Source: a virus
Length of the DNA stretch: 34,595 bases
IMG/VR virus record: IMGVR_UViG_3300028794_000184
Span: 1 to 34,595 of that record
Direction: 5' to 3' (one strand)
Program-made: the position numbers and the translations under genes
The notes under the pieces: generated by a model
Databases searched by the model: none
Told to the model about the DNA's origin: nothing
The model's input: the letters and a program-made list of their open reading frames with translations, nothing else
Shown: positions 1 to 34,595 of the stretch, one piece after another
Numbering within the stretch: position 1 is the first letter of the stretch
Layout: every line of letters starts with the position of its first letter

Positions 1-339
1 ATGGAAATAAGAAAAACTAAGAAGGGGAAAATCTCTTTTGTGCTGGATTATAATGAACTGGAAGTACTACGGAACCGCCTGAATGATCACCTGGAAAAGG
101 AGAGTATTGAATTACGAAGTATTCGCTTGGTAACACAAGATGCGGTGAACAGGCACCTACAAATGTCGGTGCTTTTTGACCTGGTAAAGAAGCATTACGC
201 GAAGCTGTATAGTAATGAGATAACACAAACACTTTCGCTATCGCGCTTTGAAGCTCTTGCACTTTTAACACAATTGAAAGACGCACAAAGTTTTTCTCTT
301 CAACAATTGAAAGGCGGATTACACCAACTATTAAGCTAA
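1..339 (+). CDS. Hypothetical early-operon protein, 112 aa
   Basis: I do not recognise this protein. It opens with ATG on the first base of the window, so an upstream in-frame start cannot be excluded. It is highly charged and predicted mostly helical. A basic N-terminus (MEIRKTKKGK) is followed by a short strand-like stretch and then helices rich in Leu, Glu and Arg. No catalytic motif, cysteine cluster or membrane segment is visible. It lies directly before a 52-codon coiled-coil gene and the transposase gene, on the same strand. A role in the transposition/early operon is therefore likely from context only. Confidence 0.6.
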   Translation: MEIRKTKKGKISFVLDYNELEVLRNRLNDHLEKESIELRSIRLVTQDAVNRHLQMSVLFDLVKKHYAKLYSNEITQTLSLSRFEALALLTQLKDAQSFSLQQLKGGLHQLLS

Positions 340-346
340 TAAAGAT

Positions 347-505
347 ATGTCAATCGAAGATTTGAAAAGCGAAATCAAAATCCTTCAGGATGAACTGGCA
401 ATTGCCTATGAAGGTGGCGAATCAGTAGAAGCCTATGACCTGGAAAAGAAGATTGATGAACTACAGGCGCAATTATTCAGACAGAAATCGGCAGAGCAAG
501 GATGA
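347..505 (+). CDS. Small coiled-coil protein upstream of the transposase, 52 aa
   Basis: The ATG at 347 opens 52 codons and ends in TGA at 503-505. The stop overlaps the transposase ATG at 502 as ATGA, the usual sign of translational coupling. The protein is acidic and looks like one or two amphipathic helices (SIEDLKSEIKILQDELA, then DLEKKIDELQAQLF) with Leu/Ile heptad spacing, so a short coiled coil is plausible. It has no recognisable family signature. The reading frame, the packing and the coupled stop/start make a real gene likely. A function such as partnering the transposase would be a guess. Confidence 0.6.
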   Translation: MSIEDLKSEIKILQDELAIAYEGGESVEAYDLEKKIDELQAQLFRQKSAEQG

Positions 506-2454
506 AGATAGTAGACAATATATTGTTCGTAGAGTGGAGTGACATTTTAGAGTGTGGTATTTCTGAGAACACTTTGAAGTCAGCCAAATTAAAGAAGTCG
601 CCTTCGTGGTCTTTTATGGATGACCCCGAAGATAAGCGCAGAGTGCTTATAAAGTTTGAAACACTGAAGGACAAATATAAGGTGATGCTAAAAGCAAAGT
701 TTGGCAACCCTTATGAGTACATGGCAAAGATGCCTATACGGAAGTGCATTAAGTGGGATAACAAAGCGGAAGAATTCTATTTGGGCTATCGCTATGACGA
801 AGACAAAACGCTTTCGATTGAGCATGTCACCAAATACACTACTGCGGCCAACTGGCTGAATATGTTTAAAGAACTGACGGCTGATAAGAAGGCTTTGAAA
901 AAGCTTTTGAACCTGACAATAGAACAGTTTTACCAACATGCGATTGAAATTATAGTAGCGGACAAAGTGGACTTGCCAAGTAACTACCGCAGACTATTGG
1001 AGAAGCGCAGAGAGTATGAAGAGAAGGGTTATAGCTCTTTAATAGACTGGCGATTCGGCAACAAACAGGCATCGAAGATTAAGGATGAGCTAAGCGAAAG
1101 TGTTTTGCTGGAAATGATCGCTCATCATAACCAGTTTGATGATGTGTACATCGCCATGCAGTATAACACGTGGGCGAAGGCAAGCAACTACAAGCAAATA
1201 AATCCGGCTACGGTTGGTAACTGGCGCAGGAAGAAAGAGAGTGAGATAGTAATGTTCCGTGAAGGCAATGCGGAGCTGAAAGGCAAATTTTTAAAGCAGG
1301 CAAAGGGCCATCGCCCGACTCACCCGCTCTATTTAATAGAGAGTGATGACAACCATCTGGATTTACTTTTCATTGATCCAAATGATAACACGCCTCACAA
1401 GTTTTACCACAAGTATAAGGCGATAGTGGTGATGGATAGTTTTAACGACTACCCTTTGGGATATGCGTATGCGGAAAAACTGGATACTGATCTGGTAAGA
1501 GCTGCGTATCTGAATGCGATGTACCATATACGAAGCATGACGGGCGGATGGCATTTGCCACACGAAACAAAGACGGACAGATGGGGACTTACGGAACTTC
1601 GTCCATTCTATCAGAGCATGGGTAAGTATTTCGATACTCCCGTGGGAAGTAAAAACCGTGGCTACATCGAAAACTTTTTCGGGCAGGCACACTGGAAGCG
1701 CTGCCTAAAAATAGGTGCGAACAATTACACCGGAAACAACATGACCGCTAAGGGACGCGGTGTAAACCAGGAGGTACTTGGAAGGAACAAAAAGGATTAC
1801 CCGCTGATTGGTGCTGAAGCAATCCAACAGATTGAAAACTTCTTTCACCGCCTGCGCCACCTTCCGCAAAGTAGTGGAGTGAGCAAACATGATCAGTGGA
1901 TGGAAGCTTTCAACGTCATGCCAGCGGAGAGTAAGCGCCCGATCAATGACGAGCAATTCCTTTTAAAGTTCGGGATTGAGCATAACGACCGTGGTAACGG
2001 AATACGGATTACGAACCGCGGTGTAGAGCCACGAATAAACGGAGTAAAGTATAGCTACGATTTGCAGGTGCCAAGCCTGATGGAATATGTAGGCAAATCG
2101 GTAAGTGTGGTTTACGACCCCTTTGATATGAGCCGGGTATTGGTGACGGACTATAATAAAGTGAGAGTGATGGCACATAGCGCACAACTGAACAGCCGCG
2201 CTTTGAAAGATGCAGATACGGATAGCCGCATATTTCTGAACAGCATACTGAATGAAAAGCGTGATGATGTAAACCGGATTGCTGCCAAAGCAACGCGCAG
2301 AAAACAAGTGCTTGAAAGTGCTGGCGTAGATGCTGAAAACCTGCTGCAAGCCGGTGTGATGGATAAGGAATTGAAACAGTATGCGGAACAGAAAGTACTT
2401 GTGCATTCGATAGGTGGAGGAAGTTACGAAGATGATATGTACGATGAGATGTAA
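502..2454 (+). CDS. Mu-type DDE transposase (MuA homologue)
   Basis: This 650-aa protein matches the size and layout of phage Mu transposase (663 aa). That enzyme cuts the phage ends and joins them to target DNA during integration and replicative transposition. The N-terminus (about residues 1-75) looks like a DNA-binding region. The catalytic RNase-H-like core follows: first Asp in ESDDNHLD (D282 or D283), a strand with VVMDSFNDYPLGYAY near 310, second Asp probably D359 in KTDRWG, and the Glu in GYIENFFG (E390). This spacing is close to MuA D269-D336-E392. The C-terminal 250 residues carry a basic, helical tail that in MuA contacts MuB. The gene is translationally coupled to the preceding 52-aa gene and is followed by a tRNA-like RNA and the MuB-like gene. 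The exact second Asp is assigned by position only. Confidence 0.93.
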   Translation: MKIVDNILFVEWSDILECGISENTLKSAKLKKSPSWSFMDDPEDKRRVLIKFETLKDKYKVMLKAKFGNPYEYMAKMPIRKCIKWDNKAEEFYLGYRYDEDKTLSIEHVTKYTTAANWLNMFKELTADKKALKKLLNLTIEQFYQHAIEIIVADKVDLPSNYRRLLEKRREYEEKGYSSLIDWRFGNKQASKIKDELSESVLLEMIAHHNQFDDVYIAMQYNTWAKASNYKQINPATVGNWRRKKESEIVMFREGNAELKGKFLKQAKGHRPTHPLYLIESDDNHLDLLFIDPNDNTPHKFYHKYKAIVVMDSFNDYPLGYAYAEKLDTDLVRAAYLNAMYHIRSMTGGWHLPHETKTDRWGLTELRPFYQSMGKYFDTPVGSKNRGYIENFFGQAHWKRCLKIGANNYTGNNMTAKGRGVNQEVLGRNKKDYPLIGAEAIQQIENFFHRLRHLPQSSGVSKHDQWMEAFNVMPAESKRPINDEQFLLKFGIEHNDRGNGIRITNRGVEPRINGVKYSYDLQVPSLMEYVGKSVSVVYDPFDMSRVLVTDYNKVRVMAHSAQLNSRALKDADTDSRIFLNSILNEKRDDVNRIAAKATRRKQVLESAGVDAENLLQAGVMDKELKQYAEQKVLVHSIGGGSYEDDMYDEM

Positions 2455-2462
2455 TAATAAAT

Positions 2463-2604
2463 AGTGAGGTGGCGCAATGGTAAGACGCTGATAAACCGCT
2501 GGGGAGTACATAATCACTGCTGAAGGGCTCCAATTAATGTTTATCAATAACTGTAAGGACGCAGGGAGTAACAGGTAATGCAGGTTCGAATCCTGCCCTC
2601 ACTA
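2463..2604 (+). ncRNA. tRNA-like RNA with enlarged anticodon-side arm
   Basis: The ends fold as a tRNA. Acceptor strands AGTGAGG (2463-2469) and CCTCACT (2597-2603) pair over 7 bp, with A2604 as discriminator and no encoded CCA. The T-arm is GCAGG / loop TTCGAAT / CCTGC (2580-2596) with the invariant TTC and A58 positions. The D-arm is GCG(C)...(A)CGC at 2472-2475 and 2485-2488, with GG in its loop (2479-2480). Between D- and T-arms lie 91 bases instead of about 20-40. GATAAAC (2490-2496) pairs perfectly with GTTTATC (2539-2545), closing a 42-base domain that may hold a GGAG/CTCC stem. A weak CTGT/ACAG hairpin (2551-2554/2571-2574) sits in the variable-arm position. No ordinary anticodon loop is visible. 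It fills the gap between transposase and MuB-like genes and should be co-transcribed. An intron-bearing or degenerate tRNA are alternatives. Confidence 0.7.
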
Positions 2605-2636
2605 CAGAACTTTTTAAAACATAAACTAACTACACG

Positions 2637-3509
2637 ATGACAACGATTATTGACTCTCAGAAAAAGGAAATTCAAATGCTGCTGAAATCTTTCATTGAGC
2701 AGTACGCAAGCCAGGCGAAGGCAGTTGCCGCGCTGAAAAATGTAAGTGAGGCGACCGTGATTAACATAAGGCGCGGAGATTGGGAAAGCATTAGCGATGA
2801 CATGTGGCGCAATGTGGGCAAGCAAGTGGGCCTGAATGAAAAGAGCAAATGGAAGTTTATCGAGACCACACCAGCACGCAAGCTTATCGATTTTCTGGAT
2901 GATGCTCGGGAGTATGGAAATGTATTCTCTATCACAGCTGATCCTGGAACCGGTAAATCATTTGTAAGTGAATGGTATGAAAACAAACGGCCCAATGTAT
3001 ACACGGTGAGCTGCTCCGAGTATTTCAACCGCAAGGTATTCCTTCAACAGATACTTGAAAAGATGGGCAAGACGAACACTGGATTATCGGTGCCCGAAAT
3101 GATGGACGTGATTGTTGAAACATCACTAAAGAAGGAAAGTCCTTTGCTGATTTTAGACGAGTTCGATAAAGTATCTGATTCGATCCTATACTTCTTCATC
3201 ACCTTATATAATAGACTGGAAGGAAACATGGGTATCGTAATCATGGCTACCGACTACCTGGCGAAACGCATCATGCGCGGACGCAAGATGAACAAGAAAG
3301 GATATGCGGAGATCTTCAGCCGGATAGGCCGCAGGTTTATTACCCTGCCCCCGCCAACAGAGAAAGAAGTGTTCGATATAGCCAAAGCCAACGGGGTAGA
3401 GAATCCGCAGGATCTACACTCTATATATAATGAGTGCGAAGGGGACTTGCGTAGGGTAAAACGTGCGATCCACAAAAGCCGGATGAAGGCGATGAAAAAA
3501 GCCGCTTAA
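2637..3509 (+). CDS. MuB-like AAA+ target-binding ATPase
   Basis: This 290-aa protein matches the MuB / transposition-ATPase family. MuB coats target DNA, activates the transposase and gives target immunity. Residues about 15-60 form a helix-turn-helix-like N-terminus (SQAKAVAALKNVSEATVINI), as in MuB. The AAA+ core carries Walker A DPGTGKS (residues 102-108, Lys107) and Walker B LLILDEFD (Asp174, Glu175). A sensor-like stretch (GIVIMATDYLAKR) and a probable arginine-finger region (FSRIGRRF) follow. Length is close to MuB (312 aa). It follows the transposase gene after the tRNA-like RNA, the expected A-B order. Confidence 0.92.
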   Translation: MTTIIDSQKKEIQMLLKSFIEQYASQAKAVAALKNVSEATVINIRRGDWESISDDMWRNVGKQVGLNEKSKWKFIETTPARKLIDFLDDAREYGNVFSITADPGTGKSFVSEWYENKRPNVYTVSCSEYFNRKVFLQQILEKMGKTNTGLSVPEMMDVIVETSLKKESPLLILDEFDKVSDSILYFFITLYNRLEGNMGIVIMATDYLAKRIMRGRKMNKKGYAEIFSRIGRRFITLPPPTEKEVFDIAKANGVENPQDLHSIYNECEGDLRRVKRAIHKSRMKAMKKAA

Positions 3510-3510
3510 A

Positions 3511-3530
3511 AAACGCTCAAAAACGCTCAA
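3511..3530 (+). repeat. Perfect tandem duplication of a 10-bp unit
   Basis: AAACGCTCAA occurs twice in direct succession immediately after the MuB-like stop codon and just before the next ATG at 3532. It could be a leftover of slippage or a small protein-binding site. Nothing else identifies it. Confidence 0.6.
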
Positions 3531-3531
3531 G

Positions 3532-3921
3532 ATGAAAAGAACACTGCAAGAGAATAAGAACGGCCGCAAAGAAAGGGCCGTGCGCCTGAAGTTCGCTGTA
3601 ATGGCTTTGCTGAAATGCAATGAAGAGCAGTTTGCGACCTTCCAATACGAGCAAGGAATAGCTTATCTGAAGAGCCTTGCCTCTGGATTGCCTGCCGATG
3701 ATGGACAATTTATGAATGCTATGGAGCGAAGCCGCACCTTTTGGAGCTGGTGGCGCAACCAATGGACTAATGCGGATGAGTGCTTTATACCATGTGCCTA
3801 CGACCTAGACAGGATGCAAAGAGCGCAGGTTTATTATGAGCTGCATGACGGGCGGATTTTGAGCGGGAAGATTTTCCCGAATCGTATAGTAATGAAGGAC
3901 GCGGAACTGATAACCCAATAA
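3532..3921 (+). CDS. Hypothetical protein, 129 aa
   Basis: Not recognised. The N-terminal 20 residues are strongly basic (MKRTLQENKNGRKERAVRLK). A helical middle follows, then a Trp-rich segment (FWSWWRNQWTNADE) and a C-terminal strand-rich part ending ELITQ. The segment YELHDGRILSGKIFP resembles a short beta hairpin. There are no membrane segments or metal ligands. The gene starts 22 bases after the MuB-like stop and precedes two tiny membrane genes. Position suggests an early function, but none is assigned. Confidence 0.65.
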   Translation: MKRTLQENKNGRKERAVRLKFAVMALLKCNEEQFATFQYEQGIAYLKSLASGLPADDGQFMNAMERSRTFWSWWRNQWTNADECFIPCAYDLDRMQRAQVYYELHDGRILSGKIFPNRIVMKDAELITQ

Positions 3922-3926
3922 CCTTT

Positions 3927-4064
3927 ATGAGAAAGGATTTGTATAACCCGTTGCTTTGGATAGTGCTATTGATGTATGCCTGTGTAGTGGCGATGTGTGC
4001 CGCTACAGTGGCATTTAAGAAATCGTTTTGTAATGAAGTAGCTGCATTTGTAAACGCCAGGTGA
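3927..4064 (+). CDS. Small single-pass membrane protein, 45 aa
   Basis: ATG at 3927 opens a 45-codon frame that ends with TGA at 4062-4064, sharing one base with the next ATG. The central stretch NPLLWIVLLMYACVVAMCAA is a clear transmembrane helix, flanked by MRKDLY and KKSFCNE. The sequence does not name a function. The coupled start/stop and neighbouring small membrane gene support it as real. Early phage membrane miniproteins often affect superinfection or host physiology, which is inference only. Confidence 0.55.
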   Translation: MRKDLYNPLLWIVLLMYACVVAMCAATVAFKKSFCNEVAAFVNAR

Positions 4065-4234
4065 TGAAAAAAATTTATATGAACTGCTTATTGTATGTGG
4101 CCTTTGCGATGGTGGTTTTAATCGTGGGCTTCTTTGTGAGCGAACACATTGATGAGGTGATGGTGTATCTGTTCGCTGTAATCTGGAATGCAACTGGTTT
4201 GGTAGTAGGGATAATCATATTCAGCAACCGATGA
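4064..4234 (+). CDS. Small two-pass membrane protein, 56 aa
   Basis: ATG at 4064 overlaps the preceding TGA by one base. Its own TGA (4232-4234) overlaps the next ATG (4231) as ATGA. The protein has two hydrophobic helices, about residues 8-25 (LLYVAFAMVVLIVGFFV) and 33-53 (MVYLFAVIWNATGLVVGIII), joined by the acidic SEHIDE loop. No family is recognised. The unbroken chain of coupled genes supports expression with the DnaA-like protein that follows. Confidence 0.55.
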   Translation: MKKIYMNCLLYVAFAMVVLIVGFFVSEHIDEVMVYLFAVIWNATGLVVGIIIFSNR

Positions 4235-4566
4235 AAGAGGGAGCGATATATGAGTGGGATTTTAAAAACTCCCACATCGTAAGAATGAAAGCCCGAATTA
4301 TTGAACTGGTATGCAACGAGTTTACAGTAACGAAGGAGGAACTGTGTGGACTGGACCGGAAAAGAAAGTTACAGAATGCCCGAATGGCATACGTGTATCT
4401 GACCAACAGACACACCAAAGACACTTACTTGGTGATGGCTGAATTTTTAGAAAGACATGTAAGCAGCATATCGCACATGGTGCGAACATTGGAAAATCTG
4501 ATTTTTATTAAAGACCCTATAGTAAAGAGTATACGCAACATTGAAAATCAACTTTTAACACAATAA
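4231..4566 (+). CDS. Stand-alone DnaA domain IV-like DNA-binding protein, 111 aa
   Basis: Residues about 20-90 resemble the C-terminal DNA-binding domain of the initiator DnaA. The order is a helix ending LVCNEF, the TVTKEELCGLDRKRKLQNARMAYVYL pattern (compare DnaA segments on either side of the basic loop), then a helix pair where HVSSISHMVRTLE stands in the place of the DnaA signature HTTVLHA..KIE. The AAA+ ATPase domain of DnaA is absent. It could bind DnaA-box-like sequences or divert the host initiator during replicative transposition; both are inference. It is coupled by ATGA to the upstream membrane gene and precedes gam. Confidence 0.75.
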   Translation: MKEGAIYEWDFKNSHIVRMKARIIELVCNEFTVTKEELCGLDRKRKLQNARMAYVYLTNRHTKDTYLVMAEFLERHVSSISHMVRTLENLIFIKDPIVKSIRNIENQLLTQ

Positions 4567-4576
4567 CAAAATACCC

Positions 4577-5176
4577 ATGACAAAAACAAGAATCAAAAAA
4601 ACAGTAATTGAAGAAGTTACACATGAAGAAGCTGTCCAAGCTTTTGCTGAGTTAGCCGCAGCTGATGCTGAAACAAAAAGAATAACAGCCGAAATGGATT
4701 TAGAGATGACGAAAATCAGGATGATATATCAGGATGATCTTGAAGCAAATGCAAAAATTGTTCGGGAGAAATTCGATTTACTTCAGGCATTCTTAAAACT
4801 TCATCCTGAAGTGCTTGGCGATAAACGTAGTGTTGAGCTAACACACGGCACAATCGGGTATAGACTTGGCCAGCCAGCGTTGAAAACTTTAAAGGGATTT
4901 ACCTGGGGAGCCTGCAAAAAGCTTGTAACTGAATTTATCTCTGAGGACTATATAAGAGAAAAAACAGAGATTGATAAAGAAAGTCTTTTGGCTAATCGTG
5001 ATCGATTAGTGACAGAAGTTCTCATTTATGATGAAACTGATCCGATATGGCAAACGCCAGAAGAAGATCGGCCATCGTTTTCAAGCCTATTTGAGAAGTG
5101 CGGTTTTAAGGTAGAACAGGACGACACTTTTTATGTCGTGCCTAAGAAAGAAGAAGCACTTCAAACTACATTATAA
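4577..5176 (+). CDS. gam: Host-nuclease inhibitor Gam-like protein
   Basis: This 199-aa protein fits the Mu Gam family, which binds double-stranded DNA ends as a Ku-like dimer and shields them from host exonucleases. It shows the family's long N-terminal helical hairpin (about residues 15-75, KRITAEMDLEMTKIRMIY) followed by the Gam core around residues 80-110 (KRSVELTHGTIGYRLGQPALK), which is characteristic. The C-terminus (about 120-199) extends beyond Mu Gam with a Glu/Asp-rich stretch. Position in the early operon after the transposition genes agrees. It is followed by an unusual 326-base gene-free block. Confidence 0.9.
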   Translation: MTKTRIKKTVIEEVTHEEAVQAFAELAAADAETKRITAEMDLEMTKIRMIYQDDLEANAKIVREKFDLLQAFLKLHPEVLGDKRSVELTHGTIGYRLGQPALKTLKGFTWGACKKLVTEFISEDYIREKTEIDKESLLANRDRLVTEVLIYDETDPIWQTPEEDRPSFSSLFEKCGFKVEQDDTFYVVPKKEEALQTTL

Positions 5177-5502
5177 GGGAGATTCGGTTAGACCCTTCCC
5201 CTTGTCGGGGGCAGAGAGGCAAAGGATTCTAACTTTTATGGCACATCCCTTGGCGTCTGGTTCTGAAACCAGAGTTGCAGATAAGTGCTGATTAGTATGA
5301 ATAAACCCGCCCGGATCTGGTAACAAACATTAGCGGGAATCCTTTGTAAAGACTATACCAAACCATTTAACCCTTCTCTTTTTGAGAGGGGTTAAGGTTC
5401 GGTGAATAATGAGAAAACACAGGGCTATTCGACCTGAAAGTTTCGAATAAGTGGGGGGCTTTTACCCCTCTATCTACCCACACACACACACTATTATATC
5501 CG
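5177..5502 (+). ncRNA. Gene-free structured block downstream of gam
   Basis: No convincing gene lies here; the longest ATG frame inside the main fold is 17 codons from 5238. The block is rich in paired elements. CAAAGGATTC (5220-5229) pairs with GAATCCTTTG (5337-5346) over 10 bp. Inside it are TGGCAC/GTGCTG (5239-5244/5285-5290, with wobbles), TCTGGTT/AACCAGA (5256-5262/5267-5273) and CCGC/GCGG (5307-5310/5333-5336). Downstream are a 12-bp hairpin with a T5 loop (5367-5395, one G-U), a TATTCGA/TCGAATA hairpin (5426-5432/5443-5449) and a GGGG/CCCC hairpin near 5454-5468. A CA repeat (5481-5490) ends the block. This looks like a structured RNA or long leader. Family unknown to me. Confidence 0.6.
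5367..5395 (+). other. Strong 12-bp hairpin with T5 loop
   Basis: TTAACCCTTCTC and GAGAGGGGTTAA pair over 12 bp with one wobble and a TTTTT loop. The hairpin is not followed by a T-run, so a standard intrinsic terminator is unlikely on the + strand. It could be an RNA stability element, a processing site or an inverted-repeat operator. It sits immediately downstream of the multi-branched fold at 5220-5346. Confidence 0.7.
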
Positions 5503-5841
5503 ATGAGTAATCTTCGAAAGAATGCTTACGTGTGCCAAAATCTGCACGTAACTGTAACCCAAGACCTCGAAAAGGGCACTACACCTATGTTCATCAATTG
5601 TCCTACTTGTGGTGAACCAAAAACAAGAGAGCAAGCAAATCTATTCATGGCCGGATCACTAATGTATAGAATCAATCAAAGTAAGATTGCTTCGCATGAA
5701 TGGTTTATGCCTACTGAAAAAGATCTGGCAGCAATGGCAGTATCGATGAGCGAATGGGAATTTCGCGCCACAGCCGAACATGTTAAGCAGGGTGGCTTGC
5801 TTATGCGCAAGATTGAAGGAACGGAGGTGAGCAATGTCTAA
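5503..5841 (+). CDS. Hypothetical protein with a CxxC motif, 112 aa
   Basis: Not recognised as a family. Near residues 31-36 the sequence INCPTCGEPKTRE carries one CxxC knuckle, and a further Cys lies at residue 11 (YVCQNLH). A small zinc site is possible but incomplete on its own. The C-terminal half is helical (EKDLAAMAVSMSEWEFRATAEHV). It is the first gene after the structured block. Its last codons overlap the next gene by 8 bases, so the two are probably co-translated. Confidence 0.65.
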   Translation: MSNLRKNAYVCQNLHVTVTQDLEKGTTPMFINCPTCGEPKTREQANLFMAGSLMYRINQSKIASHEWFMPTEKDLAAMAVSMSEWEFRATAEHVKQGGLLMRKIEGTEVSNV

Positions 5842-6232
5842 TTACATACCGGTTCCAACCAATAATCCAGTGATCAAATTCACGCATGCTTATAGGAAGC
5901 TAAACAACGCTGAAGGTGTACCCGTGAAAAGGGCTCGATTGCTTGATGTTGTTGAGGTGAACCTCAACTCTCTTAGCAAATCGTTCATTGCCTACGATAC
6001 AGATAATGGTTTATATGCGCTGCCGAAAAGTGGTGATTATCTGATGTTGATTTTCCTGAAGCCTTTTGGTGATCTATTTACAACTCTACGTCCCACCTAT
6101 AGCCCCAAGCCAATGCTGTCTAAAAGAGAATATTATAGACGCCTTATCGGACGTGAGTTTGAGATTGTGATTTTATCACAGGATAAGAAACATGTTGAAG
6201 GTTTTAAACACAAATCGCAGCATGAGGATTAA
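5834..6232 (+). CDS. Hypothetical protein, 132 aa
   Basis: Not recognised. ATG at 5834 overlaps the end of the preceding gene. The protein mixes strands and helices (VKRARLLDVVEVNLNSLSK, then SGDYLMLIFLKPFGDLF) and ends in a basic tail (KHVEGFKHKSQHED). LMLIFLKPF is hydrophobic but too short and interrupted for a membrane helix. No catalytic motif is visible. Confidence 0.6.
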   Translation: MSNYIPVPTNNPVIKFTHAYRKLNNAEGVPVKRARLLDVVEVNLNSLSKSFIAYDTDNGLYALPKSGDYLMLIFLKPFGDLFTTLRPTYSPKPMLSKREYYRRLIGREFEIVILSQDKKHVEGFKHKSQHED

Positions 6233-6416
6233 AAAATGTTACTGGCCGAAATGTCATGCTGTAGGTTGTACTAATCGGGAATGCAAAGCAGATGAGTTTG
6301 CAGCGGAAAACGAGCGCATGGATAAACGCTTTGTTGAGGGGGTATTACTCAGCATTGCATTAACTATTGCCTTGGCGGCAATCATCGGATTCATATTAAT
6401 TATCTGGCCTGTTTAA
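6222..6416 (+). CDS. Small membrane protein with Cys-rich N-terminus, 64 aa
   Basis: I chose the ATG at 6222, which overlaps the preceding stop by 11 bases. An in-frame ATG at 6192 would give 74 aa with a longer overlap. The N-terminus has four cysteines in MRIKKCYWPKCHAVGCTNREC, possibly a small metal site. A charged helix follows (FAAENERMDKRF), then one strong C-terminal transmembrane helix (LLSIALTIALAAIIGFILII). It is a tail-anchored protein by layout, probably with the Cys-rich part in the cytoplasm. Function unknown. Confidence 0.55.
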   Translation: MRIKKCYWPKCHAVGCTNRECKADEFAAENERMDKRFVEGVLLSIALTIALAAIIGFILIIWPV

Positions 6417-6428
6417 AAAAAAATATAA

Positions 6429-7268
6429 ATGGCAAGGGTACTCGGATTAAAACAACTGCTAAGCAAGAAGTATAATTTCCTGGAAGGACTACCGGATGAG
6501 ATTACGCACTGCTTCGGCCGACTGGTGAATAACTTCATCATGATCATTTGGGGGAATAGTGGCAACGGCAAAAGTAGCTTCCTGATGAGCTTTATTAAAG
6601 TGCTTATGCCGTTTGGCAAAATTCTTTATGTGGCATTGGAGGAAGGATTTGAAGCGACCACGCAAATGAATGCACTTCGAAGCCTGAACGAAGATGAACA
6701 CAGTGGCAAGATTGAGTTTGCCGATTGCGATATGAATTACGATGAACTTGTAAAGAAGCTGAAGAAAAAGAAATCGCCACGCTTCATTATCATAGACAGC
6801 GTTCAGTATTGGGACATCACTTATAAAAAGTATAAGGATTTGAAGCAGATGTTTAAGAATAAGACATTCATTTTTATCAGCCATGCTACAAATAAGGAAC
6901 CAAGGGGAACAGTTGCGGACAGCATACGCTATGATGCTGGAATAAAAGCGCGCGTGGAAGGCTTTATGGTAGATGTAAAAAGTCGCTATGGAGGAAACAA
7001 CCCTTATGTGATTTGGGAGGAAGGCGCGGAAAAGTATTGGGGTAAAAATTATCGCACTGCTATAAGCGGAGCAAAAGAGACTAAGAAAAAGAAACCTAAA
7101 CCAACCTTAAAAAAGACAGATGAGGTACTACAACAAATACACCCGGCTGAGTCATTGGCAGAACCCAGAGAATCATTTTTGGGAGAACGACAAGTGGACG
7201 GAGACAGCGAAAGAATATTATCGGAATTGGTTGGCAACCATGCTGAAAACGTCACAGAAGATTTATAA
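6429..7268 (+). CDS. RecA-like P-loop ATPase, 279 aa
   Basis: Walker A reads WGNSGNGKSS (residues 41-50, Lys48, Ser49). A strand with a glutamate (LYVALEEGFE, 66-74) resembles the second catalytic region of RecA/RadA-type ATPases. Walker B is RFIIIDSVQ (Asp123), followed by a sensor strand FIFISHATN. The C-terminus after about residue 215 is Lys-rich and then acidic, likely disordered. The family resembles phage RecA/DnaB-fold (AAA_25-type) ATPases, which remodel DNA or load helicase. It is distinct from MuB and is a second early-operon ATPase. Exact role is inference: replication or recombination support. Confidence 0.75.
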   Translation: MARVLGLKQLLSKKYNFLEGLPDEITHCFGRLVNNFIMIIWGNSGNGKSSFLMSFIKVLMPFGKILYVALEEGFEATTQMNALRSLNEDEHSGKIEFADCDMNYDELVKKLKKKKSPRFIIIDSVQYWDITYKKYKDLKQMFKNKTFIFISHATNKEPRGTVADSIRYDAGIKARVEGFMVDVKSRYGGNNPYVIWEEGAEKYWGKNYRTAISGAKETKKKKPKPTLKKTDEVLQQIHPAESLAEPRESFLGERQVDGDSERILSELVGNHAENVTEDL

Positions 7269-7295
7269 GCTTCAAAAATCATAAAGAAAAAAACT

Positions 7296-7757
7296 ATGAA
7301 ATCAGTACTTCAAGATTGGGTAATGGAATTACCTCTAAGAGAGCAAGGAACTTTATTAACATGTGTTAGAGGCTGTGATGATGAGCCTAAGACATGGACA
7401 AGAACAGGTGTAGCTTATTCGCCAGGCAGAAGATTAACTGCTTTTATTCGTTGGTGTTTTATGGTACCTGCGGATGTTCGTGAGGTTGATTCGGAAGAAG
7501 GTGCCTTTATGATGAGCGATCCGCCAATGCCATTTAAGCCTTCAGAGTTCGGCCATCTTCCGCAGCATTGGTATAGCCATGCAATGCACGCTTTAGAGGT
7601 TATTGGGTATTGTCACCCCGATCAGGAGACAAGAAGTACGGCATTCATGCTTTACAGAAAAATGGTTTTCAATATGCACCTGAACATTGAGGAATCACAC
7701 GAAATGATTCAAAGATTATCAGAAGATCGTTTGTTAAACAACACTGTAGTTTCATAA
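7296..7757 (+). CDS. Hypothetical protein, 153 aa
   Basis: Not recognised. The sequence starts with a helical LQDWVMELPLREQGTLLTCVRGCDDEP segment containing two Cys six residues apart. The middle is compact and aromatic (LTAFIRWCFMVPADVREVDSEE), and HLPQHWYSHAMHALEVIGYCHPD is His-rich. The His/Cys pattern could bind metal but matches no motif I can name. Its TAA (7755-7757) shares its last base with the next ATG, so the two genes are coupled. Confidence 0.65.
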   Translation: MKSVLQDWVMELPLREQGTLLTCVRGCDDEPKTWTRTGVAYSPGRRLTAFIRWCFMVPADVREVDSEEGAFMMSDPPMPFKPSEFGHLPQHWYSHAMHALEVIGYCHPDQETRSTAFMLYRKMVFNMHLNIEESHEMIQRLSEDRLLNNTVVS

Positions 7758-8188
7758 TGAATAAGTACATCATTACATCACCGGCCTTTACTGGCGAAAT
7801 AAACGTGCTGTACGGATTGGATAACAAACTGCTGTACATCGATTTTTTAAAGTGCGATTTGAGCCAGGAGCAAACGGACTATTTCAAAAGCAAGTTGCCT
7901 GCCCTCTATAGTGATCCGCTGGTAGAAGCTTTTGGCAAATCCCGACTGACCGTAATTAAGGAGGGCTACCAGGTAAGTTTTGAACAATGGTGGAACCGCT
8001 ACAACCTGAAGCGTAACCGGCTGCGTGCCGAAAAACATTGGCAGAAGCTAAGTGAAGCCGATAGGGTGAATGCCTTTTTTAAAATCGGCATGTACGAAAG
8101 GCACCTGGCGCTTAACGCATGGAAGACCAAAGCAGACCCGGAGACTTATTTGAAGAGCAGATATTGGGATAATGATTGGACGAAGTAA
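7757..8188 (+). CDS. Hypothetical replication-region protein, 143 aa
   Basis: ATG at 7757 overlaps the previous stop by one base. The C-terminal half carries the pattern SFEQWWNRYNLKRNRLRAEK, then HWQKLSEADR, then DPETYLKSRYWDNDW. Its Trp/basic/Trp layout recurs at the C-termini of phage replication-associated and DNA-binding proteins. The N-terminus is strand-rich (YIITSPAFTGEINVLYG). DNA binding is therefore plausible but not shown. It lies between the RecA-like ATPase and the gp16-like gene. Confidence 0.6.
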   Translation: MNKYIITSPAFTGEINVLYGLDNKLLYIDFLKCDLSQEQTDYFKSKLPALYSDPLVEAFGKSRLTVIKEGYQVSFEQWWNRYNLKRNRLRAEKHWQKLSEADRVNAFFKIGMYERHLALNAWKTKADPETYLKSRYWDNDWTK

Positions 8189-8192
8189 ATCT

Positions 8193-8480
8193 ATGAGAAT
8201 GGACAACTATTACAATTGGGAGAAGATGGGTTTACAGTACATAGTTTACCTAATGGTAAAATGGTTTCTCTATGATACTGTTAATATTGAAACCATTGGT
8301 AGAGTAGATGTTGAATCAGGAATATGGATTACGATCACAGTTAAAAAGGAGGATAAAGAATGGTTAATAAGTGGTCAAAGAGTTGATGTAGTTCATAGAA
8401 GATTGATTGAGTTTTTAGATAGTCAAAACATTAGACAAGATTATAAACAGAAACGCGATGAGTCAGATAAGCCTACTTAA
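8193..8480 (+). CDS. Hypothetical protein, 95 aa
   Basis: I prefer the ATG at 8193, just after the previous stop. An in-frame ATG at 8172 would add seven residues and overlap the upstream gene by 17 bases. The protein has a Trp/Tyr-rich N-terminus (MDNYYNWEKMGLQYIVYLMVKWF), a beta-rich centre (WITITVKKEDKEWLISGQ) and a charged tail. It is AT-rich compared with its neighbours, a possible sign of separate origin. No function assigned. Confidence 0.55.
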   Translation: MRMDNYYNWEKMGLQYIVYLMVKWFLYDTVNIETIGRVDVESGIWITITVKKEDKEWLISGQRVDVVHRRLIEFLDSQNIRQDYKQKRDESDKPT

Positions 8481-8610
8481 AATCATTCTGAAAAGTGATG
8501 TATTCAGCTGCCCGGAAGCGCGTGAATTAGCAAAGAGAAATTTGGATAAGAAGCTAAAGCGGAGGAATAAACAGATTATTAAAAAGACACAATTAAAAAT
8601 AGAATTATGA
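8458..8610 (+). CDS. Small basic protein, 50 aa
   Basis: ATG at 8458 lies within the end of the preceding gene (23-base overlap in another frame). TGA at 8608-8610 overlaps the next ATG (8607) as ATGA. The product has a helical N-terminus (SQISLLKIILKSD) and a very basic C-terminal helix (AKRNLDKKLKRRNKQIIKK), suggesting nucleic-acid contact. The gene is supported by frame continuity and coupling only. Confidence 0.5.
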   Translation: MSQISLLKIILKSDVFSCPEARELAKRNLDKKLKRRNKQIIKKTQLKIEL

Positions 8611-8930
8611 AAGAGTTTGAATTGAAAGTGGATTCCACAAAATTGATGGAAGCTAAGATTAATGAAATCAAAGATATCAGTACTCAATTGGAAACCTTGG
8701 GGAAACAGATCGAGGATATCGAATGCATGAAAAGACTAAATCAAAGTGAAGACAGTAAACTATTATTCATGAATACCATTTCGTTGAGAAGTGGAACCCA
8801 TAGAACTGTTGATTTCCGAATTGATGATAATGAAGCTGCTCAAAAGGTGTTAGCGATAATCGAAAATCATTTTGTCAATACCCGGTTGTCATTAATTGAG
8901 AAGGCAGAAGCTTTAATGAAGAGGAAATGA
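8607..8930 (+). CDS. Hypothetical coiled-coil protein, 107 aa
   Basis: Residues 5-45 form a long amphipathic helix (LMEAKINEIKDISTQLETLG) likely to be a coiled coil. A short beta-like middle (SLRSGTHRTVDFRID) and a second helix at the C-terminus (VNTRLSLIEKAEALMKRK) follow. Start and stop overlap both neighbours as ATGA. No family recognised. Confidence 0.6.
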   Translation: MKEFELKVDSTKLMEAKINEIKDISTQLETLGKQIEDIECMKRLNQSEDSKLLFMNTISLRSGTHRTVDFRIDDNEAAQKVLAIIENHFVNTRLSLIEKAEALMKRK

Positions 8931-9070
8931 AATACGAACCTTTCAAGTATTGCCCGAACTGCGGTGAGCGTTGCAACATCCGCGACCTGGAGTGTGAAAT
9001 GTGTGGCGAGAGATTGTTGAACCTTAAACCTTTTATAATATGGCAACTTATACCAATCCAAACCAATTGA
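8927..9070 (+). CDS. Zinc-ribbon miniprotein, 47 aa
   Basis: ATG at 8927 overlaps the upstream TGA as ATGA. The 47 codons contain CPNCGERC and, 11 residues on, CEMCGE: two CxxC knuckles in the arrangement of a zinc ribbon. The last 10 codons overlap the start of the gp16-like gene in another frame (31 bases). Zinc ribbons of this size usually mediate protein or nucleic-acid contacts. The specific partner is unknown. Confidence 0.6.
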   Translation: MKYEPFKYCPNCGERCNIRDLECEMCGERLLNLKPFIIWQLIPIQTN

Positions 9071-9447
9071 AAGCTATTCACGTGCTGATCGGCAAGAACC
9101 ATTTGCGCGATGAAAAAGAAAGCATTGTGGAAAGCTTTACCGCTGGCCGTACCAAGCATGTAAGCGAAATGTACGGTAAAGAAGCAGCTGCGCTCATCGG
9201 GCACTTAAAGAGCCTGGATGAGACAGACAAACGCACCGAGCGCATGCGCAACAAAGTGCTGAGCATGGCACACGAAATGAACTGGCGCATAGCCGGAACG
9301 AACCGGGTAGACATGGATCATGTAAACAACTGGTGTTTGAATTATGGTTACAAGAAAAGGCGGCTGGATGATTACACTTATGAAGAATTGCCTATGCTGG
9401 TAACGCAGTTCGAACAGCTGTATAAGAGTCATTTAAAGGAAGTTTAA
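9040..9447 (+). CDS. Mu gp16-like protein (DUF1018 family), 135 aa
   Basis: The protein starts ATYTNPNQLKAIHVLIGK and continues through a helical region with GRTKHVSEMYGKEAAALIGHLK. The C-terminal half has KRTERMRNKVLSMAHEMNWR. This order (a KIHVLKK-like opening, a central helix pair, then an RMRKKILSLAHEMGW-type motif) is the signature of the gp16/DUF1018 family in Mu-like phages. Function in Mu is not firmly known; a regulatory role is often suggested. Position near the end of the early operon agrees with Mu gene order. Confidence 0.85.
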   Translation: MATYTNPNQLKAIHVLIGKNHLRDEKESIVESFTAGRTKHVSEMYGKEAAALIGHLKSLDETDKRTERMRNKVLSMAHEMNWRIAGTNRVDMDHVNNWCLNYGYKKRRLDDYTYEELPMLVTQFEQLYKSHLKEV

Positions 9448-9451
9448 GTGT

Positions 9452-9955
9452 ATGAAAAGAAAAAAAATAACAATTCAAGATGTTGATAAAATGATGACCG
9501 TACTTGGTAATAGAAATCAACGGACTGAGAAGAAGCCAGATGAACATAGGGAAAGGTTCCTATACCTTTTCAAAAAAACAGTACTTAGAGTAAGAGATAA
9601 CGATACGAATCCGATTTATCTAATACGTTATTCGATTTTCACCTGTCCTTTATTTTCAATTAAAGTACACAGGATATTGATAAGCGATGATGATTGTATG
9701 CACGATCATCCGTGGAGTTTCATTTCTTTCATACTGAAAGGCGGATATGTCGAACACACACCTTTCGGAAAGAAATTGTATGGCTTCGGAAGTATTCTTT
9801 GGAGGCCAGCGCCAACGGTGCATAAACTTGAAATATTCCAGCCGGCCACTACGCTTGTGATCACTTTTAAACGAGTAAGGGAATGGGGTTTCTATCTTCC
9901 TTCCGGCTGGAAGGTTTGGTATCAATACATCAGATCAGGACATAAATGTGAATAG
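9452..9955 (+). CDS. Cupin-fold phage protein, 167 aa
   Basis: The core reads CMHDHPWSF, then a glycine turn (ILKGGYVEHTP), then a segment with RPAPTVHKLEIF and a closing strand TTLVITFKRVREWGF. HxH plus a later His about 40 residues on is the metal-binding layout of cupins (double-stranded beta-helix). The N-terminal 45 residues are basic and likely disordered. Related phage proteins share the WGFxxPxGWxxW ending, seen here as WGFYLPSGWKVW. Enzyme activity cannot be read from the sequence. It directly precedes the methyltransferase gene. Confidence 0.7.
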   Translation: MKRKKITIQDVDKMMTVLGNRNQRTEKKPDEHRERFLYLFKKTVLRVRDNDTNPIYLIRYSIFTCPLFSIKVHRILISDDDCMHDHPWSFISFILKGGYVEHTPFGKKLYGFGSILWRPAPTVHKLEIFQPATTLVITFKRVREWGFYLPSGWKVWYQYIRSGHKCE

Positions 9956-9958
9956 TGT

Positions 9959-10825
9959 ATGTACAGACCAACAGTAAATAGTTATTTCTCCGGTGCAGGT
10001 GGACTTGATTGGGGACTAAAGGAAGCAAAAATGAAAGTTGTTCAATCACTTGAATACGATGTAAAATGCTGCGAAACTCTGAGAAAGAATTTTAAGCATA
10101 CTGTTTTGTCTGCTGATATTTCCAAAAAGAGTGTATTGGATCAGGCACAAAGTGATGTGATGGCTTTTACATATCCATGTACAAAATACTCTACCATAGC
10201 TGACATACACGGATCGCGAACTGGTGATGAATTGTTTCTGCATGCTTTCCGGCATGTAGCAATGGCTTTGCCTGAAGCTTTCGTGATTGAGAATGTACCA
10301 GGTATGCGAAAGTTTGAAATTGTTATGGAGTGCTTCACTAAGATTCCCAACTATTATATCAATATGTTTTGTCCGATAGATGCTTTGAATTGGTTGCCTC
10401 AAAAAAGGGAAAGGTTAATTATTATAGGCACAAGAAAACCATTCTTAATCGAACCGCCAAAAGCAAACAGGCGAATTAAATTAAAGGACATTATTCAAAG
10501 TGGCTCCATCGTTGATATGCCAGACTATGTATATAAGCGAATGAATGGACACTATCGGGATAAGCCTATAATAAGTGATCCTGAAAAAAATGATGTCGCA
10601 CCGACATGCGTTGCTCATTACAGCAAAGATGTAAGCACAAGAATGATAAAGGACGGCAAAATTGTAAGGCCATATACTGTAAGAGAATACGCCAGACTTC
10701 AGGGTTTTCCGGATAGCTTTCAATTTGCAGGAAGCAATAATGACGCTTACAGGCAAATAGGAAATGCGGTTGCTATTCCTGTAGGCAGATGGATTGGTCA
10801 ACAGTTATTTAAGTACTTCAACTAA
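9959..10825 (+). CDS. DNA (cytosine-5) methyltransferase
   Basis: All main C5-methyltransferase motifs are present in the usual order. Motif I is FSGAGGLDWG (residues 10-19), binding S-adenosylmethionine. The catalytic loop is TYPCTKYS with Cys74. Motif VI is ENV (111-113), motif VIII QKRERLIIIG (148-157), and motif X QIGNAVAIPVG (266-276), preceded by RLQGFP (246-251). Motif IV (TYPC) departs from the common GGPPCQ. At 288 aa the enzyme is short, with a small target-recognition region between about 160 and 235. No restriction enzyme is adjacent, so it is an orphan enzyme, probably protecting phage DNA from host cleavage or marking it. Confidence 0.93.
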   Translation: MYRPTVNSYFSGAGGLDWGLKEAKMKVVQSLEYDVKCCETLRKNFKHTVLSADISKKSVLDQAQSDVMAFTYPCTKYSTIADIHGSRTGDELFLHAFRHVAMALPEAFVIENVPGMRKFEIVMECFTKIPNYYINMFCPIDALNWLPQKRERLIIIGTRKPFLIEPPKANRRIKLKDIIQSGSIVDMPDYVYKRMNGHYRDKPIISDPEKNDVAPTCVAHYSKDVSTRMIKDGKIVRPYTVREYARLQGFPDSFQFAGSNNDAYRQIGNAVAIPVGRWIGQQLFKYFN

Positions 10826-10831
10826 AGAATC

Positions 10832-11617
10832 ATGGCAAAAGAATCGAAAATACAATGGACAGATGCAACGTGGAATATTGCCCGTGGATGCTCGAAGGTT
10901 GATGAGGATTGTAAGTATTGCTATATGTACAGGGAGAGCCTGGAAGCAACGCGTTATAATCCGCTGGAAATAGTACGCACTAAAACGGTGTTCAATCTTC
11001 CGATGAAGATAAAGGAACCGAGTAAAATATTTACTTCTTCACTTACTGACTTCTTTCATGAGGCGATTGATGGCTACCGAAACGAAGCCTGGAATATAAT
11101 CAGGAAGTGTCCGCAGCATACCTTTCAGATTCTTACCAAGCGGCCAGAACGAATCATTGAACACCTTCCGGAGTTTTGGGAAGAAATAATAAGTCGTGTG
11201 TGGTTAGGCACATCCATTGGAAGTGAAAAATCGATCTCGCGACTTTTTGATTTGATTGCTCCAATTCAACCAGGAGTAAAATTTCTTTCAATTGAGCCTT
11301 TGCACGGGCCTGTTAATTTACAATTTGGTAGCAGTGTAGATTACGGCCATAAAGTTCATGACCTGATTGATTGGGTTATTGTAGGTGGAGAAAGTGGAAA
11401 CGAAAACGGAAAATATAAATACAGGCCCTGTAAACTGGAATGGATTGAAAGTATTGTCGACCAGTGCAAACGGGCTGACACGCCCGTTTTTGTAAAACAA
11501 CTTGGAACGCACCTGGCTAAAGAAATGGGTTTGAAGGATCGACATGGAGGTGATATAAATGAATTTCCGGAGCATTTAAGGATTAGGCAGATGCCTGAAA
11601 AGAATTGTGTAATTTAG
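10832..11617 (+). CDS. DUF5131 (phage Gp37/Gp68) family protein, 261 aa
   Basis: The sequence opens with KIQWTDATWNIARGCSKVDEDCKYCYM, the hallmark of the DUF5131 family. Cys20, Cys27 and Cys30 form a CX6CX2C set, compatible with a radical-SAM-like iron-sulfur cluster. Further family features are KIFTSSLTDFFHEAID, FQILTKRPERI, VWLGTSIG, IEPLHGPV, WVIVGGESG and the C-terminal PVFVKQLG. The start lies 6 bases after the methyltransferase stop, so the two are probably co-expressed. Chemistry of the family is not established to my knowledge. A radical-SAM reaction on DNA or a nucleotide is an attractive inference. Confidence 0.88.
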   Translation: MAKESKIQWTDATWNIARGCSKVDEDCKYCYMYRESLEATRYNPLEIVRTKTVFNLPMKIKEPSKIFTSSLTDFFHEAIDGYRNEAWNIIRKCPQHTFQILTKRPERIIEHLPEFWEEIISRVWLGTSIGSEKSISRLFDLIAPIQPGVKFLSIEPLHGPVNLQFGSSVDYGHKVHDLIDWVIVGGESGNENGKYKYRPCKLEWIESIVDQCKRADTPVFVKQLGTHLAKEMGLKDRHGGDINEFPEHLRIRQMPEKNCVI

Positions 11618-11635
11618 ACTTAACAATAAAAACCT

Positions 11636-12208
11636 ATGGAACCCAAAAAGTACTTTCAAATCCAGACACCCGGAACAGATGGCGTATTACGACCACTTGA
11701 AGTAAACCAGTATGGAGAATCAGACAGCTTCTTTGATACTGAAGAAGAAGCGGAGCTATTTATAAGGCAAACTTTTGCCGATGCTCAAAGCCCTGAAATG
11801 AACCCGGATGATAAGACAGATCTTGTATTGATTGTGTTACCTGTATTTTGTGTAAGATTTATTGCTGTTCTTTTATTGCTAATGCTCATGGCGTGCGGAT
11901 CTGAAAAGAAGGGCGAAAAGTATATTGTAAGTGGTTTGCCTAAAGGAGTAAAAGTATATGGCTTTAATGAGCAATATGACAAGCCTTATGGTCGCTACGA
12001 ACTTCATTTCTTTTTGAAGAACGAGACAGGTAAAAAGATAGAGTACCCTCAGATAGATGGTGATTTGTTTTTGAACGGAGAGCTGGAAGGTAAAGTAACA
12101 GGCGGACTTGCTGAACACCTTAACAATTTAGACAGTGGTGTAATATCGTTTTCTTACATCATGCCAAAACAGGTTCCTGACTCAGTGGTATTTAAATTTG
12201 TCAACTAA
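11636..12208 (+). CDS. Hypothetical membrane-anchored protein, possible fusion, 190 aa
   Basis: Residues 1-62 form a small polar domain (DTEEEAELFIRQTFAD). The remainder resembles a lipoprotein: an Arg, a 12-residue hydrophobic core (FIAVLLLLMLMA) and Cys87 in a lipobox-like LMAC, then GSEKKGEK and a beta-rich domain. A normal lipoprotein signal would start close to residue 68, where an in-frame GTG exists (11837), so the gene may be a fusion or may contain a second start. As a single chain it would be an inner-membrane protein with the C-terminal domain outside. Function unknown. Confidence 0.55.
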   Translation: MEPKKYFQIQTPGTDGVLRPLEVNQYGESDSFFDTEEEAELFIRQTFADAQSPEMNPDDKTDLVLIVLPVFCVRFIAVLLLLMLMACGSEKKGEKYIVSGLPKGVKVYGFNEQYDKPYGRYELHFFLKNETGKKIEYPQIDGDLFLNGELEGKVTGGLAEHLNNLDSGVISFSYIMPKQVPDSVVFKFVN

Positions 12209-12393
12209 TGGGGTACAAAATTCAAATAAAAATGAGGACAGAAGAAGATGACCGAAGAGAGAGTATAAAACAAATGAAGGATACATTCACAAGTTGTTAC
12301 GTTAATTTTCCTAAATCAGAATCTTTTGTAACTCTTCAATTTGACGAAGAAGAACTTCGCTTGCTAATAGAAGCTATGGAAAAAATGGAATAA
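12208..12393 (+). CDS. Hypothetical protein, 61 aa
   Basis: ATG at 12208 shares one base with the preceding TAA. The protein is charged, with a basic-acidic N-terminus (RTEEDDRRESIKQMKDTF), one aromatic strand stretch and an acidic C-terminal helix (FDEEELRLLIEAMEKME). No motif recognised. It is the last gene before the intrinsic terminator at 12418-12448, so it probably closes the early operon. Confidence 0.55.
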   Translation: MGYKIQIKMRTEEDDRRESIKQMKDTFTSCYVNFPKSESFVTLQFDEEELRLLIEAMEKME

Positions 12394-12417
12394 AGAAAAA
12401 CGAAAAGGAACATTTTT

Positions 12418-12448
12418 AAAGCTCTACTTTAAGTAGCGCTTTTTTTAT
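12418..12448 (+). terminator. Intrinsic terminator of the early operon
   Basis: AGCTCTAC (12420-12427) pairs with GTAGCGCT (12433-12440) over 7 of 8 positions around a TTTAA loop, followed by a run of seven T. The position 25 bases after the stop of the last early gene fits a rho-independent terminator. Confidence 0.8.
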
Positions 12449-12491
12449 GCTCAAAAACATCTTTTGAAATAAAATTTCGTTATTTGTGAAC

Positions 12492-12818
12492 ATGGGCGCA
12501 CGGGGATCATTAACACTATTTCGCGATGTATTTGAACCAGAAACCGCGGAACTACAAGTAAGCAAATCGGGCCGCTCGGCAGAGCTGCACAGCAAAAGGA
12601 ATGAATGTTTGGTGGATCGGTATTACTTCTACGGGAAGTATACTGAAAAGCGCTACATGGCGATTTTATCGGCTCTGAGAGAAGAGTTCTTTTTGAGCAG
12701 CGAAATTACCTTACCGCGCCTGATAAGCGATAACTACGGCCACCTGGCAGAGCTGAAGGCACTACAACCTCCGGTTGCTTATTTTAAAAAAAAATGGCCG
12801 CACTTGGTGTGGCAGTAA
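12492..12818 (+). CDS. Hypothetical protein between two terminators, 108 aa
   Basis: I prefer ATG at 12492; a GTG at 12486 would add two residues. It lies after the early-operon terminator and before the bidirectional one, so it may be its own transcription unit. An AT-rich stretch with TATTTG at 12481-12486 is just upstream and could be a -7 element, giving a nearly leaderless message; this is tentative. The protein has mixed helices, and the fragment SKGRSAELHSKRNECLVDRYYFYGKYTEKRY is not written in full but its pattern (SAELHSKRNECLVDRYYFY) suggests a DNA-binding-like N-terminal region of phage proteins. Unassigned. Confidence 0.6.
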   Translation: MGARGSLTLFRDVFEPETAELQVSKSGRSAELHSKRNECLVDRYYFYGKYTEKRYMAILSALREEFFLSSEITLPRLISDNYGHLAELKALQPPVAYFKKKWPHLVWQ

Positions 12819-12851
12819 AAAAAGAAGCCCCGATAAACCGGGGCTTTTTTT
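12817..12851. terminator. Bidirectional intrinsic terminator between convergent operons
   Basis: AAGCCCCG (12825-12832) and CGGGGCTT (12839-12846) pair over 8 bp around ATAAAC, with seven A upstream and a run of T downstream. It can therefore end transcription from both sides. It separates the + gene ending at 12818 from the - gene whose stop codon lies at 12850-12852. Confidence 0.9.
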
Positions 12852-13398
12852 ATGACAAGTCAATTTCCTGTTGCACCTCCAGCGCTGCCGCCTGGGAAGC
12901 GTACTTGGTTACTGCGGTGTAATCTTCCAACTGTGTATTGAAGAGCAAAACACGAACCCGCAGGCCGTTGGCATCTTGCGTTCCGCTGGCGCTTAAACGC
13001 TGTTCGGTTTGCGATGAAACGCGGATGAATGGCTGTGCATAGATATTCCCTTCAAATGATGGTTGCCAGCCCTGCACCGCTTCGTATACAAGTTGCTCTA
13101 TGTTGTAATACTCTAATGCCTTTTCGCGCACATCCATTGGAGCAAGAGTGTTTGCGGCACTAAAGGGAGCAAAGCCAATGCGAATGGTAATGTTAAGGTC
13201 GGCCATCTGGGCCAGCTCTGCCATGTTGCTGAAGTTTGCCTGGGCAAAATCGATAAGCGCACAAGGAAAGGCAACAGCCGGCCTATACTCGAATACTTCG
13301 AGCTGGCCAAAGTCCTGATCGATCCAGCGGAGCGATGGCACAGCACTCTTTAAATGATTGCTGAGGTCTAAATACAATTGTCCGAAAAGATTGTTCAT
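12850..13398 (-). CDS. Mu gp37-like (DUF1834-type) head/tail-joining protein, 182 aa
   Basis: The sequence has the layout of the Mu gp37/DUF1834-like group: an N-terminal helix, LRWIDQDFGQLEVFEYRPAVAFPCALIDF, and a C-terminal beta segment ending LRVRVLLFNTQLED. These are small proteins encoded next to gpG-like and capsid genes. The expected role is at the head-tail interface or in tail completion. Family assignment is by pattern, not exact motif. Its ATG overlaps the stop of the 51-aa gene upstream (ATGA), and it is the last gene of the inverted operon. Confidence 0.6.
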   Translation of the reverse strand: MNNLFGQLYLDLSNHLKSAVPSLRWIDQDFGQLEVFEYRPAVAFPCALIDFAQANFSNMAELAQMADLNITIRIGFAPFSAANTLAPMDVREKALEYYNIEQLVYEAVQGWQPSFEGNIYAQPFIRVSSQTEQRLSASGTQDANGLRVRVLLFNTQLEDYTAVTKYASQAAALEVQQEIDLS

Positions 13399-13550
13399 AT
13401 GATTGGAGGTAAGTCTACTGTTTGATTTGCAAGTTCGTGTGTGCAGTCACTTAGAAACTGAATGCGGCCATCGGTGATATAAGAATAACAAACTGTACTA
13501 TGTTTGTCAATAAAATCTTTTTCTTCCTGTGTCCTTTCATTAGATAGCAT
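13395..13550 (-). CDS. Small hypothetical protein, 51 aa
   Basis: Reading the minus strand from ATG at 13550 gives 51 codons whose TGA (13397-13395) overlaps the next ATG (13398) as ATGA. The product is acidic at its N-terminus (SNERTQEEKDFIDKH), followed by CYSYITDGRIQFLSDC, where two Cys are 15 residues apart. No homologue is recognised. Coupling to the gp37-like gene supports it. The 33-base gap upstream (13551-13583) holds only a 15-codon frame, which I do not call. Confidence 0.5.
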   Translation of the reverse strand: MLSNERTQEEKDFIDKHSTVCYSYITDGRIQFLSDCTHELANQTVDLPPII

Positions 13551-13583
13551 AGTACCCTTTTTCTTTATTGAATAATCTTGCTT

Positions 13584-14075
13584 TCATCGTAATTCTTTTA
13601 AAAATGTTGCTGTTATAACTCTACTTATCCGCGCATTGAGGTAGGGACTATTACCCATAAACTGCCTGCGTGGAATTTTTACATTCACTCTCCGCGTATG
13701 TGCTTTAACATTTGATCCATTGCTACGCGAAAAGCTTCTGACCGATTGAATAACACTTATGCTTGCACCCTGGTTGTGAGCTTGCGCGTACTTTACGTTT
13801 GAGCCTATAGAGACAGAATCGGCAGTAATGCGTGTGATACGAATGGATCTGCGAAGCCTTCCGGTATCAATAAGCAATGCACGCCCTTTGCGCTTGTCTC
13901 TCTTCCATCCAGTTTTGCGCGTGGCCCACGGCTGGAAGGTGGCACCAAGGAAACCCTGCATCTTAAAGTTATCCAATGTAAAGTTCACGGCTTCGTTGCC
14001 AGCCAACAGCGGAACGCGAAGTACTGCTACACGGTACTTATTCATTAGCTGCTGTATGCCTTGCTCCGGAGTCAT
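13584..14075 (-). CDS. Virion morphogenesis / tail completion protein (gpG-like), 163 aa
   Basis: The motifs LLIDTGRLRRSIRI, VSIGSNVKYAQAHNQG and the C-terminal RVNVKIPRRQFMG are diagnostic of the phage virion morphogenesis family (Mu gpG, P2 gpS), which helps join or complete the tail and head. The N-terminal 60 residues are helical and the middle contains GATFQPWATRKTGWKRDK. ATG at 14075 overlaps the MuF stop (14072-14074). Size matches the family (about 150-170 aa). Confidence 0.85.
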   Translation of the reverse strand: MTPEQGIQQLMNKYRVAVLRVPLLAGNEAVNFTLDNFKMQGFLGATFQPWATRKTGWKRDKRKGRALLIDTGRLRRSIRITRITADSVSIGSNVKYAQAHNQGASISVIQSVRSFSRSNGSNVKAHTRRVNVKIPRRQFMGNSPYLNARISRVITATFLKELR

Positions 14076-14839
14076 AAAAAATACGGATGATCGGGAGGAA
14101 AGATCAATTGCGCTTCGCCAAGGTTGGTTTGAAACATCCTTGGTATTTCGATGGAAGGGATCTTGGTATCTTCGGTAACCTTACCGGATGCAAGCTGGCG
14201 GATAGTACTGCGGCATAGATAGTGATTTGGCGGAGTATACCGTTTCCAAAAAACGTGATCGATAGGAAGTATAACACCATCCAGCGGTCGGCATATTTCA
14301 GTAGTGCGTTTATCCAGCACAGCATCAAATTGCAATAGCGGAAGCGTGTCGGCATTTGCTAAAATGGTTTTCCACTTCGCGGCCATTTGTGCCCCGGTTA
14401 TGGCCAGGTTGTATTCTGTTTTTAAATACGTACGTAAATACTCACCGGTAATCTTCTGTGCGATGGCTTTGAACTCTTCGAAAGAAAGTAATGCACCCTG
14501 ATCGTTCACCAATGCTCTGTTTAGTTCGCGAAGCATTGTTTTATCTTTTGCTGCGCTAAACTGACTTACATTGGTTTTCAATGCTTCGATGAAGGCGGCA
14601 TCTTCCGAGTAATCGCCCTCTGTATCTAATCCCTTCAATACACCTTTCCACAAGTCATTGAATATAGCAGTTGTCATTTCTGCTGATTGTGTGTACAATC
14701 CCTGCGCATTGAACACCTTCATGATCAATGCTTGTATTACATCGTCCGCTACAAGATTAGGAAGCTCATCCGCTACGCATCCGCAATCGCATGGTTTATA
14801 CGCATCGATTAACTCCGTATGCAAGGCGATTAAATCCAT
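14072..14839 (-). CDS. MuF-like (SPP1 gp7) minor head protein, 255 aa
   Basis: The C-terminal third has the MuF/head-morphogenesis signature: DKRTTEICRPLDGVILP, then FWKRYTPPNHYLCRSTI (the PPNHxxCR motif). The N-terminus is helical with an unusual CDCGC cluster (residues 17-21). These proteins sit inside the head near the portal and are needed for DNA delivery or assembly. It lies downstream of the portal and upstream of the gpG-like gene, the Mu order. The ATG at 14839 is preceded by AAGGGA, a fair ribosome binding site. Confidence 0.88.
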   Translation of the reverse strand: MDLIALHTELIDAYKPCDCGCVADELPNLVADDVIQALIMKVFNAQGLYTQSAEMTTAIFNDLWKGVLKGLDTEGDYSEDAAFIEALKTNVSQFSAAKDKTMLRELNRALVNDQGALLSFEEFKAIAQKITGEYLRTYLKTEYNLAITGAQMAAKWKTILANADTLPLLQFDAVLDKRTTEICRPLDGVILPIDHVFWKRYTPPNHYLCRSTIRQLASGKVTEDTKIPSIEIPRMFQTNLGEAQLIFPPDHPYFL

Positions 14840-14871
14840 TCCCTTCAGCCCCGCTAACCGTTTGCTAACAG

Positions 14872-16245
14872 TTAGGGGGCCGGGTCGAAAAAATCTGCAA
14901 GCTGATTGCGTATCCAGTTAATGAACGATTCTGCATTTGTTTTTTCATCTGCGGAAAGATCTTTTGCTTTTGGCTTTGCCTTCGGCTTTGGTTTGCCTGG
15001 TGCCGGCTTGTTAGGATCTGCTTCAGATACAGGAGGATTCATTGCTGCCTGTCTTTGCTCTTCCTGTTTTGCTTTCAACTCATCGTAATTATCAGGCTTT
15101 GGTATGCCATACGTTTCATACACATAGTCATCGCTTAAAGGTGTTTTAAGTGAAACGGCAATCTCCTTATCAATGGCAACGCGTTGGGCCAGTTCGGCCA
15201 AATCAATTTCTCTTTCGTACTCAAAGCTTCCACCTTCCACAACAGGAAGAGAATAGCTTTTAAGTATGCGTATAAAGTGGTCGGAGTTAAGCATGTTTAC
15301 AACGAACTCCAAATCGCTTTTCGTTACTTCAAGTTGCTGCTTGCCATGCTCTTTACTTTGCGCATATCCGGACGATTTGCTGCTGGTAGTGGTTTCCGTA
15401 TTGCCTAATATGATTACGGACATTTCTGCATCCAGCGCAATTTTGAAACGTTCCTGAAGCTCTCCGGTACCGTTGCTCTGTTTGCCGTCCATCATTTCAA
15501 AGTCGGCCTGCTTGGGCACCATCAACGCTAAAGAAGAACCTGCTTCGTCTAAAACTTCGCGCAGTTCAATCTTTGTCTTTTCATCGTAGGCATCGTATTT
15601 CACAATGCGAACAGGTTGGCCAAACAGCTCAATATATTGTGCCCAATCAGCCATGTTTCCGCGCTTATAAATAGCATAAGGAGCGCATTTTAAGAGCAGG
15701 CCGAAATCATCTTTTTCACCCACTACCCAAAGGTTCGAAACACCTGCGTACGGAATTCCTTTTTCATCGTATTGCTCAATCACAATCATTTGCACTTCCG
15801 GCTTTATGTGCCGCACTGGTATTTTAGCAAACGTCAGCTTTTCACCGGGTATAAATTCCATCCCGCGAATGCCCCAAATGATGGAAAGCATGATTTCTTT
15901 GATGATGTTACGAAAGGCAATGCTTTTTATTGTTTTATCGAATTCATCCACACGCTTACCTGCGGCATTTACATAGCGTAGCTTTTTATTCAGTACTGCA
16001 TCTAACCGTTTGCTGATGATGCCGGTAACATGCCCATCGAGCATTACATCTTCATACAGATTATACAGCTTTACTCGCTGTGGAAATTCTATCATTTCCG
16101 CAGATTGTAAGGCATCTTTAAAAGTGCCTATGTCTTTGCGCGAACGATCAGCGCTGATTAAGTTGAGCTGATTGACCACCAGTTTAGGCGTGGTAGTAGA
16201 ACTCGTTTTAGTAACGATGCCGGTTTTTATTTTCTTCTTCGCCAT
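14872..16245 (-). CDS. Portal protein (DUF935, Mu gp29-like), 457 aa
   Basis: The protein fits the Mu-type portal family in size and sequence: RVKLYNLYEDVMLDGHVTGI, WGIRGMEFI, a Gly/Ala-rich strand region (ALMVPKQADFEMMDG) and VEGGSFEYERE. Portals form the dodecameric ring at one head vertex through which DNA enters and leaves. The C-terminal tail (about residues 400-457) is Pro/Lys-rich and likely disordered (KPAPGKPKPKAKPK). It lies between the DUF1320 gene and the MuF gene. Confidence 0.92.
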   Translation of the reverse strand: MAKKKIKTGIVTKTSSTTTPKLVVNQLNLISADRSRKDIGTFKDALQSAEMIEFPQRVKLYNLYEDVMLDGHVTGIISKRLDAVLNKKLRYVNAAGKRVDEFDKTIKSIAFRNIIKEIMLSIIWGIRGMEFIPGEKLTFAKIPVRHIKPEVQMIVIEQYDEKGIPYAGVSNLWVVGEKDDFGLLLKCAPYAIYKRGNMADWAQYIELFGQPVRIVKYDAYDEKTKIELREVLDEAGSSLALMVPKQADFEMMDGKQSNGTGELQERFKIALDAEMSVIILGNTETTTSSKSSGYAQSKEHGKQQLEVTKSDLEFVVNMLNSDHFIRILKSYSLPVVEGGSFEYEREIDLAELAQRVAIDKEIAVSLKTPLSDDYVYETYGIPKPDNYDELKAKQEEQRQAAMNPPVSEADPNKPAPGKPKPKAKPKAKDLSADEKTNAESFINWIRNQLADFFDPAP

Positions 16246-16248
16246 AAA

Positions 16249-16683
16249 TTAAAAATGCTGTGTTCTTTTTGGATTGCTTGAATACTGCACGAAATTGTTT
16301 TCGTTAGCTGGTGTTGTCGGATCGTCCGGCTTATAAGGCCATCCCGGATCGGCCTTGCCCATCATAACCGCTTTTAAAAAATCGATGGCATCTTTATACA
16401 TGGTTCGAAACAACTCCATGTTTACATTCGGGTTTGCCAACTTCACCAAATGCCAGGCGGCAATATCTTTTACAATGTTTTGTAAATGATCGCTTATGAA
16501 TGTTGGATCGTTAGCGGTATCTCCGAATAATGCAATCAAATCAAACCGGCTCATGTACGCCTTTGTTTCTGATATTGCAGCGGCAATAGCACGGTTTACC
16601 ACATCATCGTCAGCGCGTGAAATCTCTTCAATGATTTCGGCATACAGATGCGTTTTGAAATCGGCTTTGGTAAGGAATGGCAT
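16249..16683 (-). CDS. DUF1320 (Mu gp36-like) head protein, 144 aa
   Basis: Short protein starting MPFLTKADFKTHLYAEIIEE and continuing with VVNRAIAAAISETKAYMSRFDL, the pattern of the DUF1320/gp36 family. Members are found beside portals and major capsid genes in Mu-like phages and resemble head-completion adaptors. The C-terminal 30 residues (after ADPGWPYKP) are likely disordered. It sits between the large terminase and the portal genes, three bases from each neighbour or fewer than ten. Confidence 0.83.
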   Translation of the reverse strand: MPFLTKADFKTHLYAEIIEEISRADDDVVNRAIAAAISETKAYMSRFDLIALFGDTANDPTFISDHLQNIVKDIAAWHLVKLANPNVNMELFRTMYKDAIDFLKAVMMGKADPGWPYKPDDPTTPANENNFVQYSSNPKRTQHF

Positions 16684-16686
16684 AGT

Positions 16687-18231
16687 TTAAAATCGTTTAT
16701 TGTTGGGCCTTCTTTTAATGGCTTGAATCCCGCCTACTGATTTGGTGGCCAGCATATTTTTAAGAATATGCACACCTCCTTCAACTGCATCCGGGCCGTC
16801 TATCGTTTTGCTGTTGGGCGAAACCGATTTGAATTGTACTTCCATACGCTTCATGTGCGGATCGTTCTTCTCATCGATGTTTAGCACCATTAATCCAAGT
16901 CGGTTTAATGGCTCTAAGGTTCCTTCAATACGAAAGTATTTATCGGGCTTATCGCGACTATCAGGCACTACCGGCAATACATCGTTTCGCTGTTTACCTT
17001 CGCTGAAGATAAGTGGAATTAATACCTGCTGATAAAATGGATCTTGTAGTGTGTTGTTTTCAATGTAAAACGAAACTTGCTTGGCTTTCTTTGTAAAGTC
17101 ACGCGAAGCGTACAGCCATTGAATGAAATTGCTGTTAGTGGTAACATCTACCCAACACTTGTATAAATAAAACTTTAAATCTTTATGACCAAGCACAATC
17201 ACAGCTTTGCAACTATTGGAAGCTTTGGAGCGAACCGTAGGACGATCTTTATTGCTTGGTGATGGATCGCCATAAACGACAACGAAATCACACTCCTGCA
17301 AAGGAGGGCATTTACCGTAAGTCATTTCTTTGAATAACTTGCCCTGGTTAATAGGGTTATTGAAATATTCTTTCTGACCCGATTCATAGCTGATCATTCC
17401 GAGCATGTCATCAATATCAGCCTCACTGTTTTTAGAAGGCCATGAGCTTACGCCAAACTCATCGCGGATATTGATGATTTCATCATCGGTAGCGTACTCT
17501 GCAAAGCGCATGGCGCAACTGTCTTCACCGATCAAGTTGTTATCAACGCAGATATAGTAATCTTTGGCAATATCTACAGTTGGCATTACGGCTTCCTGGC
17601 ACCATTTAAAGCGCTGTTCAACGCGCTCCGGATTGCGGCACACTTCATCGTCATCCAAGTCATCAAAGACAATCACATTTACGCGCAACTCTTCCAGCTT
17701 GCTACCACGCGGGTTCTGCTCTGCACCTACAGCACGGAAGGCGGATTTCTTACGTGTGGTAAACTCTTCTTCCTTCCATGATCCAATACGTTCCTGTGTG
17801 CCGTAATCTGCAATCAATCGTTGATTGGCTTCCAGGTTGGCTTTGTATGGCGATAGTAAACGGATGGCGTTTCCTTCCGTCTTGCTTATCATGAGCATGT
17901 TAGTAGGAAACTTTTTAGCGAACGTCAGGTAAAAGATCTCAAACATTCTACGTGTAGACTTCGACAAGCCACGCGCCCACGCTCTGCGCTGTAGTATGCG
18001 ATTTGCTTTTAAAAAGCGCTTGGAGCTGGCAATATGGAAAGATGCCGGTTCGGCAAAGGAGTACTTTGGGAAGTAGTATTTAAACCATTCCTCAGGAGCA
18101 GCTTCCAAACGTTTTATGCGCTTGGCTTTGTCCTCTTCGCTTTCATTTACATTTACTGGCGTGCTGTTCCGGATGCTATCCAGGAACTCTTCCCACTTTT
18201 GTAAAGATTGCTTTTCGGTTATTTCAATCAT
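16687..18231 (-). CDS. Terminase large subunit, 514 aa
   Basis: It has the two-domain layout of large terminases. The ATPase part has an adenine-binding and P-loop region with RGLSKST (residues 87-93, a divergent Walker A) and Walker B VIVFDDLDDDE (Asp190 and Asp191). The C-terminal RNase-H-like nuclease begins at VVVYGDPSPS (Asp322) and ends near the Asp in TIDGPDAVEGGVHIL. It packages DNA into the prohead through the portal. It overlaps the small-subunit gene by 4 bases (ATGA) and starts the packaging block with it. Confidence 0.9.
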   Translation of the reverse strand: MIEITEKQSLQKWEEFLDSIRNSTPVNVNESEEDKAKRIKRLEAAPEEWFKYYFPKYSFAEPASFHIASSKRFLKANRILQRRAWARGLSKSTRRMFEIFYLTFAKKFPTNMLMISKTEGNAIRLLSPYKANLEANQRLIADYGTQERIGSWKEEEFTTRKKSAFRAVGAEQNPRGSKLEELRVNVIVFDDLDDDEVCRNPERVEQRFKWCQEAVMPTVDIAKDYYICVDNNLIGEDSCAMRFAEYATDDEIINIRDEFGVSSWPSKNSEADIDDMLGMISYESGQKEYFNNPINQGKLFKEMTYGKCPPLQECDFVVVYGDPSPSNKDRPTVRSKASNSCKAVIVLGHKDLKFYLYKCWVDVTTNSNFIQWLYASRDFTKKAKQVSFYIENNTLQDPFYQQVLIPLIFSEGKQRNDVLPVVPDSRDKPDKYFRIEGTLEPLNRLGLMVLNIDEKNDPHMKRMEVQFKSVSPNSKTIDGPDAVEGGVHILKNMLATKSVGGIQAIKRRPNNKRF

Positions 18232-18677
18232 TTTTTAATGCTTGATTGAATGAACGAATTCCACATATCAGATACTTCCATCACCTGGGTAATGGTGCCA
18301 ACCTTTTGAAGAAATTTTATAAACCTGATTCCGCTTTCTACCAGATCGGCAATAGCCAAATCCGTTTCCAGATTACGGATGGCGACAGTAAGCTTGATCA
18401 ATATATCCGCCTGCCGGGTGTCGGCATGCTTACTTGTGCCTTCCTTAATGGCAATGTTCAATTGCTCTAACTGCTCGTAGAGGTTATTGATCTGTTCTTC
18501 TTTCGCAAGCAACATACGCTTACGCAGATCTTTCCAGTTCAAATCATTCACCCATTTGCTCATCGTCTTTTCACTAACGCCTACACGCTGTGCTACTATC
18601 TTTTGCTCAAGATGCTCACGGGTGAAAAGAATCTTTGCTAAGTACTGCTTATCGGCAATAGATGTTTTATCGGCCAC
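18228..18677 (-). CDS. Terminase small subunit-like HTH protein, 149 aa
   Basis: A longer frame starts further upstream (18821) but its first 48 codons are hydrophobic and read into the divergent promoter region. I chose GTG at 18677 (V of VADKTSIADKQ) as the start. The remainder has a helix-turn-helix (EQKIVAQRVGVSEKTMSKWV), then a long helical region (LLAKEEQINNLYEQLEQLN). This is the layout of small terminase subunits that recognise phage DNA. Its TGA overlaps the large subunit ATG by 4 bases. Confidence 0.75.
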   Translation of the reverse strand: MADKTSIADKQYLAKILFTREHLEQKIVAQRVGVSEKTMSKWVNDLNWKDLRKRMLLAKEEQINNLYEQLEQLNIAIKEGTSKHADTRQADILIKLTVAIRNLETDLAIADLVESGIRFIKFLQKVGTITQVMEVSDMWNSFIQSSIKK

Positions 18678-18866
18678 TGGAATTTTGTTTGTTTCAATGC
18701 AAAAATGCACCCCCAAACACCTTAATAAAAGATGTGTTATCCATGATGGTAACAAAGAAACACAAAGAAGGTACGTTGTGAGGATGATGGTGAAAAGCTG
18801 ATTTGTGTGAGCCTTTTGCACGCTTCACATTTGTACCCACAAGAGAGGACAATCATCCAAAAAAAA
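18678..18866. promoter_or_regulatory. Divergent control region between packaging and capsid/tail operons
   Basis: This 189-base region separates the - strand packaging operon from the + strand protease-to-tail operon. On the + strand TTTG (18802-18805) followed after 24 bases by TTTG inside CACATTTG (18826-18833) resembles the Bacteroidota sigma factor pattern of TTTG and TAnnTTTG spaced by about 19. The -7 box matches only in part (CA instead of TA). A start of transcription near 18840 would fit the TTG start at 18867. I find no clear operator repeat. Confidence 0.5.
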
Positions 18867-19823
18867 TTGAGCAAGCTTAAAAAAATCGACCGTGAATTTC
18901 TGCTGACAGACGGAAGCGTTAACAGCTATGGTTATCGGCTACTTACATCAGGCTACCTCATCGATGAGTACAAAAAGAATCCTATTGGCTATGCCATGCA
19001 CAGGCGCGAAGACGGTGTGTTGGTAAGATGGGAAGATTTACGAGTTGATGGAGACAAGGTGTATGGAAAACCAGTAATCAATCTCAGCCACATTAACGGA
19101 CAACGTACAGTTGATGAAATTGAGAACGGTTTTTTAAACGCAGCCAGTGTAGGGCATATCGTAATGCTTGAAGCATCGGAAGAAGCTGACTTAAAATTGG
19201 ACGGACAGACAGGCCCTACAGTGACCAAGTGGTTTAACAGAGAATGCAGTTTAGTAGATGTTCCATCTAACTACAACGCACTGAAGAACCTTTATGATGT
19301 AGATGATAATCTTCTCAATCTATCAGACTTAACAAAACAAAAATTACCGACCATGAAGGAAATCAAATTCACGTCTGCACAAATCCAGGCTTTGAATCTG
19401 TCTGCGGATGCAGATGAAGTACTCGTTTCCAAAACGTTTAACGATTTGGTAGCAAAGGCTGCTAAAACCGATTCATTGCAAACGCAGTTGGATACCCTTA
19501 ACGCAAGCGTGACTACTGATAAAGTAAACGACCTTGTTGCAAAAGGACTTGCCGATAAGAAGGTGACTAAAGAAGTAGCCGACAAGCTGAAAGTTACGTT
19601 CGCGAAAAATCATGAAGGACTAAAAGACCTTATCGATAGCATGCCTTCGTACGAACCGGTAACGAAGCAGATCGATGAAAAGAAGGCTTCCGGTGACAAG
19701 TTCAAAGATCTTAACTGGGATCAACTGGATGAGCAAGGCTTGCTGCCTGATCTGAAGGCGAACCACTTCGATATGTTCAAAGACAAATTCAAAGCGGAGT
19801 TCGGAAAAGACTACGCTGCATAA
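18867..19823 (+). CDS. Prohead protease fused to scaffold, about 318 aa
   Basis: The N-terminal part is an HK97-type (U35) prohead protease. Numbered from a GTG at 18807, the likely triad is His65 (GYAMHRR), Ser114 (NAASVGHI) and Glu146 (RECSLVDVPSN). The C-terminal part after about 180 is helical and scaffold-like (LQTQLDTLNASVTTDKVND). I prefer the TTG at 18867, because a promoter candidate overlaps the GTG. The start is not certain. The product should cut scaffold and capsid arms during head maturation. It precedes the major capsid gene. Confidence 0.8.
   Translation: MSKLKKIDREFLLTDGSVNSYGYRLLTSGYLIDEYKKNPIGYAMHRREDGVLVRWEDLRVDGDKVYGKPVINLSHINGQRTVDEIENGFLNAASVGHIVMLEASEEADLKLDGQTGPTVTKWFNRECSLVDVPSNYNALKNLYDVDDNLLNLSDLTKQKLPTMKEIKFTSAQIQALNLSADADEVLVSKTFNDLVAKAAKTDSLQTQLDTLNASVTTDKVNDLVAKGLADKKVTKEVADKLKVTFAKNHEGLKDLIDSMPSYEPVTKQIDEKKASGDKFKDLNWDQLDEQGLLPDLKANHFDMFKDKFKAEFGKDYAA
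19353..19823 (+). CDS. Probable internal-start scaffold protein, 156 aa
   Basis: An in-frame ATG at 19353 (MKEIKFTSAQIQALNL) begins exactly where the protease domain ends. It would give a free scaffold without protease. Mu (gpI/gpZ) and lambda (C/Nu3) use this in-frame nested arrangement. The upstream bases (aaaattaccgacc) show no strong Shine-Dalgarno, as is usual for Bacteroidota. The nested product is an inference from layout. Confidence 0.55.
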   Translation: MKEIKFTSAQIQALNLSADADEVLVSKTFNDLVAKAAKTDSLQTQLDTLNASVTTDKVNDLVAKGLADKKVTKEVADKLKVTFAKNHEGLKDLIDSMPSYEPVTKQIDEKKASGDKFKDLNWDQLDEQGLLPDLKANHFDMFKDKFKAEFGKDYAA

Positions 19824-19841
19824 AATAACCCCCCCAGAGAA

Positions 19842-19873
19842 GCCAGGTAAGTATCGGAAGACAACTGCCTGGC
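19842..19873 (+). other. Hairpin in the leader of the major capsid gene
   Basis: GCCAGG (19842-19847) pairs with CCTGGC (19868-19873) around a 20-base loop, in the 108-base gap before the capsid gene. It lacks a T-run, so it is not a terminator. It may stabilise or set the translation level of the capsid message, or mark a processing site. Confidence 0.45.
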
Positions 19874-19931
19874 GAAGCTGGTGAACCCCTGAAACCAAAC
19901 CATTTTTTAAACTTTTAACATATCCCCCCTC

Positions 19932-20837
19932 ATGGCAGTTCAAAAAGAAATATGGGTAAAGTACATTATCAAACGCTTTTGGAAGGATAACCAATTCCTG
20001 AAATTCATGAGCAACGATGATGACTATGTATTGGCTGGAAAAGTCGTGCATATACCCAACCCCGGCACCAAACCGGTAGTAGCAAAAAACCGTTCCGCTT
20101 ATCCCGGCACCATTGTAAGACGTGCCGATACGGATATTACTTACAACCTGGACGAGTACACTACCGATCCTACCCATATCGTAGATGCGGACAAAGTGGA
20201 ATTGTCGTACGATAAAATTACCGATGTATTCGGAGATCATGCAGGCACATTGATTGAAACAGTTGCCGATGATATGCTGGTGAAGTATTTAACCACTCTT
20301 CCTGCTGGCAATATTTTAGCAACTACCGGTGCTGCTGCCGCTGCTAAGATTGCCGGACAAACCACTACCCGCAAGGTGATGGTGTCAGACGACCTGAAGT
20401 CAGCAAAGCTTAAAATGGATTTGCAGGATGTGCCAAGCACAGAGCGTTACGCTTTGCTTGAAGCTAACCAAATGGATGAAGTAGTGAGCAGCTTAACGCA
20501 AACTCAATACCGCGACTTTTCGGAATACATGGACGCTAAAGAAGGTGTGATCGGAAGATTGCATGGCTTTGACCTGATGATGAGAAGTAAGGTAGCGATG
20601 TTAACAAGTGCAGATGTAGTGCAGCCAATCGGAACAGCTGTAGGTGCTACGGATAACGTAGCCGGTTTGGCATGGCAGAAAGGAAGCCTTGCCCGTGCAT
20701 TGGGTGAACGCAGGTTCTTCGAGAACCCGAACCGAGCTGAATATTATGGCGACATCTACAGTGCGCTATTGCGTGCCGGTGGAAGACGTAGACGCGCAGA
20801 CGATGCAGGTGTAATAGCACTTGTGAACAAAGCATAA
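19932..20837 (+). CDS. Major capsid protein, 301 aa
   Basis: It follows the protease/scaffold gene and is the only large protein in the expected capsid place. The sequence shows an N-terminal region (MAVQKEIWVKYIIKRFWKDN), a beta strand set with VAKNRSAYPGTIVRRADTDI, a long helix (DDMLVKYLTTLPAGN), an Ala-rich stretch and a beta-rich C-terminus (RSKVAMLTSADVVQ; RAEYYGDIYSALLRAGGRRRR), which fits HK97-fold capsids of Bacteroidota phages. A strong terminator follows it. Confidence 0.85.
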   Translation: MAVQKEIWVKYIIKRFWKDNQFLKFMSNDDDYVLAGKVVHIPNPGTKPVVAKNRSAYPGTIVRRADTDITYNLDEYTTDPTHIVDADKVELSYDKITDVFGDHAGTLIETVADDMLVKYLTTLPAGNILATTGAAAAAKIAGQTTTRKVMVSDDLKSAKLKMDLQDVPSTERYALLEANQMDEVVSSLTQTQYRDFSEYMDAKEGVIGRLHGFDLMMRSKVAMLTSADVVQPIGTAVGATDNVAGLAWQKGSLARALGERRFFENPNRAEYYGDIYSALLRAGGRRRRADDAGVIALVNKA

Positions 20838-20869
20838 CAAAGATAAACCCCAACCTTTAACATAGCTGT

Positions 20870-20903
20870 AAATCGGTTGGCCCCGTAAGGCCAACCGATT
20901 TTT
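20870..20903 (+). terminator. Intrinsic terminator after the major capsid gene
   Basis: AAATCGGTTGGCC (20870-20882) and GGCCAACCGATTT (20889-20901) pair perfectly over 13 bp around CCGTAA and run into T residues. It should end or attenuate capsid transcription before the lysis genes, which helps keep capsid message in excess. Confidence 0.85.
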
Positions 20904-20922
20904 ACCGGAGTAATTACAAGGC

Positions 20923-21108
20923 ATGTCTACACCCATCGGAGAAAATATAGGAGGCCCTTTAGGCGGAACCATCGGAACGATACTTGGAAGCGTATTTGGT
21001 TTACTAACCGTGCATAGCTTTTTAGAAACAAGTATCCTGGCTGTAGTAGGTGCAGTGATTGGGTTCTACATCAACAAACTTTTAAAGTGGCTTCACAAAG
21101 GCAAATGA
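20923..21108 (+). CDS. Small membrane protein, holin-like, 61 aa
   Basis: The sequence has two hydrophobic segments (LGGTIGTILGSVFGLLTV, then ILAVVGAVIGFYINKLL) and a basic tail (KWLHKGK). Gly-rich helices of this size followed by an endolysin gene point to a holin or holin-associated protein. No family can be named. TGA at 21106-21108 overlaps the next ATG (21105) as ATGA. Confidence 0.6.
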   Translation: MSTPIGENIGGPLGGTIGTILGSVFGLLTVHSFLETSILAVVGAVIGFYINKLLKWLHKGK

Positions 21109-21461
21109 ACATCGGCAAGTTTTTCAGGAAATATAATGAACTGTGGCTTGGGCCAATCGGATTCATTGTGTGGATTTTAAGCGAAAGAATTCTGGTGTTT
21201 ATTGACCAGGAGCGCGCGGCACCTTACGACATGGCCGTATGGCAGAAGGTGATTTTTGGACTTGTTGTATTTAACGTGTGTACGTTCAATGCACTGGTCG
21301 TTATCAGGCTGGTGAACCCCAATGTTTTCCAATACCTGACTCAGCAATTTGACAAAGACTTTACCAATTTAAATAACAACCCATGGGAAAAACTAAAACT
21401 CTCTTTGGCCTTGTATGCCTGCTACTTGTTGGGCTTACTATTGGCTATGCAAGTCCTATAA
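21105..21461 (+). CDS. Three-pass membrane protein, holin candidate, 118 aa
   Basis: ATG at 21105 is coupled (ATGA) to the upstream gene; a longer frame from GTG 21087 is unlikely. Three membrane helices are visible: about residues 15-33 (LGPIGFIVWILSERILVFI), 49-70 (VIFGLVVFNVCTFNALVVI) and 98-118 (LKLSLALYACYLLGLLLAM). This is a class-I holin-type layout. Its last 79 bases overlap the endolysin gene in another frame. Which of the two small membrane proteins is the holin cannot be decided from sequence. Confidence 0.6.
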   Translation: MNIGKFFRKYNELWLGPIGFIVWILSERILVFIDQERAAPYDMAVWQKVIFGLVVFNVCTFNALVVIRLVNPNVFQYLTQQFDKDFTNLNNNPWEKLKLSLALYACYLLGLLLAMQVL

Positions 21462-21985
21462 CCAAGGATAAAAAGGATCTCATTGAAAAGGTAGCGCTTA
21501 CCTACAGTTCACAGATTGGAGTAAGAGAACTTACTAACCGGAACGATGGTGAGAAAATCGATATGTACCTGGCATCTACCGGGCTTGTAAATAACAAAGC
21601 TTACCGAGCAAAAACAGGGAAGGGTTATGCGTGGTGTGCAGCATTTGTAACATGGTCGCTTAAAGAGTCCTTTAAAGACACTGATTACCAAATCAAAATT
21701 CCTTCAGGCAGTGCGTGGGCGCCTTCCTGGTTCACTGCGAATGTTATCTACATCAAAGGCAAACTGAATAAAGTGAAGCCAGATAAAACGGATGTGATCG
21801 GTATCTGGTCGCCAACAGAAAAACGGATCGGGCATGTAGGATTTGTAGACGCCTGGCCGGATGATGGAGATTATGTAATCACCGTGGAAGGTAACACGAA
21901 TGCCGCAGGAAGCCGTGAAGGCGATGGCGTGTATCGAAAGCGAAGATTGAAAGCGAACATTCACAAAGTAAGTCGCTGGATTTAA
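21383..21985 (+). CDS. Cys-His endolysin with signal sequence, 200 aa
   Basis: Residues 1-23 are a hydrophobic export signal (LFGLVCLLLVGLTIGYA). The catalytic domain is of the CHAP/NlpC-like Cys-His kind: Cys85 in GYAWCAAFVTW, His151 in RIGHVGFVDAW, and a polar third residue near Glu169/Asn171 (VEGNTN). It should cleave peptidoglycan peptide bonds from the periplasm. The signal implies sec export rather than holin-dependent release, or a signal-anchor endolysin. Confidence 0.85.
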   Translation: MGKTKTLFGLVCLLLVGLTIGYASPITKDKKDLIEKVALTYSSQIGVRELTNRNDGEKIDMYLASTGLVNNKAYRAKTGKGYAWCAAFVTWSLKESFKDTDYQIKIPSGSAWAPSWFTANVIYIKGKLNKVKPDKTDVIGIWSPTEKRIGHVGFVDAWPDDGDYVITVEGNTNAAGSREGDGVYRKRRLKANIHKVSRWI

Positions 21986-22023
21986 TTTAAAGACAACCCT
22001 TAAAACACACAAACCCAATAAAG

Positions 22024-22515
22024 ATGCGCGTGCTTTTCTTCATAGGTTTCGCACTGTTGCTCGTGGTGACAGGATGTAGCCGCAAGGTTACATCCACTGC
22101 CACCGACACACAAGTGTATGATTCTACTTACGTGAAGATGAGCCCGCGTTTCGTTCCATTAAGTTTTCCTGGCAAGTCCGTGATTACGTTTACCCGTATC
22201 GTCATCGATAGTACAGGAAAACTTTCACCTCTTCACATTAAAGAAAAAAGCGGGGGCGCTTTCATTGACGTTACGATAAAAGCAGACGGAAGCATTATAG
22301 CCAAAGGCGGATGCGACAGTTTAAAGACCGTAACCGAGTTAATGGACAAAGAAATTTTTAAGCTGAAACATACCGTTAAGAACACTGTAAAAACGGTAAC
22401 GGTTACTCAGTATAAAACACATGGCATCGATATTTTTTGCAGATGGTATTCTGGTATTACGCTGCTCGTTGCCTTGCTTCTCATTTACCTCAAATTCAAA
22501 AAAATAATCCTATGA
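22024..22515 (+). CDS. Single-gene spanin candidate (lipoprotein plus C-terminal TM), 163 aa
   Basis: The N-terminus is a lipoprotein signal (MRVLFFIGFALLLVVTGC, Cys18). The middle is periplasmic and beta-rich, then charged (DKEIFKLKHTVKN). The C-terminus is a transmembrane helix (YSGITLLVALLLIYLKF) ending KKIIL. An outer-membrane lipid anchor plus an inner-membrane helix in one chain is the definition of a unimolecular spanin, which fuses the two membranes at lysis. It lies directly after the endolysin. An ordinary lipoprotein is the main alternative. Confidence 0.75.
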   Translation: MRVLFFIGFALLLVVTGCSRKVTSTATDTQVYDSTYVKMSPRFVPLSFPGKSVITFTRIVIDSTGKLSPLHIKEKSGGAFIDVTIKADGSIIAKGGCDSLKTVTELMDKEIFKLKHTVKNTVKTVTVTQYKTHGIDIFCRWYSGITLLVALLLIYLKFKKIIL

Positions 22516-23069
22516 ACAAGGAAGTACTACATTATTTCAAAACTGTTCCTTCTGCCACCGAAGCATTCACAACAAGTGACGGCACGGTGTTTACACATAA
22601 GCATTATGCGGAGAGCTTTTCCAAAGAGCTGAAAGACCACAAGGTTGAAAAGCATGAGCGTAAAGATTTTGAAGATGCCATTACCGATGCGGAAGCCACC
22701 GAGTTTGCGTTGGCAGAAGCGGCAAAGGAAAAGGCTTTGCATGATGTGAGGCCTGAAGATTTCCTGCGCATGAGTGCGGAACAAAAGAGTTCTTTCATAG
22801 AGCGCATGGCAATTGATTCTATCGAGCAAAAAGAGAAGGCTAAGGCCATTGCTGATTCGCTTGATATGGCTGATAAAATCGATGAACAGAACGATTCGGT
22901 GACTCTCAGTGCTGACCCAAACCCACACCTTGAACAGGAAGCAGAAGCAGCTAATGTGGATGTATTAATGGAAGCTATTGAAACAGTAGCTGAAGTAGTC
23001 AAAGTGGAACCGACTAAAGAGGTTGAAGAAACTGGAAAAAAAACAAAGTCCAAAAACGCAAAAGCGTAA
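22512..23069 (+). CDS. Hypothetical structural-region protein, 185 aa
   Basis: I chose ATG at 22512, which overlaps the spanin stop as ATGA; a longer frame from 22437 would run inside the spanin gene. The protein is acidic, highly helical (DFEDAITDAEATEFALAEAA; KSSFIERMAIDSIEQKEKA) and ends in a Lys-rich tail (GKKTKSKNAKA). The N-terminal segment DGTVFTHKHYAESFSKELK may be a small folded motif. It precedes the tail sheath. A chaperone or minor virion role is only inferred. Confidence 0.6.
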   Translation: MNKEVLHYFKTVPSATEAFTTSDGTVFTHKHYAESFSKELKDHKVEKHERKDFEDAITDAEATEFALAEAAKEKALHDVRPEDFLRMSAEQKSSFIERMAIDSIEQKEKAKAIADSLDMADKIDEQNDSVTLSADPNPHLEQEAEAANVDVLMEAIETVAEVVKVEPTKEVEETGKKTKSKNAKA

Positions 23070-23072
23070 ACA

Positions 23073-24221
23073 ATGAGCTTACCCAAAGTAACCTTACTCT
23101 ATACTAACGGCAACCTGTTGCAGGATGTTGGTGATATTGATGGAATTGCCGCCATCATCGGCACAGGCACTACAGCCGGTCTGCTGAATAAACCTAAAAC
23201 GGTTTATAACCTGGACGATGCCATTGCGCAAGGCTATACCTTACTGGCAGAGCCTGCCATGTATCGCCACTTGCAGGAATTCTATAACGAAGTTGCAGGC
23301 AATAAAGAGCTGAAGATAATGATCGTGGCAAACACGGTTACTCTTACGCAGATGGCCGATAACACCAATAGCACCAATGGCGCTAAGGTATTAACCAACG
23401 AATTCCCTGGAAGAGTAAGGCTACTTGCCATCTATCGTACGCCTCCCGGAGGCTATACGGGTGGAGCGAACTTCATTGATGCTGATGTGGTGAGCGCATT
23501 ACCTAATGCACTTACTTTCTGTCAGGCACGCCTTGCAGAGAATGCACCTTTGCGCATGATCATTGAAGGGAGGGTACAAAACCCTGCCGCTGCTAATACA
23601 CTTACCCCTAATACAAGCACTAACGGATTTACTGCCGTATTACTTGGCGGAACATTGAACGATGGTTCGGCAAGTGTAGGCTTACTGCTTGGAAGAGCGG
23701 TAAAGTATGGCGCTCATATCAAAATCGGAAAGGTAGCCAACGGCCCTTTAAGTGTTAGCACGATCTACATAGGCGATAAGCTTATCAAAGATGTGGTTAA
23801 CCTGGCTACACTTCACGGCAACGGTTTTATTTCGTTCATGACCTATCCCCAAAAGGCTGGTTATTTCTTCGGTATTGATCGCATGGCAAGCAATGACGAT
23901 TTCCGCCTGCTGGCTTATGGCCGTGTGGTAGATAAGGCTGCTGTGATCGCTGTGGCTGTGTTTACCGAAGACCTGGAAGGTGAAGTGGATGTGGATGCAG
24001 ACGGAAAGATCGCATCCTACGAAGTTACACACCTGGAAGAACGCATTAAGCAACAAATACAGGTTGCTATGGGTGATCAGATTAGCGGTGAGCCATCAAT
24101 CTACATCAACCCGGATCAGAACATCATAAATACCAGTCGGCTTACCCTAAAGGGAAGAATCAGGCCGAAAGGTTACAAAAGCTTTATCGACTTTGAATTG
24201 GGCATAACTGCAACCACATAA
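23073..24221 (+). CDS. Tail sheath protein (DUF2586 type), 382 aa
   Basis: The sequence and order fit the DUF2586 sheath group of Bacteroidota phages: VGDIDGIAAIIGTGTTAGLL at the N-terminus, a middle with LLGRAVKYGAHIKIGKVANG, and a C-terminal domain with SRLTLKGRIRPKGYKSF. It is followed by the tail tube gene, as in contractile-tail phages. Sheath subunits surround the tube and contract on infection. Size is in the usual range (about 380-500 aa). Confidence 0.85.
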   Translation: MSLPKVTLLYTNGNLLQDVGDIDGIAAIIGTGTTAGLLNKPKTVYNLDDAIAQGYTLLAEPAMYRHLQEFYNEVAGNKELKIMIVANTVTLTQMADNTNSTNGAKVLTNEFPGRVRLLAIYRTPPGGYTGGANFIDADVVSALPNALTFCQARLAENAPLRMIIEGRVQNPAAANTLTPNTSTNGFTAVLLGGTLNDGSASVGLLLGRAVKYGAHIKIGKVANGPLSVSTIYIGDKLIKDVVNLATLHGNGFISFMTYPQKAGYFFGIDRMASNDDFRLLAYGRVVDKAAVIAVAVFTEDLEGEVDVDADGKIASYEVTHLEERIKQQIQVAMGDQISGEPSIYINPDQNIINTSRLTLKGRIRPKGYKSFIDFELGITATT

Positions 24222-24226
24222 GCACT

Positions 24227-24661
24227 ATGGATTTTAGCACAAAAGATTGCTCATGGAGTAACATAACACTTACTCTGTTGGGCGCCAAGATTACCGGCCT
24301 TCGCGGATTTGAAGTGAAGAAGACGGTGGAGAAGGAGCATGTATATGCCAGTGGTGACGAGCCGGTGGACATTAATACAGGCAATAAAAAGTATGACGGC
24401 AATTTGAAGATGCTGAAGTACGAAGTGGATAAACTTAATGCAGCTGCGTTGATTGCCGGATTTGCCGACATCCTGGAAGTTCCGCATACGCTGATTACCT
24501 GTACGATTGATTTTAAAAAGAATCCAACGGACAAAACGCAGTACATCGTAGTGCCAGGTATTGCCTTCACTGAGTTGGGAATAGCGATGGAGCAGAACAC
24601 GAAGATGACGGAAGTAACACTTCCATTCATTGCCATGCGTGTTCAACACCTGGTGAAGTAA
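24227..24661 (+). CDS. Tail tube protein, 144 aa
   Basis: Small beta-rich protein immediately after the sheath gene: DCSWSNITLTLLGAKITGL, VYASGDEPVDINTGNKKYDG, and a C-terminal beta segment (KMTEVTLPFIAMRV). The placement, size and beta pattern are those of tail tube subunits of contractile phages, which stack into hexameric rings. The chaperone and tape measure genes follow in the classic order. Confidence 0.85.
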   Translation: MDFSTKDCSWSNITLTLLGAKITGLRGFEVKKTVEKEHVYASGDEPVDINTGNKKYDGNLKMLKYEVDKLNAAALIAGFADILEVPHTLITCTIDFKKNPTDKTQYIVVPGIAFTELGIAMEQNTKMTEVTLPFIAMRVQHLVK

Positions 24662-24680
24662 TTCGAAATTTTACAAACCT

Positions 24681-25103
24681 ATGATAAAGACAGAAACTAA
24701 AAAAGGCGCAAGTATCAAAGAGATACGCAAGCGGGAAGCAGTGCAGAAAGAAAAAGATCTGCACGCACGTTGTGAGGCTCTTGCAGTAGAGCGGTTCACC
24801 AAGGAAACGATGGTGAAATGGAGCAACGAGAATAAAGGCTTATGGTTTTTGCCTGTATTGGATGAGACCGGAGAAGAGATTGAAGGTATCGCTATCATGC
24901 GGCCCATCACCCGTGCCATTCTTTCCTATGCAAGTACTAAGATACAAGACGAGGGCCTTTATGAATTCCTTGAAGCTGCTATGCGCGAATGCTTTGTTGC
25001 TGGTGATGATTTCATCCTGGACGATGACAACTATTTCATTCCAGCAGCCAATCAGTTCAACAAAATACTGGAAGGAAAGAAGGCGGCACTTTTAAAGCGA
25101 TAA
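24681..25103 (+). CDS. Tail assembly chaperone, short (unshifted) form, 140 aa
   Basis: The gene lies between the tube and the tape measure, the usual chaperone position. The protein is acidic and helical with ITRAILSYASTKIQ and DDDNYFIPAANQFNKILEG. Its last codons are CTT TTA AAG CGA TAA, carrying a -1 shift heptamer T TTA AAG. Most ribosomes should stop at 25101-25103. A share slips and makes the longer form ending at 25285. This matches the gpG/gpGT layout of lambda. Confidence 0.85.
   Translation: MIKTETKKGASIKEIRKREAVQKEKDLHARCEALAVERFTKETMVKWSNENKGLWFLPVLDETGEEIEGIAIMRPITRAILSYASTKIQDEGLYEFLEAAMRECFVAGDDFILDDDNYFIPAANQFNKILEGKKAALLKR
25091..25097 (+). promoter_or_regulatory. -1 ribosomal frameshift site TTTAAAG
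   Basis: In the zero frame the bases read CTT TTA AAG, so the heptamer is T TTA AAG, a canonical X XXY YYZ slippery sequence. Slippage to TTT AAA lets translation continue in the -1 frame through GCG ATA AGC up to TAA at 25283-25285. The zero-frame stop lies four bases downstream. Confidence 0.82.
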
Positions 25104-25285
25104 GCGGAGCAAAGAAAAAAACCGAGCAGGACTATATGTATCTGCGCGGTTTTTTTGAAACATTGATTGAGTACTATACGGGCCACGATGCTTCCGCTAT
25201 GACTGATACGGCCCTTGCTATAAAACTTAGCCACATTGAACGTATTCGTAAAATGGAGGCAAAGGCTAAAGGTGTTAACTTTTAA
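25098..25285 (+). CDS. -1 frame extension of the tail assembly chaperone
   Basis: After the slip the frame adds about 62 residues: AISGAKKKTEQDYMYLRGFF, then ETLIEYYTGHDASAMTDTAL and a helical basic C-terminus (ERIRKMEAKAKGVNF). The same frame contains an ATG at 25136 that would give a separate 49-codon gene. The slippery site and chaperone position make a fused product more likely. In phage lambda the extension binds the tape measure, which follows here at 25298. The extension is not listed as a separate gene in the usual sense. Confidence 0.78.
25115..25156 (+). other. Hairpin inside the frameshift extension
   Basis: Seven A plus CCG (25115-25124) pair with CGG plus seven T (25147-25156), with an inner GCAG/CTGC stem (25126-25129/25142-25145) after one A-G mismatch and a 12-base loop. 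It begins 17 bases after the slippery heptamer. It could stimulate the shift, although typical stimulators sit 5-9 bases away. The A and T flanks also make it look like a weak bidirectional terminator. Confidence 0.65.
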
Positions 25286-25297
25286 AATCCTTTCCGA

Positions 25298-27061
25298 TTG
25301 AATTTAGAACTCTTCATAAAACTCAAAGACCTTGTAAGTAGCGGCCTGGTAAAGATGGCTGAAACTGCACGCAAAACGTCCAACACCATCAAAGGTGCGA
25401 ACGGACAACTTGCGCAGTCTTATGATGAGATCAAAAGAAAAATTTCCGACCTGGAAAGCGTTATCTCCAAAAGCCGATCTGTAGATCATATCCGGGCAGC
25501 ACGCAGGGAGTTGGAACAGCTTCAGCGATTGGCAAGCCGATCTCCAGGTAATCTTTCGAGCGGTGGCGGCTTCTTCGGTGCCCTTGGCAGATCCGTGCGA
25601 AGTGTATTACCCGCACTTGGATTAGCTGGCGCATTACAATTGGGCGGAAGTGTGGTAGGCGCTGGTCTTCAGGGACAGGCCCGACAAACTTCCTTTGAAG
25701 TAATGGCCGGTAAGAGCGAAGGAACACGGCTAAATAAAGACCTCACAAAGTTCGCTCAGGATTCAATTTACGGAAACGAAGTATACCAGAACGCGCAAAC
25801 CATGCTTGCCTTTGGAGCTAACTCCAAAGAGATTATGCCCGACATGAAAATGATCGGTGATATTGCTATGGGCGATAAGGACAAACTTGGAAGGTTAACC
25901 CTTGCCTTCAGCCAGGTAAGAGCCGCAGGCAAACTGATGGGACAAGACTTGCTTCAATTTGTGAATGCTGGCTTTAACCCGTTGCAAATCATTAGTGAGA
26001 AAACGGGTATATCGTTAGGCGTACTTCGAAAGAAAGTTGAAGACGGAGCAATAAGTTTTGATATGGTGAAATCCGCATTTCAATCTGCCACTGGTGAAGG
26101 TGGCCGATTCTTTAATATGACGGAGAAGATTGCAGCAACTGATTTCGGTAAATGGGAAGCATTTAAAGGACAACTGGCTGGCGTTGCATTGCAATTGGGT
26201 GGAGAACTGGCCCCCGCCTTTGGCTTTTTAATTACTAACGCACTTGTGCCGTTTGTCAATCTTTTATCAGCATCAATTGCATGGATAAAAGAAAATTCAA
26301 ATTGGCTTGCACCGCTAACAATAGGTTTAATATCCGCAGCTGCCGGTTATGGCTTATTTGTACTGGCAATGAATGGTGGAGCAATGGCGGCAACTATAAT
26401 GTCTGGCGCGATGAAGGTTTTAAATATCGTGATGTCACTTAACCCAGTCGGGTTGGTTATCGCGGCCATTGCTGCACTGATCGCACTGGTTGTTTACGCC
26501 TGGTATAAGTTCGATAAGTTTCGCGGTGTCATCATGGCAACCTGGGAGATTATGAAGGGCTTCGGCCAGATGCTTAAAGATTACATCATCGATAAGTTCA
26601 AAGCTATACTTGCTTTGGCTGGTGGCTTGGGCACTGCACTTGGAAAGCTCTTTAAGGGCGATTTCAGCGGGGCTTATGATACTGCTAAAGGTGCCATTGC
26701 AGAATACAAGGCATCGAGCGCGGACGCAACATCCAGGGCCAGGGATACACTAACAGGTGCCGTTAAAAATGCCGTAGGAGCTTATAAGAATGAATTAAAC
26801 GGTAAGCCGAAAGGCGCTGCTGATTCAGCGGCTGCACCAGGAGGAAATAAGTTTGCAAATCCATTCTCTAATGTTACCGATGACAGCACCGCGAAAGGAA
26901 TTACAGGCGGTGGCCCACGGGTTATAAATATCTACGGTGTGAAGTTTGCCGAGAAAATAGAGATCCATACCACTACACTTGAAAAAGGTTTAGATGGCAT
27001 TAAAGACCAGCTGGATGAGTACTTGTTGAGGTTGTTAAACTCTGGGGCAGCAATACAATGA
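25298..27061 (+). CDS. Tape measure protein, 587 aa
   Basis: TTG at 25298 (MNLELFIKLKD) is the start; the stop of the chaperone extension lies 15 bases upstream in the same frame. The protein has N-terminal coiled-coil helices (about 1-75), the tape-measure domain (QTSFEVMAGKSEGTRL; TMLAFGANSKE; AGKLMGQDLLQFVNAGFNPL), then hydrophobic segments (LAPLTIGLISAAAGYGLFVLA; LNPVGLVIAAIAALIALVVYA) and a C-terminal helical end. Tape measures fix tail length and later enter the host membrane. At 587 aa a short tail is expected. Confidence 0.92.
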   Translation: MNLELFIKLKDLVSSGLVKMAETARKTSNTIKGANGQLAQSYDEIKRKISDLESVISKSRSVDHIRAARRELEQLQRLASRSPGNLSSGGGFFGALGRSVRSVLPALGLAGALQLGGSVVGAGLQGQARQTSFEVMAGKSEGTRLNKDLTKFAQDSIYGNEVYQNAQTMLAFGANSKEIMPDMKMIGDIAMGDKDKLGRLTLAFSQVRAAGKLMGQDLLQFVNAGFNPLQIISEKTGISLGVLRKKVEDGAISFDMVKSAFQSATGEGGRFFNMTEKIAATDFGKWEAFKGQLAGVALQLGGELAPAFGFLITNALVPFVNLLSASIAWIKENSNWLAPLTIGLISAAAGYGLFVLAMNGGAMAATIMSGAMKVLNIVMSLNPVGLVIAAIAALIALVVYAWYKFDKFRGVIMATWEIMKGFGQMLKDYIIDKFKAILALAGGLGTALGKLFKGDFSGAYDTAKGAIAEYKASSADATSRARDTLTGAVKNAVGAYKNELNGKPKGAADSAAAPGGNKFANPFSNVTDDSTAKGITGGGPRVINIYGVKFAEKIEIHTTTLEKGLDGIKDQLDEYLLRLLNSGAAIQ

Positions 27062-27642
27062 GCTTAGCAATTTTTGATTTCAAAAAGTTCTATCAGTATC
27101 AATTTGGGGGTAAGCCTTACCAGATAGAAGGTGAGAACGAAAACATTCCGGTAAATGATCAGATTACCAGCGATAGCGGTAACCTGCTGCAAGACAACTT
27201 CCTGGGGCGTGAGGTATGGCTACCGGTGAAGTTCTTCAACCTCGACCCAGAAATATTTGAACAAGGCGAATTGTTTTTGCCTTATTCTGTAATCAGCGTT
27301 AGCAGCAAAAAGACAATCGTAAAAACTCCACTGGCTGAACGAAGAGGCACAGTGAAAGAGCTTTACAACATTGATGATTACCAGATCAATATTAAAGGCT
27401 TTGTGATTGATGAAGGACGGAGGTGGCCAGAAAAGGAAATCACCGCAATAAAGAAGTTGTACGAAGATCAGCTGGCAGTAAGCCTGGACAACGCACTTAC
27501 AAATATCTTTTTAAAAGATGATCAGCAACGGATAACTATTGAGGAACTAAACTGGCCGGAAGTGGAAGGCGGACGCAAGCACATACGACCCTTTACCATG
27601 CGTATAGAAAGCGATAGTGTATTTACCCTTGAATTGACGTGA
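27058..27642 (+). CDS. Tail/baseplate protein (DUF6046-like), 194 aa
   Basis: ATG at 27058 overlaps the tape measure stop (ATGA). The protein has VWLPVKFFNLDPEIFE, VKTPLAERRGTVKELYNIDDYQINIKGF, and a C-terminal FTMRIESDSVFTLEL. The TPLAERRGTVKE... strand is typical of the DUF6046/gp53-type baseplate wedge group that joins the tape measure region to the hub. Assignment is by pattern. The gene precedes the hub gene. Confidence 0.7.
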   Translation: MSLAIFDFKKFYQYQFGGKPYQIEGENENIPVNDQITSDSGNLLQDNFLGREVWLPVKFFNLDPEIFEQGELFLPYSVISVSSKKTIVKTPLAERRGTVKELYNIDDYQINIKGFVIDEGRRWPEKEITAIKKLYEDQLAVSLDNALTNIFLKDDQQRITIEELNWPEVEGGRKHIRPFTMRIESDSVFTLELT

Positions 27643-27645
27643 GCC

Positions 27646-28617
27646 ATGTTTAAGATGACCGCAGATATTATAATCGGGCCTTTTAAATCACTAAAGCCAA
27701 GCGCGATAAAGTGGAGTAAGAGCGTAGATAATTTCAGTGACAGCTGCACTATTAAGCTGCCTGCAATATCGATGCTTAAAAAGGAAGGCGATACCTACGA
27801 GCGTGTGCAAACTGGTTTGCAGTTTAAAGAGGGAATGAAGGTTGAAGTATTTGCAGGATACGATGGAGAAAACGACAGGCAGTTTAAAGGTTTTATACGC
27901 AGATTGAATTTTACAATTCCGCTTGAGGTAGAATGTGAAGGATATAGTTATCAGCTAAGGAAGAAATTGGATTTTAGCAAAGCTTACCAGGCTACCACAG
28001 TAAAAAAGATTTTGCAGGATCTGGTAGAAGGAACTGATATTAAGTTAAGCGATTCCATTCCGTTGATACCGATTGACAAAGCGACATTTCAAAATGTAAG
28101 TGGCGTGCAGCTATTGGAATGGCTGAAAGAAAAATGCCTGCTTACTGTATACTTCAATGAAGATATTCTTTACTGTGGTATGCAACAGCTGGACGTGAAG
28201 CAAACTAAAAAATTTCGTTTAGGTTGGAATGTGATTAAAGACAACGAACTAAAATTCAACGACCGAAAGGAATTTGCAGACGTACGCATACAGATTGATA
28301 CACGTAAGAAAGACGGCACAAAGGAGAAAGGATTTGTGGGTAAGAAAGACGGCATGGTGAAGAAGTTTAAAAGCATCATTAAGGATAAATCGATACTTGA
28401 AAAAATTGCAGCGGAAAAAAGGAATGAGATCGTGAATCGCGGCTATGAAGGTTCGATCACTGCATTTTTAAAACCATACGTTCTTCCGGGCATGGCTGTG
28501 GATATAGATGACACAAAATATCCGGAACGCAAAGGAAAATATTTTGTGAGTGGAGTAGATGGAGAGTTCAGCACTTCCGGAGGAAGACAGAAGATAAAAA
28601 TCGGAAACAGTTTATGA
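27646..28617 (+). CDS. Baseplate hub protein (gpD-like late control), 323 aa
   Basis: The layout matches gpD/gp27-like hubs: an N-terminal beta region (SVDNFSDSCTIKLPAI), a second region with EVFAGYDGENDRQFKGFIRR, then ATTVKKILQDLVEGTD, and a C-terminal RGYEGSITAFLKPYVLPGM where the segment PGMAVDIDD is the usual hub ending. The hub forms the centre of the baseplate around the spike. It overlaps the following gene as ATGA. Confidence 0.82.
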   Translation: MFKMTADIIIGPFKSLKPSAIKWSKSVDNFSDSCTIKLPAISMLKKEGDTYERVQTGLQFKEGMKVEVFAGYDGENDRQFKGFIRRLNFTIPLEVECEGYSYQLRKKLDFSKAYQATTVKKILQDLVEGTDIKLSDSIPLIPIDKATFQNVSGVQLLEWLKEKCLLTVYFNEDILYCGMQQLDVKQTKKFRLGWNVIKDNELKFNDRKEFADVRIQIDTRKKDGTKEKGFVGKKDGMVKKFKSIIKDKSILEKIAAEKRNEIVNRGYEGSITAFLKPYVLPGMAVDIDDTKYPERKGKYFVSGVDGEFSTSGGRQKIKIGNSL

Positions 28618-29144
28618 GCAAGCAGGAAGAAGTAAGAAAACTGTTAAAGAAAATGGCATCGGAAGTAGGCCCCGCTGTGTCTCTTCTTGCTGAAGTGAAA
28701 AGCGTAGACGAAACAGAGCTGACTTGTGTACTTACGGACGATGACGGTTTGGAATTCTTTGATGTTCGGCTTACTCCGGTAGTAGATGGTAATGTAAGCT
28801 TTACCATCATACCAAAGATAAACACCTGGGCGCTTGCGGTGCGCATGGAAGATAGTGACGACTGGCTGGTGCTTTCTGTTGGTGAGGCACAAAAGGTTTT
28901 ATTAAAGTGCGATGAAGTAGTTATCAATGATGGCTCCAAAGGAGGTTTGGTAAACTGGCCCGACACTAAAACGCAACTTGATAAGAACAATGCAGTAGTA
29001 CAAGCATTAGTTAATGCCGTTACAAATTGGACACCAGTACCAAACGATGGTGGATCGGCATTGAAAACATTAATGACCGCACAGCTTGCAGGCAAGACGT
29101 TAGGAAGTTATGAAGATTTGGAAGACACCAAAGTGAAACATTGA
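28614..29144 (+). CDS. Baseplate/spike-associated protein (gp45-like), 176 aa
   Basis: The sequence has an OB-fold-like beta start (SLLAEVKSVDETELTCVLTD), then VVDGNVSFTIIPKINTWALAV, and SDDWLVLSVGEAQKVLLKCDEVVINDGSKGG, where the last segment resembles the spike beta-helix start. The tail (QLAGKTLGSYEDLED) is probably flexible. This is consistent with the short baseplate spike/puncturing proteins in Mu-like phages. It lies next to the hub gene, as expected. Confidence 0.65.
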   Translation: MSKQEEVRKLLKKMASEVGPAVSLLAEVKSVDETELTCVLTDDDGLEFFDVRLTPVVDGNVSFTIIPKINTWALAVRMEDSDDWLVLSVGEAQKVLLKCDEVVINDGSKGGLVNWPDTKTQLDKNNAVVQALVNAVTNWTPVPNDGGSALKTLMTAQLAGKTLGSYEDLEDTKVKH

Positions 29145-29422
29145 TGAAGGACGTTATCGCAGACTTTGAGTTGAAAACCATTTTTATAGATGGGGACATC
29201 GCTACAGGCATTAGCGATGATCAGCATAAGAATTTGCTTTTGATGTGTGAGAAGGGAAGCTATAAAGAATTCCCGGTCGGTACTGTTGGCGCTTTTACTT
29301 ACCTGGAAAGTGAAGACGTAGCCGGTTTGGTAAGAGAGGTTAGAACAAAGTTTATAGGCGATGGAATGACCATCAATAAAATTACAGTTGGCGATAAGTT
29401 AATAATAGATGCAAACTATTAA
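29144..29422 (+). CDS. Baseplate wedge protein (gp46-like), 92 aa
   Basis: I use ATG at 29144, which overlaps the previous stop by one base. The short protein has FELKTIFIDGDIATGISDD, then LLLMCEKGSYKEFPVGTVGAF and LIIDANY, similar in size and order to Mu gp46/gp25-type wedge proteins. The family match is approximate. Its stop overlaps the LysM-like gene by 14 bases. Confidence 0.6.
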   Translation: MKDVIADFELKTIFIDGDIATGISDDQHKNLLLMCEKGSYKEFPVGTVGAFTYLESEDVAGLVREVRTKFIGDGMTINKITVGDKLIIDANY

Positions 29423-29690
29423 AGCTCAACCAGGGCAGACATGGGTAGACCTTGCACTACAATATGTGGGTGATGAGGAACGTATGTTCGAACTGTGCGA
29501 CTTAAACGGATTTGGTATTACCGATGAAATAGAACCTGGTGTATTACTGCAATGCCCCGACAGCGATCCGAAGAAAAGAAGTATAGTAAATGTGTTGAAG
29601 GTATGCAGTAGTATGTTTTTTGGCGTTGGTAATCCGGCACCTGAAGGCATCGAGTATGAGGCAATCGAGTTAGACTTTATAGTAAGATAA
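29409..29690 (+). CDS. LysM-like tail protein (gpX-like), 93 aa
   Basis: The N-terminus reads QTIKAQPGQTWVDLALQYVG and DEERMFELCDLNGFGITDEI, followed by PGVLLQCP. This is the LysM layout (T.V..GDT...IA...G......L...N......I.PG..L..P). Small LysM proteins are the gpX type that sits at the tail tube end or hub and may hold the tail to the baseplate. Good fit for a position between the wedge and baseplate J-like genes. Confidence 0.75.
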   Translation: MQTIKAQPGQTWVDLALQYVGDEERMFELCDLNGFGITDEIEPGVLLQCPDSDPKKRSIVNVLKVCSSMFFGVGNPAPEGIEYEAIELDFIVR

Positions 29691-29693
29691 TTT

Positions 29694-30533
29694 ATGGCAC
29701 GCACGATAGCAGAAATTCAACAGGCAATGATAGATGCCATACAAGCCGATCCGGTGCTTGCTCCTGTTTCCACCAGTACGAGCCTTACAGCCATTTGGCG
29801 CTTATGGACGCGCATCGTTGCTACGGCTCAATATACAGTTGAAGTTTTGTTTGACACTTTTAAGGCTGAAGTGAACGAGCTTTTAGCGGTGCTTAAACCT
29901 CATTCCCTGCGCTGGTATGCTAACAAAGCAAAGCAGTTCCAGTACGGCTTTAACCTGGCATTGGATAGCGACACCTATGATAACACAGGGTTCACACAAG
30001 ATCAAATTGACGCAAGCATGATCGTAAAGTACAGTGCTGTAACCGAAGCAGAAGGCCGTTTGCGAATAAAAGTAGCTACCGAAAACACCGACTTAGCACC
30101 CTTATCTTCTCCGCAAAAGGATGCATTTGCAGAATATATGAGTAGAATTAAAGATGCTGGTGTTCGCATTAACATTGAAAGCCAGGTGGCCGATAAGCTG
30201 AAGCTTGGTTTAAAAATTTATTACGATCCGCTCATACTGGATTCAGCTGGTAGTCGCATTGATGGCACAGAAAGCGAACCGGTTCAAAAAGCAGTCAATA
30301 GCTTTTTAAAGAATCAACCCTTTAACGGTGTGTTTGTTCTGGCTTACCTGGTTGATGCTCTGCAAAAAGTGGAAGGTGTTGTAATTCCTCATGTTGAAAG
30401 CTGTCTTACTCAGTATGGTGCCTTTCCTTTTGTTACGGTAAATGTTCAATACCTCCCTGATGCCGGTTACATGAGGTTTGAAAATACTGGTGATCTTACT
30501 ATTGAATTTATACCACAGAGTCAGTTACAATGA
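29694..30533 (+). CDS. Baseplate assembly protein J-like, 279 aa
   Basis: The size and order fit the baseplate J family. The N-terminus is helical (TIAEIQQAMIDAIQADP), the middle has TEAEGRLRIKVATENTDLAPLS, and the second half has VQKAVNSFLKNQPFNGVFVLAYLVDALQKVEGV, which is the J-like C-terminal order. Baseplate J forms the wedge that links to the fibre. It overlaps the next gene as ATGA. Confidence 0.72.
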   Translation: MARTIAEIQQAMIDAIQADPVLAPVSTSTSLTAIWRLWTRIVATAQYTVEVLFDTFKAEVNELLAVLKPHSLRWYANKAKQFQYGFNLALDSDTYDNTGFTQDQIDASMIVKYSAVTEAEGRLRIKVATENTDLAPLSSPQKDAFAEYMSRIKDAGVRINIESQVADKLKLGLKIYYDPLILDSAGSRIDGTESEPVQKAVNSFLKNQPFNGVFVLAYLVDALQKVEGVVIPHVESCLTQYGAFPFVTVNVQYLPDAGYMRFENTGDLTIEFIPQSQLQ

Positions 30534-31021
30534 TTAATACTGCACGATATGTTATCAATTATGCAAAGCTGGTTACTCAACGTATACCAGAGCTATTGCG
30601 TTTTGAAGACCTTATCGCTTTTGTTCAGGCATTAGTTTCTCCTTTAGTATTCATCTACAATCAGTTCATAACATTCCGATTATTTATCATTTACAAGCTA
30701 ACCATTACCCCGCAAGTGGTTTACATGGAGAAGATGTTGAATGATCAATATGATTCTGTACTACGAAGAATTTATATAAAAGATGGAGCAATTAAAGCAG
30801 CTGTTTACCTATATACAAAGGCTGAGCTTAAACCAAAATTTCTTTACACAAAACCTGAGAATAAGCCTATTTATTTGTATACAAAAGGAGAATCGATTGG
30901 GACAACTTTTGATTTTGTGGTTTATGTTCCTTCAGATATTTCCTTTAACAGCGTAGAAATGAGTACAAGAATTAACAACTACAAACTGGCAAGTAAGATT
31001 TACTCAATCCAAATATTTTAA
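30530..31021 (+). CDS. Tail-region protein with YTK repeats, 163 aa
   Basis: Not recognised as a family, but in the place of tail protein I/gp48. The N-terminus is helical (RYVINYAKLVTQRIPELLRF) with two hydrophobic stretches (DLIAFVQALVSPLVFIYNQF). The middle has three near-repeats ending YTK (VYLYTKAELK, FLYTKPENK, YLYTKGESI) in residues about 92-123. The C-terminus is beta-like (FVVYVPSDISFN). The repeats suggest a flexible linker or binding patch for the following fibre. Confidence 0.6.
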   Translation: MINTARYVINYAKLVTQRIPELLRFEDLIAFVQALVSPLVFIYNQFITFRLFIIYKLTITPQVVYMEKMLNDQYDSVLRRIYIKDGAIKAAVYLYTKAELKPKFLYTKPENKPIYLYTKGESIGTTFDFVVYVPSDISFNSVEMSTRINNYKLASKIYSIQIF

Positions 31022-31022
31022 G

Positions 31023-31859
31023 ATGTATAAGCACATAGATTTTACTCAGCTCGAGGGCCTTCCTTTTACACAGGATCAGTTAAAATTCATGCAGGAATCC
31101 TACCGCGATGCATTCGCAGGGATTGCCGCATTTTTAGGAACAAATGTAATCGTGACGGGTGTAGATGATCTTGGTGCAAGTTACGGAGCTGGATGGGTGG
31201 CTATAAACGGTGAACTACTTCCTTTTATAGCGGGAACGAAAGCAGCGCAAATTATAATTGAAGAGACAACTACTAACGAGACGTTTGAGGATGGCATATC
31301 AAGAACAGTTTCTTTTCAACGTGTAGCGAAATGCGGTGTAAGTGGCGGTGTTAATGTGTCGTCATTCACGAGATTATCAACTATCAAACAGTTAACTGAT
31401 GTTGTATCCGGGGCGCCTGGGGCTTTGGACACTCTTTTGGAGCTGGCAAATGCACTTGGTAATGATGCTAATTTTTCCACTTCAGTACTTACCCTCATTG
31501 GTGCAAAGGTTGCAAAGGCGGGCGATACCATGACAGGTAATCTATCGATACCTAATGCCACACTTGCAGCCCATGCAGTGAATAAAGGACAGGCGGATAC
31601 AGCCTATTCACGACATAACCCGATCGCTATAAATCCGGGCAATGATGCAAATAATTTTTTGTCCGGATCAATTCAATTTGCACAGTCAGCCGATGTAAAT
31701 ACGCCATCTGCTGATGAGTATATAATTATTACATCTGGTGCTGGCACCTTACTCCGACAGATGGCGATTCAAGTTAGTGGTTCAGGTCTTGGAAGGCTTT
31801 TCGTGAGATCAAAGAATATATCAGGTGTATGGAGTGGATGGACTGTTAACAACGTGTAG
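31023..31859 (+). CDS. Tail fibre-like protein, 278 aa
   Basis: The N-terminal 45 residues (FTQLEGLPFTQDQLKFMQES) are a baseplate attachment part. The middle has a fibre-like GAPGALDTLLELANALGNDANF segment followed by AGDTMTGNLSIP, the repeat common in tail fibres. The C-terminus ends in beta-rich RLFVRSKNISGVWSGWTV, similar to phage fibre tips. Receptor binding is likely. It is followed by a second long fibre-like gene. Confidence 0.75.
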   Translation: MYKHIDFTQLEGLPFTQDQLKFMQESYRDAFAGIAAFLGTNVIVTGVDDLGASYGAGWVAINGELLPFIAGTKAAQIIIEETTTNETFEDGISRTVSFQRVAKCGVSGGVNVSSFTRLSTIKQLTDVVSGAPGALDTLLELANALGNDANFSTSVLTLIGAKVAKAGDTMTGNLSIPNATLAAHAVNKGQADTAYSRHNPIAINPGNDANNFLSGSIQFAQSADVNTPSADEYIIITSGAGTLLRQMAIQVSGSGLGRLFVRSKNISGVWSGWTVNNV

Positions 31860-31862
31860 ACG

Positions 31863-32768
31863 ATGGCAAAGCAAGCAATAGCAACAATTAAAAACTGGTT
31901 CAAGAAAGGCTTAAAGCCTACTGAATCTCAATTTGCTGACTGGTTAGATTCTTTCTGGCATAAAGATGCGAATAACATTCCGGTTACTTCAATTGAAGGA
32001 CTTTCCACTACTCTAAATGATCTTGCGCCTTTAACCGCGATAGATGATTTAAAAGGAGGTGTATCAGTTTCTGGCAATACGTTAAAAAAGCTTTACGATT
32101 TAATTCAGGCCATCGGTGGCGGATTTGCCATTGCTGAAACCTATGCCAATATAGCGGCTCTGTTGGCAGATCAGTTAGATCAGGAAGACAACGCATGGTA
32201 CATGGTTCAAATTGCTACAACTGATCCAACAGTCAGTTCAGGATGGGCAGTGTATCAATACCTGGGAACTACTGCCGGAACGCTTTCCGACTACATGAAG
32301 ATCATGGAGAAGGAAAGTTTAGATGTTGTTATTAATGATGCAACTGCTTCTTTAAAAGGAATCATGAAGTTATATGTAACCGTCTCTGCAAGTAATACAG
32401 ATGGTGCACCTTCGCAGGCTGCTGTTAAAACCGCTTTAGATTTAAAGCAAGATAAAATGCTTACCCGTGAAAGGGTAACAGATAATTACACATTCGTCAT
32501 TTCTGACAATCATAAGTTGAAGGAAATGAATAATGCTGCGGCAAAAGCTTTTACAATTCCGCCCAATTCAGCTGTTCCATTTCCGGTAGATGAAACAGAG
32601 ATACTTTTATCAGGTTACGGAGCAGGCGAGGTATCAATTATTGCAGGATCAGGTGTTACTATCAATAGCGCTGATGGTAATTTAAAACTACGAACCATGT
32701 TTAGTTTTGCAACTGCTATAAAGATCGGAACAAATGAATGGTATTTGACTGGTGATTTAAAAGCATAA
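31863..32768 (+). CDS. Tail fibre / tail-tip structural protein, 301 aa
   Basis: The N-terminus (TIKNWFKKGLKPTESQFADW, about residues 8-28) is a motif of Bacteroidota phage tail and fibre proteins. The middle has AIAETYANIAALLADQLDQEDNAWYMVQ and the C-terminus has repeats of beta-strand type (LLSGYGAGEVSIIAGSGVTI), consistent with an elongated fibre. It lies between the first fibre-like gene and the SGNH hydrolase gene. Receptor binding or adaptor function inferred. Confidence 0.65.
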   Translation: MAKQAIATIKNWFKKGLKPTESQFADWLDSFWHKDANNIPVTSIEGLSTTLNDLAPLTAIDDLKGGVSVSGNTLKKLYDLIQAIGGGFAIAETYANIAALLADQLDQEDNAWYMVQIATTDPTVSSGWAVYQYLGTTAGTLSDYMKIMEKESLDVVINDATASLKGIMKLYVTVSASNTDGAPSQAAVKTALDLKQDKMLTRERVTDNYTFVISDNHKLKEMNNAAAKAFTIPPNSAVPFPVDETEILLSGYGAGEVSIIAGSGVTINSADGNLKLRTMFSFATAIKIGTNEWYLTGDLKA

Positions 32769-32771
32769 CCA

Positions 32772-34595
32772 ATGAGGTCAGTTAAGATTGCCGTTATCAG
32801 TTCCCGTTTATCCGGTTTTGTCACACCTGTACTTATGGGTAGTGTAATATCGACACACGAGATTGCATTAGGGTGGAATAGTGTTTTGGCCGATAACTAT
32901 GTTTTAGAGCGTGCCGAGATTTCAGACTTTTCAGATGCCGCCATTATATATTCGGGTGGTTCTTTATTCTTAAATGACGATGCTCTAACACTTGGGACTA
33001 CTTACTATTATAGATTGAAGGCACAGAAATCAGGGTTTCCTGATACAGGGTATTCTACGCTCACAAGAACAACAACGGTAAGTAATATTTACGTAGGTGA
33101 TCCGCTTAAAACAATTGGAGATTCTTTCACCTATGGGCAGGCAGCAACTTCTGGCAATTCATATCCGGAATTACTACAGGATTTTATTGGAGGAACATTA
33201 GATAACAAAGGTGTAGGCGGCTCTGGTGTATACAAAGCAACGCTAACATTCAATCAGGAGGTTAACCAGAATATATTTGGCGTTTTGGTGATCTATATTG
33301 GATTTAATGATTTCAGGCGTTCAGGTGTTAATTCAAGTACACTTACAAAAGTTAAAGTGGCTCATGAAATGATGCTTATTAACTCGTTCGCTAAACAATA
33401 TTATTTCTATGGTGATTTTACTTTATTGTCTGGAAGTATTTCAAGTTTAGGTTTTGCGAATATAAAATCTCCAATGGGGTATAACCCCGGATACGGATCA
33501 GAAGGGTATCATTTATCTATAACGAAGCCTGGAAAAGCTTTCGGTTTTGTTTTTGTTGGAGGCACTATCGATTACTTATATGGTTCTGTCGAAATTATAA
33601 TAGATAGCGTTTCAATAGGTATCATAAACCTTAACAATTGCACTGATGGTATAAACGATGGCACTAACGATAACAAAACTCAGCCCTATGGGTTTGCTGT
33701 TTTTGGTTTGTCATCGGGAAATCATATCATCGAGTTGATTTCCACCGTAGACTTGTGTCCATTTAATTACATGGTCGAATTGCTCGACCCTGTTAATGAT
33801 TATTGCTCAACTGTACTTGTAATGCAACCCTCCCTCAATCCTCCGGAAGGATGGGCGACAAGTCCTTCCAACGGAAGCGATGCGATATCAGAAGCTCATT
33901 CAGCGAATATTGAAGAGGTAGTGAATAAGTTTAAAGCGGAAGGTTACCCAGTTGCTTTTGTTGGTAATAGGAATCTGGATGTTACTACACCAGTAGCAAC
34001 TAATTTGGACTTTGCTGCCGCTGATCCTGTTCATCCAACAAATGCAGGTCATCTAAAGATCGCAAATAATCTAATTTCATATATCGGTTTGAATGCTGAA
34101 AATCGAGTGTTTCCAACATTGAAAGACATCGTATTTGCAAATGGATTTTACCAAAGTAAGAATGATAGCCCGTGGCAGGCATACGGGTTGAGCAAAAAAT
34201 ATTTACCTGCTTCTACTGATGGAAGTGTTGAAGTTTTAGTCGCTAATCTTATAGATGCAGATTTCGGTATCATGGGTTTAAATTCCTCCAATACTAATCA
34301 AGATTATAATGGTTACGAATACGGTGCGGCACTTTACTTGGGAAGTATTTATAAGCTGCTAAATGGAGCTGCTTTTGCATCTGTGTTGGCTGGCCCGTTA
34401 GCTGTAAATAGTAAAATGCGATTTGGTCGCTTTGGAGGTAATATTAAAATTCAATATGCGGCTGATGGATCAACGTTTTCGGATGTTCACAATTTTGGTG
34501 CAGATTCAGGAGTATTTTATTTAAACATTTGCCTTTATTCAGGCAAAAAAGCTTACAACGTTATTTTAAGTGGTGGATTTGTTGATATACCTTAA
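32772..34595 (+). CDS. Tail protein with SGNH-hydrolase domain, 607 aa
   Basis: The N-terminal about 100 residues look like a fibronectin type III-like fold (TTYYYRLKAQKSGFPDTGYS). The hydrolase has block I IGDSFTYGQ (catalytic Ser118), an oxyanion Gly in GGSGV, block III YIGFND (Gly177, Asn179), and block V DPVHPTNAGH (Asp418, His421), the full Ser-Asp-His set. About 230 residues lie between blocks III and V, so another module is inserted. The C-terminus (about 440-607) is a beta-rich module. The likely task is to remove acetyl or other ester groups from host surface sugars. Confidence 0.85.
   Translation: MRSVKIAVISSRLSGFVTPVLMGSVISTHEIALGWNSVLADNYVLERAEISDFSDAAIIYSGGSLFLNDDALTLGTTYYYRLKAQKSGFPDTGYSTLTRTTTVSNIYVGDPLKTIGDSFTYGQAATSGNSYPELLQDFIGGTLDNKGVGGSGVYKATLTFNQEVNQNIFGVLVIYIGFNDFRRSGVNSSTLTKVKVAHEMMLINSFAKQYYFYGDFTLLSGSISSLGFANIKSPMGYNPGYGSEGYHLSITKPGKAFGFVFVGGTIDYLYGSVEIIIDSVSIGIINLNNCTDGINDGTNDNKTQPYGFAVFGLSSGNHIIELISTVDLCPFNYMVELLDPVNDYCSTVLVMQPSLNPPEGWATSPSNGSDAISEAHSANIEEVVNKFKAEGYPVAFVGNRNLDVTTPVATNLDFAAADPVHPTNAGHLKIANNLISYIGLNAENRVFPTLKDIVFANGFYQSKNDSPWQAYGLSKKYLPASTDGSVEVLVANLIDADFGIMGLNSSNTNQDYNGYEYGAALYLGSIYKLLNGAAFASVLAGPLAVNSKMRFGRFGGNIKIQYAADGSTFSDVHNFGADSGVFYLNICLYSGKKAYNVILSGGFVDIP

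Follow-up and report, generated by a model that had tools for sequence, protein, structure and literature searches.

A tRNA-Leu-like RNA without an anticodon arm between the MuA and MuB genes of a Mu-like phage, and similar RNAs in other phages

The MuA-MuB interval and its tRNA-like element

The window, by which we mean the whole 34,595-nucleotide stretch that was analysed, is a 34.6-kb virus record that gene content and Pfam matches assign to a Mu-like phage. The closest relatives of this phage are contigs in which MuB identity reaches 81%, together with a prophage-like locus of Chryseosolibacter indicus. A MuA-like transposase gene and a MuB-like ATPase gene, the latter with a tblastn match to the 'Mu B-like transposase' of Bacteroides phages, flank a 142-nt element with the following layout:

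502-2454, + strand: MuA-like transposase gene (Pfam Mu-transpos_C, 4.4e-6; ORF list), upstream neighbour of the element
2463-2604, + strand: 142-nt RNA resembling tRNA-Leu but lacking an anticodon arm (RF00005, 32.9 bits; plan common to 86 distinct elements, the window's included)
2463-2469, + strand: acceptor stem 5' strand AGTGAGG, pairing 7/7 by Watson-Crick with 2597-2603
2472-2488, + strand: Leu-type D-arm GCGCAATGGTAAGACGC, containing GG (best tRNA fits for the 5' half are tRNA-Leu)
2489-2546, + strand: 8-bp helix TGATAAAC/GTTTATCA closing a 42-nt domain where a tRNA would have its anticodon arm (from sequence and MFE)
2547-2579, + strand: 33-nt stretch 5' of the T-arm with the 3' end AT, a tail typical of the family (45/86)
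2580-2596, + strand: T-arm GCAGG TTCGAAT CCTGC (RF00005 alignment)
2597-2604, + strand: acceptor 3' strand CCTCACT (2597-2603) and discriminator A2604 (RF00005 alignment; A73 in 70/86 family members)
2605-2636, + strand: A-rich MuB leader, 32 nt, with a spacing equal to hairpin-to-ATG in relatives
2637-3509, + strand: MuB-like ATPase gene (Pfam AAA_22, 7.3e-16), downstream neighbour of the element
4577-5176: Mu Gam-like gene (window ORFs/Pfam)

The initial annotation had described a tRNA-like RNA with a 7-bp acceptor, a D-arm with GG, a TTCGAAT T-arm, a 91-nt centre and a 7-bp helix around a 42-nt domain, and each of these parts was found in place. The D-arm and T-arm are separated by 91 nt. 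The central helix, GATAAAC (2490-2496) with GTTTATC (2539-2545), encloses exactly 42 nt, and the pair T2489-A2546 lengthens it to 8 bp. A second GCAGG is likewise present at 2561-2565, but we found no evidence for its proposed competition with the T-stem.

Positions 2463-2604 score 32.9 bits with the tRNA model RF00005, whose gathering score is 29 (cmscan; E = 6.5e-7 for the record); this is the sole match in an Rfam scan of the window. Given a score above the gathering cut-off, the tRNA resemblance is not due to chance. ARAGORN at default settings reports neither tRNA nor tmRNA for the element and, with introns allowed, proposes a poor tRNA-Pro(ggg) that lacks U33 and has a mismatched stem. 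Among 40 tRNAs from the host genome of a relative, those for leucine fit the 5' half of the element best. No intact anticodon arm (5-bp stem, 7-nt loop, U33) was found in the 91-nt centre and none is restored by any single deletion, making a simple intron unlikely. This, with a plan common to dozens of phage RNAs, supports the earlier view of a tRNA-derived RNA that would not decode. Folding of the full-length RNA is predicted to be no more stable than that of shuffled sequences (z = -0.42), so the case depends on the tRNA signature and the family rather than on folding energy.

Two known classes were considered and excluded. For YrlA, the RF02553 covariance model found nothing in 2380-2680 at E values up to 10, and the Ro60-binding stem GCGTAG.TGAGAG.TTACTTC had 0 matches in the window with up to three mismatches allowed. 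For tmRNA, ARAGORN -m returned nothing on the element, hence no tag-bearing prediction, and no tmRNA family appeared in the Rfam scans.

Farther downstream, the Gam-like gene is followed by a conserved RNA of ~170-300 nt (window 5177-5480; L004 6086-6400; L007 5743-6027; L001 8190-8520; L002 8180-8590), which has no Rfam match in the scan of the window and contains a covarying helix: CAAAGGATT/AATCCTTTG, CAATAGAT/ATCTATTG, CAGAAGAT/ATCTTCTG and CAGCAGAT/ATCTGCTG. The closest relative, L004, also carries a reverse transcriptase (Pfam RVT_1) at 6435-8420, downstream of ORFs with repeated GGSSGFR, an arrangement resembling a diversity-generating retroelement. Two further related phages have an initiator-like tRNA-Met(CAT) gene directly 3' of an endolysin-like gene (L020 1501-1574; L021 1501-1575).

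The same slot in Mu-like relatives

In the MuA-MuB gap of about 80 Mu-like relatives, the tRNA-like element was found in none, and a search of 13 related records over their whole length gave no clear copy outside the gap. The expectation that related Mu-like phages would conserve it in the same gap was thus not borne out; conservation appears in other phages instead. Its presence in one phage among these relatives indicates that the element is not essential there.

In nearer relatives the gap holds a short GC hairpin, 3-9 nt after the MuA stop, with 28-35 nt, once 49 nt, from hairpin end to MuB start where folding is clean. The window element lies 8 nt from the MuA stop and 32 nt from the MuB ATG. 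The hairpin is seen in L001, L004, L005, L008, L009, L056, L058, L059 and L060, with loops mostly of six bases, position kept and sequence varied. In this phage the tRNA-like RNA thus stands in for an intercistronic stem-loop. Because the element occupies this slot, processing of the MuA-MuB message by it, as initially proposed, is plausible.

A partial likeness occurs elsewhere in L004, in another intergenic region and within the post-Gam RNA, where a T-arm and acceptor form a minihelix, AGTGAGT..GCTCACTACCA, at 6306-6348. L004 6301-6347 resembles the 3' part of the 33-nt stretch at window 2547-2579, and the 3' part of the minihelix aligns with window 2559-2606 (17.9 bits, E 0.057); we regard the likeness as suggestive only.

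Similar RNAs in other phages

IMG/VR contigs were searched for a Leu-type D-arm separated by 78-107 nt from a T-loop, with the acceptor unconstrained, which yielded at least 120 stretches. Among the matches listed, 76 of 80 places examined held no ordinary tRNA by ARAGORN, and the acceptor pairs 7/7 in 53 of 75 distinct loci picked irrespective of the acceptor, with 32 different acceptors. All four Watson-Crick pair types occur at six of the seven acceptor positions in those 75 loci, and 86% of acceptor cells are paired; randomly reassigning the 3' strands to loci lowers this to 56%, with 62% as the highest value in 200 shuffles. These comparisons show that the predicted family is under pressure to keep its acceptor pairing, with many compensatory changes. 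A second pattern, AGTGAGG plus a Leu-type D-arm, added 16 stretches, with 0 ordinary tRNAs by ARAGORN. Because the patterns demanded a Leu-type D-arm, its frequency in the family reflects the search design, and members framed on other kinds of tRNA may exist.

A rule-based search over all loci, filtered for acceptor pairing, gave at least 86 distinct elements. The window's was retrieved by the same rule as at least 85 others: a 7-bp acceptor, a Leu-type D-arm, a T-arm, a 45-145-nt centre, no anticodon arm and mostly A73. Among the matches listed, A73 occurs in 70 of 86 elements and the next base is C in 78 of 86, both outside the search pattern; CCA is encoded in 3 of 86, and 20 of 86 have an ordinary tRNA gene no more than 300 nt away. 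Among the matches listed, 34 of 80 elements are followed within 45 nt by the start of an ORF, where 18 would be expected at random positions. At least eight contigs each carry two to four elements with differing centres, and the window's acceptor, AGTGAGG/CCTCACT, recurs in eight other family elements. Bacteroides phage BF1-TP2 (record PQ571263), cultured on B. fragilis, has one element, at about 2493-2610 of L322, which reads GGTGGTA, TGGCGAAATTGGTAGACGC, centre, GCGGG TTCGAGT CCCGC, TACCATC, A. Several family RNAs of 100-158 nt gave RF00005 as their sole Rfam match. A search of open-access full text found no report of such RNAs. With more than 80 similar RNAs in other phages, the window element appears to belong to a widespread phage RNA family that as yet has no name.

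The family centres, 45-145 nt long, are hypervariable. Among the matches listed, 29 of 72 elements with 60-100-nt centres contain a helix with six or more Watson-Crick pairs and a 3' strand that stops 0-3 nt short of the T-stem (about 5.6 expected); of the 43 helices with five or more pairs, 25 stop 2 nt short of it, the commonest distance. Not all of these elements are independent, as some share one subfamily (L181, L200, L239, L279, L308), in which GATAAC/GTTATC crosses GGTTA/TAACC in a predicted pseudoknot; in L279 both helix sides are changed, to GGTAAC/GTTACC. Cellulophaga phages have a counterpart, GAATAA/TTATTC, from which the tRNA frame is absent; this frameless core was rejected as an explanation of the window, being confined to one subfamily. 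The window centre differs from the others: its 8-bp helix adjoins the D-arm, and tail-helix candidates are weak. With 34 nt separating the GATAAAC/GTTTATC helix from the T-arm and no strong tail helix, the window element is a divergent member, which counts against the family reading. We found no homologue of the window centre, leaving its structure without covariation support.

A generic long-gap tRNA pattern run on 297 Bacteroidota genomes produced 11 matches, most of them overlapping or adjoining tRNA genes that ARAGORN calls as ordinary. A match to a B. finegoldii record turned out to be two ordinary tRNA-Leu genes. In two Bacteroidota genomes (L326, L327), a tRNA-Leu frame has a long hairpin replacing the anticodon arm, plus a variable arm. 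A different pattern found RNAs in L014 (812-938, - strand, with neighbours at 680-702 and 1014-1036) in which the YrlA motif GTTGCGTAG.TGAGAG.TACTTC replaces the anticodon arm; these have normal tRNA order (D-arm, T-arm, CCA) and a non-Leu frame, and resemble an unpermuted Y RNA.

Interpretation and comparison with known RNAs

The predicted structure shows acceptor, D and T arms retained and the anticodon arm swapped for another domain, in the intercistronic MuA-MuB slot. We give an about even chance to the reading that the segment is a tRNA-Leu-framed, non-decoding phage RNA, a divergent member of a widespread family, excised by host tRNA enzymes and with a functional centre. RNase P and host 3' tRNA-processing enzymes would cut at 2463 and after 2604, dividing the transcript into separate transposase and MuB messages and freeing a stable 142-nt RNA, with the tRNA frame stabilising the excised product. 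As CCA is not encoded in the element, it would come from the host. LeuRS recognises A73 and the tRNA core independently of the anticodon, and leucine charging of the window RNA is therefore possible. The variable centre would hold the specific function, for example RNA or protein binding.

An intron-bearing tRNA-Leu gene, spliced to give a decoding tRNA, would share the Leu-type frame, and ARAGORN offers a candidate once introns are allowed; moreover, group I introns occur in bacterial tRNA-Leu genes. The initial annotation had itself named a normal or intron-bearing tRNA as an outcome that would count against it, yet the exons give no canonical tRNA after a single deletion, and in the window no deletion creates an anticodon arm of 5 bp that includes U33. 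Across the family, recovery of the arm stays at shuffle level, one deletion yielding a perfect anticodon arm in 5 of 72 elements where shuffles give 2-5 (single-deletion model only). With centres much smaller than group I introns and no Rfam intron match, splicing is a highly improbable account. A decaying phage tRNA gene or pseudogene, functionless and disrupted by an insertion, would fit the restriction to a single phage among about 80 Mu-like relatives, the ordinary tRNA genes elsewhere in related phages and the hypervariable centre. Decay sits poorly, however, with the intactness of every stem, the compensatory acceptor changes across the family, the multiple copies in a phage and a position exactly in the relatives' hairpin slot, and we judge it quite unlikely.

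The retained frame and lost decoding part could also be those of a mimic that occupies host tRNA-handling proteins (LeuRS, EF-Tu, PNPase, anticodon nucleases), whether YrlA-like or as a defence decoy. YrlA has been proposed to inhibit an anticodon nuclease (PMC7790460), which counts for such mimicry, as does phage L014, with YrlA-type stems at the equivalent place of the tRNA frame. The YrlA motif is nevertheless absent from the window, no Ro60 gene was recognised among the part of the window's ORFs that was read, and neither evidence for a decoy role nor a link with a defence system was found; mimicry of this kind seems unlikely.

Returning to the excised, non-decoding RNA, we can extend it to a broader proposal for which we would claim somewhat less than even chances: that phages, seemingly for the most part those of Bacteroidota, harbour a large family of tRNA-Leu-shaped RNAs no longer able to decode, with several per phage, and that host tRNA enzymes excise, stabilise and perhaps leucylate their interchangeable pseudoknotted domains. 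If the family is real and expressed, it would be a common phage RNA class missed by ordinary annotation, because tRNA finders discard such RNAs or label them as generic tRNA. It would also provide a natural example of the tRNA frame as a carrier of non-decoding RNA domains, and a comparison case for tmRNA and Y RNA. The element in a cultured B. fragilis phage makes the family testable at once.

Among known systems, tRNA-Leu (class II, RF00005) shares the acceptor, Leu-type D-arm, T-arm and discriminator A with the window RNA; its centre is ~33 nt with an anticodon arm, as opposed to 91 nt without one. Genes for tRNAs with group I introns likewise have a frame interrupted mid-way, but the window RNA has no recoverable anticodon arm, a far smaller insert and no Rfam intron match. 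In tmRNA (SsrA), tRNA-like ends flank a large, partly pseudoknotted centre and the anticodon is absent; the window RNA is far smaller, has a proper D-stem and contains no recognised tag frame. YrlA (RF02553) is, like the window RNA, noncoding, with tRNA-like D, T and acceptor parts and another domain replacing the anticodon arm, but its parts are circularly permuted and it carries a conserved stem that binds Ro60, whereas the window RNA keeps the normal tRNA order and has no such motif. Thus, tRNA frames with other domains are already known from YrlA and tmRNA, and the window RNA would be a variant of tRNA-like noncoding RNA.

Follow-up and report, generated by a model that had tools for sequence, protein, structure and literature searches.

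Comparative analysis indicates that the region directly downstream of gam in a Mu-like phage encodes a real, conserved and pseudoknotted + strand RNA (positions 5174-5354), shared within a clade of Bacteroidota Mu-like phages. The window, i.e. the whole 34,595-nt stretch of DNA analysed, is a viral contig carrying the early genes of a Mu-like phage (Table 1) whose closest annotated relatives are phages of Bacteroides, Porphyromonas, Elizabethkingia and Winogradskyella. The gene-free block reported after gam in the initial annotation is real, with limits that were slightly off, as the conserved RNA begins within the gam stop codon and the main domain extends to about 5354. The proposal that the block holds a regulatory or functional RNA was strongly supported: compensatory changes, whose comparison across relatives had been set beforehand as the test, were found, and no conserved protein frame was detected in the block. 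The 10-bp long-range stem (about 5219-5229/5337-5347) and the hairpins at 5256-5273, 5367-5395, 5426-5449 and 5454-5468 that had been described are all present in the sequence. The idea of a structured RNA layout held, but the conserved anatomy differs from the one drawn for it, and the 3' portion forms an element of its own that can be separated from the main domain; this division and the pseudoknot with the gam stop codon were absent from the earlier description.

Table 1. Genes and RNA features of the gam region (window coordinates, unless a locus is named)
Feature	Position	Strand	Remarks
MuA	502-2454
MuB	2637-3509
DnaA-C-like protein	4231-4566
Gam	4577-5176		PF07352, E 4e-24
Main conserved RNA domain	5174-5354	+	About 180 nt; six homologues, R1 bit scores, covariation
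PK1 5' strand, UAAGGGA	5174-5180	+	Pairs with 5246-5252; overlaps gam stop codon 5174-5176
Gene-free block	5177-5502		Between gam and next gene
Hairpin S1, UCCCC-UUGUC-GGGGG	5197-5211	+	Paired in 7/7; U-G to U-A and C-G to U-G changes
S2 5' strand	5219-5228	+	10-bp long-range stem; both-sided changes in 6/10 pairs, seven sequences
Inner stem S3, ACU...GCAC/GUGC...AGU	5232-5296	+	Encloses PK1 3' strand and hairpin S4
PK1 3' strand, UCCCUUG	5246-5252	+	In S3 loop
Variable hairpin S4	5256-5273	+	Inside S3
Stem S5, CCCG/CGGG	5306-5337	+	Strands 5306-5309/5334-5337; 3/4 pairs changed on both sides; 100% paired
Conserved loop CUGGUAAC	5317-5324	+	In S5
S2 3' strand	5338-5347	+	10-bp long-range stem
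12-bp spacer hairpin	5367-5395	+	Similar in L211
Conserved 3' element, TTGACCC-N(about 11)-GAATAAGtGGGGGGgTTTTACCCC	5424-5473	+	Upstream of next gene
Next gene after block	5503-5841
ATPase of phrog_6891	6429-7268
tRNA-like elements after gam, from scan	L011 5677; L016 5530; L019 4521; L026 5531; L031 5644; L034 4963; L036 3958; L055 5603
tRNA-like elements after gam, by inspection	L092 5575; L208 4887; L210 about 5691; L219 about 3944-3982	- (L219)

Searches with Gam or MuA as single proteins yielded no relatives, and the related phages were reached through alignments of Gam and of the ATPase. Six further homologues of the RNA were identified, five in viral contigs (L210, L211, L169, L196 and L219) and one in a prophage of Chryseosolibacter indicus (L207). 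In those recovered by the alignment searches (L207, L210 and L211) the same RNA is found immediately 3' of gam, L169 and L196 were added by a profile search over all loci, and L219 was found through a DNA pattern derived from the hairpin S1 region alone. The covariance model R1 scored 105-157 bits on the homologues; L219, which was held out of the model, gave 105 bits with all modelled pairs formed. Over about 1,480 Bacteroidota genomes the sole find of R1 was the Chryseosolibacter prophage, while the R1 candidates L216 and L217 were judged on inspection to be chance matches and L221 gave a partial match of 25 bits. BLASTN of the region against phage and plasmid records returned no homologue.

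In all homologues the RNA immediately follows gam or a divergent gene resembling it. Among the six sequences compared, the gam-like assignment of this gene was strong for the window and weak for L207 and L210, whose Pfam matches (E 4e-6 and 2e-5) narrowly miss the curated cut-off; it was very weak for L169 and L196, and for L211 it was made by position only. On the ATPase tree the carriers of the RNA were clustered, requiring 2 changes where shuffles gave 4.6 (as few in 8 of 500). They do not form a single clade on this tree, in which few branches are firmly supported, and this pattern fits losses such as that in L089. As the RNA is absent from the close relatives L089 and L188, it is dispensable.

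The fold of the main domain is carried by covariation in S1, S2 and S5, where 97.7% of the 133 pair cells across the seven sequences are standard pairs. Changes on both sides were observed in 9 of 19 pairs and 21 cells (shuffle means 4.8 and 5.9), and the covariation score for the three stems was 0.501 versus 0.183 in shuffled alignments (0/500 as good) and 0.02-0.10 in slid controls, which were 38-50% paired. These statistics were obtained on an alignment fitted to the R1 structure, and an earlier count with a MAFFT alignment gave the same picture. Within S2, the pair 5222/5344 occurs as A-U, G-C or U-A, 5223/5343 as A-U, U-A or C-G, 5224/5342 as G-C or A-U, and 5225/5341 as G-C or C-G. The inner stem S3, short in the window, is kept despite different sequence in L207 (UUGAUUUA/UAAAUCAA), L210 (CAUGGAC/GUCC-UC-CAUG), L211 and L219 (UUGCAA/UUGCAA), and is partial in L169 and weak in L196. 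The invariant G-U pair at 5219/5347 and the U-G pairs in S1 and S5 assign the RNA to the + strand, which is the coding strand. Besides the stems, the unpaired motifs GGCA, CUAA, AUAAACC, CUGGUAAC (kept in 4/7 sequences, with CUGGCAAC in L219) and UGUAAAG are conserved and look like those of a functional RNA.

A pseudoknot, PK1, of 6-7 pairs joins the first bases of the RNA, at or next to the gam stop codon, to the loop of S3 in all seven sequences, with strands GAAAGGG/CCCUUUC in L210, GAAGGAA/UUCCUUC in L211, GGAAGGG/CCCUUCC in L169, GAAGGGG/CCCCUUC in L219 and GAAGGG/CCCUUC in L207 and L196. When the loops were swapped among species, 12 of 5040 permutations paired as well as the own pairing did, and shuffled loops never did as well (maximum 40.5 versus 46.5). 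Counted from the final base of the gam stop codon, the 5' strand starts at -2 to +6 nt in 7/7, a stretch that a terminating ribosome would cover. In the window, the PK1 leader has a rival target near the 3' end of the domain that scores slightly higher, so the case for PK1 rests on the homologues.

Mutually exclusive pairings of ACCAGA (5268-5273) with two copies of TCTGGT had also been proposed. The second copy does exist at 5316-5321, but the switch is not supported, as ACCAGA sits in S4 and is absent there in 6/6 homologues, and the TCTGGT copy is part of the conserved, apparently unpaired CUGGUAAC motif. Since S4 differs in every homologue, only the window could form the alternative pairing. 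As a single sequence the block folds only moderately more stably than expected by chance, with z = -2.3 for the + strand (2/100 shuffles reach this stability) and z = -3.2 for the - strand. This energy would not by itself settle the structure, which the comparative evidence does.

The 3' element is composed of TTGACCC, about 11 nt and GAATAAG, followed by a G-run, TTTT and a C-run. Each of 12 phages of the clade has a single copy of it downstream of the gam position, and the next start codon lies 14-69 nt further on (27-40 nt in 9/12). Five of these phages (L089, L090, L091, L188 and L190) carry it without the main domain, which makes it a separate module, and a weaker copy is present in L208. 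It is conserved in sequence with few covarying pairs. Its hairpin is formed in all, and T-runs follow it in about half of the relatives (L207, L210, L211, L219 and L190) and are absent from L188, L169, L196 and the window, where the element was not scored as a terminator; it resembles a terminator in some relatives and is unlike one in others. In place of the spacer hairpin that precedes it in the window, other hairpins are found in L207, L169 and L196 and tRNA-like modules in L210 and L219.

Of 75 gam loci scanned for tRNA-like elements, defined by a 7-bp acceptor stem and a T arm, 8 have them in the 500 nt that follow gam, whereas the density in the remainder of these loci (7 in 651 kb) predicts about 0.4. 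The normal anticodon arm is often missing from these elements. This strong enrichment suggests that the post-gam site is a general RNA locus across Mu-like phages. Some tRNA-like elements are very small, at 39-47 nt, and consist of an acceptor and a T arm only; they were observed at L219 3944-3982 (- strand), where an encoded ACCA follows, and at L115 860, L116 2466 and L002 1776. Right after gam in L208, positions 4887-4964 give a tRNA-Lys(ttt) call whose best Rfam match is tmRNA (31 bits, below threshold) and whose acceptor stem has a G3-U70 pair with A73. The window itself carries another tRNA-like element between MuA and MuB (2463-2603), with a 7-bp acceptor AGTGAGG/CCTCACT, a normal T arm and, in place of the anticodon arm, a long stem TGATAAAC/GTTTATCA with an insert; it scores 32.9 bits with the Rfam tRNA model and is invisible to ARAGORN. 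Separately, near-threshold matches to RT-17 RNA (L092 6706-6801 and L208 8365-8450) and reverse-transcriptase-like frames in L092 and in L219 (7458-8420, oriented) suggest that diversity-generating retroelements may be present in related phages.

The Rfam scan that had been proposed for the block gave no family match: in Rfam 15, the window at the gathering threshold and positions 5100-5560 at E up to 10 yielded sub-threshold chance matches only, and L207, L210 and L211 at E up to 1 had no match within the interval. Literature searches found no description of the present RNA. The large or ornate RNAs GOLLD, HEARO and ROOL, which are in Rfam, are likewise conserved structured phage RNAs and often lie near tRNA genes, but the present RNA differs from them in its fold, its smaller size and its tie to gam in Bacteroidota Mu-like phages. 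A likeness to tmRNA (RF00023) lies in the tRNA-like acceptor/T-arm module that stands beside the pseudoknotted domain in two homologues, and in the string GUAAAGACUGAC of L210 and L169, which we take to be shared with E. coli tmRNA. However, the two acceptor strands are located 3' of the domain, an arrangement that is not that of tmRNA, and the module is missing from 5/7 sequences. A tag frame with an LAA end was not seen, ARAGORN called no tmRNA in the window, L207, L210 or L211, the Rfam tmRNA model had no match in the latter three, and a tmRNA was rejected.

On the whole, the observations are best explained by a discrete early-operon RNA, which we favour over a gene-specific switch with about even confidence. 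Such an RNA would be co-transcribed with MuA, MuB and gam, fold while the gam ribosome leaves the stop codon, and act in trans or bound to protein as a noncoding RNA of the early lytic programme, not as a switch for the following gene. Two of the seven, L210 and L219, carry a tRNA-like acceptor/T-arm module behind the main domain and ahead of the 3' element, and there the main domain could be cut from the downstream mRNA by RNase P and tRNA-processing enzymes. The upstream gene stays gam-like, whereas the downstream gene differs among the window, L207/L211/L169, L210, L196 and L219 (a zinc-ribbon-like protein, an EFVRGARH-type protein, a phrog_6891-type ATPase and others); this disfavours a gene-specific riboswitch, for which the same class of downstream gene would be expected across homologues. 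The position against the gam stop codon suits a cis element coupled to translation equally well as a discrete RNA, and the overlap makes such an element the main rival, possible in our view at well below even chance. A ribosome terminating on gam would melt PK1, and without the ribosome PK1 would form and alter readthrough, mRNA stability or operon translation nearby. The start of PK1 close to the end of the stop codon in 7/7 and the spacing of the 3' element before the next start codon in most phages are consistent with this role; however, the downstream gene is not conserved, the tRNA-like modules would sever the domain from the mRNA in L210 and L219, and the persistence of the 3' element without the domain means that the two parts are not obligate partners.

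The mid-operon position, along with the G-run/TTTT/C-run hairpin of the 3' element and the T-runs behind it in five relatives, is also what an RNA of processive antitermination might present. HK022 put and EAR are likewise structured RNAs of early phage or mid-operon transcripts with a terminator-like element nearby. HK022 put is a known phage antitermination RNA (PMC9378689). In the present case the nascent RNA would modify RNA polymerase, which would then read through the 3' element and other pauses. We regard this as doubtful, as the window's 3' element was not scored as a terminator, three relatives have no T-runs, and no Rfam 15 family was matched in the window, L207, L210 or L211; the present RNA is moreover larger, has no sequence or model match to put or EAR and differs in its stop-codon-overlapping pseudoknot. 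Inverted repeats could instead act as DNA, and Mu-type phages require DNA sites such as an operator, a transposition enhancer or a gyrase site. The sequence conservation of the 3' element with its few covarying pairs agrees with this, and a DNA-level role is still possible for that element alone, but for the region it is highly improbable, as the G-U pairs of the main domain would be mismatches on the other strand and its stems change bases freely with pairing kept. Scarcely credible is a short overlapping coding frame with trivial RNA structure, e.g. the PLSGAERQ frame or the MNKP mini-ORF at 5297-5323: in 7/7 a frame running through S1 stays open over 16 codons or more and an N/H/Y-K-P-like string recurs around AUAAACC, but L211 has an in-frame stop codon inside S2, lengths vary from about 16 to 57 codons, and the variable sites of CCCTTGTCGGGGGCWGNGNGGC are mostly codon positions 1 and 2, whereas position 3 varies little, opposite to what coding constraint would give. 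Coding frames in the block were rejected.

The fold, absent from Rfam 15, shows strong covariation from only seven sequences, and it occurs in transposable phages of a major bacterial phylum, a setting in which phage RNAs have been little studied. As the RNA always sits at the gam stop codon, a possible coupling between RNA folding and translation in a phage can be tested directly. A more specific and improbable reading makes the RNA a partner of the Ku-like Gam or a sensor of Gam synthesis: with a pseudoknot seeded in the gam stop codon, folding would hinge on gam being translated. The RNA would bind Gam or compete with DNA ends for it, as would the post-gam tRNA-like modules of other Mu-like phages. 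If this were true, end protection during transposition would be timed by an RNA.
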